DNA from: Prevotella sp.
Lineage (GTDB): Bacteria; Bacteroidota; Bacteroidia; Bacteroidales; Bacteroidaceae
Length of the DNA stretch: 57,950 nt
Direction: 5' to 3'
NCBI GenBank assembly: GCA_017470055.1
Contig: JAFUFD010000073.1
Location: 1-57,950 of the forward strand
Of the stretch, positions 1-57,950 are shown one piece after another (position 1 is the first letter of the stretch; each line of letters begins with the position of its first letter). The notes beneath the pieces are model-generated. The model did not search any database. It saw only the letters and a program-made list of their open reading frames with translations, and had not been told where the DNA came from. A program made the position numbers and the translations under genes.

Positions 1-62
1 AGGTGAACGAGACCTATAAGGGTATCGTCATCAAGAACGGTAAGAAATACATTCAGAAGTGA
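1..62 (+). CDS. 3' end of a secreted-protein gene (partial)
   Basis: The window opens inside a gene. The frame starting at base 3 reads VNETYKGIVIKNGKKYIQK and then TGA. This is the conserved C-terminal tail (a Val/Gly-rich 'YKGIVI-NGKKY' ending with basic residues) found on many secreted Prevotella and Bacteroides proteins. The large protein at 22217-25816 ends with a related tail. The body of the gene lies outside the window, so its function cannot be told. A rho-independent terminator follows at 160-190. A damaged second copy of this tail is present at 826-872. Confidence 0.75.
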   Translation, partial: VNETYKGIVIKNGKKYIQK

Positions 63-159
63 GCGAAGAACTAAGTTTACTTAGATTCTTCCGAGCGAAA
101 ATGTATTCGGCGAAGTCAAATACATTCAAAAATAAATAGTACTTCCTATATATTATTAA

Positions 160-190
160 GGTGAGGCTCCAACGAGTCTCACCTTTTTTT
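160..190 (+). terminator. Rho-independent terminator, copy 1
   Basis: A 10-bp stem (GGTGAGGCTC/GAGTCTCACC, one G-T wobble) with a CAAC loop at 160-183 is followed by seven T. It ends the gene whose tail is at 1-62. The same 24-nt hairpin recurs exactly at 886-909. Confidence 0.85.
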
Positions 191-197
191 GTTTTTA

Positions 198-229
198 TTT
201 GGTAGTGTGAATAATAATGATTATTTTTG
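198..229 (+). promoter_or_regulatory. Promoter of the mazEF-like pair
   Basis: TTTG at 198-201, a 20-nt spacer, then TATTTTTG at 222-229 match the Bacteroidota -33/-7 consensus. The predicted start of transcription is near 236, about 18 nt before the antitoxin ATG. Confidence 0.6.
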
Positions 230-253
230 CAGCGAGAACAAGAACAATAAGAT

Positions 254-499
254 ATGGAGAGTTCTATTGTACAGATAGGCAATGAGCAAGGAATCATATT
301 GCCAAACGATATTCTGAAAAGACTGAAGTTGAAACTCCAGTCTTTAGTGAGTATTACGATAATCGGCGATAATATCGTTATAAAATCAAGTCCACGGCAG
401 GGCTGGGCTGATGCTGCGAAGATGGCTCACATGAACGGAGATGACAAACTTTTAAACGAGGATGTTCTCGATGATGACTTGAAAGATTTGTCATGGTAA
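254..499 (+). CDS. mazE: MazE-like antitoxin (AbrB/SpoVT fold)
   Basis: An 81-residue protein. Residues 1-48 look like the swapped-hairpin AbrB/MazE DNA-binding fold: IVQIGNEQGIILPNDILKRL has the usual pattern of a strand, a Gly turn, 'I-LP' and a helix, followed by a second 'I-I-GDNIVIK' strand. The acidic tail (DDKLLNEDVLDDDLKDLSW) resembles the flexible segment by which MazE antitoxins wrap around their toxin. The stop overlaps the start of the MazF-like gene by 7 bases, which suggests translational coupling. Family knowledge predicts binding and neutralising of the toxin and autorepression of the promoter at 198-229. The symbol is by family and position, not by orthology. Confidence 0.82.
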   Translation: MESSIVQIGNEQGIILPNDILKRLKLKLQSLVSITIIGDNIVIKSSPRQGWADAAKMAHMNGDDKLLNEDVLDDDLKDLSW

Positions 500-810
500 A
501 GCAGTATGATGTTTACTGGGTTGATCTTAACCCAACAAAAGGCGCAGAGATCCAAAAGATTCGTCCCTGTGTGATAGCAAGTCCGAATGAATTAAACAAG
601 TATTTGAATACGGTGATTATTATACCAATCACATCATCAGTTCATAATTACCCGTATAGAGTCAGATGTCACATTATGGATAAAGATGGTGAGATAGTCA
701 CAGACCAAATCCGAGCAGTAGACAAATCTCGGTTAAAGAGTAGAATATGCTCTCTATCTAAGCAGGAGATAACTGAACTAAAGGACATTTTAGTTCAAAT
801 GTTTGGATGA
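493..810 (+). CDS. mazF: MazF/PemK-type endoribonuclease toxin
   Basis: A 105-residue protein of typical MazF length. Diagnostic features are the N-terminal 'YDVYWVDLNPTKGAEIQKIRP' region, in which the Arg-Pro and the preceding loop form the family's active-site edge, the central 'VIIIPITSS' strand with its Thr-Ser, and the C-terminal 'DQIRAVDKSRL' segment followed by a helix. Family members cut mRNA at short motifs and slow growth when the antitoxin is lost. The gene overlaps the antitoxin gene by 7 bases in the antitoxin-toxin order usual for mazEF. Nothing in the sequence looks damaged. The RNA motif it recognises cannot be predicted from here. Confidence 0.88.
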   Translation: MVKQYDVYWVDLNPTKGAEIQKIRPCVIASPNELNKYLNTVIIIPITSSVHNYPYRVRCHIMDKDGEIVTDQIRAVDKSRLKSRICSLSKQEITELKDILVQMFG

Positions 811-825
811 TCCCTAATTATCTAC

Positions 826-872
826 AAGCCTCGCAGGTCAGCAGGGGTGAACGAGACCTACAAGGGTATTGT
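826..872 (+). pseudogene. Decayed second copy of the secreted-protein tail
   Basis: Bases 847-870 match bases 3-26 at 22 of 24 positions (the VNETYKGI codons). Just upstream, 'CTCGCAGGTCAGCAG' would read LAGQQ, the usual lead-in to this tail, but two extra G's put it out of frame with VNETYKG. The rest of the tail (the NGKKYIQK codons) is missing, and the exact terminator copy follows after 13 nt. This is a remnant of a duplicated 3' end, not a gene. Confidence 0.6.
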
Positions 873-885
873 ATTATATCACAAA

Positions 886-915
886 GGTGAGGCTCCAACG
901 AGTCTCACCTTTTTT
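886..915 (+). terminator. Rho-independent terminator, copy 2
   Basis: The hairpin at 886-909 is identical over 24 nt to the one at 160-183 and is followed by six T. It now serves as the terminator of the mazEF-like pair. Confidence 0.85.
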
Positions 916-924
916 GATGAATAA

Positions 925-956
925 TTTGGTAGATAAGAGATAATTCACTATCTTTG
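925..956 (+). promoter_or_regulatory. Promoter of the GH5 mannanase gene
   Basis: TTTG at 925-928, a 20-nt spacer, and TATCTTTG at 949-956 fit the Bacteroidota promoter form. The predicted start of transcription is near 963, giving a leader of about 27 nt before the ATG at 990. Confidence 0.65.
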
Positions 957-989
957 CCCTGAAAATAGAAAAATATTACCAATACTAAC

Positions 990-2285
990 ATGAAGAAACT
1001 ATTACTACTAACGATGGTGGCTGCGATGGCAGTCGCCTGCCAGAGACAACAGGAAGTGAAGAATGATTTCGTACGTGTGGAGGACGGACACTTCATGCGT
1101 GGGGACAAACCGTACTACTATGTGGGCACTAACTTCTGGTATGGTGCCATCCTCGGCTCTGAGGGGCAGGGGGGCGACCGTGAGCGTCTGGGACGTGAAC
1201 TGGACGAGATGAAGCGCATGGGTATCGACAACCTGCGCATCCTCGTGGGCTCTGACGGTGAGCGTGGCGTGAAGACCAAGGTGGAGCCTACGCTGCAGAT
1301 TGCCCCTGGCGTGTATAACGACACGATTCTTGCCGGACTTGACTACCTGCTGATGGAGATGGGTAAGCGTGAGATGGTCGCCGTGCTCTATCTGAACAAC
1401 TCGTGGGAATGGAGTGGGGGCTACGGTTTCTATCTGGAGCATGCTGGAGCAGGCAAGCAGCCACGTCCTGACGATGTGGGCTATCCTGCTTTTATGAATG
1501 CCATGAGCAAGTATGCCACCAACGAGAAGGCTCACCAGTTGTTCTACGACTACGTGCGTTTCATCATCAGTCGCACCAATCGCTATACAGGTCTGAAGTA
1601 CACGGACGACCCCGCCATCATGTCATGGCAGATAGGTAATGAGCCACGTGCTTTCTCCAAGGAGGCGTTGCCTGCCTTTGAGAAGTGGCTTGCCGAGGCT
1701 TCCGCACTCATCCGCTCATTGGACAAGAACCATCTGATTTCCGTAGGCAGCGAGGGCTCATGGGGTTGTGAGAACGACCTGGGCAGTTGGGCACGTATCT
1801 GTGGCGACAAGAATATCGACTACTGTAACGTGCACCTGTGGCCCTATAACTGGGGATGGGCAAAGCCCGACTCCCTCATCGAGCACCTGCCCAGAGCCTG
1901 TGAGAACACCAAACAGTATATCGACCAGCACCTTGCCGTATGCGATAGTCTGAACAAGCCGCTCGTGATGGAGGAGTTCGGCTATCCCCGTGATGGCTTT
2001 AAGTTTGCGCTAAGCACTCCTACCAATGGGCGTGACGGCTATTATAAATACGTCTTTTCCCTTGTTGCCGACAATGCGGAGAGCGGAGGTAAGTTTGCCG
2101 GATGTAACTTCTGGGGCTGGGGTGGCTTTGCCGTACCCAAGCACGAGCAGTGGCAGGTGGGCGATGACTATACCAACGACCCCGCTCAGGAGGCGCAAGG
2201 GCTGAACTCCGTCTTTGCCAGCGACACCACAACACTGGAGGTGATTCGTGGTCAGGTGGACCGTATGAGCCATATCGTAAAGTGA
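990..2285 (+). CDS. GH5 beta-mannanase lipoprotein (GH5_7-like)
   Basis: A 431-residue protein with a lipoprotein signal ending in AVAC, so Cys17 is the likely lipid-bearing residue. The body resembles endo-1,4-beta-mannosidases of family GH5: 'GTNFWYGA' near 46-53, the helper Arg in 'NLRILVG' (81-87), the acid/base Glu218 in 'IGNEPR', the His and Trp of 'VHLWPYNWGW' (281-290) and the nucleophile Glu329 in 'MEEFGYPRDG'. All catalytic residues expected for the family are present. It should cut the beta-mannan backbone at the cell surface or in the periplasm. It has its own promoter and opens the mannan locus; the following genes handle deacetylation and the liberated mannobiose. Subfamily GH5_7 is an inference from motif spacing. 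Confidence 0.88.
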   Translation: MKKLLLLTMVAAMAVACQRQQEVKNDFVRVEDGHFMRGDKPYYYVGTNFWYGAILGSEGQGGDRERLGRELDEMKRMGIDNLRILVGSDGERGVKTKVEPTLQIAPGVYNDTILAGLDYLLMEMGKREMVAVLYLNNSWEWSGGYGFYLEHAGAGKQPRPDDVGYPAFMNAMSKYATNEKAHQLFYDYVRFIISRTNRYTGLKYTDDPAIMSWQIGNEPRAFSKEALPAFEKWLAEASALIRSLDKNHLISVGSEGSWGCENDLGSWARICGDKNIDYCNVHLWPYNWGWAKPDSLIEHLPRACENTKQYIDQHLAVCDSLNKPLVMEEFGYPRDGFKFALSTPTNGRDGYYKYVFSLVADNAESGGKFAGCNFWGWGGFAVPKHEQWQVGDDYTNDPAQEAQGLNSVFASDTTTLEVIRGQVDRMSHIVK

Positions 2286-2327
2286 GAAATATATAAAATT
2301 ATACGTGATAAAGGTAAAAAAGTATCA

Positions 2328-2356
2328 TTGTTTTCGCAAAAATAGTGTTACCTTTG
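2328..2356 (+). promoter_or_regulatory. Promoter of the CE7-to-phosphatase operon
   Basis: TTGT at 2328-2331 and TACCTTTG at 2349-2356 (spacer 17) resemble the Bacteroidota consensus. It lies in the 105-nt gap between the GH5 gene and the esterase gene, so the six downstream genes may be transcribed apart from GH5. Confidence 0.55.
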
Positions 2357-2390
2357 CAACCGATATTATTACACTTAAAACAATAGTAAA

Positions 2391-3689
2391 ATGACAAGAC
2401 GTATAGGGACTCTGTTGCTGTCACTGATGCTGTGTGGCGTATTACCAACGCTGGCTCAGATTCGTGGCAGTGAGATACAGGTGAATGTGGTGCCTGACCA
2501 TCAGGACTGGACTTACCAGGTGGGTGAGACGGCAACCTTTAAGATTAGTGTGACACGCTCGGCAACGCTGCTCGACAATGTGACCGTTGACTATGAGGCG
2601 GGTCCGGAGATGTATCAGGACGTGAAGAAGAAAGGCGTGGTGCTGAAAGACGGTACGTTGACGCTGAAGGGCAAGATGACGAAGCCAGGCTTCTATCGTG
2701 TCGATGTCAAGGCGTATGTGGATGGCAAGGAGTATAAAGGTGCCTGTGGCGCTGCTTTCTCGCCAGAGAAGTTGCAGCCAACCACTATCATGCCGAAGGA
2801 CTTCGAGGAGTTCTGGCAGAACGCCATCAAAGAAGCCCGTAAGACAGAACTGAATCCCACGAAACGCCTGTTGCCGGAGCGTTGTACCAAGGATGTGAAT
2901 GTCTATGAGGTGTCTTTCAATAATATGCAGTGGGACTATCGTACATACGGCATCCTCTGTGTCCCCGTGAAGGAAGGGAAGTACCCTGCCTTGTTGCGTG
3001 TCCCTGGCGCTGGTGTACGCCCTTACGGTGGTGACGTGTATACTGCTTCTCAAGGTGCCATCACTTTGGAGATCGGTATTCATGGTATCCCCGTGACCAT
3101 GGAGCAGAAAGTGTATGACGATCTCTTCCATGGCGCATTGAACTGGTATTGGGAGTTCTATACTGGTGACCGTGACATGAACTATTACAAACGCGTGGTA
3201 TTAGGATGTATCCGTGCACTCGACTATATCGAGGAATATACCCCATGGAATGGGCAGGAGATGGGTGTGTCTGGCTCCAGCCAGGGCGGTTTCCTGACAC
3301 TTGCCACTACGGCTCTCGACAAGCGTATCACATACTATGCTCCTGTGCATGCCGCCCTTTGCGACCATACCGCCTCCTTGCAGGGTGTCGCCTGTGGATG
3401 GCCTCATTATTTCTATTGGAACAAGGGCAAGGGACAGGAGAAGCAGATAGAGGTGTCACGCTATTACGACGGTGTGAACTTCGCCCGTCTGATTACCAAT
3501 CAGCAGACTGGCTGGTTCTCGTTCGGCTATAACGATGACGTGGTACCTCCTACGACGGCCTGGGCTACCTATAATACCGTAACAGGTCCCAAGACCATCA
3601 AGCCCTATCAGGCTACCTGGCATTTCTGGTTCCAGGAGCAATGGGACGAGTGGGAGAACTGGATGCTACAGCAGATGCATGTGAAATGA
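2391..3689 (+). CDS. CE7-type acetyl esterase, secreted
   Basis: A 432-residue protein with an N-terminal signal peptide (hydrophobic segment ending LPTLAQ near residue 23). Residues 25-120 look like a beta-sandwich domain. The rest is an alpha/beta hydrolase of the acetyl xylan esterase (AXE1, CE7) type: the nucleophile elbow GSSQG has Ser297, an acidic 'GYNDDVVPP' turn lies near 384, and a late His occurs in 'WHFWF'. CE7 enzymes remove acetyl groups from short oligosaccharides or polymers. Sitting between two mannanases, its likely role is removal of acetyl groups from acetylated mannan or glucomannan so that they can act; that substrate is inferred from context. A 31-nt A/T-rich spacer separates it from the GH26 gene. 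Confidence 0.8.
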   Translation: MTRRIGTLLLSLMLCGVLPTLAQIRGSEIQVNVVPDHQDWTYQVGETATFKISVTRSATLLDNVTVDYEAGPEMYQDVKKKGVVLKDGTLTLKGKMTKPGFYRVDVKAYVDGKEYKGACGAAFSPEKLQPTTIMPKDFEEFWQNAIKEARKTELNPTKRLLPERCTKDVNVYEVSFNNMQWDYRTYGILCVPVKEGKYPALLRVPGAGVRPYGGDVYTASQGAITLEIGIHGIPVTMEQKVYDDLFHGALNWYWEFYTGDRDMNYYKRVVLGCIRALDYIEEYTPWNGQEMGVSGSSQGGFLTLATTALDKRITYYAPVHAALCDHTASLQGVACGWPHYFYWNKGKGQEKQIEVSRYYDGVNFARLITNQQTGWFSFGYNDDVVPPTTAWATYNTVTGPKTIKPYQATWHFWFQEQWDEWENWMLQQMHVK

Positions 3690-3720
3690 GAAATTGAGAA
3701 TTAGAAATTAGGAATTAGAT
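3690..3720 (+). repeat. A/T-rich microrepeat spacer
   Basis: The gap between the esterase and the GH26 gene is made of overlapping imperfect copies of GAAATTAG/GAGAATTAG. It resembles the short repeat spacers at 17763-17794 and 30960-30997. Confidence 0.45.
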
Positions 3721-4836
3721 ATGAAGAAGTACTTGATATTGATGGTGGCATCTGTGGCTCTGGTAGCCTGTGCTACGAAACAGGGAGAGACGCAGAAGAC
3801 TGTGGCTCAGCAGTTGTTGGAGCGTTTAGACACCCTTCAGAAGAAGGGAATTATGTACGGACATCAGGACGATCCGATGTACGGACTGACATGGGAGTAC
3901 GAGAAAGACTCCAGTGATGTGAAAAACGTGTGTGGCGACTATCCCGCCATCATGGGCTTTGACCTTGGTGGTATCGAGATGGGCGACAAGAAGAATCTGG
4001 ACAGTGTGCCTTTTACCCGTATGACAGAGGAGATACAGAACCACTATCGTCGTGGTGGTATCGTGACGCTGAGTTGGCATCCCCGCAATCCCGTCACTAC
4101 TATTGAAGGTGGTGGATGGGCAGGGCAGAAATTCCCAGAGGGTACTGCTTGGGACATCACAGACTCTACCATTGTGAAGAAGATTCTGCCTGGTGGCGAG
4201 TTCCATGAGAAATTCGAGACATGGATGCAGCGTGTGTCCGACTTCCTCGCTACGCTGACTGATGATAACGGTCAGAAGATTCCCATTATCTTCCGTCCTT
4301 GGCATGAGAACAGTGGCTCTTGGTTCTGGTGGGGCGAGAAACTCTGTACCGTAGAGGAATACAAGGCACTATGGAACATGCTGCAGGATAAGTTGCTTGC
4401 CGATGGTTACGACAATCTGGTATGGTCGTACTCACCCGGCTGTCAGGATAACCTGACGGCAGAGCGATTGCTCGACCGTTATCCTGGTGACGACCGTGTA
4501 GACATGATCGGACTGGATGGCTACCAGTGGGTACCTGAGGAAAAGGATGCCTTTATTGCCCGTACCAAGCAGAACCTGGAAGTGCTTTGCGAGGTGGCAA
4601 AGGAGCATCACCTGATTCCTGCGCTGACAGAGACGGGTATGAAGAATATGACACAGCCTGACTGGTGGTCAACCACGCTGTTGCCTGCCGTGAAGGATTT
4701 CCCCATCAGTTACCTGCTCACCTGGCGTAACTATAAGGAGGAGTGGTTCGGACCCTCTACCTCCAAGCCCGATGCGAAGTATTTCGTGGATTTCTATAAC
4801 GATGAGAAGACATTATTCCAGAACGATATAAAATAA
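3721..4836 (+). CDS. manA: GH26 beta-mannanase lipoprotein (ManA-like)
   Basis: A 371-residue protein with a lipobox LVAC placing the lipid on Cys17. The GH26 landmarks are clear: 'GHQDD' at 47-51, 'LSWHPRNP' at 117-124, acid/base Glu196 in 'RPWHENSG', and nucleophile Glu304 in 'LTETG'. The order GH26, GH130, GPH symporter, epimerase is the same as that described for Bacteroides fragilis, where the GH26 enzyme releases mannobiose from beta-1,4-mannan. A cell-envelope exo- or endo-acting mannobiohydrolase is therefore likely. Eleven bases separate it from the GH130 gene. The symbol follows the B. fragilis locus. Confidence 0.9.
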   Translation: MKKYLILMVASVALVACATKQGETQKTVAQQLLERLDTLQKKGIMYGHQDDPMYGLTWEYEKDSSDVKNVCGDYPAIMGFDLGGIEMGDKKNLDSVPFTRMTEEIQNHYRRGGIVTLSWHPRNPVTTIEGGGWAGQKFPEGTAWDITDSTIVKKILPGGEFHEKFETWMQRVSDFLATLTDDNGQKIPIIFRPWHENSGSWFWWGEKLCTVEEYKALWNMLQDKLLADGYDNLVWSYSPGCQDNLTAERLLDRYPGDDRVDMIGLDGYQWVPEEKDAFIARTKQNLEVLCEVAKEHHLIPALTETGMKNMTQPDWWSTTLLPAVKDFPISYLLTWRNYKEEWFGPSTSKPDAKYFVDFYNDEKTLFQNDIK

Positions 4837-4847
4837 AGTAAGATACA

Positions 4848-6014
4848 ATGAGTGATTTTAAAACCAAAGTAGCAGCGTTGCGTGCCCATCACGAGGAGTT
4901 ATTGACACGCAAGAATGAGCCCGTAGAGTGGGGCAATGGTATTTACGACAAATGGAAGAACCCCATCCTGACAGCGGAGCATACACCCTTGGAGTGGCGT
5001 TATGACTTCAACGAGCAGGACAATCCCTATCTGATGCAGCGCATCATGATGAATGCCACCTTGAACTCAGGTGCCATCAAATGGAATGGCAAGTATATCC
5101 TGGTGGTCCGTGTGGAGGGTGCCGACCGTAAGTCGTTTTTCGCAGTTGCCGAGAGTCCCAACGGTGTGGATAACTTCCGCTTCTGGGAGGAGCCTATCAC
5201 CATGCCCGACGATGTGATTCCCGCTACTAATATCTATGATATGCGTATCACCGCCCATGAGGACGGTTGGATATACGGTGTCTTCTGCGCCGAGCGTCAT
5301 GACGACTCACAGCCTGGTAACCTGAGTGCGGCAACGGCAACGGCTGGTATCGCCCGTACCAAGGACCTGAAGACATGGGAGCGTCTGCCAGACCTGAAGA
5401 CGAAGAGCCAGCAGCGTAACGTGGTGCTGCATCCTGAGTTCGTTGACGGCAAGTATGCTTTCTATACCCGTCCACAGGATGGCTTTATCGATACAGGCTC
5501 TGGTGGCGGTATCGGATGGGCACTGGTGGACGATATCACTCATGCGGAAGTGAAGGACGAGAAGATCATCAACGCCCGCCACTATCATACCATCACGGAG
5601 GTGAAGAACGGTGAGGGACCTCATCCCATCAAGACGAAGAAGGGATGGCTGCACCTCGCTCATGGTGTCCGTGCCACAGCAGACGGACTCCGCTACGTGT
5701 TATATATGTATATGACTTCCTTGGAGGATCCTACAAAGGTCATCGCACAACCAGGAGGTTTCTTCCTCGTTCCCACAGGGGATGAATACTTGGGTGACGT
5801 GATGAATGTCGCCTTCGCTAACGGATGGATTGCCGACGAGGACGGCAAGGTGTTCATCTACTATGCCTCAGCCGACACCCGTATGCACGTCGCTACCTCG
5901 ACCATTGACAAACTCATCGACTACTGCATGAATACACCAGAGGACGGACTCTACACGGCAGCATCGGTGGAAACCATTAAGAAACTAATTGCAAAGAATA
6001 AACAAAATGGCTAA
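4848..6014 (+). CDS. GH130 4-O-beta-mannosyl-glucose phosphorylase
   Basis: A 388-residue cytoplasmic protein without a signal peptide, matching GH130 in length. The catalytic Asp is Asp131 in 'NIYDMRIT', at the same residue number as reported for the B. fragilis enzyme. The family reaction is Man-beta-1,4-Glc plus phosphate giving alpha-mannose-1-phosphate and glucose. It keeps part of the glycosidic bond energy as a sugar phosphate. The stop codon overlaps the start of the symporter gene by 8 bases. The epimerase encoded two genes downstream supplies its substrate, which supports mannosyl-glucose over mannan oligosaccharide specificity. Confidence 0.92.
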   Translation: MSDFKTKVAALRAHHEELLTRKNEPVEWGNGIYDKWKNPILTAEHTPLEWRYDFNEQDNPYLMQRIMMNATLNSGAIKWNGKYILVVRVEGADRKSFFAVAESPNGVDNFRFWEEPITMPDDVIPATNIYDMRITAHEDGWIYGVFCAERHDDSQPGNLSAATATAGIARTKDLKTWERLPDLKTKSQQRNVVLHPEFVDGKYAFYTRPQDGFIDTGSGGGIGWALVDDITHAEVKDEKIINARHYHTITEVKNGEGPHPIKTKKGWLHLAHGVRATADGLRYVLYMYMTSLEDPTKVIAQPGGFFLVPTGDEYLGDVMNVAFANGWIADEDGKVFIYYASADTRMHVATSTIDKLIDYCMNTPEDGLYTAASVETIKKLIAKNKQNG

Positions 6015-7404
6015 AACTAAATTATCAGAGAAAATAGGCTACGGCTTTGGTGATATGTCGTCCAGCATGTTCTGGAAGATATTCTCCTACTACCTGCCGT
6101 TCTTCTATAGTAATATCTTCGGACTGTCGCTGGTCGACGCTGGTGTGCTGGTACTTGTCACCCGTATCTGGGATGCTGTCAGTGATCCGATGATGGGTAT
6201 TATCTCCGACCGTACCAATACGAAATGGGGTAAGTACCGCCCCTACCTGTTGTGGGTGGCTCCGTTCTTCTCCATCTGTGGTATCTTGTTGTTTACCACC
6301 CCAGACCTTAACTATGGCGGCAAATTGATATGGGCGTATGTCACCTATATCCTGATGATGACCGTCTATACGGGTATCAACGTGCCATACGGTGCGATGC
6401 TGGGTGTGATGACAGATGACTCCAACGAGAAGACGGTGTTCTCCTCGTTCCGTATGTTCTTCGCCTATGGCGGCTCGTTCATCTCCCTGTTCCTTTGGGA
6501 ACCATTATGTGATGCGATGGGAGGCTATAACTCTCCACAGGGATGGTTTTGGGCAATGGTGATGATTGCCGTTGCCTGCTTCATCATGTTTATCCTTTGC
6601 TTCTCGATGACGAAGGAGCATCTGAAGACCATGTCAACAGTCAGTGTGGGTAGTGACTTCAAGGCACTGCTCTCTAACAAGCCTTGGTGGTTGCTGATTG
6701 GTGCGGCACTCTGCTTCAACTTGTTTAATACCGTCCGTGGTGCTACCGTGGCGTATTTCTTTCAGGACATCATCGGCTCGAATGTCAGTCTGGTGTTCTT
6801 CGGTCTGATGTTCGCTTTCTATGCAGGACTGTTCCTGGGTATTGGTGAGGTGTCCAACATGGTGGGTGTCGCCTCTTGTGTGCCTATCTCCGGACGCTTA
6901 GGTAAGAAGACCACTTTTATACTGGTGAACGTGTCACTGGTGGTGCTAAGCATTTTATTCTATTTCATCCCCTGCACGCCGACAGGCTACTGGCTGATGC
7001 TAATCTTCCAGATATTGATCTCTATCCTGACAGGTATTATGTCCCCATTGGTATGGAGTATGTATGCTGATGTGAGCGACTATGCTGAGTTGAAGTTCAG
7101 GACAGCGTCTACAGGTCTGATTTTCTCGTCCAGTTCGATGGCGCAGAAGTTTGGTGGTGCTATTGGTGGTGCCGCAGTGCTGTGGTTGCTGGATGGTTTC
7201 GGCTATATCACCGATGCCGCACAACTTGCACAAGGTATTGCCCAGCCGGCAGAGGCACTTTCCTGTCTGCGTTGGCTGATGAGTTTCATTCCTGCTTGTG
7301 TTGCCTTGCTGTCTGTCTGCATCGTGTGGTTCTACCCATTGACGACAGAGCGTATTAGTGCGATTAACGTAGAGTTGAAGAAGATTCGTTCTGTTGAGGA
7401 TTGA
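6007..7404 (+). CDS. GPH-family sugar:cation symporter for mannobiose
   Basis: A 465-residue membrane protein with about 12 hydrophobic segments, of the MelB/glycoside-pentoside-hexuronide symporter family. Typical landmarks are the N-terminal 'EKIGYGFGDMSSSMFW', 'RIWDAVSDPMMG' (Asp pair of the cation site) and 'RTNTKWGKYRPYLLW' in the first cytoplasmic loop. The ATG at 6007 was chosen over an in-frame start at 5989 because the homologous proteins begin at about 'MAKTKLSEK' and the later start leaves the short 8-base overlap normal in this operon. It should import mannobiose or Man-Glc across the inner membrane. Gene order gives the substrate. Confidence 0.88.
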   Translation: MAKTKLSEKIGYGFGDMSSSMFWKIFSYYLPFFYSNIFGLSLVDAGVLVLVTRIWDAVSDPMMGIISDRTNTKWGKYRPYLLWVAPFFSICGILLFTTPDLNYGGKLIWAYVTYILMMTVYTGINVPYGAMLGVMTDDSNEKTVFSSFRMFFAYGGSFISLFLWEPLCDAMGGYNSPQGWFWAMVMIAVACFIMFILCFSMTKEHLKTMSTVSVGSDFKALLSNKPWWLLIGAALCFNLFNTVRGATVAYFFQDIIGSNVSLVFFGLMFAFYAGLFLGIGEVSNMVGVASCVPISGRLGKKTTFILVNVSLVVLSILFYFIPCTPTGYWLMLIFQILISILTGIMSPLVWSMYADVSDYAELKFRTASTGLIFSSSSMAQKFGGAIGGAAVLWLLDGFGYITDAAQLAQGIAQPAEALSCLRWLMSFIPACVALLSVCIVWFYPLTTERISAINVELKKIRSVED

Positions 7405-7407
7405 GAG

Positions 7408-8610
7408 ATGGAAGGATTGAGTTTTATTCAAACAATGAGACGTGAGATGCAGGATGTTGTGGAGGGCAACATCCTGCGCTTCTGGATGGAAAAGATGGTA
7501 GACCATGAGCATGGCGGTTTCTATGGAAGAATCGACGGTCATGAGGTGCTGCATCCAGAGGCGGAGAAAGGTGCGATACTGAATGCCCGTATCCTCTGGT
7601 CGTTCTCCGCGGCCTATCGTGTCCTGAAGAAACCTGAGTATTTGGAGATGGCGACATACGCCAAGGACTATTTCATCGGGCATTTCATCGATAAGGAGTA
7701 TGGCGGTGTGTATTGGAGCGTCGACTATGAGGGACATCCGTTGAATACCCGTAAACAGTTCTATGCCATCGGGTTTGCACTCTATGGTCTGTCGGAGTAT
7801 GCTCGTGCTACTGGCGACAAGGAAGCCTTAGACTATGCGCTCCAACTCTTTGACTGCATTGAGGAGCATGCCCTTGACCCTATCTATAATGGATATATCG
7901 AGGCTCAGACACGTGACTGGCAACCTATTGCCGACATGCGTCTGTCAGAACTTGACGCTAACTTCCCGAAGTCGCAGAACACGCATCTGCATATCATAGA
8001 GCCCTACGCTAACCTCTATCGGATTTGTAAGTTACCTAAGGTGGAGAAAGCCTTGCGTAACATCATCAATATCTTTACGGACCATATCCTCAATCCTGAG
8101 ACACACCATCTGGACCTCTTCTTCGAGAACGACTGGACTCGTGGAGCGGGGCAGTTGGAGAGTTATGGGCATGATATCGAGTGCTCTTGGCTGATGCATG
8201 AGGCAGCCTTAGTGTTGGGCGACAAGGAGGTGCTTGCCAAGATGGAGCCCATCGTCCGTATGGTGGCGAAAGCGTCAGAGAAGGGATTACGTCCTGACGG
8301 GTCGATGATTCATGAGGCGAATCTCGACACGGGGCATGTGGATGACGACCTGCACTGGTGGGTACAGGCTGAGAATGTGGTTGGTTGGATGAATATCTAT
8401 CAGCATTTCGGTGATGAGGAAGCACTCCAGAATGGCATCCGGTGTTGGCAGTATATCAAGGACAACCTGATAGACTGGGAGCATGGGGAATGGCACTGGA
8501 GCCGTCATCCTGATGGAACCTTGAATCTGGAGGATGATAAGGCTGGCTTCTGGAAATGTCCTTATCATAATAGTCGCATGTGTTTAGAGATTATAGAGCG
8601 TTTTGAATAA
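7408..8610 (+). CDS. Mannobiose/cellobiose 2-epimerase (AGE family)
   Basis: A 400-residue cytoplasmic (alpha/alpha)6-barrel protein of the N-acylglucosamine/cellobiose 2-epimerase family. Recognisable parts are 'HGGFYGRID' near 29-37, 'AKGAILNARILWSFS'-like helix near 50, 'SYGHDIECSWLM' and 'DDLHWWVQAENVVGW', which carry the His and Trp residues that line the active site, and the late 'WKCPYHNSRMCLE'. Expected reaction: Man-beta-1,4-Man to Man-beta-1,4-Glc, feeding the GH130 phosphorylase. The start lies 3 bases after the symporter stop. Cellobiose epimerisation is possible in vitro, but the neighbours point to mannobiose. Confidence 0.9.
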   Translation: MEGLSFIQTMRREMQDVVEGNILRFWMEKMVDHEHGGFYGRIDGHEVLHPEAEKGAILNARILWSFSAAYRVLKKPEYLEMATYAKDYFIGHFIDKEYGGVYWSVDYEGHPLNTRKQFYAIGFALYGLSEYARATGDKEALDYALQLFDCIEEHALDPIYNGYIEAQTRDWQPIADMRLSELDANFPKSQNTHLHIIEPYANLYRICKLPKVEKALRNIINIFTDHILNPETHHLDLFFENDWTRGAGQLESYGHDIECSWLMHEAALVLGDKEVLAKMEPIVRMVAKASEKGLRPDGSMIHEANLDTGHVDDDLHWWVQAENVVGWMNIYQHFGDEEALQNGIRCWQYIKDNLIDWEHGEWHWSRHPDGTLNLEDDKAGFWKCPYHNSRMCLEIIERFE

Positions 8611-8611
8611 T

Positions 8612-10123
8612 ATGAGAAGATTATCTCTGTCATTATGTTTGTTCGTTGCTGTCATACAGGTCACAGCGGGCAATGACCGTCCTCAGTTCGGGGAGAAACC
8701 TAAATTGGTGGTGGGTATCGTGGTTGACCAGATGCGCTGGGACTACTTGTCTATATATTATAATAGGTTCACGCGCGAAGGCTTTCGTCGGATGATAGAC
8801 GATGGGTATAGTTTTGACAACTGCCTGATCAACTATCTGCCTACGGTAACGGCTATCGGACATACAAGTGCCTATACAGGGACGACTCCTGCCTTTCATG
8901 GTATCTGCGGAAACACCTTCTTTATTGACGGTAAGAAAACATACTGTTGTGAGGATAGTACGGTGAAGACAGTAGGGACGGATAATAAGCGGGTAGGGCA
9001 GATGTCACCTAAGAATCTGCTTGCCACCACTATTGGCGATCAGTTGCGCATACATACCAATTACCGCTCTAAGGTCATCGGTGTGTCGTACAAAGACCGT
9101 GCCGCTATCTTTCCCGCAGGTCACGCCGCCAATGCCGCCTATTGGCTGGACTTGAAAAACGGACAGTTTGTCTCCAGTACTTATTATATGCAGGAACTTC
9201 CTCAATGGGTCAAGGAGGTCAATCAGCGGATGAGTCAGAATCAGGAACTGAAGAAACTGGGTAAGGAGGTGGGACTCTCACCGCTTGCCGGAACGCTGAC
9301 TGCTGATATGGCTATTGCGGCATTGAAAGGTGAGAACTTAGGAAAAGGCGAGGAGACGGATATGCTCTGTGTCAGTTTCTCCCAGACAGATGTCATCGGC
9401 CATAAATGGAGTACCCGTGGCGAGCATACCGATGAGGCGTATCTGGAATTGGATAAAGACTTAGCCCGTCTCTTTGACGCTTTGGACGAGCAGGTCGGCA
9501 AGGGCAACTATATCGCTTTCCTGACGGCGGACCATGGTGCGGCGCATAACTCCCAGTGGATGGAGGACAATAAGTTGCATGCAGGTAAATGGCTCTCACA
9601 GAAATTGCGCAAAGACCTCGACAAGTATGTTACCACTAAGTTGGGAAACTCAAAACCGGTCATTCTCGGGATTTTAGACTACCGTTTCTTTTTGGATAAG
9701 GAGAGCATCCGTCAGCAGGGGCTGGACTATCAGCGGGTCAAGGACGTGATTGTGGAGTATCTTTTGCAGAGCCCTAACCTTTCTTTTGTGGTCGACTGTG
9801 AGAAAATTGCCACGACGGCCTTGCCTCCCGTCCTTCGTGACCGTATGCTGTTGGGATATAACTATCATCGTGGAGGAGAAATATATGTTGTTCCCGAACC
9901 AGGCTATTATGAGTTTGGCTCATGGTCGTCTCCTGTCGGCACCACCCATGGTGAGTGGAATCCATACGACGCACATATCCCATTGTTGTTCTACGGATGG
10001 CATGTTCCTCATGGCAGTCATGCTCAGGAAGTGCATATCACAGATATTGCTCCGACAGTATGTTCTTTGTTGCATGTTCAACAACCGAATGCCTCTATTG
10101 GAGATATATTACTATTTGATTAA
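8612..10123 (+). CDS. PafA-type alkaline phosphatase, periplasmic
   Basis: A 503-residue protein with a signal peptide (hydrophobic core 4-18). It is an alkaline-phosphatase-superfamily enzyme of the Thr-nucleophile PafA type: metal ligand Asp39 in 'VVDQMRWDY', nucleophile Thr80 in 'PTVTAIGH', Asn101 in 'CGNTFF', Lys161 and Arg163 in 'SYKDRAA', then 'QTDVIGH', 'TADHG' and the final His of 'GTTHGEWN'. All positions needed for phosphomonoesterase activity are there. The ATG at 8612 is preferred over a TTG at 8603, which would sit inside the epimerase gene. It begins one base after the epimerase stop, so it belongs to the mannan operon. Its role there is unclear; recycling of phosphate for the phosphorylase is one possibility. 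Confidence 0.85.
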   Translation: MRRLSLSLCLFVAVIQVTAGNDRPQFGEKPKLVVGIVVDQMRWDYLSIYYNRFTREGFRRMIDDGYSFDNCLINYLPTVTAIGHTSAYTGTTPAFHGICGNTFFIDGKKTYCCEDSTVKTVGTDNKRVGQMSPKNLLATTIGDQLRIHTNYRSKVIGVSYKDRAAIFPAGHAANAAYWLDLKNGQFVSSTYYMQELPQWVKEVNQRMSQNQELKKLGKEVGLSPLAGTLTADMAIAALKGENLGKGEETDMLCVSFSQTDVIGHKWSTRGEHTDEAYLELDKDLARLFDALDEQVGKGNYIAFLTADHGAAHNSQWMEDNKLHAGKWLSQKLRKDLDKYVTTKLGNSKPVILGILDYRFFLDKESIRQQGLDYQRVKDVIVEYLLQSPNLSFVVDCEKIATTALPPVLRDRMLLGYNYHRGGEIYVVPEPGYYEFGSWSSPVGTTHGEWNPYDAHIPLLFYGWHVPHGSHAQEVHITDIAPTVCSLLHVQQPNASIGDILLFD

Positions 10124-10177
10124 GTGTTGAGAAAACAATTTCTACAATAATGTGCTGATATATTGGAATTTATTGCG

Positions 10178-10185
10178 TACCTTTG
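10178..10185 (+). promoter_or_regulatory. -7 element upstream of the XRE gene
   Basis: TACCTTTG at 10178-10185 matches the Bacteroidota -7 element and is placed 45 nt before the ATG. No good TTTG was seen at -33. Confidence 0.45.
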
Positions 10186-10229
10186 CCGACGGAAAGGTAA
10201 GAAACAATTAACCAACACCGACAAGACAG

Positions 10230-10442
10230 ATGAATATAGGCAAGCACATTGAAGAAAGTCTAAGGAAGCAGGGAAGATCTGCTGCCTGGTTGGCTACGCA
10301 AATTCCATGCGAGCGTACGAATGTTTACAACATTTTCAAGCGTAAAAGTCTGGATGTACGTTTATTAATGCGTATCAGTACGATTCTGAATTATGACTTC
10401 TTTAAGGAATTGTCCGAAGAAGCATTCCCCAAGAACAAATAA
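10230..10442 (+). CDS. Small XRE-family DNA-binding protein
   Basis: A 70-residue protein consisting almost only of a helix-turn-helix of the XRE/Cro type: 'IGKHIEESLRKQGRSAAWLATQI' followed by 'ERTNVYNIFKRKSLDVRLLMRISTIL', with the usual recognition helix around residues 30-37. No sensor or other domain is present. It is monocistronic, with its own -7 element and a terminator at 10447-10479. It lies between the mannan operon and the nuo operon, but nothing shows which genes it controls. Similar stand-alone short XRE proteins are common in Bacteroidota. Confidence 0.75.
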   Translation: MNIGKHIEESLRKQGRSAAWLATQIPCERTNVYNIFKRKSLDVRLLMRISTILNYDFFKELSEEAFPKNK

Positions 10443-10446
10443 ATTG

Positions 10447-10479
10447 AAGCCGTTGCCTTTGTGGTGACGGCTTTTATTT
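10447..10479 (+). terminator. Terminator of the XRE gene
   Basis: AAGCCGT (10447-10453) pairs with ACGGCTT (10467-10473), followed by a T-rich run. It separates the XRE gene from the nuo operon. Confidence 0.65.
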
Positions 10480-10527
10480 CTTTGTAAAGTTTTTGATATT
10501 TATACTTTTTCTTTGCAAAGAATTTTG

Positions 10528-10535
10528 TACCTTTG
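10528..10535 (+). promoter_or_regulatory. -7 element of the nuo operon
   Basis: TACCTTTG at 10528-10535 lies 31 nt before the nuoA ATG. A TTTG at 10512-10515 is closer than the usual -33 spacing, so the upstream element is uncertain. Confidence 0.5.
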
Positions 10536-10566
10536 CACTCAAATTGAATTCAATATTTTTTATTTT

Positions 10567-10917
10567 ATGGATTTTACTTTGTTAATTACCGTTATTTTGA
10601 CGGCTATTACATTGGTGGTAGCGGCTTACATTATTGCTAAGTTGATAGGTCCACGATCCTATAACAAGGTAAAAGGCGAACCGTATGAGTGCGGTATTCC
10701 GACTAAAGGGTCGTCATGGTTACCAGTGACAGTAGGATTCTACCTGTTTGCCATCTTGTTCCTCATGTTTGATGTGGAGACTATCTTCCTCTATCCATGG
10801 GCAGTCGTCGTGAAGGAGTTTGGCGCAGCGGCATTGCTGAGCATCGGCTTCTTCTTGGTTGTTTTAGTATTCGGGCTGGTATATGCCTGGAGGAAAGGAG
10901 ACTTGGAATGGAAGTAA
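10567..10917 (+). CDS. nuoA: NADH-quinone oxidoreductase subunit A
   Basis: A 116-residue membrane protein with three hydrophobic segments. The NuoA signature 'GEPYECGIPT' with its cysteine lies in the loop after the first segment, and 'FDVETIFLYPWAVV' (acidic residues in the second helix) is intact. The ATG at 10567 was chosen because it begins directly before the first membrane helix; the open frame continues upstream to 10513 but that part overlaps the promoter. First gene of a ten-gene complex I operon. The last codons overlap nuoB. Confidence 0.93.
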   Translation: MDFTLLITVILTAITLVVAAYIIAKLIGPRSYNKVKGEPYECGIPTKGSSWLPVTVGFYLFAILFLMFDVETIFLYPWAVVVKEFGAAALLSIGFFLVVLVFGLVYAWRKGDLEWK

Positions 10918-11687
10918 AAACGCCCGCTTCGACTGCTAAGTCAAAGAATGGGGGCCTTCGCCCCCACATCAAGTCGATTCCATATGAAGAGTGGAATGAC
11001 AATGACTCTCTGGAGAAGATCGTTGATGAACTCCATGAGGGCGGTGTGAATGTTGTGACAGGAACACTGGACCAGTTGATCAACTGGGGACGTGCCAACT
11101 CCCTTTGGTCACTGACCTTTGCCACCTCATGCTGCGGCATTGAGTTCATGGCCTGTGGTTGCTCCCGTTATGACTTTGCCCGTTTCGGTTTCGAGGTGAC
11201 TCGTAACTCTCCTCGTCAGGCCGACCTGATTATGTGTGCAGGAACTATCACGCATAAGATGGCGCCCGCCTTGAAGCGTCTGTATGATGAGATGGCTGAG
11301 CCCAAGTATGTGATTGCTGTAGGCGGTTGCGCTATCAGTGGCGGTCCGTTCAAGTCGAGTTATCATGTGGTGAAGGGTATCGAGGAAATTGTTCCTGTCG
11401 ATGTCTTCATCCCAGGTTGTCCTCCACGTCCTGAGGCAATCATGTATGGCATGATGCAGTTGCAGCGTAAGGTGAAGATTGAGAAGTTCTTCGGTGGTGC
11501 CAACCACAAGCAGACTGCTGCGGAGAAAGAACTTGGTGTCTCCAATGAGGAACTGATATTCCGTTCGAAGTTGGGCGATCATCGTAGAGAGCCTATCGTG
11601 GTGACGGACGTTCCCAAAGAATTTGCAGAAGAGTTAAAGGCTAACAGCCAAGAGCCAACAGTAAAAGGAGAGGAGGCTGCCGTATGA
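10908..11687 (+). CDS. nuoB: NADH-quinone oxidoreductase subunit B
   Basis: A 259-residue protein that should hold iron-sulfur cluster N2, the last electron carrier before quinone. The ligands are visible: the Cys pair 75-76 in 'TSCCGIE', Cys141 in 'GGCAISGG' and Cys171 in 'GCPPRPE'. ATG 10908 is used because it overlaps the nuoA stop by 10 bases as usual in tight operons and gives a normal N-terminus. The C-terminus is about 60 residues longer than in short NuoB proteins, with a charged tail. Its stop overlaps the start of nuoCD by 4 bases (ATGA). Confidence 0.93.
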   Translation: MEVKTPASTAKSKNGGLRPHIKSIPYEEWNDNDSLEKIVDELHEGGVNVVTGTLDQLINWGRANSLWSLTFATSCCGIEFMACGCSRYDFARFGFEVTRNSPRQADLIMCAGTITHKMAPALKRLYDEMAEPKYVIAVGGCAISGGPFKSSYHVVKGIEEIVPVDVFIPGCPPRPEAIMYGMMQLQRKVKIEKFFGGANHKQTAAEKELGVSNEELIFRSKLGDHRREPIVVTDVPKEFAEELKANSQEPTVKGEEAAV

Positions 11688-13297
11688 AGTTAGAGTTCTT
11701 ATCTTTTGATTTTGGCAAGTTCGCACAGGAGATGCGGGACTTGAAAGAGAAGAAGGGTTTCGACTACCTCGTAACGATTGTTGGTGAGGACTTCGGTGCC
11801 GAGGAGGGACTTGGCTGTATCTATATCTTGGAGAACACCAATACCCATGAGCGTTGCTCCGTCAAGATGCTTGCCCGTACACAGGTATGTGGCGACGGTA
11901 TGTCGTCCAATGGTACTGGTGAGACTGACGGACAGGTGATTCCCTATATTCCTTCGGTGATTAACATCTGGAAGGTTGCCGACCTGTTGGAGCGTGAGGT
12001 CTATGACTTCTTCGGCATCGTGTTCCTCGGGCATCCCGATATGCGTCGCCTGTTCCTGAGAAGTGATTTCAAAGGCTATCCCTTCCGCAAGGACTGGCAG
12101 TTTAATGACGCTTATACGCTGGAGGATGACAATGAGCCAGATTATGGATTAGAGTATTATCTTGACAAGGATGGTAACCTGCAGTCTAAGCAGAACAAAC
12201 TCTTCACCGCTGATGACTATGTGATCAACATCGGTCCTCAGCATCCTTCCACCCATGGCGTGCTGCGCTTGCAGACTGTACTGGATGGTGAGACCGTGAA
12301 GCGTGTCTATCCGCATCTGGGCTATATCCATCGTGGTATAGAGAAGATGTGTGAGACGATGACCTATCCGCAGTCGCTTGCCCTGACCGACCGTCTGAAC
12401 TACCTCTCGGCAATGATGCACCGCCATGCGCTGGTGGGTGTCATCGAGGAAGGCATGGGTGTGGAACTCACCGACCGCATCAAGTACATCCGTACTATCA
12501 TGGATGAGTTGCAGCGTCTGGACTCCCACCTGTTGTATGTCGGTTGCTGTGCACAGGATATGGGAGCGTTGACGGCTTTCCTCTATTCGATGCGTGACCG
12601 TGAGCATGTGCTCAACTGTCTGGAGGAGACGACAGGTGGTCGCCTGATCCAGAACTATTATAGAATAGGTGGCTTACAGGATGATATTGATCCTAACTTC
12701 GTGAAGAATGTCAAAGACCTCGTGGCATACATGAAACCGATCATCCAGGAGTATGTCGACGTGTTCGGTGACAATATCATTACCCACAACCGCTTTGAGC
12801 ATGTCGGTCCGATGAGCAAGGAGGATTGTGTCAGTTATGCGGTGACAGGTCCTGCCGGTCGTGCCTCCGGTTGGGAGAACGATGTGCGCAAGAACCATCC
12901 GTATGATATGTATGACAAGGTGGAGTGGGAGCAGATTACGATGACAGGATGTGACACGATGGACCGTTACACTTGCCATATCAACGAGATGTACCAGAGC
13001 CTGCATATCATCGAGCAACTCATTGACAATATTCCTGAGGGCGACTTCTATGTGAAGCAGAAACCCATTATCAAAGTGCCTGAGGGACAGTGGTACTTCT
13101 CTGTGGAGGGTGCCAGTGGTGAGTTTGGTGTCTATCTTGACTCTCGTGGCGACAAGAGTCCTTATCGTCTGAAGATGCGCCCGATGGGCTTGTCTTTGAC
13201 GGGTGCCCTTGATCCGATGCTGCGTGGTCAGAAGATTGCCGACCTGGTTGCCACAGGTGCTGCTATTGACTTTGTAATTCCTGATATTGACAGATAA
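11684..13297 (+). CDS. nuoCD: NADH-quinone oxidoreductase subunits C/D, fused
   Basis: A 537-residue fusion. Residues 1-150 are the NuoC (30-kDa) domain with 'LLEREVYDFFGI'. Residues from about 180 on are NuoD (49-kDa), starting 'YVINIGPQHPSTHGVLRL'; the His of this loop lies at the quinone site in structures of the complex. The end 'GAAIDFVIPDIDR' is the standard NuoD C-terminus. Fused NuoCD is common in Bacteroidota and enterobacteria. It links the B/I iron-sulfur chain to the quinone pocket. nuoH follows after 13 bases. Confidence 0.94.
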   Translation: MKLEFLSFDFGKFAQEMRDLKEKKGFDYLVTIVGEDFGAEEGLGCIYILENTNTHERCSVKMLARTQVCGDGMSSNGTGETDGQVIPYIPSVINIWKVADLLEREVYDFFGIVFLGHPDMRRLFLRSDFKGYPFRKDWQFNDAYTLEDDNEPDYGLEYYLDKDGNLQSKQNKLFTADDYVINIGPQHPSTHGVLRLQTVLDGETVKRVYPHLGYIHRGIEKMCETMTYPQSLALTDRLNYLSAMMHRHALVGVIEEGMGVELTDRIKYIRTIMDELQRLDSHLLYVGCCAQDMGALTAFLYSMRDREHVLNCLEETTGGRLIQNYYRIGGLQDDIDPNFVKNVKDLVAYMKPIIQEYVDVFGDNIITHNRFEHVGPMSKEDCVSYAVTGPAGRASGWENDVRKNHPYDMYDKVEWEQITMTGCDTMDRYTCHINEMYQSLHIIEQLIDNIPEGDFYVKQKPIIKVPEGQWYFSVEGASGEFGVYLDSRGDKSPYRLKMRPMGLSLTGALDPMLRGQKIADLVATGAAIDFVIPDIDR

Positions 13298-13310
13298 AAG
13301 TTCGAAGGAT

Positions 13311-14399
13311 ATGTTTGATTTTTCTATAGTAACACAATGGTTCGACCAACTGCTGCAGGTGACTTTAGGTTGCCCCAGTTGGTTGGCGATATTGATAGAG
13401 TGCGTACTGGTGGGTGTCGCCATCCTGGTGGGATATGCGCTGATAGCCATCGTACTGATCTTTATGGAGCGTAAGGTCTGTGCCTATTTCCAGTGCCGTT
13501 TAGGTCCGATGCGCGTAGGTTACTGGGGCTTGCTACAGGTGTTTGCCGACGTGCTGAAGATGCTCATCAAGGAGATATTCTTCGTCGACCGTGCGGATAA
13601 ACTATTGTATGCCGTCGCTCCTCTTCTGGTGATCATCGGTTCTGTGGGCGCCTTTGCCTTCCTGCCTTGGAACAATGGTGCGACAGTTATCGACTTCAAT
13701 GTGGGCGTGTTCCTGCTGACTGCTGTATCCTCTTTGGGTGTCATCGGCATCTTCCTTGCCGGCTGGGGCTCCAATAACAAGTACTCGGTAGTATCGGCAA
13801 TGCGTAGCGCCGTGCAGATGATCTCCTACGAGATGTCGCTGTGCCTCTGCCTGATCACTGCGGTGATTCTGACAGGTACGATGCAGATGTCTGGTATTGT
13901 GGAGGCACAGACCGGTCCTTTCAAGTGGCTGATCTGCCAGGGGCATATCCCTGCCTTGATCGCTTTCTTCGTGTTCCTCATCGCAGGTAATGCGGAGGCA
14001 AACCGTGGTCCGTTCGATATGGCTGAGGCGGAGAGTGAGTTGACGGCAGGTCATCATACAGAGTATTCTGGTATGGGCTTTGGCTTCTTCTACCTCGCTG
14101 AGTTCCTTAATCTCTTTATCAATGCGGCTATTGCCGCCACTGTATTCCTTGGCGGATGGGCTCCCCTGAACATTGGTATTGAGTCTTTCGATGCCGTGAT
14201 GAACTATATCCCCGGTATCGTCTGGTTTATGGGTAAGGCTTTTGCCTTGGTATGGATCCTCATGTGGATTAAATGGACGTTCCCCCGTCTGCGTATCGAC
14301 CAGATCCTGAAACTGGAGTGGAAGTATCTGATGCCACTGGCACTGGTCAATCTGGTGTTGATGACGGTAGTCGTGGCTTTAGGCCTATATATTAAATAA
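13311..14399 (+). CDS. nuoH: NADH-quinone oxidoreductase subunit H
   Basis: A 362-residue membrane protein with about eight hydrophobic helices. NuoH motifs are present: 'MERKVCAYFQCRLGPMRVG', the 'AEAESELTAGHHTEYSGM' loop (acidic residues joining the quinone site to the proton path), and 'NRGPFDMAEAE'. The ATG at 13311, preceded by AAGGA, is preferred over an in-frame TTG at 13287 that overlaps nuoCD. It anchors the peripheral arm to the membrane arm. Confidence 0.93.
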   Translation: MFDFSIVTQWFDQLLQVTLGCPSWLAILIECVLVGVAILVGYALIAIVLIFMERKVCAYFQCRLGPMRVGYWGLLQVFADVLKMLIKEIFFVDRADKLLYAVAPLLVIIGSVGAFAFLPWNNGATVIDFNVGVFLLTAVSSLGVIGIFLAGWGSNNKYSVVSAMRSAVQMISYEMSLCLCLITAVILTGTMQMSGIVEAQTGPFKWLICQGHIPALIAFFVFLIAGNAEANRGPFDMAEAESELTAGHHTEYSGMGFGFFYLAEFLNLFINAAIAATVFLGGWAPLNIGIESFDAVMNYIPGIVWFMGKAFALVWILMWIKWTFPRLRIDQILKLEWKYLMPLALVNLVLMTVVVALGLYIK

Positions 14400-14408
14400 G
14401 GTATAGCA

Positions 14409-14954
14409 ATGGAAGAAAATAAATCATATTTCGGAGAAATCGGGCACGCCCTGAAGACCCTTTCCACTGGTATGGGAGTCACTTGGAAGGAGTATTTCAA
14501 GGACTTCTTCACCAACAAGTCGACAGAGCAGTATCCTGAGAACCGTAAGACGACGTTGCATGTCGCTAAACGTCATCGTGGACGCTTGGTGTTCAAGCGT
14601 AATGAGGACGGTTCCTACAAATGTACGGCTTGCACCTTGTGTGAGAAGTCATGCCCTAATGGCACCATTAAGATTACTTCCCACATGCAGGAGGATCCTG
14701 AGACGGGAAAGAAGAAGAAGGTGCTGGACGACTATCTCTACGATCTGGGCGACTGCATGTTCTGTCAGTTATGTACCAACGCTTGTAATTTCGACGCCAT
14801 TGAGTTCACCAATGACTTCGAGAATGCGGTGTTTGACCGTAGCAAACTGGTGCTTCACCTCGACAAGGAGGTTTATCAAGGCGGTTCCCTGCCTCATCTG
14901 ATAGAGGGTGGTGCTCCCCAGCAGATTGGTAAGTTTAATACTAAAACAAAGTAA
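14409..14954 (+). CDS. nuoI: NADH-quinone oxidoreductase subunit I
   Basis: A 181-residue protein with two 4Fe-4S motifs: Cys72, 75, 78, 82 (KCTACTLCEKSCP) and Cys116, 119, 122, 126 (CMFCQLCTNACN). These bind clusters N6a and N6b in known complexes. With no nuoE, nuoF or nuoG next to it, NuoI would be the entry point for electrons in the reduced complex, probably from ferredoxin or another donor; that is an inference. It lies 9 bases after nuoH and 5 bases before nuoJ. Confidence 0.93.
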   Translation: MEENKSYFGEIGHALKTLSTGMGVTWKEYFKDFFTNKSTEQYPENRKTTLHVAKRHRGRLVFKRNEDGSYKCTACTLCEKSCPNGTIKITSHMQEDPETGKKKKVLDDYLYDLGDCMFCQLCTNACNFDAIEFTNDFENAVFDRSKLVLHLDKEVYQGGSLPHLIEGGAPQQIGKFNTKTK

Positions 14955-14959
14955 GGACT

Positions 14960-15481
14960 ATGGCTAATATGATCATGTTTTGTATCCTCGCCGTCCTCAT
15001 CCTCGGCTCTGCCGTGATGTGTGTGGTGACGACGCGGATTATGCGAGCCGCAACATTTATGTTGTTCGTGCTCTTAGGTGTGGCAGGTCTTTACTTCCTG
15101 CTCGATTACACGTATTTAGGTGCGGCACAGGTGGCTGTCTATGCAGGTGGCGTGACGATGATATACGTCTTTGCCATCCAGTTGGTCAGCAAGCGTACCC
15201 TGCAAGGAACGATAGAGCGCATCAAGACCAGTCGCATGATATGGGGCGGTCTGTTGAGCGTTGTCAGTTGCGCGGTCGTTATCCTGGTGCTGCTGAAAAA
15301 CAAGTTTATGTATAATGCGATGGCAGTGGCGGACGTGGAGTTGCCGATGAAACAGATTGGTAACGCCATGGTGGGAGCCGACAAGTATCAGTATGTGCTT
15401 CCCTTTGAGTTCATCTCCCTGTTCCTGCTTGCCTGTATTATTGGTGGTTTGGTTATATCAAGAAAGGAGGAGAGAGAATAA
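14960..15481 (+). CDS. nuoJ: NADH-quinone oxidoreductase subunit J
   Basis: A 173-residue protein with five predicted membrane helices. The helix 'LGAAQVAVYAGGVTMIYVFAIQL' carries the pi-bulge region typical of NuoJ. The C-terminal 'GGLVISRKEERE' ends the last helix. Its stop overlaps the nuoK start by one base. Confidence 0.92.
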   Translation: MANMIMFCILAVLILGSAVMCVVTTRIMRAATFMLFVLLGVAGLYFLLDYTYLGAAQVAVYAGGVTMIYVFAIQLVSKRTLQGTIERIKTSRMIWGGLLSVVSCAVVILVLLKNKFMYNAMAVADVELPMKQIGNAMVGADKYQYVLPFEFISLFLLACIIGGLVISRKEERE

Positions 15482-15789
15482 TGGTACCAGTAGAATGTTA
15501 TTTTGTGCTTAGCGCACTTCTGTTCTTCATCGGTGTTTACGGCTTTATCACCCGTCGTAACTTGCTTGCCATGTTGATCTCCGTGGAGTTGGTGCTTAAT
15601 GCCGTTGATATCAACTTCGCCGCTTTCAACCGTCTGCTCTATCCTGGTTCTATGGAGGGTATGTTCATGACGGTCTTTGTGATTGGTGTCGCCGCTGCTG
15701 AGTCGGCTGTTGCCATTGCGATTATCCTCAATGTCTTCCGCAACTTCAAGAGCGATAGCGTTGACAGTATTAAGAATATGAAATGGTAA
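15481..15789 (+). CDS. nuoK: NADH-quinone oxidoreductase subunit K
   Basis: A 102-residue protein with three membrane helices. Conserved Glu residues sit in helix 2 ('ISVELVLNAVDINFAAF') and helix 3 ('AAAESAVAIAI'), where proton transfer takes place in known complexes. The stop is directly followed by the nuoL ATG. Confidence 0.93.
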   Translation: MVPVECYFVLSALLFFIGVYGFITRRNLLAMLISVELVLNAVDINFAAFNRLLYPGSMEGMFMTVFVIGVAAAESAVAIAIILNVFRNFKSDSVDSIKNMKW

Positions 15790-17754
15790 ATGGTTATGGA
15801 AATATATAGTTATTCATTTCTGATCCTTCTGCTGCCTGCGCTCTCCTTTGTGATTCTTGCGCTTTGCGGTATGAGGATGTCCCATAAGACGGCTGGTCTT
15901 ATCGGTACAACATCATTGGGACTGGTGACGGTATTGTCGTATCTCACGGCGTTCAGTTATTTCACGGCTCCACGCCTTGCCGACGGTACATTTGCCACCG
16001 TTGTTCCTTATAACTTCACTTGGCTGCCGTTAGGCAATCTGCATTTTGACATGGGTGTCCTGTTAGACCCCATCTCCGTGATGATGCTCATTGTCATCTC
16101 GACAGTATCGTTGATGGTACATATCTACTCGTTCGGCTATATGCACGGTGAGAAGGGTTTCCAGCGCTACTATGCGTTCCTGAGCCTGTTCACCATGTCC
16201 ATGCTGGGCTTGGTAGTCGCCACGAATATCTTCCAGATGTATACCTTCTGGGAGTTGGTGGGTGTATCATCCTATCTGTTGATTGGTTTCTACTATCCGT
16301 TGAAGCCTGCCATCGCTGCCTCTAAGAAGGCGTTCATCGTGACACGTTTTGCGGATATGTTCTTCCTGATCGGTATCCTGCTCTTCGGCTATTACACTGA
16401 CTCGTTCAGTTTCTCCTTTGCGGGAGATATCGTGATGGGCGAGGGCACCACGCCGTTTATTCAGGGCAATGCCGCCAAGGCGCTTGCCGCAGGAGGCTTT
16501 ATCTTGCCTACGGCACTGGTGTTGATGTTCATCGGTGGTGCTGGTAAGAGTGCGATGTTCCCGTTGCATATCTGGTTGCCTGATGCCATGGAGGGTCCTA
16601 CACCAGTCAGTGCGTTGATTCACGCCGCTACGATGGTGGTTGCCGGTGTGTTCCAGATCGCTCGTATGTTCCCCTTGTGGATTGAGTATGCGCAGCCGCA
16701 GTTGAGCATTGTGGTATGGGTGGGTGTCTTCACCGCTTTCTATGCCGCCGCCGTTGCCTGTGCCCAGAGTGATATCAAGCGTGTGCTTGCCTTCTCCACT
16801 ATCTCGCAGATTGCCTTTATGATGGTGGCACTGGGCGTTAGTCTGCCAGGTGAGCATGCCGTGCTCGACAATCACGCTCAGTTAGGTTTCATGGCAGGTA
16901 TGTTCCACCTGTTCACCCATGCCATGTTCAAGGCATGTCTGTTCTTAGGTGCCGGTTGTATCATCCATGCCGTACATAGTAATGAGATGTCGATGATGGG
17001 CGGCTTGCGTAAGTATATGCCGATTACCCACATCACCTTCCTGATCTCCTGTCTTGCCATCGCAGGCATTCCTCCGTTCTCGGGATTCTTCTCGAAGGAC
17101 GAGATTCTGACGGCATGTATGCATTACAGTCCCGTCTGCGGTTGGATCATGACAGGTGTTGCCGCTATGACCGCCTTCTATATGTTCCGTCTGTACTACG
17201 GTATCTTCTGGGGTACGGAGAATAAGGAGGCTCATGAGCATCATACCCCGCATGAGGCACCTTGGACGATGACATTCCCGCTCATCTTCCTGTCGGTAGT
17301 GACCTGCCTGTGTGGCTTCTTGCCTTTCGGTCATTTCGTTTCCGCCAGTGGTCAGGCGTATGACATCCACCTCGACTGGAGTGTTGCCGCCACCTCTATT
17401 GTGATCGCTGTCTGCTCTATCTGTCTCGCCACCTATATCTATAAAGGTGAGAGTCAGCCCATCGCCGACCGTCTGTATAAGACGTTCCCGAAGTTGCATC
17501 AGGCAGCCTATAAGCGTTTCTATCAGGATGAGATATGGCAGTATGTCACTCACCGCATCATCTTCCGTTGCGTCTCCAAGCCTATTGCTTGGTTCGACCG
17601 TCATGTGGTTGACGGCACCTTCAACTTCCTTGCTTGGGGAGCCAACGAGGCTGGTGAGTCTATTCGTCCTTGGCAGAGTGGTGATGTGCGTCAGTATGCC
17701 GTATGGTTCCTGACGGGCACCGTGGCACTCACGCTCATTTTGCTGGCGATTTAA
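15790..17754 (+). CDS. nuoL: NADH-quinone oxidoreductase subunit L
   Basis: A 654-residue antiporter-like subunit. Visible are the 'TFWELVGVSSYLLIGFYY' helix (key Glu), 'GKSAMFPLHIWLPDAMEGPTPVSALIHAATMV' (Lys of the proton path), and 'GIPPFSGFFSKDEIL'. The C-terminal part holds the long lateral-helix region and a last membrane helix. A second ATG lies at 15796, so the start is certain to within two codons. A 41-nt spacer with 8-bp repeats precedes nuoM. Confidence 0.94.
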   Translation: MVMEIYSYSFLILLLPALSFVILALCGMRMSHKTAGLIGTTSLGLVTVLSYLTAFSYFTAPRLADGTFATVVPYNFTWLPLGNLHFDMGVLLDPISVMMLIVISTVSLMVHIYSFGYMHGEKGFQRYYAFLSLFTMSMLGLVVATNIFQMYTFWELVGVSSYLLIGFYYPLKPAIAASKKAFIVTRFADMFFLIGILLFGYYTDSFSFSFAGDIVMGEGTTPFIQGNAAKALAAGGFILPTALVLMFIGGAGKSAMFPLHIWLPDAMEGPTPVSALIHAATMVVAGVFQIARMFPLWIEYAQPQLSIVVWVGVFTAFYAAAVACAQSDIKRVLAFSTISQIAFMMVALGVSLPGEHAVLDNHAQLGFMAGMFHLFTHAMFKACLFLGAGCIIHAVHSNEMSMMGGLRKYMPITHITFLISCLAIAGIPPFSGFFSKDEILTACMHYSPVCGWIMTGVAAMTAFYMFRLYYGIFWGTENKEAHEHHTPHEAPWTMTFPLIFLSVVTCLCGFLPFGHFVSASGQAYDIHLDWSVAATSIVIAVCSICLATYIYKGESQPIADRLYKTFPKLHQAAYKRFYQDEIWQYVTHRIIFRCVSKPIAWFDRHVVDGTFNFLAWGANEAGESIRPWQSGDVRQYAVWFLTGTVALTLILLAI

Positions 17755-17762
17755 TAGCGATA

Positions 17763-17794
17763 TAACGAATTAACGAAATAACGAGATAACGAAA
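17763..17794 (+). repeat. Four tandem 8-bp units before nuoM
   Basis: Four head-to-tail copies of TAACGARW (TAACGAAT, TAACGAAA, TAACGAGA, TAACGAAA) fill the gap between nuoL and nuoM and end one base before the nuoM ATG. The ribosome-binding site of nuoM would have to be within these units. Confidence 0.8.
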
Positions 17795-17795
17795 A

Positions 17796-19277
17796 ATGAA
17801 TATATTAAGTCTTTTCGTAATAATTCCTGCCCTGATGTTGTTAGGTCTCTGGCTTGCCAAGAACCTCAATCAGGTGCGTGGCGTGATGGTGGCTGGTGCC
17901 TCTTGCCTGCTTGCCTTGTCGGTATGGCTTACCATCTATTTCATCCAGCAGCGCAGTGCAGGTAATACCGATGTGATGCTGCTGACAGCCTCCATCCCCT
18001 GGTTTAAGCCTTTGAACATAGCCTATTCCGTAGGTGTTGACGGTATCTCCGTGGTGATGTTGCTTCTGTCGAGCATCATCGTATTCACGGGAACGTTCGC
18101 CTCTTGGCAGTTGAAGCCCATGACCAAGGAGTATTTCCTGTGGTTCACCCTCCTTTCTACAGGTGTGTATGGCTTCTTCATCTGCACGGATATGTTTACC
18201 ATGTTCATGTTCTATGAGGTGGCGTTGATTCCCATGTACCTGTTGATTGGTGTATGGGGTAGTGGTAACAAGGAGTATGCCGCCATGAAACTGACGTTGA
18301 TGCTGATGGGAGGCTCCGCCCTGTTGATTCTCGGTATCTTGGGTATCTACTATTATAGTGGTGCCACGACGATGAATGTCAATGCCATCGCCGCTATGCA
18401 CAATATCCCGGTAGAGACCCAGAAGGTGTTCTTCCCCTTTATCTTCATCGGCTTTGGTGTGCTGGGTGCGTTGTTCCCCTTCCACACATGGTCGCCTGAC
18501 GGTCATGCCTCAGCGCCTACGGCAGTGTCTATGCTGCATGCCGGTGTGCTGATGAAACTCGGAGGCTATGGCTGTTTCCGTGTCGCCATGTACCTGTTGC
18601 CGGATGCCGCCAACGAACTGGCGTGGATATTCCTGATCCTGACGACCATCTCTGTCGTATATGGTGCTTTCTCCGCCTGTGTACAGACCGACTTGAAGTA
18701 TATCAACGCCTATTCTTCCGTGTCACACTGTGGATTGGTGCTCTTCGCTTTGCTGATGATGACCAAGACATCCTGTACGGGTGCTATCCTGCAGATGTTG
18801 TCACATGGTCTGATGACGGCACTCTTCTTCGCCCTCATCGGTATGATCTACGGACGTACCCATACCCGTGACATCCGCTATTTGGACGGTTTGATGAAGA
18901 TCATGCCTTTCCTTGCCGTGGGCTATGTGGTGGCTGGTCTTGCCAACCTCGGTCTGCCGGGTTTCTCCGGGTTTATCGCTGAGATGACGATCTTCGTCGG
19001 CTCGTTCGAGAATGCCGACCAGTTCCATCGTATCGCCACGATTATCGCTTGTACCTCTATCGTCGTTACAGCGGTCTATATCCTCCGTGTGGTAGGTAAG
19101 ATCCTGTATGGCGAGGTGAAGAACGAGCATTATCTGGAGTTGACGGACGCCACGTGGGACGAGCGAGTCGCAGTCATCTGCCTCATCGCTTGTGTCGCTG
19201 GTCTCGGCTTGTTCCCACTCTGGGCAAGCAATGTCATCTCTGATGCCGTAGGACCTATTTTGGCTAACATCATTTAA
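17796..19277 (+). CDS. nuoM: NADH-quinone oxidoreductase subunit M
   Basis: A 493-residue antiporter-like subunit with about 14 membrane helices. Landmarks are 'MFMFYEVALIPMYLLIGVWG' (Glu of the proton path), 'FGVLGALFPFHTWSPDGHASAPTAVSMLHAGVLMKLGGYG' and 'GLPGFSGFIAEM'. It belongs to the proton-pumping membrane arm. nuoN begins 18 bases after its stop, preceded by AGGAGG. Confidence 0.94.
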   Translation: MNILSLFVIIPALMLLGLWLAKNLNQVRGVMVAGASCLLALSVWLTIYFIQQRSAGNTDVMLLTASIPWFKPLNIAYSVGVDGISVVMLLLSSIIVFTGTFASWQLKPMTKEYFLWFTLLSTGVYGFFICTDMFTMFMFYEVALIPMYLLIGVWGSGNKEYAAMKLTLMLMGGSALLILGILGIYYYSGATTMNVNAIAAMHNIPVETQKVFFPFIFIGFGVLGALFPFHTWSPDGHASAPTAVSMLHAGVLMKLGGYGCFRVAMYLLPDAANELAWIFLILTTISVVYGAFSACVQTDLKYINAYSSVSHCGLVLFALLMMTKTSCTGAILQMLSHGLMTALFFALIGMIYGRTHTRDIRYLDGLMKIMPFLAVGYVVAGLANLGLPGFSGFIAEMTIFVGSFENADQFHRIATIIACTSIVVTAVYILRVVGKILYGEVKNEHYLELTDATWDERVAVICLIACVAGLGLFPLWASNVISDAVGPILANII

Positions 19278-19295
19278 AAAAGGAGGGTATAAGAT

Positions 19296-20750
19296 ATGAA
19301 TTACGGACAATTCTTGAATATGATTCCAGAGGTGACACTCACAGTCATCTTGATTCTCGTCTTCCTCGCCGACATGCTTTGCAGTCGTGACCGTTGTGTG
19401 AAGATAAAGACCATGCAGGTATTGGTTAGCCTCCTGTTGTGTGCCCAGTTATTTGCCTGTGCCATGGCGGTTCCCGCCACAGCCTTTGGTGGGATGTATG
19501 TCGCCTCGCAGGCTGCTAATGTGATGAAGATGATTCTGACATTGGGTACACTTGTTGTGGTGATTATGGCACAGCCATGGCTGAGGAATGAGGCAGGCAA
19601 TAGGGTGGGTGAGTTCTATGAACTGGTAGTGTCTACCCTCCTCGGTATGTTTATCATGACATCCAGTGGTAACTTCCTGATGTTCTTCCTCGGACTGGAG
19701 ATGGCAAGTGTGCCCATGGCCTGTCTCGTTGCCTTCGACAAGTGGAAGAAGAACTCAGCGGAGGGCGCTGCCAAGTATATCCTCGTCGCTACCTTCTCAA
19801 GTGGTGTGATGCTCTATGGTATCTCATTCGTCTATGGTGCTACTGGCACGCTTTATTTCGACGATGTGGCGCAGCGTATCGCTTTCTTCTCGCAGTTTAA
19901 GAGCCAGGTGCCCATGATGCTCATGGGACTGGTGTTCTTCTTCAGTGGACTGGGCTTCAAACTCTCGCTCGTACCGTTCCATTTCTGGACGGCTGACACC
20001 TATGAGGGTGCTCCTACACCTGTGACGGGCTATCTGAGCGTAGTTTCCAAGGGCGCCGCAGCCTTTGCGCTGATGGCAATCCTCGTGAAGGTGTTCGCTC
20101 CGCTTACCGAGTATTGGGACTATCTGCTCTATATCGTCATCGTGCTGAGCATCACCATCGCCAACCTCTTTGCCATCCGTCAGAAGGAGTTGAAGCGCTT
20201 CATGGCGTTCAGTTCTATCTCTCAGGCTGGTTACATCATGCTTGCCGTCATCGGCAGCAGTCAGATGGGTATGGCGTCGTTGATGTACTATGTGCTGGTT
20301 TATGTAGTCGCCAATATGGCTGTGTTTACTGTGATTAGCACGGTAGAGCAGAACAATGGCGGTACGACGTTGATGTCCAGTTATGATGGTCTCTATCAGA
20401 CGAATCCGAAACTGGCGTTCCTGATGACACTTGCCCTGTTCTCACTGGCAGGTATTCCTCCGTTCGCTGGTATGTTCTCGAAGTTCTTCGTCTTCATGGC
20501 GGCAGCGCAACAGGGCTCATTCTGGGCTTACTTTGTCGTTTTCATCGCCTTGATCAATACGGTGGTGTCACTATACTACTACCTGCTGATCGTCAAGGCA
20601 ATGTATATCAAGTCGTCGGAGAGTCCGTTGCCTACGTTCACGACGGATGTCAATACACGTATTGCCCTTGCCGTTTGCACGGCGGGTATCGTCCTGTTCG
20701 GCATCTGCTCATGTATCTACGACTGGTTGTTTGCCTCCTCTGTGATGTAA
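19296..20750 (+). CDS. nuoN: NADH-quinone oxidoreductase subunit N
   Basis: A 484-residue antiporter-like subunit and the last gene of the operon. Motifs are 'LMFFLGLEMASVPMACLVAF' (Glu), 'LVPFHFWTADTYEGAPTPVTGYLSVVSKGAAAFAL' (Lys) and 'AGIPPFAGMFSKF'. A strong upstream AGGAGGGT gives an efficient ribosome site. A terminator follows at 20776-20801. Confidence 0.94.
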   Translation: MNYGQFLNMIPEVTLTVILILVFLADMLCSRDRCVKIKTMQVLVSLLLCAQLFACAMAVPATAFGGMYVASQAANVMKMILTLGTLVVVIMAQPWLRNEAGNRVGEFYELVVSTLLGMFIMTSSGNFLMFFLGLEMASVPMACLVAFDKWKKNSAEGAAKYILVATFSSGVMLYGISFVYGATGTLYFDDVAQRIAFFSQFKSQVPMMLMGLVFFFSGLGFKLSLVPFHFWTADTYEGAPTPVTGYLSVVSKGAAAFALMAILVKVFAPLTEYWDYLLYIVIVLSITIANLFAIRQKELKRFMAFSSISQAGYIMLAVIGSSQMGMASLMYYVLVYVVANMAVFTVISTVEQNNGGTTLMSSYDGLYQTNPKLAFLMTLALFSLAGIPPFAGMFSKFFVFMAAAQQGSFWAYFVVFIALINTVVSLYYYLLIVKAMYIKSSESPLPTFTTDVNTRIALAVCTAGIVLFGICSCIYDWLFASSVM

Positions 20751-20775
20751 AAAGCAATCGTTATCAAATAAAGAA

Positions 20776-20801
20776 AGTGCGTCTTCGGATGCACTTTTTT
20801 T
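20776..20801 (+). terminator. Terminator of the nuo operon
   Basis: AGTGCGTC, a TTCG loop and GATGCACT form an 8-bp stem (one G-T pair), followed by seven T. The same core recurs in the terminator at 21564-21589. Confidence 0.88.
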
Positions 20802-20888
20802 ATTGCTTTTTCTTGATATAAATCATCGAAACCGACTCTTTTGGGTATTTTGTATACGAAGACAATGCTAACGAATGTAAAAAGTCCT

Positions 20889-20896
20889 TACCTTTG
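20889..20896 (+). promoter_or_regulatory. -7 element of the beta-barrel gene
   Basis: TACCTTTG at 20889-20896 fits the Bacteroidota -7 element. The predicted leader is about 65 nt and A/T-rich, which favours strong translation in this phylum. Confidence 0.55.
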
Positions 20897-20967
20897 CAGC
20901 GCAATTCAGAAATAGAGTTGCAGTTAAAAATTTAGGATAATTATTAATTAAAAAGGTAAAAAGAATT

Positions 20968-21522
20968 ATGAAAAAGATTATGATGACTCTCGTTGCCGTT
21001 GCTATGGCAACAACAATGAACGCTCAGGCTTACATTGGTGGTGGTATCGGTTTCCAGACGACCTCACAGGGTGATGTTACTAATACTGTTATTAAGTTGA
21101 TACCTGAGGTTGGTTACAACCTTGATGCGAACTGGGCAGTAGGTATCGCCCTTGGTTATGGTCACACCAAGAACTCTGTTGAGGTGAATGGCGTTGAGAC
21201 CAGTGTTAAGGCTGACGTATTCGCAATTTCTCCATACGCTCGTTACACTTTTGCGAAGTTCGATAAGGTAAACCTTTTCGTTGATGGTGGTCTGTCTTAT
21301 ACTCACACGAAGGCTGGTAATGACAAGAACAACACTTTCGCTATTGGTTTCAAGCCAGGTGTTGCTGTTAACCTGAACGACAAACTGAGTTTCGTTGCTC
21401 ACGTTGGTTTCTTGGGCTACCAGAACAGCAAGGATGATTACGATGGCGCTGAGGCTGCTAATACCTTTGGTCTCGACCTTGATGGTTCAAGCCTGACCTT
21501 CGGTCTGTACTACAACTTCTAA
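20968..21522 (+). CDS. Small outer-membrane beta-barrel protein
   Basis: A 184-residue protein with a signal peptide (MKKIMMTLVAVAMATTMNAQ, cleavage around residues 19-21). The mature part alternates polar and hydrophobic residues in about eight strands (for example 'YIGGGIGFQ', 'AVGIALGYGH', 'ISPYARYTF', 'LFVDGGLSYTHT') and ends with an aromatic strand 'LTFGLYYNF' with terminal Phe, the outer-membrane insertion signal. It looks like the OmpA/OprF N-terminal-type porin-like barrels annotated in many Bacteroidota. No peptidoglycan-binding domain is attached. Strong promoter, A-rich leader and Lys/Asn codon choice suggest high expression. Its substrate or binding partner cannot be told. Confidence 0.85.
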   Translation: MKKIMMTLVAVAMATTMNAQAYIGGGIGFQTTSQGDVTNTVIKLIPEVGYNLDANWAVGIALGYGHTKNSVEVNGVETSVKADVFAISPYARYTFAKFDKVNLFVDGGLSYTHTKAGNDKNNTFAIGFKPGVAVNLNDKLSFVAHVGFLGYQNSKDDYDGAEAANTFGLDLDGSSLTFGLYYNF

Positions 21523-21563
21523 TCAAAGGAAAAGCATTATATTTAAATAAATTTCCTGACTTG

Positions 21564-21589
21564 GGGTGCGTCTTCGGATGCACCCTTTT
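21564..21589 (+). terminator. Terminator of the beta-barrel gene
   Basis: GGGTGCGTC, a TTCG loop and GATGCACCC form a 9-bp stem with a TTTT tail. It shares 'GTGCGTCTTCGGATGCAC' exactly with the nuo terminator. Confidence 0.85.
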
Positions 21590-22025
21590 CTTTTCTTGAT
21601 AAATTCTTGACAAAAGGACTCTGATATTTCTCGTGAAATTCACCAACTCCAATCTTGGTCTCAAATACGCAAATCTCAGAGGGTTGTCGTAATTTATTGA
21701 TAATGAGGCGGTTTTGTACTTTGAAGGCTTTTCGGACCCCAAAAATACCCCTAAAAAGGTGCAAAATAGCAGGTAACTCACGATTTTTTGTAGCCTTCTG
21801 ACGGAAAAAGGTAGGCTCTTCCCGACCAATAGTAGCCTCCTCACGGTCGTGAGGAGCCTACTATCGTCCCTCGAAGGTACGTTCTTCCTCTTTTTTAGCC
21901 CTGAAAAGTCCCGTTTTCTGCCCCTAAAAATCATAGAAGCACCAAAAGTCCATACACGTTTTTCGACCAAAATCCTTGACAATAGTTGCGGTCAATTGGG
22001 ATGGTTTCCAATCTTGCGGTATAAG
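21590..22025. other. Intergenic stretch with palindrome-rich repeat, no convincing gene
   Basis: About 435 bases without a believable coding region; the frames present have no family features, no ribosome sites and run across the hairpins. From 21774 it begins 'AACTCACG', T-rich, 'GCCTTC', like the region at 25964. At 21830-21863 there is a near-perfect hairpin (16-bp arms TAGTAGCCTCCTCACG/CGTGAGGAGCCTACTA, one mismatch, two-base centre). GTAGGCTC at 21811-21818 can pair alternatively with its right arm. Confidence 0.6.
21774..21865. repeat. Palindromic repeat element, left copy
   Basis: Begins AACTCACG, contains GCCTTC and TGACGGAAAAAG, and includes the 16-bp hairpin at 21830-21863. It shares the AACTCACG start, the GCCTTC and AGCCTCC words and the 12-nt TGACGGAAAAAG with the region 25964-26140 on the other side of the two-gene unit. 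Confidence 0.5.
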
Positions 22026-22057
22026 CGAAACGCTCCCTTTTGCGGGGGAGCGTTTCG
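22026..22057 (-). terminator. Hairpin after the small-protein gene
   Basis: CGAAACGCTCCC (22026-22037) pairs perfectly over 12 bp with GGGAGCGTTTCG (22046-22057). It lies 10 bases after the stop of the 50-aa gene on the minus strand. The T-run after it is weak, so termination is likely but not certain. Confidence 0.6.
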
Positions 22058-22067
22058 ATGTTTATAT

Positions 22068-22220
22068 TTATAGGATCTCATCTGTGCCGCTATCGTAATC
22101 ATCATCAATATCGACACTTCTGACATCATCAGAACCACCGCCACTAATGATAAGAAGGGGCTGGGTCTGAATCTCAACGACCTCCATAATAGGAGTTATG
22201 TATGGATGTAGATATTTCAT
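22068..22220 (-). CDS. 50-aa small protein, coupled to the upstream secreted protein
   Basis: An ATG at 22220-22218 starts a 50-residue frame ending in TAA at 22070-22068. It shares four bases (ATGA) with the stop of the 1199-residue protein gene, so translation is probably coupled. The product starts MKYLHPYITPIMEVVEIQ, followed by a hydrophobic 'PLLIIS', a GGG, and a very acidic tail (DDVRSVDIDDDYDSGTDEIL). The pattern 'short basic N-terminus with Tyr and Pro, EV-I, hydrophobic patch, Gly/Ser, polar tail' resembles a class of short uncharacterised Prevotella and Bacteroides proteins. The GG-like step could be a processing site, which is speculation. No function can be assigned. A hairpin terminator follows. 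Confidence 0.65.
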   Translation of the reverse strand: MKYLHPYITPIMEVVEIQTQPLLIISGGGSDDVRSVDIDDDYDSGTDEIL

Positions 22221-25200
22221 TGCTTCTTCGTATTAATGTACTTCCTTCCGTTTCTGATAATAATTCCCTTCGTGTGCTCACTGACAGGTAATCCCTGTAT
22301 ATTATAGGCAGGAGAAGTCAGTGTTGCAGGCTCTATTGGTACAAGGTGAATACCCGTCACATCATCCATCTCGATGGTGAGGTTGCGCGCCTCACTGGGA
22401 ATAGACAGATAAGCACGACCACCAGGAACCTCAGTGTCGTTAGCCAATTTTCGGAAAGACAGGTCGCCAGTGTTCTTGTCTTTACTAAATACGTAGTTGC
22501 CTGCCGCAACATTGCCTGTTTCTAAATGTGGCATCAGTGCATTGTTTTCAATCGTGGGTGGAATCGATGTGGCAAGAGGGATATTCTTGGTGACCTCTGT
22601 GCCGACAGTCCCTTGCAGGAACAACCCTGTCGCAGCAGGAACAGCGTTATTAACCTTCGTCATGGTCACTTTATTACCATCCACAGTTGCGGTATATACC
22701 TTAATATTACTATTCGTAAAGTCAAGAGCATAAGGTGAAGAGAACGTTGCATAGCCCGCACTACTTATCGTCACAGGTACGTCATCCAGTTTCTGGATGT
22801 AGATTAGATCTACCCAGTTCTGGCTATTACCTGTTCCTTGAGTCGACGAAATTGTGATAGGTGTATCCTCTTCTAACGTGAAAGGACTCGTGGTATAAAT
22901 CGTAAGACTTTCAGTTGATTTTGTAGGCGTAAGAGACCCAATAGAAGTTCCACCAGCCTTGAAAGAATAAGTGGCAGGTGCGTTGGTGGATCCTATAATA
23001 GCAGTTAACTGATATTGTCCAGCAGGAAGGGTTGTCACGGTAGTGCTTCCTTGGGTTTCACTTTTAAAACCACCTGCAGTTCCCATAGAACCAAGTGTCA
23101 GTGCAAAACTCTGTCCTTGGCCTTTATCAAAAGAGGTGTTGGTCCAGCGTCCAACCCCTTCAACATCCTCACCTTCTACATAGAAAATGATATTTGTTGC
23201 AGTTAATGTGTTATAATTAATTGTGCGCTCAATATTCTTATTTGATAGTGAAAATGTGAGTTCCTCGCCATAATGTAACTGATTGCTGTTATTACTCCTT
23301 GCTACTGTCTCATAAAGATTTGTTCCTTTGAGCAGATAGCGGGGATATAGGAAACGGTAGTTCAAATCGGCAGTCTGTGCGGGGAAAACAATACTTCCGA
23401 TATTGTCACCCATATTTGAGGTTGCCGTTAAGGTGAAATCAGACATGACAGTGATGGTCAATTCATCGGAAAGCCCCGTTTTTCCGCCGTTCTCTGTGTC
23501 GTCTGTAGCCTCAGCAGTGAAGACGATATCGCCCACTAGACTTGGTGTAAAGGTGTAAGAGCAAGTTGTTGGATCAGTAGTGGAACTCTCTGCAACAACT
23601 TCATCATTTGAGTTCTTGATCACTGTTTTGGTAATGGTTGCTGTTTCTTTAGCAGTTGCATTCGCTGTGATAGTCACCTCTTTGTCGCTGTCATTCGTCA
23701 TGTCAACACCAAAGTCTCCTGTTGTGAATGCCACATCGGGAGTAGATTCATCATATTCACCTGTCTTAATTAGGTATAGATAATCAACCCAGAAAGAGCC
23801 ACCACTATTTACGGCCTCGATAGTCAGAGGTTGCTCAGTTTTAATGGTAATACCTTCTTTACTATATTCTTTGATATAGCCAGACACATCTTCTGTTGTC
23901 AATGACAAGACGGACTTGTCGCCCACCTTAAATGTGAATTGTGCAGTGCTACTGGTGTGAGTATCACCAATGGCAGCGACAAGTGTGTATTTGCCTTTTG
24001 GGATGTTAGTGACAGTAACAGGGCTTTTGACCTCTCCTGCTGCTCCGTTTGACGCAAAGCGTAACGCAAAGGCTTCACCAGAATTTTCAGTAATTTTGCT
24101 AATGTCTCTGGTCGCAATTGTTACGCCCGTAATATCCTCTCCTTCTATATAATAGGAGACACCAGTTATTGCTGTGGCTGCGTAATTGAGAGTTTCTACT
24201 TGGTTTGTACCAGTAGGAGTATATGACTTTACATAGTTGGCAGATTTATCTTGAATATTCGATGTGTTCTTTGCTGCCTCATACAACTTATTCTCACTTA
24301 AGATATACCTTGGATACTTGTAGAATACTTTATCATTAGTGTCAGAAGCACCTTCTAACAAAGTTGTGCCAAAACTATTTTTGATAGTATAAGAGTAATT
24401 GGGTTCTGCATCCAACTGGGACTGATAAGTATTCTTGTCAGCACCAGGTACTAATAAGTCAATTAGATATTGTATATCACGTTTTAGATATTCATTATGC
24501 AAATGACTACGATACAATGGTAAGAGTTGTGAGATGTATTTTTGTGTACTGGTTTCAATACCGAAATTGATTACGAAACGCCCTCCTTCAGTATCCTTTG
24601 CTGCTCCTCCAGTAACAACATTGTCAGAGAATGTACAGTCAGTTCCATTGGCATCAGTGACACCAGGGATATTAATGGTCATCTCACGGAATTGACTCTT
24701 CTTGTATCTAGGCACTTTAACCTGAAATGTCAGCGTGCCGTTGGCATAACTGACGTTTTGTATTGATGCTTTATGGTAGAGATAATAGTACTCCCACACC
24801 TCATCGGCACCAGCGACCCAGAACTGGTCTTTCTTGGCTGACGTGCCAGATTGTGAGATATCCTTCAGAAGCGTAAGTGCTGCGTTTGTCATGCCATGGG
24901 TGCCGCCCAATATCATTGATGTGCCATCGGCTGTGTCAATATAATTTTCCCTCAAGGTGTTCTCATGATCCATGAAGAAGAAACGCTCCCATGCTCCAAC
25001 AGGCTTGTTGGCAAAGGTGGTAGGCAATCCGTTTTCAGTATTAGTCCAGTAGGAAAGGAGTTTCGACTGTGGAGGGTATCCATCAGAGGCATTCTGGTAG
25101 ATATTCCAACAGACCTCGTCAGAGGCAATACCGGCTGCCATGTAATTCTTGTTGCCGTTGGGCTCGACTACGACCTTTAGCCCATAGCCAGTGATGTTCT

Positions 25201-25816
25201 CCATGATGTCGCTTTGTATGGGCAACTGTTCTCTGATGTATTGCTGTTTTTGCTCGTCCGTAGAGACACCGCTGGGCCAATTGTCGGCTACGTCGTGCTG
25301 TGCAAAACTCCATCCTGTGCGCACCATGGTCTTGGCCATATTAGGGTTGATGAAGTTATAGTTCGCATTCTCAATTTTGTAGGGCATGATGGCACTGGTG
25401 GCCGTAAACCGGCGCACGCCCCCCGTTCCATCGCTGTATGTAAGTGGCTGCCAAGAGGTGGCTGTCAGTTCTGGCTCTTGCCACGACTGTGTAGTGGTGT
25501 TGTAGGGGGCTTCGAGTAGGGTCATCGGGTCATCCAACTGACCGAAAAAATCGCTGTGAAAGACAGGGTACCCATTGAAGAAAGCCCAGTTACGGACAAA
25601 CTCCACTCGTCCCATGTCATCACTAGTGATACTAAGTGGACAAAGTTTGTTGTATTTTACCCTTGCAAACTCTGGTTTAGCATCGCTTATGGATGTTTTT
25701 ACCATAATCGTCACGATATCATAGGTCACGCCATCAATTTCCTCTGTCTGTGCCCAGATAGAGGTACTAGTGAGTAATGTGATAAGAAACAGGACAATAC
25801 TTTTCTTGCAAACCAT
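22217..25816 (-). CDS. Large secreted modular protein with C-terminal sorting-like tail
   Basis: A 1199-residue protein. ATG 25816 is chosen because it is preceded by GGAGAGAGATAAA and starts a clean signal peptide (cleavage near WAQ, residue 23); earlier in-frame ATGs lie almost on the predicted transcription start. Residues 45-330 contain 'PLSITSDDMGR' (Asp66-Asp67) and 'WSFAQHDVADNW' (His174), which resemble metal-site motifs of NodB-type polysaccharide deacetylases, but only weakly. Two related modules occupy about 500-686 and 823-1010 ('YPRY-L', 'YY/FYVEGED-GV', 'FAL-F-S-G-AGE/F-S', 'WVDLIYI'), like carbohydrate-binding modules. A domain rich in Ser/Thr links them. The end 'YNIQGLPVSEHTKGIIIRNG' plus a basic tail matches the phylum's secreted-protein tail. 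Probably a surface or secreted carbohydrate-active protein; not identified further. Confidence 0.75.
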   Translation of the reverse strand: MVCKKSIVLFLITLLTSTSIWAQTEEIDGVTYDIVTIMVKTSISDAKPEFARVKYNKLCPLSITSDDMGRVEFVRNWAFFNGYPVFHSDFFGQLDDPMTLLEAPYNTTTQSWQEPELTATSWQPLTYSDGTGGVRRFTATSAIMPYKIENANYNFINPNMAKTMVRTGWSFAQHDVADNWPSGVSTDEQKQQYIREQLPIQSDIMENITGYGLKVVVEPNGNKNYMAAGIASDEVCWNIYQNASDGYPPQSKLLSYWTNTENGLPTTFANKPVGAWERFFFMDHENTLRENYIDTADGTSMILGGTHGMTNAALTLLKDISQSGTSAKKDQFWVAGADEVWEYYYLYHKASIQNVSYANGTLTFQVKVPRYKKSQFREMTINIPGVTDANGTDCTFSDNVVTGGAAKDTEGGRFVINFGIETSTQKYISQLLPLYRSHLHNEYLKRDIQYLIDLLVPGADKNTYQSQLDAEPNYSYTIKNSFGTTLLEGASDTNDKVFYKYPRYILSENKLYEAAKNTSNIQDKSANYVKSYTPTGTNQVETLNYAATAITGVSYYIEGEDITGVTIATRDISKITENSGEAFALRFASNGAAGEVKSPVTVTNIPKGKYTLVAAIGDTHTSSTAQFTFKVGDKSVLSLTTEDVSGYIKEYSKEGITIKTEQPLTIEAVNSGGSFWVDYLYLIKTGEYDESTPDVAFTTGDFGVDMTNDSDKEVTITANATAKETATITKTVIKNSNDEVVAESSTTDPTTCSYTFTPSLVGDIVFTAEATDDTENGGKTGLSDELTITVMSDFTLTATSNMGDNIGSIVFPAQTADLNYRFLYPRYLLKGTNLYETVARSNNSNQLHYGEELTFSLSNKNIERTINYNTLTATNIIFYVEGEDVEGVGRWTNTSFDKGQGQSFALTLGSMGTAGGFKSETQGSTTVTTLPAGQYQLTAIIGSTNAPATYSFKAGGTSIGSLTPTKSTESLTIYTTSPFTLEEDTPITISSTQGTGNSQNWVDLIYIQKLDDVPVTISSAGYATFSSPYALDFTNSNIKVYTATVDGNKVTMTKVNNAVPAATGLFLQGTVGTEVTKNIPLATSIPPTIENNALMPHLETGNVAAGNYVFSKDKNTGDLSFRKLANDTEVPGGRAYLSIPSEARNLTIEMDDVTGIHLVPIEPATLTSPAYNIQGLPVSEHTKGIIIRNGRKYINTKKQ

Positions 25817-25855
25817 TTTATCTCTCTCCATTATTAATCGATTCATAACAGGCTG

Positions 25856-25863
25856 CAAAGGTA
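25856..25863 (-). promoter_or_regulatory. -7 element of the large secreted protein gene
   Basis: Read on the minus strand, TACCTTTG at 25863-25856 fits the consensus. The start of transcription would be near 25849, about 33 nt before the chosen ATG. Confidence 0.55.
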
Positions 25864-25963
25864 GTGAAAATTGTTGTAACAGCCAAATGATTTACTTGCT
25901 ATCTTCTGGTTATCCAAAAGAACTGATTTTAAGTGCAGAGACGTAAACTTATGTATAATTATT

Positions 25964-26140
25964 GCAACTCACGTTTCTTAGGTTTTGATGCCTTCCATCA
26001 CGTGTTAGTAAGCCTCCACCGCAAGACTATCATGCCTTCGATTGAGGAGCGGGCAGTCTCCGATGACTGATGGAAGACTCTTATATCAAGGATGGAAGGC
26101 TCTTGTCTTCACTATCGGAGGCTTTAGTGACGGAAAAAGA
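25964..26140. repeat. Palindromic repeat element, right copy
   Basis: Non-coding. It starts AACTCACG, T-rich, and GCCTTCCATC. That GCCTTCCATC (25990-25999) can pair with GATGGAAGGC (26091-26100), and CTTCCATCA with TGATGGAAG (26068-26076). AAGCCTCC near 26010 pairs with GGAGGCTT near 26118. It ends with TGACGGAAAAAG. So it has several mutually exclusive pairings, and shares words with the element at 21774-21865. Confidence 0.5.
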
Positions 26141-26142
26141 TT

Positions 26143-27687
26143 TTAGAAACGGATTAACTTGTTATACAAAGCGGGCTTGCGGGCAATGAAGTATCTCATG
26201 CCTTTGGTAGTGTAGAAATAGGTGAGGAAATAGATGAGCAAGAGGGGAATGTAGATGAGCAATCCGTAACCAATCATACTGAGCATGCTGGTTGCCTTTG
26301 GCTCCATCACGGTATAGCGTAACAGCAGTGTGATGGCAATAAAGACGGCAAAGATGGTGTAGTAGGGGAGCATACCCCGCCAATAGACCATGACACTCTT
26401 ATGCAGTCCTCGTGAGAAGAGGAAATAGGGCTTCCAGAACATGGCGATGAAGAAGACACTGACGATCTTTCCTAACAGGATGCCAACGATACCATAGAAA
26501 GGAGCCAGACAGAGGGTTACCGTCAGGTTGACGGCAAGTTCCGTCCATGCTGCCCAGACATCGGAGAAAAGTCCATGGGCAGAGATATACATCTCGACAA
26601 CACCACGTGACAGCATGATGAAGATGTTGAAAATCAGCAGATAGACGATGAGGTCACTCAATCGGTACTGAGCACCAAACCAACAGGTAATGAAGGGCTG
26701 GATGAACAGTAATAAGCCGAAGACCACCATGCCGACTATCAGGAAACGGATAGCCGTGAGTTCCCAGAATACCTTCATGGTATGCTCGTCGTCACCCTCT
26801 GCCACCAAGTTACCGATACCAGCGTTCATGCCATCGCTGAGGATATTCACCAGGAAATTGAGTTTACTGGTGATAATGGTGTAGTTGCCATAGAACGCCA
26901 CCTGCACCACTGACACGAAAGTACCCACGAGAATCTCGTCACTACGGTAGAGAATGAAATCCTTGATGCGCTGTACGAATATCTGGCGTGTCTTACGAAG
27001 TACCTCCGGATATTTCTTGAGGTTAGCCTTTCCCTCCCTCAGACTGATGCGCAACCACGGGTATTCCTTGCGGATGCGGTAGTTGAAGACGATACAGCCG
27101 ATGATGGTGAACACCAGTCCTACGACCACCCATAACCACAGGTTGCGGTAATAGTAGGCGAGGATGATCTGCGCCACACTCTGGATGATGGCTATCGACT
27201 GGAAGTAGGCGTTGACAACATACTGGCGTTGGTTGGCGCTGACCAGCAACTGGCGGTAGTTGAAGATATAACCCACCATTGCCGTGGCAAGGAAGGAATA
27301 GAAAGCGAAGTAGACGAGGGGCAGTCCCGTAGACAGATTTCTAAACCACCACGGGAAGAAAAGGCTGACGACCAGACCGCCGATACCGATGATGCCACCG
27401 ATGCACCGATAGAGGAAGGCGAGCATCGACATGATCTCGTTGATCTTCTCATGGTTGTTCTCCTGCAAAGGCTTATAGAGGAAATAGACAATGCTCGTGC
27501 CGATTCCTAACTCCGCCACGCTGAGGAAACTCATGATATTCATGAGCATACCCGTCAGTCCGATAAACTCTGCGCCTAAGCAGTTGAGGAACACCTTACG
27601 GGAGAAGAAGGCAAGAAATAAGGAAAGCACATAGAAAAACATGCCTACCTTGATGTTCATCACACTTCTATGTACTCGCTCGCTCAT
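26143..27687 (-). CDS. Wzx-like polysaccharide flippase
   Basis: A 514-residue integral membrane protein with about 12-14 hydrophobic helices, of the polysaccharide-transport (Wzx/MATE-like MVF) superfamily. Family traits are 'FFSRKVFLNCLGAEFIGLTGMLMNIMSFLSVAELGIGTSIVYFLYKPL' near the N-terminus and central Arg/Lys-rich loops ('RKTRQIFVQRIKDFILYRSDEILVG'). It should flip lipid-linked repeat units across the inner membrane before polymerisation. Last gene of the exopolysaccharide operon; its start overlaps the stop of the GT2 gene by 4 bases. The name is by family and context. Confidence 0.85.
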   Translation of the reverse strand: MSERVHRSVMNIKVGMFFYVLSLFLAFFSRKVFLNCLGAEFIGLTGMLMNIMSFLSVAELGIGTSIVYFLYKPLQENNHEKINEIMSMLAFLYRCIGGIIGIGGLVVSLFFPWWFRNLSTGLPLVYFAFYSFLATAMVGYIFNYRQLLVSANQRQYVVNAYFQSIAIIQSVAQIILAYYYRNLWLWVVVGLVFTIIGCIVFNYRIRKEYPWLRISLREGKANLKKYPEVLRKTRQIFVQRIKDFILYRSDEILVGTFVSVVQVAFYGNYTIITSKLNFLVNILSDGMNAGIGNLVAEGDDEHTMKVFWELTAIRFLIVGMVVFGLLLFIQPFITCWFGAQYRLSDLIVYLLIFNIFIMLSRGVVEMYISAHGLFSDVWAAWTELAVNLTVTLCLAPFYGIVGILLGKIVSVFFIAMFWKPYFLFSRGLHKSVMVYWRGMLPYYTIFAVFIAITLLLRYTVMEPKATSMLSMIGYGLLIYIPLLLIYFLTYFYTTKGMRYFIARKPALYNKLIRF

Positions 27688-28847
27688 TCTCCGTGTGTGG
27701 TATGTATGAAGTTCTTGTTGCGCTTATCCATGCGCATGATGTTCTTCAGCATCTTCCAGGCAAGTTTTGGAAAACTGATCAGTTTGCCAAAGACAGTGCT
27801 GGTGCGCATCTGGGATGGGATGGCAGTGTAAAGGGAGAGACATAAAACCAGCAGGAGTGCCCACCACTTGATGCTCCACATAGGGGCGAGCAACAGCATC
27901 AGCACTGCAAAGAGCGTGAGGACCATCAGCAGGACAGATCTCGGAATCAATGCCTGCTGCACTGTCTTGTCTATATAATTGAGGTTGCAGGTCTTGATGG
28001 CTCGTGGAATATAGGGCAGCATCAGCAACAGTGTCTGCAACTGTCCGTTGAGCCAGCGGAGCCGCTGACGCTCGAAATTATCCTGACTGCTCACCTTCTC
28101 GTCGAAGACATGGATGTGTTCCTCAAACTTGATGTAGATATTCTCCTTCATCAGCAGTGCCTCCAACTCACGATCCTCTACAGCGGAGTCGAGCAAATGG
28201 ACGTGCTCCTGGAACCAGCCATAGTCGAAGCACATACCAGAGCCGATAAGTGCCGACGACATCCCTATCGTGTTATGTGCCTTGCGGAAGATGGTGTTGT
28301 TAATCTCCTCGCTGACCCCGTCCAGTACGGCAATGTTGTTATTGCTGTTCTTGGCGCAGCGGTGGCATTGGATAGCATGGAACCCCTGTTGGCAGGAGGC
28401 GTTGACTTTCTCCAAGAAGTCTGGTAGCACCGCATTGTCCGCATCCATGACGATGACATAGTCGTAGGTCTTCTCCGTATGGCTTATCGCATATTGCAAC
28501 GCCTTTGCCTTGCTGCTCTTCTCAAACTGGGGGAGAAACAACGTGACAGGGAGTTGGCGCAACTGGTCGTTGGTTGACTCCTGCATGTGGTCGGAGATGA
28601 CGACAATATGGTAAAGGTTATCGGGATACTTCTGGTCGAGAAACTGTTTGACGGCATACGTGATGACCGCATCCTCACGATAGGCGGGAAACAGGACCAA
28701 GAAGGAGGATTGGGCAATCTCAAAGGTACTATACTCTTTCTTCTTCCGATGAAATAAGGAAATCAGAGCGAAGAAACAAACATAGGCAACAGAGGGTGCT
28801 AAGAGAATCCATAGTACCCAGTCGATGATATGTATGAGCGTCCACAT
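27684..28847 (-). CDS. GT2 glycosyltransferase, membrane-associated, intact catalytic motifs
   Basis: A 387-residue protein with an N-terminal membrane helix (residues 6-31), a GT-A domain and two or three C-terminal helices, the layout of processive-type GT2 enzymes. Motifs are intact: 'VIVMDADN' (DXD Asp135, Asp137), the 'AVEDRELEALL' acid/base segment (Glu224-Asp225) and 'QRLRW' (261-265), the family's Q-x-x-R-W. It is a paralogue of the next upstream gene (28847-30067), with which it shares 'PQFEKSSKAKALQ'. It probably adds a sugar to the repeat unit or lengthens a chain. The sugar is unknown. Confidence 0.83.
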   Translation of the reverse strand: MWTLIHIIDWVLWILLAPSVAYVCFFALISLFHRKKKEYSTFEIAQSSFLVLFPAYREDAVITYAVKQFLDQKYPDNLYHIVVISDHMQESTNDQLRQLPVTLFLPQFEKSSKAKALQYAISHTEKTYDYVIVMDADNAVLPDFLEKVNASCQQGFHAIQCHRCAKNSNNNIAVLDGVSEEINNTIFRKAHNTIGMSSALIGSGMCFDYGWFQEHVHLLDSAVEDRELEALLMKENIYIKFEEHIHVFDEKVSSQDNFERQRLRWLNGQLQTLLLMLPYIPRAIKTCNLNYIDKTVQQALIPRSVLLMVLTLFAVLMLLLAPMWSIKWWALLLVLCLSLYTAIPSQMRTSTVFGKLISFPKLAWKMLKNIMRMDKRNKNFIHTTHGE

Positions 28848-30067
28848 TATTTACCTCTGTTCTTTTTCTTTTTTTCTTTCAATGCTTTCTTCTCTCGTTT
28901 TCTATTCTCCCGCTCTTGCTCCTTCTCCTCTAAGTAATCAGCGATCTTGGAGAGTCCGGGGATGGTCTTCATGAAGATGAGAGGAGTCTTGAAGAAGGTG
29001 CTGTCCCAGTCGTCATCCACCAGATAGTCGGGCGTCGCCAATGCAAAGATAAACAGTACGACGGCGAAGATTGCCCACCATTTGAAGACCAGTGTCATAT
29101 AGACCATTGGCATGATGATACTCATGAGGATGATAATCACCATCATCACCAAACGGGGTAGTATCATCCACTGGATAATCTTGTCAATCAGATTGTATTG
29201 CTGGTTTAGCAGCGCTCCAGGCAGATACATGAGGTTGCGGAAGAACGCATTATAATGTGCCTTGATCCAGCGCTTGCGCTCTTTGTTGAAAGCCTCGGAG
29301 GTGCGTTTCTTCTCGTCAAAGACATACACTTGGTCAAAGAAATCAACATAGATATGCTGGCGAACCAATAATGCCTCTATCTCCTTGACCTCCCAAGGTG
29401 TCTTGACCTTGAAGATATTCTCCTTAAACCAGTTGAAATCATAGGCGTTACCACCTCCACTAAGACCCGCAGAGAGCCCGATGGCAACATGCCCACGGCG
29501 GAAGATGGAGTTGTTGATCTCCTCGAAAACGGCGCCTAATCGGGCGGTAACCGTATCTCTGTTACGGGAGAGGCGGTGCATCTGTATCGCCTTGGTGCCC
29601 GCCGCCTCAAAGGCATCGTTTGCCAACTCCAGGAACTCAGGCTCTACAACACTGCCACCATCCAATACGATGACGATATCATAGATCTTGAATTGGGGCA
29701 GGTTATTGATGGCAAGTTGGAGTTCCTTCGCCTTGGTGCTCTTCTCAAACTGAGGAGTCAGCAGGGTCACAGGCTCCTGGGCAAGTCGGAAATTGGTCAT
29801 TTCATCACATTGGTCGGCAATGACGGTGATGTCAAAGAGCCGCTGGGGATAGGTCTGACCGAGAATGGATTTCACGGTATAGATGACATCAGGATTCTTG
29901 TATGTCGGAATCAATACAATGAAACGGTTCTGGTGCTTCGTCTTGGGAAGGTCGGGCTTGCGATAGAACAGTGACATCAGCGCATAAAAGAGCATATACA
30001 GCACGGTCAATGCCACAAGACCGAAGAGCACCCAGTCAATGATGTATAGTATCAGCCAAAAATCCAT
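28847..30067 (-). CDS. GT2-like paralogue with degenerate catalytic motifs
   Basis: A 406-residue protein with the same layout as the 387-residue neighbour: N-terminal helix, GT-A domain, C-terminal helices, then a very basic tail of about 30 residues (rich in KK, RE and EKK). The shared segment 'PQFEKSTKAKELQLAI' shows the kinship. Yet the DXD is 'LDGGS' (136-138), the acidic pair is replaced by Glu226-Val227 ('PWEVKEIEALL') and Q-x-x-R-W is 'ERKRW' (263-267). These losses suggest that it may not transfer sugar by the usual route; it could be a partner of its active neighbour. One base overlaps the next gene. Confidence 0.75.
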   Translation of the reverse strand: MDFWLILYIIDWVLFGLVALTVLYMLFYALMSLFYRKPDLPKTKHQNRFIVLIPTYKNPDVIYTVKSILGQTYPQRLFDITVIADQCDEMTNFRLAQEPVTLLTPQFEKSTKAKELQLAINNLPQFKIYDIVIVLDGGSVVEPEFLELANDAFEAAGTKAIQMHRLSRNRDTVTARLGAVFEEINNSIFRRGHVAIGLSAGLSGGGNAYDFNWFKENIFKVKTPWEVKEIEALLVRQHIYVDFFDQVYVFDEKKRTSEAFNKERKRWIKAHYNAFFRNLMYLPGALLNQQYNLIDKIIQWMILPRLVMMVIIILMSIIMPMVYMTLVFKWWAIFAVVLFIFALATPDYLVDDDWDSTFFKTPLIFMKTIPGLSKIADYLEEKEQERENRKREKKALKEKKKKNRGK

Positions 30068-30071
30068 ATCT

Positions 30072-30959
30072 TTATTGCGTTATAAAATCCATAATTCCTT
30101 TTGTGGTTGCCTTGAGTAGGTCGGTTCTCCCTTTGCAAAGAGACTTCAGGATGTCTCTTGTGGCTACAATGCCCGTCAGATAACAATAGGTCAGGTATTT
30201 GACACCTCCTTGAATATTACGCTTGGCAAAGAGCAGCCGGTTGCGAGTGATATAGTAGGTCTTTAAAGGCGACATCTGCCCTGTGGTCTGACTCTCCTTG
30301 TGGTACACCGTACAATCAGGCTCATACCATATCTCATAACCCGCACGTCGGAACATCTCCGACCAGTCGAGTTCCTCGTAATAGAGGAAATAGCACTCTG
30401 GCATCATGCCCACTTTCTCTATCACCTCACGCTTTACCATCATTGCCGCCCCATGGGCATAGGGAGTAGGATGTGCCGTGTCATATTGCCCTTTGTCCTC
30501 CTCACCGAATCCTATCGACTGGTTGCGCAGGGTGATGGGGGAGAGGGGAGTATACCCTGTAAATTGGATAAGACGGTCGCCCCAAGAGAAACGTATCTTC
30601 GGACATACCATCCCTATCTTCTCGGAAGACTCCAGACGGTCAATAAGCGGTTGGAAGAAATGTCCTCCCTTTATATATAATAAGGTGTCGTTATTCAGGA
30701 AGAAGAGATATTTCCCATGAGCCGCCTGAATACCAAGGTTATTACCTCCAGCAAAGCCGAGGTTCTGGCTGCTACGGATGACGGTGACTTGCGGATAGCG
30801 TTGCTCTATGGTGGTTGCTTCATCTTGGGTTGAGGCATTATCTACTACGATTACCTCTAATGACTCGTCATCAACAGGTAATGTGTCAATCAACTCACAG
30901 GTGTCCTTCAGCCCGTTATAGTTGATGGTAATGATAGATAATAACTTCTCAACCTCCAA
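30072..30959 (-). CDS. GT2 glycosyltransferase (rhamnosyltransferase-like)
   Basis: A 295-residue soluble GT2 protein. Motifs: 'SIITINYNGLKDT' at the N-terminus, 'VIVVDNAS', 'NLGFAGGNNLGI' and 'YLFFLNNDTLL' (the DXD-equivalent NND), and 'YEELDWSEMFRRAGYEIWYEP' with the catalytic Asp. This set is typical of WbbL-like rhamnosyltransferases, but the sugar cannot be read from sequence. The start is TTG at 30959: no ATG or GTG lies between it and an in-frame stop 15 bases upstream, and an AAGAG-rich spacer precedes it. Downstream gap to the next gene is 4 bases. Confidence 0.82.
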   Translation of the reverse strand: MEVEKLLSIITINYNGLKDTCELIDTLPVDDESLEVIVVDNASTQDEATTIEQRYPQVTVIRSSQNLGFAGGNNLGIQAAHGKYLFFLNNDTLLYIKGGHFFQPLIDRLESSEKIGMVCPKIRFSWGDRLIQFTGYTPLSPITLRNQSIGFGEEDKGQYDTAHPTPYAHGAAMMVKREVIEKVGMMPECYFLYYEELDWSEMFRRAGYEIWYEPDCTVYHKESQTTGQMSPLKTYYITRNRLLFAKRNIQGGVKYLTYCYLTGIVATRDILKSLCKGRTDLLKATTKGIMDFITQ

Positions 30960-30997
30960 CTCTTCAATGTTTCAGTTCTTCAACTCTTTAATTCTTC
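30960..30997 (-). repeat. Degenerate repeat spacer before the TTG-start GT gene
   Basis: On the minus strand the spacer is built of repeated TTGAAGA/GTTGAAGAA-like units. It also supplies the purine-rich ribosome-binding sequence of the TTG-start gene. Confidence 0.4.
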
Positions 30998-32521
30998 TCA
31001 AACTCTTGACGCTTTTTTCTTCTCTAATTTCAGTCGCTCCCGCTCCTGCTGCTCGGCAAACCGTTTCTCCTCCATCTTTATCCAGTCGTCTTCTATGAAA
31101 GGGAGGATATATACGATGGAGAGTCCGCCATAGAATATCAGACAGTTCGGAAACTGCATCAGGATCTGGTTGGCATAGCCTCCCAATTGTATCGCCACAA
31201 AAGCACAGCACATTCCTGCACCAACCCCCATCAGCGAGCGACTCTTTAGGCGGAACATCGTGATATAGCAGGCACCTCCTAACATAAGTAACATCGTAAT
31301 AACGAAAGTAGTGATGCCAATACGTCCCGCATGTACCCAGATATAGACATACTCTGAGTCGGGAGGAATGGTAGACAACTTTCGGAACTTATTGTTTGCA
31401 GGAACATTATCATAGTTCGTTCCGATACCGATACCCCATGGCGCATCTTGGATATACTTTCGGATTGCTGCCTGGTTGATGGTACGTACATTAGCAGATG
31501 CGTCATTCTTGTTGAAGGCTGAACGCATACGACGAATCTGTCCGTTGCCCTGTCCAATGTCTGTGAATGCAAGGAAGACATAGGCGAATCCCGCAAAAAG
31601 AATCACAGGAACTGCTATCTTAACGGATTTGGAAAGGACGACATAGACCATTATTCCCGCAAAGAGACAGACGATGGCAGTACGTGTTCCTGACGCAAAC
31701 ATTCCCCAAATAATGGCAAAGGCCGTGAACAGGAAGAAATAACGGTCTCTTTTAATCTTCGTGGTGATAGAGAACACGAAGAAGGCAACTGCAGCAGCGG
31801 CTGCATTACAACCATAGTTTGCCGCATCGTTAAAGGTGGAGAAATAACGGGTGATACCATTCACGATGTGGGTTCGTCTTCCCACCGTCTCCATCCAGAT
31901 GTTCTCTGGCGTGGTGAATCCAATTTTCTGTTGTTTCCAGGTCCAGAAAACAGAGAAAAGGCTAAAGAGTGCCCATACCCATAGATACTGATGTAATATC
32001 TTTGGTGTGGAGACATAGAGCGAGAAAACCAAGAAGATATACAACAACTGGAATGCCATCAAACGGGCTCCACTATACCAGTTGCCGACATTGATACCCA
32101 GGTCACAAGTGTCGTTGAGTACTTCCAACGTACAAAATCCGCACCAGGCGATAAGGGCATACAACATCAGATTGGCGGTCCGCTCAAATTTGGGTTCTTC
32201 CCGGGCATCTACAATGGCGATTCCGATCAACAGCAATTCCAGCAACTCATTATACATAGAGGTGGGAATACCATGAGGAAGCATCTGCTGTTTACCGAAG
32301 AACATCACTGTGTAGTTGATAGCAAAAAGCGCCCAAAAAGCAGACATCTTCCATGTGAAGGCAGCATAGACCGCTAAGACCAGAAAAGGGGACATGCAGA
32401 TCATTGCAAAAGCACTGAAACCTGCATTGATAAACTGGTAGATGGCTAAACCAAACAAGAGAAAGAGCAATAATGCTCTTCCTCTGTTCTCTTGGGTATA
32501 TGTCGCAATCCCTTTGTTCAT
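30998..32521 (-). CDS. O-antigen ligase/Wzy-like polymerase
   Basis: A 507-residue membrane protein with about 11-12 hydrophobic helices and a large periplasmic loop, 'FRKLSTIPPDSEYVYIWVHAGRIG', typical of the O-antigen ligase/polymerase (Wzy/WaaL) family. The C-terminus is strongly charged (KRFAEQQERERLKLEKKKASR). In a Wzx/Wzy pathway it would join repeat units on the periplasmic side. It lies between the GT2 genes and the Wzc-like gene of the same operon. Whether it is a polymerase or a ligase is not decided by the sequence; the operon favours polymerase. Confidence 0.8.
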   Translation of the reverse strand: MNKGIATYTQENRGRALLLFLLFGLAIYQFINAGFSAFAMICMSPFLVLAVYAAFTWKMSAFWALFAINYTVMFFGKQQMLPHGIPTSMYNELLELLLIGIAIVDAREEPKFERTANLMLYALIAWCGFCTLEVLNDTCDLGINVGNWYSGARLMAFQLLYIFLVFSLYVSTPKILHQYLWVWALFSLFSVFWTWKQQKIGFTTPENIWMETVGRRTHIVNGITRYFSTFNDAANYGCNAAAAAVAFFVFSITTKIKRDRYFFLFTAFAIIWGMFASGTRTAIVCLFAGIMVYVVLSKSVKIAVPVILFAGFAYVFLAFTDIGQGNGQIRRMRSAFNKNDASANVRTINQAAIRKYIQDAPWGIGIGTNYDNVPANNKFRKLSTIPPDSEYVYIWVHAGRIGITTFVITMLLMLGGACYITMFRLKSRSLMGVGAGMCCAFVAIQLGGYANQILMQFPNCLIFYGGLSIVYILPFIEDDWIKMEEKRFAEQQERERLKLEKKKASRV

Positions 32522-32531
32522 TTAGTGTTGC

Positions 32532-34715
32532 TTACTTGGCATGACTGTTTTCCGTTGCTGTCAGACCTAATTGCGACATGCGGTAGACGAAATTGTTGAA
32601 CTTGGTGTAAGGTGGCAACTGCCCAACGAATTCCTCCACAGCATATCGGCTCGCCTCTGTCAAGTACATGAACAGGCTGTCCTTATGCTCCTCGTCCAGC
32701 ATAGCCTCCACTTCCTTCAATGCTTTCTGGTCGACATCCTTCCAAGTGCGGTTGGCACGTGTCACCATCAGGTTGACTGTTGCCATGTTCAACAGGGAAG
32801 GCGCAATAGAATTCTCGTCCAAGCATGGATACTCAATGATGGCAATCTCCTCTGGTAAGATATCCGGACAGAGATCCTTGATACCGTTTGCCATAATGAA
32901 CTTGCTGTCCTCGGCAAGGAAGTCCTCATCATAAGTCAGACGGCGAACTTGCAGACCAATGGATATCCAATAGTTCTCCAACTCCTGGGCAAGGAAACTC
33001 TTGCCGTTACCAGAGTCGGTGGAGATTAAGTTCAATACATTCTGCTGCCCCTCCTTGAATTTTGGCAATAATGCCTTACTCAACTGGCGGAGTGACATGT
33101 CGGCAATCGTCTTGTTGAAACGGCGATAGCGCAGGTTGCTCTCCTTCGGGTAACAGCCCATGACGGGAATCTTTGTGATACGCTCCGAACGCATGCGGTC
33201 ACGCAAGGTACGGTCGAGCAGTTCGATGATGAAGAAGTAGAGTGCTGTCAACATGAAAGTCAGCAGGAAGGCTCCCAATAGAACCATCAAACGGTTGGTA
33301 GGCTGAGCATTCAATGGGAACATCGGTGGGTTCAGCACACGAAGTGTCGCTGTCGACATCTGTAGGTTCTTCTGACGCAGACGAGCAGCGTTCAATGCTT
33401 TCAGCATCTCCATATAGTTACCCTCCACGAAACTGATATGGCGGTCCTTACGATCCAGTGTGGCTCCGATAGGAGAGTAGAACAGGTATTGCTGATCCAG
33501 ACGCTGGCGCATCACATCGGTGGCTGACATCTCTGCTCTTGCTTTCTCCATCAACAGCATCTGCTCCAACCATTTGTCAATCATATCCTTTGCCTTGACA
33601 CCCGTCTCTGTGCTATAGGTGCCTGCCTCGATCTCATGGGTCAGGTCCTTGACGGTATTAGTGGTAGCCTGCAACTCACGCTGCGCTTTCTGCATCTCCT
33701 CTTGTGCCTCATTGTTCAGGTCACCACCTTCTCCTGCCATCAGGCGGAGGTTAGAGATACGGGACTGCAGACGAGAGATGTCCTTAATTTGATCGGTGAA
33801 CTGCTTGTTGGCACGAATCACACGGGCACGGTCGCCCAACTGACGCTCCAGATAGTCCATCAATGCCTTGGACGTGGTGTAGTCCATCAACTGCTGGTTT
33901 TGGAAATTCTGCTGTTGCTGATCCAATACGGTCAACTGCTTGGTTTGCTCACCATAGTTAATGATACGCTTGGAGATGTTGTAACGAATCAAGTCATCCT
34001 CTGCACTGGTAAGGATACGGTACAGACGAGCAACCTCACGCTCGAAGAACTTAATGACGTTATTCGTCTCACCAAAACGAATCTGCTGATAGTGACGGGC
34101 AAAAACCTCATTGAGAATATCCAGTGTGTTATAGGCAATACCTGCATCGTTTGCCGAATAACCAATATCTATGATATCGCTTCGATCTAACTGCAAGACT
34201 TTCAGTCTGGAGGTGATACTATTAATGCCAAAATAGGGATGGTAGTTGAGAATACCAAAGATGTAGTTATCTTGTGATGGCTTCTCGTATGCCTTCAAGT
34301 TCGCATAGGTCGCAGACTCGCTATTATGGTTGATTAACGCCTTGACATCAGCGGGTACTGACGCATTCAACTGGCGGAAATGCTCTGCAGAGATGTAGTT
34401 GTTGTCCTTGTTGGGATTACCATACATCATGCAACGGGCAAACAGACGAAGGGAGACCTCACGGATTGTATTTTCTGTTGTTATGATTAACATGAGGTTG
34501 GTGATGTTGGTCTGGGGATTACCACCGGCGACACCTGTACCACCCTCAATGTTATATCCTGTAATCATACCCGTATAGATCGTGGTGTTCGTATCGTATA
34601 TACGCTCCATGTTTCTGGTCATGAACCATGCCACAATCAATGCAATTAACGGCAAGATAACCAAATACCAACGTATCTTATATAAAAACCTGACGATATA
34701 TCTGAATAAATCCAT
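32532..34715 (-). CDS. Wzc/Wzz-like chain-length protein with reduced kinase domain
   Basis: A 727-residue protein. The N-terminal membrane helix (about 14-33) and a second helix at about 485-505 flank a long, coiled-coil-rich periplasmic part, as in Wzz/Wzc (PCP) proteins. The cytoplasmic part has a P-loop 'STDSGNGKS' (Lys572). But the second Walker A-type segment (normally with two Asp) reads 'RLTYDEDF', the Walker B-like 'IIEYPCLDE' is altered, and the C-terminus lacks a tyrosine cluster. It is thus probably a chain-length and assembly protein with at most nucleotide binding. It lies between the TolC-like gene and the Wzy-like gene. Confidence 0.8.
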   Translation of the reverse strand: MDLFRYIVRFLYKIRWYLVILPLIALIVAWFMTRNMERIYDTNTTIYTGMITGYNIEGGTGVAGGNPQTNITNLMLIITTENTIREVSLRLFARCMMYGNPNKDNNYISAEHFRQLNASVPADVKALINHNSESATYANLKAYEKPSQDNYIFGILNYHPYFGINSITSRLKVLQLDRSDIIDIGYSANDAGIAYNTLDILNEVFARHYQQIRFGETNNVIKFFEREVARLYRILTSAEDDLIRYNISKRIINYGEQTKQLTVLDQQQQNFQNQQLMDYTTSKALMDYLERQLGDRARVIRANKQFTDQIKDISRLQSRISNLRLMAGEGGDLNNEAQEEMQKAQRELQATTNTVKDLTHEIEAGTYSTETGVKAKDMIDKWLEQMLLMEKARAEMSATDVMRQRLDQQYLFYSPIGATLDRKDRHISFVEGNYMEMLKALNAARLRQKNLQMSTATLRVLNPPMFPLNAQPTNRLMVLLGAFLLTFMLTALYFFIIELLDRTLRDRMRSERITKIPVMGCYPKESNLRYRRFNKTIADMSLRQLSKALLPKFKEGQQNVLNLISTDSGNGKSFLAQELENYWISIGLQVRRLTYDEDFLAEDSKFIMANGIKDLCPDILPEEIAIIEYPCLDENSIAPSLLNMATVNLMVTRANRTWKDVDQKALKEVEAMLDEEHKDSLFMYLTEASRYAVEEFVGQLPPYTKFNNFVYRMSQLGLTATENSHAK

Positions 34716-34726
34716 AATGCTATGTT

Positions 34727-35758
34727 TTAACGGTTTCTACTTCTACTGCTTTTCTCGTATGCTCTTGCTGCGCTGGCAGATCTCGATGCCTCGCGGGCAT
34801 CAAGGCGAGAGGCTTTTTGCTGGGCAGTTTTCTCCGCTCTCTCTAACTGCTGATAACGCTTCTCATCCGCCTTTGACTCCTTGGCGATACGCTTCTCCAT
34901 TGCTTTGTTCTCACGGCGAATCTGACTCTCAGACTTGTGTATCGTGCCATCCAAGGTCACCTCAGTGGTAGCATTGGTAATAATCGGTGTACGGGAGAGA
35001 ATCTCCAGAGTGAGAATATCTGTCATAATTTCAGTTTGAAGAACCTGATATTCCTTCACCACGTCCAACTCATGCAATTTTGTCCATGCATAGTCCTCGA
35101 TGTTCATGTTACCCTGATGGAAGTCCTCCTGGTTCAAGGCACCAGCACCTTGATAGGCAGCAGCACCTTCACTGGCGGTCTTCAAGGTCACCAGCGTATT
35201 GGTAATCTTAGCATATAAGGTACTAATCTGAAGTTTGAGATCTTCAAATTTGGCATCCTTCTCTAACCCTGCTTTTTCTGCCTCCAGACGCTTACGCTTG
35301 ATAGAGGGTGCCCAGTCAAGAATATCCTCCAAGGGAATATTCAGGTTGACACCGACATTCCAATATGCCTGTTCGCTACCGTCCTTCGACTCAAAGATAG
35401 GAGTGAAGTTCATGGTACCCATCTGGTTGTTAGTCAACTGGCTGTAAACATCCGTCTTACCATAACTGTAACTGGCATGGGCACGGACATAGGAGAAAAT
35501 ATGGCGCTTCTGTTGGGCGACTTCCGCCTTGGCAAGTTGCTCGGCTTTCTCTAAAGATAAGATGTTGGGATTTTGCTTGGCGTTCTCAAAAAGAACAGAA
35601 AGCGGTGGGAGATGGAATGAGGAAAAGTTCAGGGTACTCTCATCGCTGGAGTCAAAGAATCCCGCACTGATACCACTTTCGTCTAAACTTTGAGCATGGG
35701 TTGTTGAACCTATGCCAAGTGCAATAGCCAAAAGTAGTAGATGTCTTATTTTGTTCAT
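34727..35758 (-). CDS. TolC-like outer-membrane protein with basic tail
   Basis: A 343-residue protein with a signal peptide (cleavage near STTHAQ). Long amphipathic helices ('LAKAEVAQQKRHIFSYV', 'LKLQISTLYAKITNTLVTLKTASEGAAAYQ') and a beta-strand region 'ARAHASYSYGKTDVYSQL...VGVNLNIPL' fit one half of a TolC-type fold; TolC itself has two such repeats. About 65 residues at the C-terminus form a highly charged tail rich in Lys, Arg, Glu and Ala. ATG 35758 is used because the upstream frame has no signal peptide. Its place beside the Wzc-like gene suggests that it is the outer-membrane exit for the polysaccharide. Confidence 0.7.
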   Translation of the reverse strand: MNKIRHLLLLAIALGIGSTTHAQSLDESGISAGFFDSSDESTLNFSSFHLPPLSVLFENAKQNPNILSLEKAEQLAKAEVAQQKRHIFSYVRAHASYSYGKTDVYSQLTNNQMGTMNFTPIFESKDGSEQAYWNVGVNLNIPLEDILDWAPSIKRKRLEAEKAGLEKDAKFEDLKLQISTLYAKITNTLVTLKTASEGAAAYQGAGALNQEDFHQGNMNIEDYAWTKLHELDVVKEYQVLQTEIMTDILTLEILSRTPIITNATTEVTLDGTIHKSESQIRRENKAMEKRIAKESKADEKRYQQLERAEKTAQQKASRLDAREASRSASAARAYEKSSRSRNR

Positions 35759-35786
35759 TTTTTCTAAATGGGTTAGACTATTTTGA

Positions 35787-36989
35787 TTATACGTTTTCCT
35801 TTTGTACAAAGGCAAAGAGGGTACGGAAGATAATCTTCATATCCAGTATGAAGTTGTAGGTCTGTCCGTATGTGATATCCAACTGCTTGCGCTCCTCGGC
35901 AGACATGTTGCCACCCTTACCACGCTCCTCGACCTGCCATAGACCGGTAAGTCCTGCTGGCGCCATGAAACGGTCGATGCTGGTATCGGCAGTCAGTTTC
36001 TCGGCCTCATAGAGTGGGAGAGGACGGTTGCCGACGATAGACATATCGCCCTTGAGAATATTGAAAAGTTGTGGAAGTTCATCAATACTGTATTTGCGGA
36101 TAAAGCGTCCCACCTTAGTGATGCGTGGGTCGTTCTCTATCTTGACAAAGGCATTGTTGATATCTTCCTCCTTCTGCTTGTTGAAGTCACTCTCTGCCAC
36201 CACAAAGTCATCACCGATAAGCATAATCTCCTCATCGCTGATCATCATCTCAGACTCCATGCCCATATCCAACATGTCTTGTTCGGCTTCATCACCGAGT
36301 GGAGCCGTGATGGTTTTGTGCTCGTCCTCCTCTTCCTTCTCTGCATACTGGTTACTGGTCTTGCTGAGGTCCTTTAGACGCTCTTCGGCATCAACATACA
36401 TGCTGCGGAACTTCAAGAAGTCGAAAATGGTATAGTTGGTACCTACACGCTTTGACTTGAAAAGGATAGGACCTTTGCTCTCCAACCTGATAGCGATAGC
36501 AGTCAAAATAAAGATTGGAGAAAGGATGATGATGGCAAGCCCGGAGAAGATGATGTCGAACAAGCGCTTCCATACGGGAATCTTGAACTTCAGGATCTTA
36601 TAGCGAGGCGCCTCATCGTCAAAGAGAATATTCTCACGGTCGGAGATGAATTGTATCTTCTTGTTTAATGCCGTCACAGAAGCGTCTTTGTTGATGGTGT
36701 CATTGACACCACACTTCATATAGATGCTACGCTCTTCCTCAGACATGTCGTCAGTCAGGAGGATAATATAGACATTACGGCATTTCTTGCGCAGATAGGT
36801 GATAGCCGTAATATCCTCGCTACGGACATTGCGGTCGAAAAATACAATAAAATGCTCATTGGATACGTGAGGAGTACATACCTGAGCAGCGTCCTTGTAG
36901 GCATTTGTCATTCTGACCAATTGCCCTGGGATGTACTTGAGCCTTTCTTGTGTCTTTGGATTGTTACCTAAGTAAACAACACCTATCAT
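35787..36989 (-). CDS. Receiver-like/sugar-phosphate transferase fusion
   Basis: A 400-residue protein. Residues 1-115 have the length and strand pattern of a response-regulator receiver, with 'VFFDRN' (Asp52), 'ILLTDD' (Thr79) and 'TINKDAS' (Lys101), though the first acidic pair is missing. Residues 139-398 are a bacterial sugar transferase (WcaJ/WbaP C-terminal domain): 'KRLFDIIFSGLAIIILSPIF' membrane helix, 'FKSKRVG', 'FLKFRSM', 'DPRITKVGRFIRKYSIDELPQLFN', 'GDMSIVGNRP' and 'GLTGLWQV'. Within it an insert of about 65 residues (about 212-278) is very acidic. It should transfer the first sugar-phosphate to undecaprenyl phosphate. The next gene upstream is a separate receiver. Confidence 0.85.
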   Translation of the reverse strand: MIGVVYLGNNPKTQERLKYIPGQLVRMTNAYKDAAQVCTPHVSNEHFIVFFDRNVRSEDITAITYLRKKCRNVYIILLTDDMSEEERSIYMKCGVNDTINKDASVTALNKKIQFISDRENILFDDEAPRYKILKFKIPVWKRLFDIIFSGLAIIILSPIFILTAIAIRLESKGPILFKSKRVGTNYTIFDFLKFRSMYVDAEERLKDLSKTSNQYAEKEEEDEHKTITAPLGDEAEQDMLDMGMESEMMISDEEIMLIGDDFVVAESDFNKQKEEDINNAFVKIENDPRITKVGRFIRKYSIDELPQLFNILKGDMSIVGNRPLPLYEAEKLTADTSIDRFMAPAGLTGLWQVEERGKGGNMSAEERKQLDITYGQTYNFILDMKIIFRTLFAFVQKENV

Positions 36990-37013
36990 AATAATATATT
37001 ATTAGAGTTTAGA

Positions 37014-37382
37014 TTAGTTTGGAAGGATCTTCTTGACGCGGATCTTTAACTCCATGGGATTGAATGGCTTGACGATATAATCGACTGCGCCAATCTCCAA
37101 CAGGCGGATACGCTCACTGGTGGAGTCCTCACTGGAAAGCATGATTACAGGAATATGACGGAACAACTCGTTCTGCTTGATCCACTCCAGGAAATCGTCA
37201 CCGCGCATGCCAGGCATACGGATATCAGAAATGATAAGGTCTGGTGTGTTGCCTGCTTGAAGCCATTTCACACCTTGCAAGCCGTCGGGTAACCACTGGA
37301 CATCATAATCACTCATCAAGTAAATCGAGAGCACCTTGGCGATGGTCTCCTTGTCATCTAGTATTAATATTTTTTTCTTCAT
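37014..37382 (-). CDS. Stand-alone response-regulator receiver
   Basis: A 122-residue protein that is only a CheY-like receiver: acidic pair Asp9-Asp10, phospho-acceptor Asp53 in 'LIISDIRMPG', Ser83 and Lys105 in 'YIVKPFNP'. All phosphorylation residues are present and there is no output domain. It is first in the exopolysaccharide operon, 24 bases ahead of the receiver-like/sugar transferase gene. A cognate histidine kinase is not in the window. It may relay a phosphate signal to polysaccharide synthesis, for example by binding to the next gene's product; this is inferred from position. Confidence 0.88.
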   Translation of the reverse strand: MKKKILILDDKETIAKVLSIYLMSDYDVQWLPDGLQGVKWLQAGNTPDLIISDIRMPGMRGDDFLEWIKQNELFRHIPVIMLSSEDSTSERIRLLEIGAVDYIVKPFNPMELKIRVKKILPN

Positions 37383-37424
37383 ATATGAATAAAACTTAGT
37401 TCTCGGTCATGTTATTCTAATGTG

Positions 37425-37458
37425 CAAAGGTAAAAAAATATTTTTAATTGTAGTCAAA
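37425..37458 (-). promoter_or_regulatory. Promoter of the exopolysaccharide operon
   Basis: On the minus strand TTTG (37458-37455), a 22-nt spacer, and TACCTTTG (37432-37425) approximate the consensus. No other clear promoter was seen down to the Wzx-like gene, so about 11 kb may be one transcription unit. Confidence 0.55.
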
Positions 37459-37570
37459 TAATGATAAAAAAATGCCAAAAAAAAGGAAAAAAGTTGGAAA
37501 TTAAAAATTATTTAGGGAAATTTGGGCTGTTAAACGTATTAATAGTAGAGAATTTATTTTCAACATAATT

Positions 37571-39061
37571 ATGGCAAATAGATATCTATTAGGATTCGAT
37601 GTGGGCAGTTCTTCTGTCAAGGCATCGTTAGTAAATGCAGACACAGGCAAGTGTGCTGCTGCTGCTTTTTTCCCAGAGAAAGAAGCACCGATCATGGCTG
37701 TAAAAGCAGGTTGGGCTGAGCAAGACCCCCAAATGTGGTGGGACAATGCGAAGTTGAGTTTGAAAAAGATTATGGCAGAGACTGGAGCCACAGGGGAGGA
37801 TATCAAGGCAATTGGTATCTCTTATCAGATGCATGGTTTGGTATGTGTCGACAAAAATCTAAGAGCCTTGCGCCCTTCAATCATCTGGTGTGACTCTCGT
37901 GCCGTACCTTATGGCGAGAAGGCTTTCCAGGACCTGGGGGCTGACCAGTGCCTGAGCCATTTGCTGAATTCTCCTGGTAACTTCACGGCAGCAAAACTTG
38001 CCTGGGTTAAGGAGAATGAACCGGAAATCTATGCTCAGATTCACAAGATCATGTTGCCTGGTGATTATATCGCCATGCGTCTTTCTGGCATTGCCAATAC
38101 AACGGTCAGTGGGCTCTCTGAAGGAATGTTCTGGGACTTCAAGAACAATCAGGTGGCTGATTTCCTGATGAAATATTATGGTTTTGACGCATCACTTATC
38201 GCCGATATTGTACCTACCTTTGGAATTCAGAGCGAGGTGAGTGCTGAGGCTGCCGCAGAACTCGGGCTGAAAGCAGGTACACCTATTTCATATAGAGGGG
38301 GCGATCAGCCAAATAATGCCTTGTCATTGAACGTTCTCAATCCTGGTGAGATTGCTGCCACAGCAGGCACCTCTGGTGTTGTTTATGGTGTTCTTGGTGA
38401 GGTGAACTATGATAAGCAGAGCCGTGTGAATATGTTTGCCCACGTGAACCATACGGGTGAGCAGACTCGTCTTGGCGTATTGGGCATCTGCAATGGCACT
38501 GGCATCTTGAATGCGTGGATTCATCGTAATATCACTGCGGACATCTCCTATGCTGAGATGAACGACTTAGGGGCTACCGTACCTATTGGCAGTGAGGGTG
38601 TTCAAATCCTTCCGTTTGGAAATGGTGCGGAGCGCATCTTGGAGAACAAGGAGATAGGTTGCTCTATCCACAACCTGAACTTCAATCGTCACAACAAGGC
38701 GCATCTTGTTCGTGCCGCTCAAGAGGGCATTGTTTTCTCATTCTGCTATGGCATGGAGATTATGCAGCAGATGGGTATGGATATTCAGAAGATTCACGCT
38801 GGCAAAGCAAATATGTTCCTGAGTCCATTGTTCCGCAATACACTGGCCGGTGTCAGTGGGGCTACTATTGAACTTTATGATACCGACGGTTCTGTAGGTG
38901 CCGCCAAAGGTGCTGGTATTGGTGCTGGTATCTACAAGGATAGTAATGAGGCATTCGCAACGTTGGACAAGTTACAGGTCATCGAGCCTGAGGCTGCTAA
39001 GCGTAGTGAGTATCTTGCTGCTTATGCCGCATGGAAAGAGACACTGAGTAAGAACATATAG
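37571..39061 (+). CDS. xylB: Xylulokinase (FGGY family)
   Basis: A 496-residue FGGY carbohydrate kinase. The N-terminal ATPase fold begins 'YLLGFDVGSSSVKASL'; 'IGISYQMHGLV' (82-91, with the Q-M-H-G substrate motif of xylulokinases), 'IIWCDSR', and the catalytic base Asp245 in 'YRGGDQPNNA' are intact, as is the second phosphate-binding 'GAAKGAGIGAG'. It should phosphorylate D-xylulose to xylulose-5-phosphate in the cytoplasm. The usual partner xylA is not next to it. No canonical TAnnTTTG was seen upstream. It faces buk across an inverted repeat. Confidence 0.9.
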   Translation: MANRYLLGFDVGSSSVKASLVNADTGKCAAAAFFPEKEAPIMAVKAGWAEQDPQMWWDNAKLSLKKIMAETGATGEDIKAIGISYQMHGLVCVDKNLRALRPSIIWCDSRAVPYGEKAFQDLGADQCLSHLLNSPGNFTAAKLAWVKENEPEIYAQIHKIMLPGDYIAMRLSGIANTTVSGLSEGMFWDFKNNQVADFLMKYYGFDASLIADIVPTFGIQSEVSAEAAAELGLKAGTPISYRGGDQPNNALSLNVLNPGEIAATAGTSGVVYGVLGEVNYDKQSRVNMFAHVNHTGEQTRLGVLGICNGTGILNAWIHRNITADISYAEMNDLGATVPIGSEGVQILPFGNGAERILENKEIGCSIHNLNFNRHNKAHLVRAAQEGIVFSFCYGMEIMQQMGMDIQKIHAGKANMFLSPLFRNTLAGVSGATIELYDTDGSVGAAKGAGIGAGIYKDSNEAFATLDKLQVIEPEAAKRSEYLAAYAAWKETLSKNI

Positions 39062-39081
39062 TTTTGGGGAAGAACTCTGTG

Positions 39082-39142
39082 AAATGGAGGCTTCAAACGA
39101 CCCGTTTGAAGCCTTCATTCGTATCGTTTGAAGCCTCCATTT
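39082..39142. terminator. Nested inverted repeats between xylB and buk
   Basis: AAATGGAGGCTTCAAACGA (39082-39100) and its exact complement at 39124-39142 form a 19-bp palindrome. A third copy, CGTTTGAAGCC at 39103-39113, can pair instead with the left arm (11-12 bp, three-base loop), giving two mutually exclusive hairpins. It lies between convergent genes, so a bidirectional terminator is likely although T-runs are short. Confidence 0.7.
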
Positions 39143-39148
39143 GACTTG

Positions 39149-40216
39149 TTATTGATATACTTTCGCTTTTTGTTTACCTTGCAGAACGGCAAGGGCATTG
39201 AGGGCAAGCGCCTCCATCTCGTTCTCTCCAGGGAAAGTGTAAACGGGAGCGAGGAAAGCGATGCGTCGCCGGAGTTCACTGACGATATAGTCGGAATGTG
39301 CCATGCCACCAGTCAGGAGAATGGCGTCGATATTGCCGCATAGGACGGCCGCTTCAGCGGAAATCTGTTTTGCCGTATGATAAAGCATGGCGTCTACCAG
39401 CAGTTGCGCATGCTCATCACCTTGCTTGATGCGATCCAATATCTCCCGCATGTTATTTGTCCCAAGATGGGCAGTCAGACCTGCCTGTCCTGCGATACTT
39501 TTCAGTAGTTGTCTCTCCGTAAACTTGCCACTGAAACACAAACGGATCAAGTCTGCCGCAGGTAATGAGCCTGCACGCTCAGGTGAGAAAGGCCCCTCAC
39601 CGTCCAAGGCGTTATTCGCATCAATGGCACGGCCATGCTCATGGGCTGCAACAGAGATTCCCCCTCCCAGATGACAGATAATCAGGTTCAAGTCCTCGTA
39701 CTCCTTGCCAATGCTGTGGGCATAACGGCGGGCAATGGCACGCTGGTTGAGGGCATGCCAGATACAGATGCGAGGCATCAAGGGCGATCCGCTGATACGA
39801 GCCAAGGGTGATAACTCGTCTACCACGCCAGGGTCGGCGATGAAAGCACGGCAATGGGGTATTGTAGCGGCAATCTCATGGGCTATCAGACAACCGAGGT
39901 TACAGGCATGGCTGTGCATCACACATCCATGTAGGGTGTCACCCACCATCTTGTCGTTGATTTCATAGACACCGCCGACAATCGGTTTCACCAGTCCGCC
40001 ACGTCCGATAACTGCGTCAAACTCCAGTGGAATCTCTGTCTGTCGCAACTCGTCGAGAACCAATTGGCGGCGGAAAGCACGTTGTTCCAGCACATCACCA
40101 AACTGCGACAACTCTTCCGCATGATGGGTGATGTTACGGAGTAATATGGGCTTCTCGTCGTCATAGACGGCAATTTTCGTCGATGTTGAGCCTGGATTGA
40201 TGACTAATATCTTCAT
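39149..40216 (-). CDS. buk: Butyrate kinase
   Basis: A 355-residue protein of the ASKHA acetate/butyrate kinase family. The N-terminus 'ILVINPGSTSTKIAVYDDEKP', 'AVIGRGGLVKPI', 'CHLGGGISVAAHEHGRAID' and 'AILLTGGMAHSDYI' fit Buk better than the longer acetate kinases. It would convert acyl phosphate plus ADP to the acid plus ATP, or the reverse. It overlaps ptb by 4 bases, so the two are coupled. Chain preference (butyrate or branched acids) cannot be told. The kinase begins with ATG at 40216. Confidence 0.9.
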   Translation of the reverse strand: MKILVINPGSTSTKIAVYDDEKPILLRNITHHAEELSQFGDVLEQRAFRRQLVLDELRQTEIPLEFDAVIGRGGLVKPIVGGVYEINDKMVGDTLHGCVMHSHACNLGCLIAHEIAATIPHCRAFIADPGVVDELSPLARISGSPLMPRICIWHALNQRAIARRYAHSIGKEYEDLNLIICHLGGGISVAAHEHGRAIDANNALDGEGPFSPERAGSLPAADLIRLCFSGKFTERQLLKSIAGQAGLTAHLGTNNMREILDRIKQGDEHAQLLVDAMLYHTAKQISAEAAVLCGNIDAILLTGGMAHSDYIVSELRRRIAFLAPVYTFPGENEMEALALNALAVLQGKQKAKVYQ

Positions 40217-41049
40217 ATCGCAGCCAGTGCAAGTGAGTAATATTTTGATTCGGGACTATCTGCTCTTGACGAGACCACACAAGGACACTGGGTGCCCTGC
40301 AGCACCCCTGCCGTCTTAGCGTAGGCAAACAGTGTCAGTGTCTTGTAGAAAACATTGCCCGCTACGATGTCAGGGAAGATAAGCGCGTCTGCTTGTCCGT
40401 CAATAATGCTGTGTATCCCTTTCTCATGGAGGCTGACACTGTCAAGTGATGTCTTCAAGTCAAGTGGACCGTCAATCAGACAGCGTCCGAATTTACCCGT
40501 CTGTGCCTCGGCAATAATTTCGAGGTAGTCGGCAGTATAAGGAAATGCCTTGGCGCTGACTTTCTCCGCACAGTGGATAAGAGAGATACGGGGTTCCTCG
40601 ATACCAAGGGCATGACATACGTAGTTTACGTAATAAATCTGTTGTCGTCGCTGTGCTTGGGTTGGGACAGGTATCACTGCCGCATCGGTGAAGAAGAGTA
40701 GTTTCTCGTATTTTGGAATCTCTGCCATGGCAACATGGGTGAGTACATGTCCTGGCCGGATGATGCCTTTCTCCTTGTCTAAAATAGCGCGTAGAAGGAC
40801 ATCAGTATTGATCAGTCCCTTCATCAGGATGTCTGCATCCCCGTTCTTGCATAATGCCACGGCACGACGAGCGCATTCTTCCTTGTCGTCTCCATCCACA
40901 TAGATGGGCTCTATGAATCCCATTTCCTTGCCTTTCTCTACGGCATATCGGGTACTGGCGTCATTGGCAGAGACAACTGCCACTCGCTTTCGGTCGCCCC
41001 GCTCTTGCAGGAAGACAATCATGTCGTTTAAGGTTCGGATGGGTTGCAT
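40213..41049 (-). CDS. ptb: Phosphate butyryltransferase
   Basis: A 278-residue protein of the phosphate acetyl/butyryltransferase family, shorter than Pta and matching Ptb. Motifs include 'RVAVVSANDASTRYAVEKG', 'ADILMKGLINTDVLLRAIL', 'GHVLTHVAMAEIP' and 'FFTDAAVIPVP'. It would exchange CoA and phosphate on a short acyl group, feeding Buk. Its start lies 5 bases after manC, and it ends within buk. A role in branched-chain amino acid breakdown or in a butyrate-type pathway is possible. Confidence 0.88.
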   Translation of the reverse strand: MQPIRTLNDMIVFLQERGDRKRVAVVSANDASTRYAVEKGKEMGFIEPIYVDGDDKEECARRAVALCKNGDADILMKGLINTDVLLRAILDKEKGIIRPGHVLTHVAMAEIPKYEKLLFFTDAAVIPVPTQAQRRQQIYYVNYVCHALGIEEPRISLIHCAEKVSAKAFPYTADYLEIIAEAQTGKFGRCLIDGPLDLKTSLDSVSLHEKGIHSIIDGQADALIFPDIVAGNVFYKTLTLFAYAKTAGVLQGTQCPCVVSSRADSPESKYYSLALAAI

Positions 41050-41054
41050 AGGCT

Positions 41055-42125
41055 TTATTTGTCTTGTCCACTGAATTGCTTGATGCGCTGCTCCTCAGAG
41101 AGTTTGCAGATCAGTAGCGTGTCATCATTCTCAGCCACGATATATCCATCGAGTCCTTGGATGACGACTTTCTTCTCCTGAACGGTATGCACCATACAGT
41201 TGTGTGACTCTATCATCGTGATATCCTGTCCGATACAGGCATTTCCGTAGAGATCCTGTTTGGTGTTTTGCTGCAACGAGCCCCAAGTGCCTAAATCACT
41301 CCATCCGAAGTCAGCGGGACATACAAAGATCTCCTCTGCTTTCTCCATGATAGCATAGTCGACAGAGATGTTCTCACACTCAGGGAACAGACGGTCGATT
41401 TCCTCTTGCTCCTTGTCGGTGCCATAGACGGGTAGTAGTGACTCGAAGATTTTAGCCATAGTAGGCTGGTAGATTCGGAAGGCATTGACAATAGTGCTTA
41501 CATTCCAGATGAAGATACCGGCATTCCAGAAATAGTTGTTCTTGCTGATATATTGTTTCGCCGTCTCCAAATCGGGTTTCTCACGGAACGAGTCGACACG
41601 GAACACTCCCTTGTTGCGGAGAGAGTTACTCGACAAGGCTGCCTGAATATAGCCATATCCCGTCTCTGGACGAGATGGTTTCATGCCCAGCGTGACAATG
41701 GCGTCGCTGTCACTGGTGAATGCCATACATTCCGAAATAATACGCCGGAACTCACTGGTGTCCAGTACGATATGGTCACTGGGAGATACTACGATATTTG
41801 CTTTTGGGTCAGATGACTTGATGCGCCAACTGACATAGGCGATACAAGGGGCAGTATTACGGCGGCAAGGTTCACAGAGGATGTGGTTACGAGGAATTTC
41901 AGGCAACTGCTGAGACACGGTATCCACATATTTCTGGTTGGTCACTACCCAGACATTCTCATGGGGTATGATGGTCTCGAAGCGATCTACGGTTAATTGG
42001 AGCAGTGTCTTACCAGTACCCAGCACATCGATAAACTGCTTGGGATTCTCTGCGGTGCTCATAGGCCAGAAACGGCTTCCTACGCCTCCTGCCATGATGA
42101 CCAGATGGTTGTTGATTCTTGCCAT
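41055..42125 (-). CDS. manC: Mannose-1-phosphate guanylyltransferase
   Basis: A 356-residue nucleotidyltransferase without the C-terminal isomerase domain of long ManC proteins. Motifs: 'IMAGGVGSRFWPMS', with the GTP-binding Gly and Arg, 'NPKQFIDVLG', 'ILCEPCRRNTAPCIAY', 'VVSPSDHIV' and 'FREKPDLETA'. The reaction is Man-1-P plus GTP to GDP-mannose, for polysaccharide and glycoprotein synthesis. ATG 42125 was chosen because it starts the nucleotide-binding strand. It can draw on Man-1-P from the GH130 enzyme of the mannan locus, though the genes are far apart. A promoter-like TATATTTG is at 42151-42158. Confidence 0.88.
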   Translation of the reverse strand: MARINNHLVIMAGGVGSRFWPMSTAENPKQFIDVLGTGKTLLQLTVDRFETIIPHENVWVVTNQKYVDTVSQQLPEIPRNHILCEPCRRNTAPCIAYVSWRIKSSDPKANIVVSPSDHIVLDTSEFRRIISECMAFTSDSDAIVTLGMKPSRPETGYGYIQAALSSNSLRNKGVFRVDSFREKPDLETAKQYISKNNYFWNAGIFIWNVSTIVNAFRIYQPTMAKIFESLLPVYGTDKEQEEIDRLFPECENISVDYAIMEKAEEIFVCPADFGWSDLGTWGSLQQNTKQDLYGNACIGQDITMIESHNCMVHTVQEKKVVIQGLDGYIVAENDDTLLICKLSEEQRIKQFSGQDK

Positions 42126-42150
42126 AATAATTTTATTGTTAATTATTCGG

Positions 42151-42158
42151 CAAATATA
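42151..42158 (-). promoter_or_regulatory. -7 element of manC-ptb-buk
   Basis: TATATTTG on the minus strand at 42158-42151, 25 nt before the manC ATG. This suggests that the three genes are transcribed apart from the glnS operon. Confidence 0.5.
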
Positions 42159-42184
42159 CAAATAATATTTGAAAAGAACGAATC

Positions 42185-42811
42185 TTACTGTTTTTTTCTT
42201 CTCAAGAAGTGACGAATCGTGAGATAAACGATCGCCAATAGGACGACAGCGATGATGATAATCTTGATGTATTCGGCATATTCGCTGATCTTGTCATTAA
42301 GTTGCTCCTCGGGCACGATAGCATGCAGATACCATCCTAAGGCGGCAAGAATACTATGCCAAACACCGGCACCAATCGTGGTGTAGAGCAGGAACTTCCA
42401 ATAGTTCATCTTCGCCAGACCAGCAGGAATGGAGATGAGATGGCGGATGCCAGGGATTAATCGCCCGGTCAGGGTTGCCACGATACCATGGTCGTCAAAG
42501 TATTTCTCACTCTTCTCCACCTTCTCCTGATTCAGTAAACACATCTTGCCCCACTTGCTGTTTGCAAAACGGTAAATGACGGGTCTGCCCACATAATAGG
42601 CAACCAGGTAGTTGATGGAGGCCCCCAAGTCGGCTCCAATAGTGGCAAATAGTATCACCAGGAAGACATCGAGGTTGCCTCCTGCGGCATGATAGGCAGC
42701 AGGTGTCACTACGAACTCAGAGGGGACGGGCACCACCGTACTCTCAAGAAGCATCAGAAACAAGATAGTTCCGTAGTTGAGGTTGGAGAGAAGGGAAGAG
42801 ATGAGATTCAT
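42185..42811 (-). CDS. DedA-family membrane protein
   Basis: A 208-residue membrane protein of the DedA/SNARE-associated family. Landmarks are the N-terminal 'ESTVVPVPSEFVV' re-entrant segment (Glu and Pro), 'GADLGASINYLVAYYVGRP', and 'GIVATLTGRLIPGIRHLISIPAG' with the family's GRxxPxxR pattern. Members of this family act as lipid-carrier transporters, among them undecaprenyl phosphate recyclers. The start overlaps the TPR gene by 4 bases. Confidence 0.88.
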   Translation of the reverse strand: MNLISSLLSNLNYGTILFLMLLESTVVPVPSEFVVTPAAYHAAGGNLDVFLVILFATIGADLGASINYLVAYYVGRPVIYRFANSKWGKMCLLNQEKVEKSEKYFDDHGIVATLTGRLIPGIRHLISIPAGLAKMNYWKFLLYTTIGAGVWHSILAALGWYLHAIVPEEQLNDKISEYAEYIKIIIIAVVLLAIVYLTIRHFLRRKKQ

Positions 42812-44232
42812 TGTTTCAATTTGTGATAGATATAACTATAATAGTCTTTTGCAGCCAGTTCCTCAGGAAACAAGCGTCCCAGTACTAGTCGTGCCTCTTG
42901 TGGGTCGTTCTCAACTGCCATGCGGAGATAATACAGGAAGTCCTCTGTAAATCCCAAATCCCAACAGCATAGCGCCATGTAGGAATAGGCAAGTTTATGG
43001 TCTTCGGTAGGAAATATCGAGAAAAACTTTTGGAAGAGGTCATAGGCGGCCCTGACATATCTGTTCTCATAGAGGGAGATAATGATACGCAAGATGGTAA
43101 GAGGGTCATTTTGTGAGCGTTTAATGGCATTCCTAAACACCTTCTCCGCCTCGTCGACACAATCGTTTTCCAGATAAACATGTCCCTTTAGCACGAGAAT
43201 CTCGATGGAATCGCATTTCAAGTCTAATGCCTTGTCAATATAACTGATAGCCTCGTCTTTCCGTTGAAGAGCACTATAACAGAGTGCAATTTCTTGGTAT
43301 ATCTGTAGAAGAGGAGATGAGTCAGTACCGCAGAGTGCCAATGCTTGTTGAAGAACCTCTATTGCCTCCTCATGGCGGTTAAGGTTTACCAGGCAGGAAC
43401 CCTTGTGCAACAGACATAACTCATCAGAATGATTGACGGTAGCATAACGGTCGAAATAGCGAATCGCCTCCTCATAATTGCCTGTCTGGTAGAGAACATT
43501 TGCCTTTGTCATTAGGGCATCAGTATCTTCAGGGTTGATGGCTAATGAGAAATCGCAACTAGTTAACGCCCCCATATAGTCCTTATCTAAAAATTGTGCA
43601 TTAGCAAGGGAATCCCAGTATTGCGTAGAGTAGGGATCCTCGTCTAAGAGTTCAGTAAAAATACGTTTACATTCTTTGTAGTTTCGTATTCCAAAGAGGG
43701 CATGCCCCATCAGTTCTTTAAAGGCATTACTGTCGTTCCCCTTGGAGCGCATCAGCCATTCGTACGCTTTGTCACTCAACTCATATGCGAAATAGATGTT
43801 CGCCACGTCCATGATGAAGTCCTCATATTCTTCGGGTGGAACTGTCATAAAGTAGTCACGTAGGTAGGCATCTGCCTCATCTTCCCGCTCCTGTGCTATC
43901 AACAGTTCCGCCTGCATATAGTGATAGTCGGGATCGTCCTTGCTCTCAATCTGCTCGATACATTCCTTTGCCAAGTCGATATCTCCATCCGTCAGAGCCT
44001 GACGTGCCTTGAAAACGTTGGGCTGGGTGGCATTGGGGTATACCGATAGCGCATATTCTATCACCTCACTGGCTTTGTCGTCATAGCCATTGATATGATA
44101 GTAGTCTGCGATATCTGCCAAATCATCGGCATCCATAAAGGCAGGATGTCCCGAATTGAAAGACTCCTCGAATGTGCTCAGGATATTCCTGAACTCCTCG
44201 CTGTCGAAATAAACGTCGCCTGTTCGGATCAT
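42808..44232 (-). CDS. Tetratricopeptide repeat protein
   Basis: A 474-residue protein without a signal peptide, made of about ten TPR-like helix pairs (clear ones at 'DYHYMQAELLIAQEREDEADAYLRD', 'AINPEDTDALMTKANVLYQTGNYEEAIRYFDRY', 'EEAIEVLQQALAL' and 'YQEIALCYSALQRKDEAISYIDKALDL'). It is acidic overall. The gene starts directly after the glnS stop and overlaps dedA. TPR scaffolds bind other proteins, but the partner is unknown. Confidence 0.82.
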   Translation of the reverse strand: MIRTGDVYFDSEEFRNILSTFEESFNSGHPAFMDADDLADIADYYHINGYDDKASEVIEYALSVYPNATQPNVFKARQALTDGDIDLAKECIEQIESKDDPDYHYMQAELLIAQEREDEADAYLRDYFMTVPPEEYEDFIMDVANIYFAYELSDKAYEWLMRSKGNDSNAFKELMGHALFGIRNYKECKRIFTELLDEDPYSTQYWDSLANAQFLDKDYMGALTSCDFSLAINPEDTDALMTKANVLYQTGNYEEAIRYFDRYATVNHSDELCLLHKGSCLVNLNRHEEAIEVLQQALALCGTDSSPLLQIYQEIALCYSALQRKDEAISYIDKALDLKCDSIEILVLKGHVYLENDCVDEAEKVFRNAIKRSQNDPLTILRIIISLYENRYVRAAYDLFQKFFSIFPTEDHKLAYSYMALCCWDLGFTEDFLYYLRMAVENDPQEARLVLGRLFPEELAAKDYYSYIYHKLKQ

Positions 44233-45951
44233 CTACTTGTTGATCTTAGCCCATGTGTCCTTCAAACCGACAGTTTTGTTGAAGACCAGTTGGCTATCTG
44301 TCGACGACTCGTCAAGGGTGAAATAACCAATACGCTGGAACTGTAGGTAGTCACCAGGTTTCTTCTCTGCAAGGTATTGCTCCACATAACAGTTCTTGAG
44401 GACTTTCAGAGACTCTGGGTTCAGGAGTTCACGGAAGTCACGTTCGTCGGCACTGGGATTTTCTACGGAGAACAGGCGGTCATAGAGACGAACCTCTGCG
44501 GGCAGACAATGTTGCGTGCTGAGCCAATGAAGCGTCTTCCCCTTGATTTTACGGTCGGCACCAGGCTGTCCGCTACGTGTCTCAGGGTCATAGGTGGCAT
44601 AGATGGTCGTCACATTACCTTCAGCGTCTTTGTCGCAGGGATGCTCCTCATCACATTTGATAATATAAGCATTCTTCAAGCGCACCTCTTTTCCTGGAGC
44701 AAGACGTTGGAATTTCTTTTCGGCAACCTCCATAAAGTCGTCACGTTCTATCCACAGTTCACGACTGAAGGTGATGGTGTGCGTGCCATCTGCCTCGTTC
44801 TCAGGGTTGTTGATAGCGGTCAATTCCTCTGTTTTCCCCTCTGGGTAATTGGTAATGACCAATTTGACAGGATTCAGAACTGCAGACACACGGCATGCCT
44901 TTTTGTTCAGGTCGTCACGAACGGCAGCCTCCAACAAGGCGTAGTCGTTCAAAGCATCAAACTTGGTGTAGCCGATAGAGTCGATGAAGTTTCGGATGCT
45001 CTGGGCGGAATAGCCACGACGGCGCATGCCACAGACTGTTGGCATACGAGGGTCATTCCATCCGTCGACCAGTCCTTCGTCCACCAGAGCCTTTAACTTA
45101 CGCTTCGACATCACTGTATAGGTCAGGTTCAGACGGTTGAACTCTATCTGGCGGGGACGGTAGTCTTGCTGTCCTTCTTTCTCTTGCAGGAAATCTATAA
45201 ATTTGTCGTAGAGAGGGCGATGAGGCACAAACTCCAAAGTGCAGATAGAGTGGGTAACGCCCTCAAAGTAGTCGCTCTGTCCATGAGCGAAATCATACAT
45301 CGGGTAACAATGCCATTTCGTACCAGTGCGATGGTGGGGAATATGAATGATGCGGTAGATAATCGGATCACGGAAGTGCATGTTCGGATTTGCCATGTCA
45401 AGTTTGGCACGTAATACCATCGAGCCTTCTACAGCCTCTGCAGTGTTCATTAGACGGAACAGGCGGAGGTTCTCCTCTATTGGACGATCGCGGAAAGGAC
45501 TGGGTCTGCCAGCCTGTGTCGGAGTGCCTTTCTGTTCTGCAATCTGCTCCGAAGTCTGCTCGTCGACATACGCCATTCCTTTCTCTATGAGCCAGATGGC
45601 GAAGTCCCACAACTTCTCGAAATAGTCGGAGGCATAAAAGACATTCTCCCAGTGGAAACCTAACCATTTGATGTCGTTCATGATGTTCTCCACATATTCC
45701 GTATTTTCCTTGGTGGGGTTGGTGTCATCGAAGCGGAGATTACAGATGCCTCCGAACTTCTCGGCGATACCGAAGTCCATGCAGATGGCCTTGGCATGTC
45801 CGATATGTATATATCCGTTGGGCTCTGGTGGAAAACGGGTCTGTATTCTTCCTCCATTTTTACCAGCGGCAAGATCGCCTTCCACCATTTGCTCTACAAA
45901 ACTGAGACTCTTTTTCTCTTCGTTCTCAGTCATTTTCTTCTCTTCTGTCAT
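44233..45951 (-). CDS. glnS: Glutaminyl-tRNA synthetase
   Basis: A 572-residue class I aminoacyl-tRNA synthetase. The HIGH motif is at 49-52 in 'PNGYIHIGHAKAI', the KMSKS-like signature is 'VMSKRK', and 'RFDDTNPTKE' is the GlnRS/GluRS segment for ATP and glutamine. The C-terminal beta-barrel anticodon region is complete. It attaches Gln to tRNA-Gln in the cytoplasm. It heads the minus-strand glnS-TPR-dedA unit. Presence of GlnRS fits this phylum, which does not rely solely on amidation of Glu-tRNA-Gln. Confidence 0.95.
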   Translation of the reverse strand: MTEEKKMTENEEKKSLSFVEQMVEGDLAAGKNGGRIQTRFPPEPNGYIHIGHAKAICMDFGIAEKFGGICNLRFDDTNPTKENTEYVENIMNDIKWLGFHWENVFYASDYFEKLWDFAIWLIEKGMAYVDEQTSEQIAEQKGTPTQAGRPSPFRDRPIEENLRLFRLMNTAEAVEGSMVLRAKLDMANPNMHFRDPIIYRIIHIPHHRTGTKWHCYPMYDFAHGQSDYFEGVTHSICTLEFVPHRPLYDKFIDFLQEKEGQQDYRPRQIEFNRLNLTYTVMSKRKLKALVDEGLVDGWNDPRMPTVCGMRRRGYSAQSIRNFIDSIGYTKFDALNDYALLEAAVRDDLNKKACRVSAVLNPVKLVITNYPEGKTEELTAINNPENEADGTHTITFSRELWIERDDFMEVAEKKFQRLAPGKEVRLKNAYIIKCDEEHPCDKDAEGNVTTIYATYDPETRSGQPGADRKIKGKTLHWLSTQHCLPAEVRLYDRLFSVENPSADERDFRELLNPESLKVLKNCYVEQYLAEKKPGDYLQFQRIGYFTLDESSTDSQLVFNKTVGLKDTWAKINK

Positions 45952-45978
45952 GATATATTAAACGTTTAATTTTGTTTG

Positions 45979-46010
45979 CAAAGTTACACAGAATTCTTCA
46001 ATTCCTGCAA
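45979..46010 (-). promoter_or_regulatory. Promoter of glnS
   Basis: On the minus strand TTG (46010-46008), a 21-nt spacer, and TAACTTTG (45986-45979). The ATG is 28 nt away. Confidence 0.55.
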
Positions 46011-46068
46011 TTTCATTTTGATTTTTTGCCATTGTACATAAAAATATGTTATTTAACATACAAAATAA

Positions 46069-46100
46069 TTTGCATGAATGTTTAAAAGGCTGTACCTTTG
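46069..46100 (+). promoter_or_regulatory. Orphan promoter, plus strand, between glnS and mltG
   Basis: TTTG (46069-46072), a 20-nt spacer and TACCTTTG (46093-46100) are a textbook Bacteroidota promoter. No plus-strand gene follows; the mltG gene on the opposite strand ends at 46188. Confidence 0.6.
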
Positions 46101-46106
46101 CCCACG

Positions 46107-46191
46107 TTATCCTGAATACAATCTTTTTACCTTAAAAGGACTAATACCGAATAAAATTGCCCCTCGCTGTGAAGCAAGGAGCATTTTTTAT
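46107..46191 (+). ncRNA. Candidate small RNA
   Basis: Predicted to start near 46107 from the orphan promoter and to stop at a hairpin at about 46158-46184 followed by six T. The stem (TGCCCCTCGCT/AGCAAGGAGCA) has two C-A mismatches on this strand but G-T wobbles on the other, so part of the signal may be the mltG terminator. About 85 nt with no coding frame. Confidence 0.35.
46158..46184 (-). terminator. Terminator of mltG
   Basis: Read on the minus strand, TGCTCCTTGCT and AGCGAGGGGCA pair (two G-T wobbles) around a TCAC loop, followed by TTTTATT. It lies directly after the mltG stop. Confidence 0.6.
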
Positions 46192-47213
46192 TTAATACCT
46201 CTCTCGTTGAGTGCCTTGGTATATTTTGCAGCGTTCTGCAAGTGTTCCGAATAGGTCTTGGCAAAGTTATGGGTACCAGAGAAATCTTCCTTGGCACACA
46301 TGTAGAGGTAGTCGTGCTCCACATGGTTCAGCACAGCGTCAATACCCTTGATGGAGGCAATCTTGATAGGACCAGGAGGCAACCCCTCGTTGACATAAGT
46401 GTTATAGGGACTGTCTACCTTAAGTAGTTTGTTGTAGATACGCTTCAGTCCAAACTCCTTGAGGGCGAACTTGATGGTGGGGTCAGCCTGCAAGGGCATG
46501 CCTTGTCTCAAGCGATTCATATACATTCCCGCAATCATTGGCTTCTCTGCCGTGTTTGCCGTCTCCTCGTCAATGATAGAGGCGAGGGTAGCGACCTCAT
46601 TGGGAGTCAGTGCTATCTTTGTCGTCTTTGCCGTACGCTCTCCATTCCAGAAACGGTCATGCTCCTTCTGCATCCGTTCTAACAGACCGTCAAGGCTCAC
46701 ATTCCAGTAGATGTCATAGGTGTTAGGCACAAACATGGCTGGGATGGTACAAGTGTCGTAGCCATATCTCCCACAGACCTCCTGTGAATAGAGCGCAGAG
46801 GCGATTCTTGCCGAGTCGAGCATGAGTTTCTTTCCTAATATGCTGGCGAGACGGGTCATAGTGCGTGTCTCTGGAATGGTGAGTCGCAAACTTTCTTGCA
46901 GTCCGTTTTTCAGATGGCGGTAGATCGTGACAGCCCCCTCTCCAGGTTTGATGGCGTAGCGTCCTGTTTTGATATCCTCCGCATAACCAGCGTGGCGCAG
47001 CAAAGTCTGTAGCCCAGCCATAGCGGTGGGAGAGGCTATCGGCTTGATCTTGGCAATCACACTGTCTTGGGTGTCGTCCTCATCTATATATAAATAATGT
47101 GTGTCCTCTAACGTCGATACCGAACAGAAAAGGAAGTAGAAAGGCAGTCCTAACGCCAGTATCAGACCGATGATAGCAGGGATAAGGTATTTCTTGGAAC
47201 TGGGAATCTTCAT
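46188..47213 (-). CDS. mltG: Endolytic murein transglycosylase
   Basis: A 341-residue YceG/MltG protein with an N-terminal membrane anchor (residues 10-30), a LysM-like domain and a C-terminal catalytic domain. The motif 'LASIIDEETANT' carries the catalytic Glu217 (aligned with Glu218 of E. coli MltG); 'MYMNRLRQGMPLQADPTIKF' and 'YNTYVNEGLPPGPI' complete the signature. It cuts nascent peptidoglycan strands and fixes their length in the periplasm. It is monocistronic, sharing a short divergent region with the glucanotransferase gene. Confidence 0.92.
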   Translation of the reverse strand: MKIPSSKKYLIPAIIGLILALGLPFYFLFCSVSTLEDTHYLYIDEDDTQDSVIAKIKPIASPTAMAGLQTLLRHAGYAEDIKTGRYAIKPGEGAVTIYRHLKNGLQESLRLTIPETRTMTRLASILGKKLMLDSARIASALYSQEVCGRYGYDTCTIPAMFVPNTYDIYWNVSLDGLLERMQKEHDRFWNGERTAKTTKIALTPNEVATLASIIDEETANTAEKPMIAGMYMNRLRQGMPLQADPTIKFALKEFGLKRIYNKLLKVDSPYNTYVNEGLPPGPIKIASIKGIDAVLNHVEHDYLYMCAKEDFSGTHNFAKTYSEHLQNAAKYTKALNERGIK

Positions 47214-47235
47214 GTCATTTGTATCTTTTTCGTTG

Positions 47236-47243
47236 CAAAGTTA
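47236..47243 (-). promoter_or_regulatory. -7 element of mltG
   Basis: TAACTTTG on the minus strand, 23 nt before the ATG. Part of the divergent promoter region with the element at 47287-47294. Confidence 0.5.
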
Positions 47244-47286
47244 CAAAAAACTCTAAACTCTGCCCCTTAAACTCTAAACTTTTTTG

Positions 47287-47294
47287 TATCTTTG
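47287..47294 (+). promoter_or_regulatory. -7 element of malQ
   Basis: TATCTTTG, 18 nt before the ATG. The upstream element is not clear; the region has a duplicated AAACTCTAAACT. Confidence 0.5.
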
Positions 47295-47312
47295 CCAAAA
47301 AGTTAAGCGAAC

Positions 47313-49952
47313 ATGAAATTAAAATTCAGTATACGCTATCGTACGGCATGGGGAGAGAGCCTGCATGTCTGCATCGCCTATCATAGTCAAGATGGTACTG
47401 TGAGGAAATATAATCTGTTGATGCAAACGGAGGATGGAGAGTTGTGGACCTTAGAGACTGCCGCATTGGAGTCTCGTCAGCACCCGCTGTCCCATATCGT
47501 CTATATATACCAAGTAGAGAACGCTGACGGGGATGTCCTACGGCGGGAATGGGACATGGTGCCACGTATTTACCATTTCGACACGTCGAAAGACTATCTC
47601 TTCCCAGACCAGTGGCATGACATGCCGCTACCGCATCATCTCTATACCAATGCCTATCTGACGATGGTGCAAGGACGTACCAACGAGCATGTGGAGGCTC
47701 TTCGCCTTCCTTTGTTCCGTCGCACGATTACTTTCCGAGTGTCTGCCCCGCAACTGCAATCAGGACAGTCGGTTGCCATCTGTGGCAGCCATCCTGCCAT
47801 TGGCAGTTGGAACACCTCACGCTATCTCCGGATGGAATATGCGGGGCAACACGAATGGATGCTGACCGTCAATGCCTTGGGCATGATATTCCCTATTGAG
47901 TATAAATATGTGGTTGTCAATGATGAGACGCATGAATTAGTCTGTTGGGAAGAGGGTGACAATCGTGTGATAGGTGACAGTCAACTGCCTTCTGCAAATA
48001 GTCAGGAACTTATTAGCGACGGACAGGTATTGGTGCTTTATGGGGAGCAATTGCGCATGCGGGAACAGACATGGCGTGCGGCAGGTGTCGCTGTCCCTGT
48101 GTTCTCTCTGCGTAGTGAGCATTCCTATGGGGTCGGTGATTTCGGTGATCTGAAGCGGTTGGTCGACTGGGCTGTGCTAACGGGAATGAGAGTCATCCAA
48201 CTGCTACCCGTCAACGATACGACGCTCAGCCACGGTTGGCAGGACTCTTATCCTTATAATATTATCAGTGTCTTTGCGCTCCATCCGCATTATATCGACT
48301 TGGAGGCGGCTGGTGCGTTGAAGTCTAAGCAGGTGATGACGAAGTTCCATCGTCGCAGGCAAGAACTGAATGCCTTGTCGTATAGTGATTATGAGGCAGT
48401 AGACCGTGTGAAGAATGAGTACTTGGGGCTGCTCTTTGAAGAGAAGGGAAAGACTATCATGGACAGTCCCGAATATAAGGACTTTGTCAAGAAGAATGAG
48501 GAATGGTTGAAACCGTATGCGACTTTCATTGCCGCCCACTCTCCCCATTCAGCCCATTCCCCCCATTACACCTACATCCTCCAATACCTCCTTCACAGGC
48601 AATTGAAGTCTGCTGCCGACTATGCCCGCTCCAAAGGAGTTGTCTTGAAAGGTGACCTGCCTATTGGAGTCAACCGTGAGAGTGTGGAGACCATGGAGCA
48701 TCCTGTGCTCTTCCATCTTGACTCGCAGACAGGAGCGCCCCCTGATCTGTTTACCTCTCAAGGGCAAAACTGGGGATTCCCCACCTATCAGTGGGGGGAC
48801 GAGTTAGTCGACTGGTTCCGCAAGCGCTTAAAGCATATGGAGCAGTATTTCGATGCCCTTCGTGTTGACCATATTCTGGGCTTCTTCCGTATCTGGGAGA
48901 TTCCAGAGAATGCCGTCTATGGAATATTAGGACATTTCTCACCAGCCCTGCCGTTGACAGTCGGTGAGATAGAGTATTTCGGACTACCATTCCGCAAGGA
49001 CTTGTTTACTCGTCCGTTTATCAACGACCGTTTGATAGAACGTCTGTTTGGGATACATGCGCAATATGTCCGTGACAACTTCTTGGTGCGCAAGGCTTAT
49101 AATCTCTATGACCTGAAAGACGAATGCGACACACAGCGTAAGGTGGAGGCACTATTTGCAGACCGACGAGACGAGAGTAGTTTGTGGATTCGTGACGGGC
49201 TGATGCGACTGATCAGTAATGTACTTTTTGTCGAGGACCCCCGACAGCCAGAGATGTACCATCCCCGCATTGGTGTCATCAATGAGTCAATCTTTGAGGC
49301 GTTGAGCAATGAGGACAAGGATGCGTTCCTGCGACTCTATAACAACTATTTCTATCAGCGTCACTCGATGTTCTGGGGACAACAGGCACTCAAACGGTTA
49401 CCCGCCATACTGAAAGACTCCCGATTGCTTGTCTGTGGAGAAGACCTTGGAATGCTTCCTGACTGTGTGGAGCCTGTCCTCGACCAGTTGCGTATCCTCA
49501 CCTTGGAGATTCAGCAGATGCCCAAGCAGCAAGGTTTCGAGTTCGCCCATCTGGAGGCTAACCCCTACCGCTCTGTATGTACTATCTCCACCCACGACAT
49601 GTCGCCTTTGCGACTTTGGTGGCAGGAGAGTCCCGAGCGTCGTCAGCGGTTCTATGTCACGATGTTGCAAAAGGAGGGACGTGCGCCTGAGCAGTTGCCA
49701 GCCCACCTTGCCGAAGAGATTATCGCGCGTCACCTGTATTGCCCCTCCATGCTCTGCGTTCTCCAGTTGCAAGACTGGCTTGCCATGGATAGTGAACTGC
49801 GTTCGAAGAACCCGCAGGAGGAGCGCATCAATGTGCCCAGTGACCCCTATAACCGTTGGAAGTACCGTATGCACCTCACTATCGAGCAACTTCTCTCCGC
49901 CGACCGCTATAATAATAAGGTGAGAACCATGATAGCGCGCAGCAAGCGGTAG
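47313..49952 (+). CDS. malQ: 4-alpha-glucanotransferase with starch-binding domains
   Basis: An 879-residue protein. Residues 1-105 and 135-250 look like two starch-binding CBM20 domains ('FRVSAPQLQSGQSVAICGSHPAIGSWNTSRYL'). The GH77 catalytic part begins near 256; Asp519 in 'LRVDHILGFFRI', Glu710 in 'VCGEDLGMLP' and Asp762 in 'STHDMSPLR' are the catalytic set. This two-CBM20 layout is like the plant cytosolic DPE2 enzymes and their Bacteroidota counterparts. It moves glucan segments between maltodextrins in the cytoplasm. An unusual low-complexity insert, 'AHSPHSAHSPH', lies at about 408-418. The promoter is shared divergently with mltG. Confidence 0.9.
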   Translation: MKLKFSIRYRTAWGESLHVCIAYHSQDGTVRKYNLLMQTEDGELWTLETAALESRQHPLSHIVYIYQVENADGDVLRREWDMVPRIYHFDTSKDYLFPDQWHDMPLPHHLYTNAYLTMVQGRTNEHVEALRLPLFRRTITFRVSAPQLQSGQSVAICGSHPAIGSWNTSRYLRMEYAGQHEWMLTVNALGMIFPIEYKYVVVNDETHELVCWEEGDNRVIGDSQLPSANSQELISDGQVLVLYGEQLRMREQTWRAAGVAVPVFSLRSEHSYGVGDFGDLKRLVDWAVLTGMRVIQLLPVNDTTLSHGWQDSYPYNIISVFALHPHYIDLEAAGALKSKQVMTKFHRRRQELNALSYSDYEAVDRVKNEYLGLLFEEKGKTIMDSPEYKDFVKKNEEWLKPYATFIAAHSPHSAHSPHYTYILQYLLHRQLKSAADYARSKGVVLKGDLPIGVNRESVETMEHPVLFHLDSQTGAPPDLFTSQGQNWGFPTYQWGDELVDWFRKRLKHMEQYFDALRVDHILGFFRIWEIPENAVYGILGHFSPALPLTVGEIEYFGLPFRKDLFTRPFINDRLIERLFGIHAQYVRDNFLVRKAYNLYDLKDECDTQRKVEALFADRRDESSLWIRDGLMRLISNVLFVEDPRQPEMYHPRIGVINESIFEALSNEDKDAFLRLYNNYFYQRHSMFWGQQALKRLPAILKDSRLLVCGEDLGMLPDCVEPVLDQLRILTLEIQQMPKQQGFEFAHLEANPYRSVCTISTHDMSPLRLWWQESPERRQRFYVTMLQKEGRAPEQLPAHLAEEIIARHLYCPSMLCVLQLQDWLAMDSELRSKNPQEERINVPSDPYNRWKYRMHLTIEQLLSADRYNNKVRTMIARSKR

Positions 49953-50041
49953 TTCACAAATTGCAAAGTCAAGGGAGCCATCACAAATGGTAATGACTAT
50001 CTGTCTGTGAGATTAACCTGCGATGTATTAATGAATACTTC

Positions 50042-51259
50042 TTACTCGTGGCGAATAGCCTCGATGGGATCCATGTTGGCTGCCTTCTGGGCTGGGATGT
50101 AGCCGAAGAGGACACCAATGCATACGCAGACGAAGAAGGAGACGTAGATAGACCAGGCTGGTACGCTCGATGGCATGCCGACAATACCAAGGCAGGCACT
50201 CGCAGAGCAGCCTACCAGGATACCAAGTAATCCCCCCGTGACGGAGATAAGTACCGACTCTATCAGGAACTGCAATGAGATGACGGGTCCTGTAGCACCA
50301 ACCGCCATGCGCAGACCGATCTCTTTGGTGCGCTCCGTCACAGACACCAGCATGATGTTCATGATGCCGATACCAGCGACAAGCAACGAGAAAGCGGCTG
50401 CCACGACAAGGATGATGGTGACGGTATCCATCGTCGACGACATCGTCTCCATCATCTCCGCCTGTGAGCGGATGGTGAAGTCATCGTCAGCACCCTCCTT
50501 CAGTTTGTGATTGTCACGGAGTATCTGGGTGAGTTCCTCGATGGCGGCGTCAGACAATTCCTCGGTGACTGCCGAGCAGACGATGCTGGAGAAGAAAGTC
50601 TGGGCTGCAATACGTTTCATGACGGTGGTGTAGGGGGCTATCATCACATTGTCCTGATCCATACCCCAACTGTTATAGCCCTTTGACTTGAGGACTCCGA
50701 CGATGCGCATGGGGATGGACTTGAAACGGATGGTCTTGCCGATGGGGTCGACATGATCGCCAAACAACTCTGTGACGATGGTCTTACCCACCACGACGAC
50801 CTTTGCCGCCTTCTTGATATCCTCTTCCGTGAAGCAGTCGCCATCCTCTACCTCCCACTGCTTGATGTCGAGATACTCCGGGCTCTCACCATAGACACTG
50901 GTATTGGTGTTGTTATTACCATAGATGACCTGTCCGCTTGCCGTCACCTCTGGCGATACCTTCGTGACAAATTTCTTCTCACGGAGGATGCGCTCATAGT
51001 CTGCCATCTTCAGGGTCTGCATACTGGACGGGTCTTGGCGGACGCCACCACGCATGTCGGCTCCTGGTCGGATTGTCAGCAGGTTGGTTCCCATTGTTGA
51101 CAACTCCTGTCGGATGCTTTCCTTCGAGCCTTGTCCGATAGCCATCATGATAATGACGGCTGCCACACCGATAATGATACCCAGCATGGAGAGGAAGGAG
51201 CGCATCTTATTGTTCGCCACGGCTCTCAGACTGACTTTGAAAAGATTCAGTATATTCAT
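50042..51259 (-). CDS. MacB-like ABC transporter permease
   Basis: A 405-residue protein with an N-terminal helix (about 20-42), a large periplasmic MacB_PCD domain and three C-terminal helices, as in the FtsX/MacB type. 'GIIIGVAAVIIMMAIGQGSKESI' begins it. The final 'SVTERTKEIGLRMAVGATG' is the characteristic cytoplasmic loop with the coupling helix. Unlike MacB, the ATPase is a separate polypeptide encoded upstream. Last gene of the efflux operon. Confidence 0.88.
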   Translation of the reverse strand: MNILNLFKVSLRAVANNKMRSFLSMLGIIIGVAAVIIMMAIGQGSKESIRQELSTMGTNLLTIRPGADMRGGVRQDPSSMQTLKMADYERILREKKFVTKVSPEVTASGQVIYGNNNTNTSVYGESPEYLDIKQWEVEDGDCFTEEDIKKAAKVVVVGKTIVTELFGDHVDPIGKTIRFKSIPMRIVGVLKSKGYNSWGMDQDNVMIAPYTTVMKRIAAQTFFSSIVCSAVTEELSDAAIEELTQILRDNHKLKEGADDDFTIRSQAEMMETMSSTMDTVTIILVVAAAFSLLVAGIGIMNIMLVSVTERTKEIGLRMAVGATGPVISLQFLIESVLISVTGGLLGILVGCSASACLGIVGMPSSVPAWSIYVSFFVCVCIGVLFGYIPAQKAANMDPIEAIRHE

Positions 51260-51262
51260 TGT

Positions 51263-52021
51263 TTAATCGTCTTGCGGTTTGGGCAGGGCGGCGAGAGCCT
51301 CGGCTGCCGACTTGATATTCGTATTAATCGTGTCCTCACGGATCTTGCCGTCACGGAGGTTGATATTCCGACTGCTGTATTCTGCGATCTCGGGGTTGTG
51401 GGTCACGAAGATGATGGTGTGCCCCTGCTTGTAGAGTTCCTGAAAGAGAACGAGCATCTCGAAGGAGGTGCGGGTGTCGAGGTTACCTGTCGCCTCGTCG
51501 GCAAGGAGCACAGCGGGGTCGTTGACCAAGGCACGGGCGATGGCGACACGCTGCATCTGTCCGCCAGACATCTGGTTGGACTTATGCTCCAGGCGGTCGC
51601 CCAGTCCTACCGCCTCCAATGCCTTGACGGCTGCGGCACGACGTTGTTTGGCATCATACTTGTTGTTATACATCAACGGCAGTTCCACGTTCTCCACAGC
51701 AGTGGTCTTCGCCAGCAGGTTATAGTTCTGGAACACGAAACCAATCTTCTGATTACGCAGATGGGCACGCTGGGTCTTCGACATCGTGCGGACCGACACG
51801 CCATCAAGGTAATACTCTCCACTGGTAGGCGTGTCGAGGCAGCCCAACTGGTTGAGCAGAGTAGACTTGCCCGATCCAGAGGTGCCTTGAATGGTGACGA
51901 ACTCGCCCTCGTAGATCTTGAACGAGACACCACGCAATGCCTTCACCGTCTCACTGCCCACCTGGAAGTAACGCTTCACGTTCTGCAGTTCGATGACGAC
52001 TTTCCTATTATCTTCAGCCAT
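51263..52021 (-). CDS. MacB-like ABC transporter ATP-binding protein
   Basis: A 252-residue ATPase. Walker A 'GTSGSGKST', the Q-loop in '[10 protein letters not shown]', the signature '[13 protein letters not shown]', Walker B '[12 protein letters not shown]' (Ala where Pro is more usual) and the switch His in 'FVTHNPE' are all present. ATG 52021 begins right before 'ELQNVKRYF' and is preferred to an earlier frame start that overlaps the next gene. It powers the MacB-type permease encoded 3 bases downstream. Confidence 0.9.
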
Positions 52022-52022
52022 A

Positions 52023-53222
52023 TTACTGTTTCTTCTGACCTTGGTTGTTCTTGTTGTTATTGTTTCGTGGACGAGGCATGAAGGGGTTGCTTGCCTGCTG
52101 CTCACCGCCAGCGGTCTCACCACCCGAGATGATGAAGTCTGTCAGGATCTCGGTACCTTCTTTGATACCGCCCACGATCTCTGTCAGTAAGCCATTGGTG
52201 GTACCAATCTCCACCTTATATGCCTTAAAGGTGTCTCCATCCTTTGTCCATACCTTGTGGTCGCCCTCGCAGTCGTCAATCTTCTCTCCTTTACTAAGGA
52301 ATGCCTCGTTGGGCGTGAAGCGCAACGCCTTGCTGGGAACGGCGAGCACATCATTCTTCTCCAGGGTGAAGATAGTGACATTTGCCGTCAGTCCAGGTTT
52401 GAGTTTCAGGTCCTTGTTAGGAGCGGAGATCACCACTTCGTAGGTCACAACATTACTCTCTGTGGTAGCCTGTTGGCGAACTTGTGTGACGGCACCCTCG
52501 AAAGAATCGTCAGGGAAGGCGTCGACAGTGAAAGAGACACGCTGTCCTTCCTTCACACCGCCAATGTCTGCCTCGTCGATATCCGCAATGACACGCATAT
52601 CTGTCAAATCCTGAGCAATGGTGAAGAGTTCTGGGGTGTTGAACGAGGCAGCAACGGTCTGTCCTTCCTCTACTGACTTCGACAGCACCACACCGTCGAT
52701 TGGTGAGGTGATCGTGGCATAGCCGAGGTTGGTCTGCGCTTTCTGCACACTCTCACGCGAGGAGTTCACCGACTGACGGGCCTTCTCGTAACTGAGTTTG
52801 GCATTCTCATAGTCGTCGGCACTGACCAGTCCCTTGTCGAAAAGGGTCTTGTAGCGGTTGTAGTTGGCAAGTTCATAGTTCAGGGTGCTCTGTGCACTGG
52901 ACAGGTTTGCCTTTGCCGTGTTCAACTCACTGATGAGGTTGGTCTTGTCGAGTTCAGCGATCACCTGTCCTTTTCTGACCACACTGTTGTAGTCAACATA
53001 GAGTTTCGACACGATGCCACTGACCTGTGTACCTACGGTGACAGAGGTGACAGGCTCGATGGTTCCTGTGGCGGTGATAGAGGTGTGGATGTCCTGTTTC
53101 TCTACCTTTGCCGTCTCGAACGACACTTTCTCGTCTTTCTTCCCGCCTGACAACAGCCAGACGATGAGGGCTATCACGACGATTGCGCCTATGATGAGCC
53201 ATAATTTCTTGTTCTTGAGCAT
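52023..53222 (-). CDS. MacA-like periplasmic adaptor protein
   Basis: A 399-residue HlyD/RND-type adaptor. A short N-terminal helix (LWLIIGAIVVIALIVWLLSGG) anchors it. The lipoyl and hairpin part follows ('TGTIEPVTSVTVGTQVSG', then a coiled coil with 'AELDKTNLISELNTAKANLSSAQSTL'), then beta-barrel and membrane-proximal domains. The C-terminus is Asn/Gln-rich (PRPRNNNNKNNQ). It bridges the ABC permease and the TolC-like pore. ATG 53222 is taken since the hydrophobic anchor starts directly after it. Confidence 0.9.
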   Translation of the reverse strand: MLKNKKLWLIIGAIVVIALIVWLLSGGKKDEKVSFETAKVEKQDIHTSITATGTIEPVTSVTVGTQVSGIVSKLYVDYNSVVRKGQVIAELDKTNLISELNTAKANLSSAQSTLNYELANYNRYKTLFDKGLVSADDYENAKLSYEKARQSVNSSRESVQKAQTNLGYATITSPIDGVVLSKSVEEGQTVAASFNTPELFTIAQDLTDMRVIADIDEADIGGVKEGQRVSFTVDAFPDDSFEGAVTQVRQQATTESNVVTYEVVISAPNKDLKLKPGLTANVTIFTLEKNDVLAVPSKALRFTPNEAFLSKGEKIDDCEGDHKVWTKDGDTFKAYKVEIGTTNGLLTEIVGGIKEGTEILTDFIISGGETAGGEQQASNPFMPRPRNNNNKNNQGQKKQ

Positions 53223-53238
53223 ATCTTTTTTCTTTTTA

Positions 53239-54576
53239 TTATATTCGCATGGTCTCACCCTGATAGAAGCGTAGCAGTTGCTGGCTCAGGATAGTGGTGT
53301 ATTTCGCCTGCAGACGATTCTGCTGGGCGAGGATGAGTTTGTCTTTCCCTGTCATCAGTTCCACGATGTTCTTGAGCCCGAGGTGGAACTGCTCTGACAG
53401 CAGGTCATAGGATGCCTGCTCACTCTCCACGGAAGCAGTGGCGGCACGGAACTTCTGTTGGTTGTTCAGTGCGTCGAGCCAATAGCCCTCGATAGTCGAG
53501 TAGAGTTGCTTTTGCTGGTCAAGCAAGTCGAGTTCCGCTTGCTCGTGGGCTATCTTTGCCCTGTTGACAGCGGTCTTTGTCTTACGACCGTCAATGATGG
53601 GGACATTCACGCCCACACCAGCCGATGCGTCGAAGTTAGTCTTCATCTGCGATCCCCAGGTGTTGGACGACATGGAGTTGGTGGAGGTGCCCACTCCTGC
53701 TGTCATATTGATGGTAGGCAGCCATCCCGCCTTGGCAATCTTCAGTTGCAGGTCGCTCGACTCAATACCTAATTTGGCATTCTGAATCTCGGGGCGTTGC
53801 GCAAGGGCTGCCTCATAGACACTCTGTAGTGAGGGTATGTCGGCAAGTGCCTGCTCATCCGTGGTCGCTGGTATGGCGACATCGAAATCACTGCCGTCAG
53901 TAATCTCCAGCAACTGACGGAGTTGGAGTTTGTACTCTGCCAACTGTGTCTGCGCCTGTACGATGTCATATTCGTCTGTCGCGCGTTGGGCTGTCAGTTG
54001 TGCCAAGTCGGCTTTGGACATCTTGCCGACCTCCACCATCTGCTGACCACGCTCTTCGTTCTTCTTACTCGTCTCCAGGTTCTGACGCTCTACCTCTACG
54101 GACTCTGCCACATAAAGGATCTGGACATACAACTGGGCAATACGCTCTTGGATGGAGTTGGCTGTCTCTGAGATAGACAGGTCTGCCTGTTGCTCGCTCA
54201 AACGGTCCATCTTCAGTTGGTTGGTGTTCTGTCCGCCGTTCCATACTGTCCATGAGGCATTCAGACCGTAGGAGCCGTTATAATAAGTCTTGGTCACATC
54301 CGTACTTACCGTTCCGTTGCTGACCGTCATTGTCCCCGATTGTGTCCACGGACGGTATCCTACACTTTGGTTGGTGGATGCCGAGAGGGTGGGGAGTAAT
54401 GCTGCGGATGATTGCTTGCGGGTCTCTGTGGCAGACTGCTTCTGCAATCGTGCTTGTTGTAGTGTGATGTTGTTCTCAATAGCATACTGGATGCAGTCCT
54501 CCAAAGTCCACTTTTTCTGTCCGAAAGCGCATAGGACGAGGGGGAGCATTAACATCGTCATTATCCTTCTTTTCAT
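53239..54576 (-). CDS. TolC-family outer-membrane efflux protein
   Basis: A 445-residue protein with a signal peptide (LMLPLVLCAFG) and the two TolC repeats, each with long coiled-coil helices ('EDCIQYAIENNITLQQARLQ', 'LGIESSDLQLKIAKAGWLPTINMTAGV', 'FHLGLKNIVELMTGKDKLILAQQNRLQAKY'). It completes the tripartite system as the first gene of the operon. ATG 54576 starts just before the signal peptide. Substrate of the pump is not evident; MacAB systems export antibiotics or peptides. Confidence 0.9.
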   Translation of the reverse strand: MKRRIMTMLMLPLVLCAFGQKKWTLEDCIQYAIENNITLQQARLQKQSATETRKQSSAALLPTLSASTNQSVGYRPWTQSGTMTVSNGTVSTDVTKTYYNGSYGLNASWTVWNGGQNTNQLKMDRLSEQQADLSISETANSIQERIAQLYVQILYVAESVEVERQNLETSKKNEERGQQMVEVGKMSKADLAQLTAQRATDEYDIVQAQTQLAEYKLQLRQLLEITDGSDFDVAIPATTDEQALADIPSLQSVYEAALAQRPEIQNAKLGIESSDLQLKIAKAGWLPTINMTAGVGTSTNSMSSNTWGSQMKTNFDASAGVGVNVPIIDGRKTKTAVNRAKIAHEQAELDLLDQQKQLYSTIEGYWLDALNNQQKFRAATASVESEQASYDLLSEQFHLGLKNIVELMTGKDKLILAQQNRLQAKYTTILSQQLLRFYQGETMRI

Positions 54577-54620
54577 ATCAATTGTTTTGTTTTTGTATCT
54601 TTTGTTCAATTAAACTACTG

Positions 54621-54628
54621 CAAAAGTA
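54621..54628 (-). promoter_or_regulatory. -7 element of the efflux operon
   Basis: TACTTTTG on the minus strand, 44 nt before the ATG of the TolC-family gene. Confidence 0.45.
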
Positions 54629-54742
54629 TAAAGAAATTATTAATATATAGATAATAAAGTTTGAGCGTTTAACAATTATTTGACTTTTTTGCGCTTTTGG
54701 TTGAAAATATAGTAAAAATTTCCATATCTCAACAAAAAACCG

Positions 54743-54750
54743 TATATTTG
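54743..54750 (+). promoter_or_regulatory. -7 element of the penicillin-binding protein gene
   Basis: TATATTTG, 26 nt before the ATG at 54777. Divergent from the efflux promoter. Confidence 0.5.
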
Positions 54751-54776
54751 CATCGCCGATTAATAACAAGTCGAAG

Positions 54777-57098
54777 ATGAAAAAGATAATCGTACGTGTT
54801 CTCTGGGCTCTGCTGGGTGCTTCTGTACTGACAGCGGCATTTTCTTTTATTGCCATTAACAATGGATGGATAGGATATATGCCTCCTATCGAGGAGTTGC
54901 AGAACCCAATCAATAGATATGCGACACAGGTCTATAGTGCCGATGGCAAGATAATGGGTACGTGGAATTATAACAGGGAGAACCGTGTGCTGGTGGATTA
55001 CTCCCAGTTGTCGCCTGCTCTCATACAAGCATTGGTCGCCACGGAGGATGTGCGCTTCTACGACCATTCTGGTATCGATTTCATCGCTTTAGGGCGTGCT
55101 GTCGTCAAAAGAGGAATGCTCCGACAGAAGAGTGCAGGAGGTGGCTCTACGATTACGCAGCAATTGGCTAAACAACTTTATTCCGGGACAGCGCATAGCG
55201 TGATGGAGCGCTTGTTGCAAAAACCTATCGAGTGGGTGATTGCCGTGCAGTTGGAGCGTAACTATACCAAGGATGAGATCATCGCTATGTATCTCAACTA
55301 TTTCGATTTCCTCCATAATGCGGTGGGAATCAAGACCGCCTCGAATACGTATTTTGGAAAGGAGCCGAAAGACTTGACAGTCAATGAGGCAGCGACCTTG
55401 ATAGGCTTGTGTAAGAACCCTTCTTATTTCAATCCTGTGCGTTATAAGGAGAGAAGTCAGGAGCGTCGTAATGTGGTACTTGGGCAGATGGTGAAGGCTG
55501 GCTATTTGACGGACGCTCAGTATGAGCAGTATTCCGCAGAGCCATTGAAACTGAACTTTCACGTGTCTGACCATAAGGATGGCGTGGCAGTCTATTTCCG
55601 TGATTTCCTGCGCCGATACATGATGGCGAAAAAGCCTGAGCGGTCGGAGTATCCCTCATGGAATATGGTGAAATATCATCAAGACTCTATCAACTGGGAG
55701 ACAGATCCGCTCTATGGCTGGTGTAATAAAAATCGTAAGCGCAATGGCGATAATTATAATGTGTACACGGATGGGTTGAAGGTGTATACCACCATCGATT
55801 CCCGTATGCAGGAATACGCAGAACAGGCTGCACGTGAGCATATCGTCAAATATCTGCAACCTGCTTTTGACAAGGAGAATCGTGGACGTAAGAGCGCTCC
55901 CTATTCTGGTAACCTGTCGGCAGAGCAGGTCAATAAGATCCTGATGCGCTCTGTCCGCCAGTGTGAGCGTTATAGGGTACTGAAAGAGTCTGGGGCCTCG
56001 GAGGAGGAGATCAAACGCTCGTTCAATACGAAGACGGAAATGTCGGTATTTACCTATCATGGAGAGAAAGACACCATCATGACACCGCTGGACTCTATCC
56101 GCTATTATAAGTCATTCCTGCGTTGTGGCTTTATGAGTATGTGTCCGCAAAATGGGCATGTGAAAGCGTATGTGGGAGGTCTTGACTTTATGCACTTCGC
56201 ATACGATATGTGTATGGAAGGTCGTCGGCAGGTGGGCTCTACCATCAAACCATTCCTCTATTCCCTTGCTATGGAGAACGGCTTCTCACCGTGTGACGTG
56301 GCTCCGAATGTTCAAGAGACATATATTGTCGGTGGACGTGCCTGGACTCCCCGAAATGGAAGTCGTGCCCGTTATGGCGAGATGGTGACATTGAAATGGG
56401 GACTGCAACAGTCGAACAACTGGATATCTGCCTATCTGATGAGTAAACTGAATCCCCAGGCTTTCGTGACTTTGCTCCGTGAGTATGGAATCAACAACCC
56501 GGAGATTCACCCGTCAATGGCTCTGTGCCTTGGACCGTGTGATATCACGGTAGGGGAGATGGTCAGTGCCTATACTACTTTTGCCAATCATGGTATTCGT
56601 ACTTCCCCTATGTTCGTGACTAAGATTGCGGACAATGAGGGGAATGTCCTTGCGGAGTTTCAGCCTCGTATGAATGAGGTCATCAGTGAGGAAAGCGCCC
56701 ATAAGATGCTATATATGCTGAAGGCTGTCGTAGAGGGCGGTACCGCTGGTCGCTTACGTTATAAGTATAATATCCCTGGGGACATTGCTGGCAAGACAGG
56801 TACGACCAATAACAATAGTGACGCATGGTTTATGGGCATTACCCCCACACTGGTCAGTGGTTGCTGGGTCGGTGGCGAGGATCGTGACATTCACTTCACT
56901 ATGACGAGTATGGGACAGGGTGCCGCTGGCGCTCTACCTGTGTGGGCATATTATATGCGACGTGTCTATGCGGACAAGCGACTGGGGTATAATAGTGAGG
57001 CTGTCTTCGACCTGCCCGCAGGATATAATCCATGCCAATATGATGAATCGGGACTGGAAGATGTCTCTGAGGATGATATGGGAGAAATATTTGAGTAG
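54777..57098 (+). CDS. Class A penicillin-binding protein (PBP1A-like)
   Basis: A 773-residue bifunctional peptidoglycan synthase. After an N-terminal anchor (about 5-28) comes the GT51 glycosyltransferase domain: 'ALVATEDVRFYDHSGID' with the catalytic Glu and 'GGGSTITQQLAKQLY'. The transpeptidase has 'GSTIKPFLYSL' (S-x-x-K), 'QQSNNWISAYL' (SxN) and 'AGKTGTTNNNSDAWF' (KTGT). Length and motif order match PBP1a. It polymerises and cross-links peptidoglycan at the outer face of the inner membrane. It is followed by a strong terminator and then by the rRNA operon. Confidence 0.93.
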   Translation: MKKIIVRVLWALLGASVLTAAFSFIAINNGWIGYMPPIEELQNPINRYATQVYSADGKIMGTWNYNRENRVLVDYSQLSPALIQALVATEDVRFYDHSGIDFIALGRAVVKRGMLRQKSAGGGSTITQQLAKQLYSGTAHSVMERLLQKPIEWVIAVQLERNYTKDEIIAMYLNYFDFLHNAVGIKTASNTYFGKEPKDLTVNEAATLIGLCKNPSYFNPVRYKERSQERRNVVLGQMVKAGYLTDAQYEQYSAEPLKLNFHVSDHKDGVAVYFRDFLRRYMMAKKPERSEYPSWNMVKYHQDSINWETDPLYGWCNKNRKRNGDNYNVYTDGLKVYTTIDSRMQEYAEQAAREHIVKYLQPAFDKENRGRKSAPYSGNLSAEQVNKILMRSVRQCERYRVLKESGASEEEIKRSFNTKTEMSVFTYHGEKDTIMTPLDSIRYYKSFLRCGFMSMCPQNGHVKAYVGGLDFMHFAYDMCMEGRRQVGSTIKPFLYSLAMENGFSPCDVAPNVQETYIVGGRAWTPRNGSRARYGEMVTLKWGLQQSNNWISAYLMSKLNPQAFVTLLREYGINNPEIHPSMALCLGPCDITVGEMVSAYTTFANHGIRTSPMFVTKIADNEGNVLAEFQPRMNEVISEESAHKMLYMLKAVVEGGTAGRLRYKYNIPGDIAGKTGTTNNNSDAWFMGITPTLVSGCWVGGEDRDIHFTMTSMGQGAAGALPVWAYYMRRVYADKRLGYNSEAVFDLPAGYNPCQYDESGLEDVSEDDMGEIFE

Positions 57099-57123
57099 CC
57101 CTGTATATAATATAATAAGGTGT

Positions 57124-57168
57124 AAAGTTTTCGCTTTTTGTCATGAAAAGCGAAAACTTTTTATTTTG
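57124..57168 (+). terminator. Terminator of the penicillin-binding protein gene
   Basis: AAAGTTTTCGCTTTT (57124-57138) pairs perfectly over 15 bp with AAAAGCGAAAACTTT (57146-57160); T-run follows. It also insulates the rRNA promoter. Confidence 0.88.
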
Positions 57169-57190
57169 TAGAAAAAAAGTTTGAGAAAAG

Positions 57191-57222
57191 TTTGGCGGGT
57201 TTTGAAAATAGTTGTACCTTTG
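57191..57222 (+). promoter_or_regulatory. rRNA operon promoter
   Basis: TTTG (57191-57194), a 20-nt spacer and TACCTTTG (57215-57222) match the consensus exactly. The start of transcription would be near 57229, giving a leader of about 260 nt. Confidence 0.75.
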
Positions 57223-57228
57223 CATCCG

Positions 57229-57489
57229 CTTTCGCTCAAAAACTTAGGTTTAGCGAAATTGGAGAAGAGATCTTTGAGATAATTACATAAAACAGAGAAG
57301 AAGTAGTACAAGAAGCAAGTGCTTTTTCCTTCTTGGAAATGCACTTGGGTATAGTAATGTAGACGAACCGTCAATAATGACGACAGGTGTTTTACAATAA
57401 ATCCATTTTGTTCTACCGGATAACGATTAAAGAGATGCGTTCACAGAGACAGACAATTCATCCATTCGATGAATTTAAAGATATTTTAT
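57229..57489 (+). other. 16S rRNA precursor leader
   Basis: No gene is seen. Two hairpins are likely: arms AAGTGCTTTTTCC (57317-57329) and GGAAATGCACTT (57335-57346) with a TTCTT loop, and AATTCATC/GATGAATT (57455-57475). The first contains TGCTTTTT, similar to the boxA antitermination site. Confidence 0.5.

Positions 57490-57950
<461 letters not shown>

Follow-up and report, generated by a model that had tools for sequence, protein, structure and literature searches.

The locus considered here raises the question of what a 50-residue open reading frame does directly behind the gene of a large secreted protein. The window, meaning the whole analyzed stretch of 57,950 nt, comes from a Prevotella genome (contig JAFUFD010000073.1 of assembly GCA_017470055.1), and both genes lie on its minus strand (Table 1). 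An earlier note, made from these letters alone, had described the 50-aa frame, an ATGA overlap with the large gene and a 12-bp hairpin, and all three are present as described. In the following, G000 is the own genome, i.e., the source of the window; other G numbers are compared genomes, L numbers are loci and C numbers are contigs.

Table 1. Positions in the window of the gene pair and of the elements discussed in the text
Feature	Position	Strand	Basis or remark
Partner gene, 1199 aa from ATG, opening MVCKKSIVLFLITLL (1213 aa from TTG at 25858)	22217..25816	-	
Last 44 codons of the partner gene; short T9SS-CTD-like tail, ending YNIQGLPVSEHTKGIIIRNGRKYINTKKQ	22220..22351	-	alignment; G178 counterpart
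Small gene, 50 aa	22068..22220	-	ATG start; YxxPxM, LLIIS, acidic tail
Tyr7-Met12 (YITPIM), lasso-leader-like YxxPx(hydrophobic) motif	22185..22202	-	family counts; available parts of PMC10368454 and PMC12710340
Leu22-Ser26 (LLIIS), LLxxS motif; proposed phosphorylation and/or cleavage region	22143..22157	-	
Acidic C-terminal part, residues 30-50; proposed core	22071..22133	-	
ATGA start/stop overlap, small-gene ATG over large-gene TGA stop	22217..22220	-	not in G178
12-bp hairpin 3' of the small gene	22026..22057	.	arms 22026-22037 and 22046-22057; kept in G178

The large protein combines a signal peptide (assigned by eye) with a Polysacc_deac_3 domain (PF15421, E 4.5e-19) and a short tail. 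A search against a collection of genome contigs returned no named homologue. The tail belongs to a group in which, by eye and with the short-CTD motifs B, D and E of Prevotella intermedia as reference, Y, G, G, I and G are invariant in 15 of 15 aligned rows, the window row being without GxY; the window tail is itself a row of the tail profile, so its own profile score is by construction. The TIGR04183 and Por_Secre_tail models match neither the window partner nor the 10 own-genome partners scanned. Partner tails resemble the short-CTD cargo of Prevotella intermedia, as presented in the available parts of PMC11969387, in Y.L.G, KG.YI and NGKK..K, in their short length and in the TGI ahead, but the usual GxY or GxN of that cargo is replaced by GII in the window tail. 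The available portion of the main text of PMC11969387 makes no mention of downstream genes, an operon or a small protein. The T9SS translocon Sov/SprA (PF14349) is matched at E 3.9e-223 in the own genome, and in 8 of the 9 genomes searched. A further tail (CTD-like) gene ends at window positions 3-59 (+), and the same end appears with equal score and place at the start of contig C43, suggesting that the contig ends may share a repeat.

Comparison with relatives offers a more direct view of the gene pair. When 398 genomes sampled from the genus were searched with the large protein at E 1e-30, eight contained a match, the own one included, and besides the own genome only G178 displayed a nearly full-length one (79% identity). 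G178 keeps the small gene as well (46 aa, 21 of 45 aligned residues identical), in agreement with the proposal of the earlier note that the small protein is genetically tied to the secreted protein. Differences between the two small genes are distributed as 17/11/30 over the codon positions (chi-square p 0.008), with an NG86 dN of 0.43. This codon-position pattern of the G178 orthologue, together with 19 profile matches in the own genome, places the frame beyond chance; the 50-aa frame is a real gene. A partial match to the large protein in G383 is also followed by a family gene, 84 nt downstream.

The junction of the two genes, however, differs between the two genomes. The large gene of G178 stops with TAA, and the small-gene ATG follows 3 nt further on; relative to G178, the aligned window sequence is one base shorter immediately ahead of the large-gene stop, which creates the ATGA overlap of the window. 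The overlap is thus not a conserved device, G178 being the only full-length orthologue found, and translational coupling through ATGA, as suggested earlier, is rejected as a feature conserved among relatives. The hairpin behind the small gene is perfect (-21.7 kcal/mol, z -6.4, equaled by 0 of 200 shuffles) and is probably the transcript end, though without a T-run. From the other side, an OMP_b-brl outer-membrane barrel gene (window 20968-21522, +) converges on the pair.

The small protein belongs to a multi-copy peptide family that has neither a name nor a curated model. A six-row family profile gives 19 matches in the own genome, and a 29-position N-terminal profile (E 0.001) finds members in 51 of 60 genus genomes that are at least 90% complete, confirming the expected recurrence in related genomes; the most members in one genome are the 22 matches of G071. 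At the order level (E 1e-4), 10 of 393 genomes, own included, contain members, and these genomes fall into 6 of 204 genera; no member occurs in the 3 listed genomes that represent other genera of the same taxonomic family. At the phylum level, only the own genome matches among 296 genomes at E 1e-5. These figures are a lower bound of the breadth of the family, since weak members drop out at the thresholds used. The 50-aa protein has no match in Pfam or NCBIfam at E 1, and none of the relatives scanned reaches a family cut-off, so that its description as an undescribed small protein holds. Literature searches returned no title recognizably devoted to the family or to its pairing with T9SS cargo, and small-protein catalogues may hold unnamed members.

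Conservation within the family is confined to a few positions. For the motif counts, one stop-containing member was set aside, which leaves 131 of 132 members, 130 of them distinct. YxxP is present in 129 of the 130, and the residue two positions after the Pro is V, I, L, M, F or C in 113 of these 129. A second motif, LLxxS (two hydrophobic residues, any two, Ser), lies 8-23 residues after the Pro in 125 of 129 members, as compared with a mean of 9.9 and a maximum of 18 in 200 shuffles. The distance from Tyr to Ser is narrowly distributed, with 20 residues in 89 members, 19 in 32 and another value in 4 (n = 125). The part beyond the motifs is variable and mostly acidic, having a median charge of -6 past residue 30 and at least three acidic residues among the last 15 in 112 of 132 members. 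In the window member, the key residues are Y7, P10, M12 and S26, with a spacing of 19; its LLIIS is an atypical form of the motif, which we count against the reading favored below. The GGG highlighted by the earlier note does not stand out in this comparison, the conserved feature being YxxP and LLxxS instead.

The surroundings of the family members display two main contexts. We placed 132 members in 34 genomes: 19 from the own genome, 27 and 85 from genus searches, and that of G178, the 85 being 24 loci plus 61 members at 60 places, a subset of the 60-genome census matches. Among these 132, a tail gene precedes 80, a predicted lipoprotein gene follows 33, and 19 are located elsewhere (4 of the latter with less than 450 nt of upstream sequence present). 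The tail context was assigned by profile in 78 cases (E < 0.05, within 450 nt) and by hand for the window and G178; the family profile itself does not demand a tail gene upstream. In the own genome, 17 of 19 members are found behind a tail gene, a share that is partly by construction because the tail profile was built from those partners, so that its very small nominal probability is not to be read literally; this does not apply to the 63 of 113 members in the same position elsewhere. The gap from tail gene to member ranges from -12 to 389 nt (n = 80) and is 9-21 nt in 46 of the 80. Otherwise, the partners are unrelated, comprising a C10 peptidase, an LRR protein, a phosphoesterase and a deacetylase. 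Seen from the cargo side, one or two members follow 15 of 47 own-genome tail genes (48 profile matches, less one that lies at the window-contig edge), and the 32 genes without a member count against the favored reading.

The lipoprotein context is based on the lipobox letter pattern only; one of the 33 calls (L090, with a 129-aa ORF) is doubtful, and the remaining 32 are each followed by an ORF of 250 aa or more. An identification of these proteins as fimbrillins is unsupported, 8 of 8 scanned being without a Pfam match at E 0.001. In genome G010, the searches for SprA and for tails are both without a match, yet 7 members are present, of which 5 precede predicted lipoprotein genes and 2 lie elsewhere. 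Strict dependence on T9SS is therefore ruled out, and the family appears to be associated with surface proteins and not with T9SS as such. The tie of the small protein to this particular secreted protein is retained, but not its exclusiveness, as members adjoin T9SS-type cargo and predicted lipoproteins generally. At L103, L112, L190 and L195, the genes preceding the members have a different kind of C-terminus (RPVFEF, RPVFKF or RPFLAF), another possible surface-protein context. At L189 (G132), the member at 24056-24133 behind a tail gene has no ATG start and is possibly decaying or uses another start.

The conserved front of the family bears a likeness to the leaders of lasso precursors. YxxP is listed as a characterized recognition motif of lasso RREs in the available part of PMC12710340. 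According to the parts of PMC10368454 available, the Bsf precursor carries YxxPxL at -17 to -12 and Ile at -2, and an HPr-like kinase, with assistance from a PqqD-type RRE, phosphorylates Ser3 of BsfA. A Tyr at -17 and a phospho-Ser at 3 amount to a Tyr-to-Ser spacing of 19, as in the family here. What the family shares with Bsf (BsfA/BsfK/BsfB1) and NF033524 is a YxxPx-hydrophobic leader, hydrophobic residues ahead of a Ser, and that Ser 19(-20) residues after the Tyr. Were the Ser of LLxxS position +3, position -2 would be L, I, M or V in 81, 24, 15 and 4 of 125 members, respectively. Single changes of Tyr, Pro or Leu in BsfA still allowed leader removal (PMC10368454, same parts), which we count against the favored reading. 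Matches to NF033524 (paeninodin family) stay below its cut-off, at E 0.043 for one of six small proteins and, as the best match, at E 0.017 (14.8 of 27 bits) for the member of G1042; none of 23 members passes the curated lasso precursor models. The two sub-threshold matches carry no weight by themselves, and the failure to reach the cut-off counts against the favored reading. An 8-kb stretch of a Spirochaetales MAG (L120) holds two lasso-like precursors, at 3843-3879 and 6750-6956 (MKKVYPKPEMKSWGDIMDITRGG... and MKKSYVAPAMQEWGDVVKLTQWG...), together with a PqqD-like gene. The second precursor scores no better than E 0.02 with the family profile, and the locus is not counted as evidence here.

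Genes for candidate enzymes are found in the same genomes. In six of six genus loci (G000, G003, G010, G012, G071, G132), a PqqD gene stands beside kinase-like and S24/S26-like peptidase genes, followed by an ABC transporter in two (G000, G071). In the own genome, the cluster occupies C114:56067-59248, so that it and the window are on different contigs. The earlier note had remarked that no processing gene is adjacent to the small gene; none is indeed present among the neighbors scanned, and the candidates, i.e., PqqD, HPr-type kinase, S24/S26-like peptidase and ABC transporter, are those of the other contig. PF05402 (PqqD) is matched in 8 of 8 genus genomes searched, which were picked among family carriers and hence provide no test of co-occurrence; its match in 3 of 14 control genomes, one of them a Bacteroides, counts against the favored reading. 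The best PDB match of the PqqD profile is TfuB1 (6jx3, E 3.1e-4), which we take to be a lasso RRE.

The kinase sequences have weak direct family matches, and all seven keep H136, G154, G156, K157, S158, D176 and D177; in 4 of the 7, Ala replaces the first Gly of the loop (151). Their His-to-loop spacing is that of BsfK, as given in the available parts of PMC10368454, while the Asp pair lies two residues further on. The HPr-rel-A system (TIGR04352 kinase, TIGR04353 PqqD_rel_X) likewise places an HPr-type kinase next to a PqqD-type protein, but the proteins described here match below the curated cut-offs. In the peptidase, VxHRI and GDGN are present in 7 of 7 sequences and GxSMxP in the 6 complete rows, a set that we read as the Ser-His signal-peptidase type. 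The peptidase of G1042 passes the Pfam S24 cut-off (24.8 vs 23.3 bits), with weak matches elsewhere. The weakness of the kinase matches and of most peptidase matches counts against the favored reading, as does the presence of the adjacent ABC transporter in only two of the six genus clusters.

On the level of whole genomes, the likeness to Bsf, within the available parts of PMC10368454, extends to a PqqD-type RRE, the HPr-type kinase residues, an ABC transporter in some genomes and a nucleotidyltransferase gene, represented here by PF14907 at two loci outside the genus and likened to bsfN by gene kind, not by Pfam. Unlike Bsf, the precursors are many, dispersed and located beside surface-protein genes, the peptidase is S24/S26-like and the precursor matches remain below the NF033524 cut-off. 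Neither a lasso cyclase nor a transglutaminase-type protease is present among the proteins scanned at the G000, G003, G071 and G1042 loci. The literature searched describes no substrate for the PqqD-kinase-peptidase cluster of these bacteria, and in the available portion of PMC10352776, a RiPP survey of Bacteroidales, PqqD occurs only once, in the reference list.

A physical association of precursor and enzyme genes is seen outside the genus. In G1042, from another taxonomic family, the only member at E 1e-4 lies between the peptidase gene and the genes for PqqD and the ABC transporter. The same cluster includes the kinase gene and encodes a PF14907 nucleotidyltransferase, a kind of enzyme whose genes accompany lasso clusters as accessories (PMC10368454, PMC7533575, available parts). 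A member would fall within the cluster by position alone with a probability near 7e-4, which becomes 0.006 when all eight outside-genus genomes with matches are taken into account; both values are post hoc. Against the link, LLAGP stands in place of LLxxS in this member, the Ser being absent. Downstream of the member come a lipoprotein gene of its own and a gene of the PDDEXK_2 transposase type, and between the member and the peptidase gene lies a terminator-like hairpin with a T-run; the member may thus have arrived as an inserted unit and not be part of an operon. In G857, the distance between a member and the PqqD and PF14907 genes is 5.7 kb. Among the wide loci of the other outside-genus genomes (L261-L271), those of G857 alone show cluster genes, and those of G746, G986, G773 and G915 (L261-L270) show none.

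Taken together, these features incline us, by a slight balance of probability, to regard the small protein as a precursor peptide of an apparently cyclase-less, lasso-leader-like system that is paired with surface proteins. The comparison of the earlier note with leader-processed peptides would then have been a good guess from the sequence, while the roles it proposed as partner, chaperone or signal stay hypothetical. We infer recognition, phosphorylation, cleavage, export and the final role of the peptide as follows. The conserved YxxPx-hydrophobic front would serve as a tag by which the PqqD-type protein presents the precursor. A lasso-type (HPr-kinase-like) kinase would phosphorylate the Ser of LLxxS, the small S24/S26-like peptidase would cut the precursor near LLxxS, and the ABC transporter, where present, would carry the product out. 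Each precursor would be co-expressed with one surface protein, encoded in most cases by a T9SS-type cargo gene immediately upstream and otherwise by a predicted lipoprotein gene immediately downstream. Once processed, the acidic peptide probably works together with its paired surface protein, acts on it or reports that it is being produced.

A bolder version of this proposal, which we hold to be possible rather than probable, is a genome-wide cyclase-less relative of lasso systems, in which one RRE/kinase/peptidase set would serve up to about 20 dispersed precursors, their phosphopeptides acting as secretion companions or reporters. Joining the uncurated small genes with the PqqD-kinase-peptidase cluster, for which the literature searched gives no substrate, yields a testable proposal for both. 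If it is true, recognition and kinase chemistry of the lasso type would also operate in a cyclase-free system with many substrates, and type IX secretion would gain a peptide step. The YxxP-LLxxS motif is a direct way to find further members.

The pairing itself could also be explained without any RRE, if the small protein were an escort or quality-control factor that binds either the surface protein, while nascent or still cytoplasmic, or the secretion machinery, with the likeness of YxxP to lasso leaders arising by convergence. The usual arrangement of one small gene per surface-protein gene, on the same strand and mostly at the short gap given above, fits such a role, as do the apparent absence of a signal peptide from the small protein (by eye) and the retention of the pair in G178. 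However, the same conserved part accompanies cargo as unrelated as a C10 peptidase and an LRR protein, and it also precedes lipoproteins, including those of G010 with its missing SprA and tail matches. This pattern is better explained by a partner common to all members, for example the PqqD protein, and the own-genome tail genes devoid of a member speak against an escort as well. We therefore regard this explanation as unlikely, though deserving of serious consideration.

A second alternative keeps the processed peptide but not the kinase cluster: the product would be an exported signal or bacteriocin-like peptide, cut at LLxxS by another peptidase or transporter. A conserved front joined to a variable, mostly acidic tail and the high copy number, reaching its maximum in G071, are what such a family would display. 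The Bacteroidales double-glycine-leader peptides (bacteroidetocins, available part of PMC6671954) are also encoded by small precursor-like genes, but no double-Gly cleavage motif is found in the members here and no NCBIfam GG-leader model matches them, which rules out a double-Gly leader. Moreover, no transporter was recognized by eye among the nearest neighbors examined. This makes an exported product of that kind rather improbable.

The start regions of the genes offer an argument for a third alternative, in which translation of the small frame itself, not its product, would tune the neighboring surface gene. An SD-like GGAGG or GAGGA precedes 24 of the 80 members behind tail genes, compared with 2 of 52 other members (p 1e-4) and 9 of 175 background ORFs (p 2e-7). 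The exact GGAGGAC is found before 17 of the 80, at 6-8 nt from the ATG in the examples examined; L031, L037, L176 and L213 represent SD-like sites. Since ribosomes of Bacteroidia fail to recognize SD (available part of PMC9976891), these sites behind T9SS-type cargo possibly reflect translational regulation in organisms that otherwise make little use of SD. For a regulatory frame, however, the conservation of the Tyr, Pro and Ser residues and the location of the small gene downstream of the cargo gene are unexpected, and 56 of the 80 members, as well as the window member, have no SD. We thus give this explanation little credence. A chance ORF, suggested by the shortness of the frame and by its divergence being faster than that of its partner, is contradicted by family, context and codon pattern and can be practically dismissed.

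Two repeats were observed beside small genes. At L031, a 21-bp unit, GCCTCCTCACGGAAAATACCA, occurs in tandem in 9.5 copies (331-529) behind a small gene. Letters resembling this unit, AGCCTCCTCACG, form a 17-nt inverted repeat at window 21829-21864, beside the gene pair.
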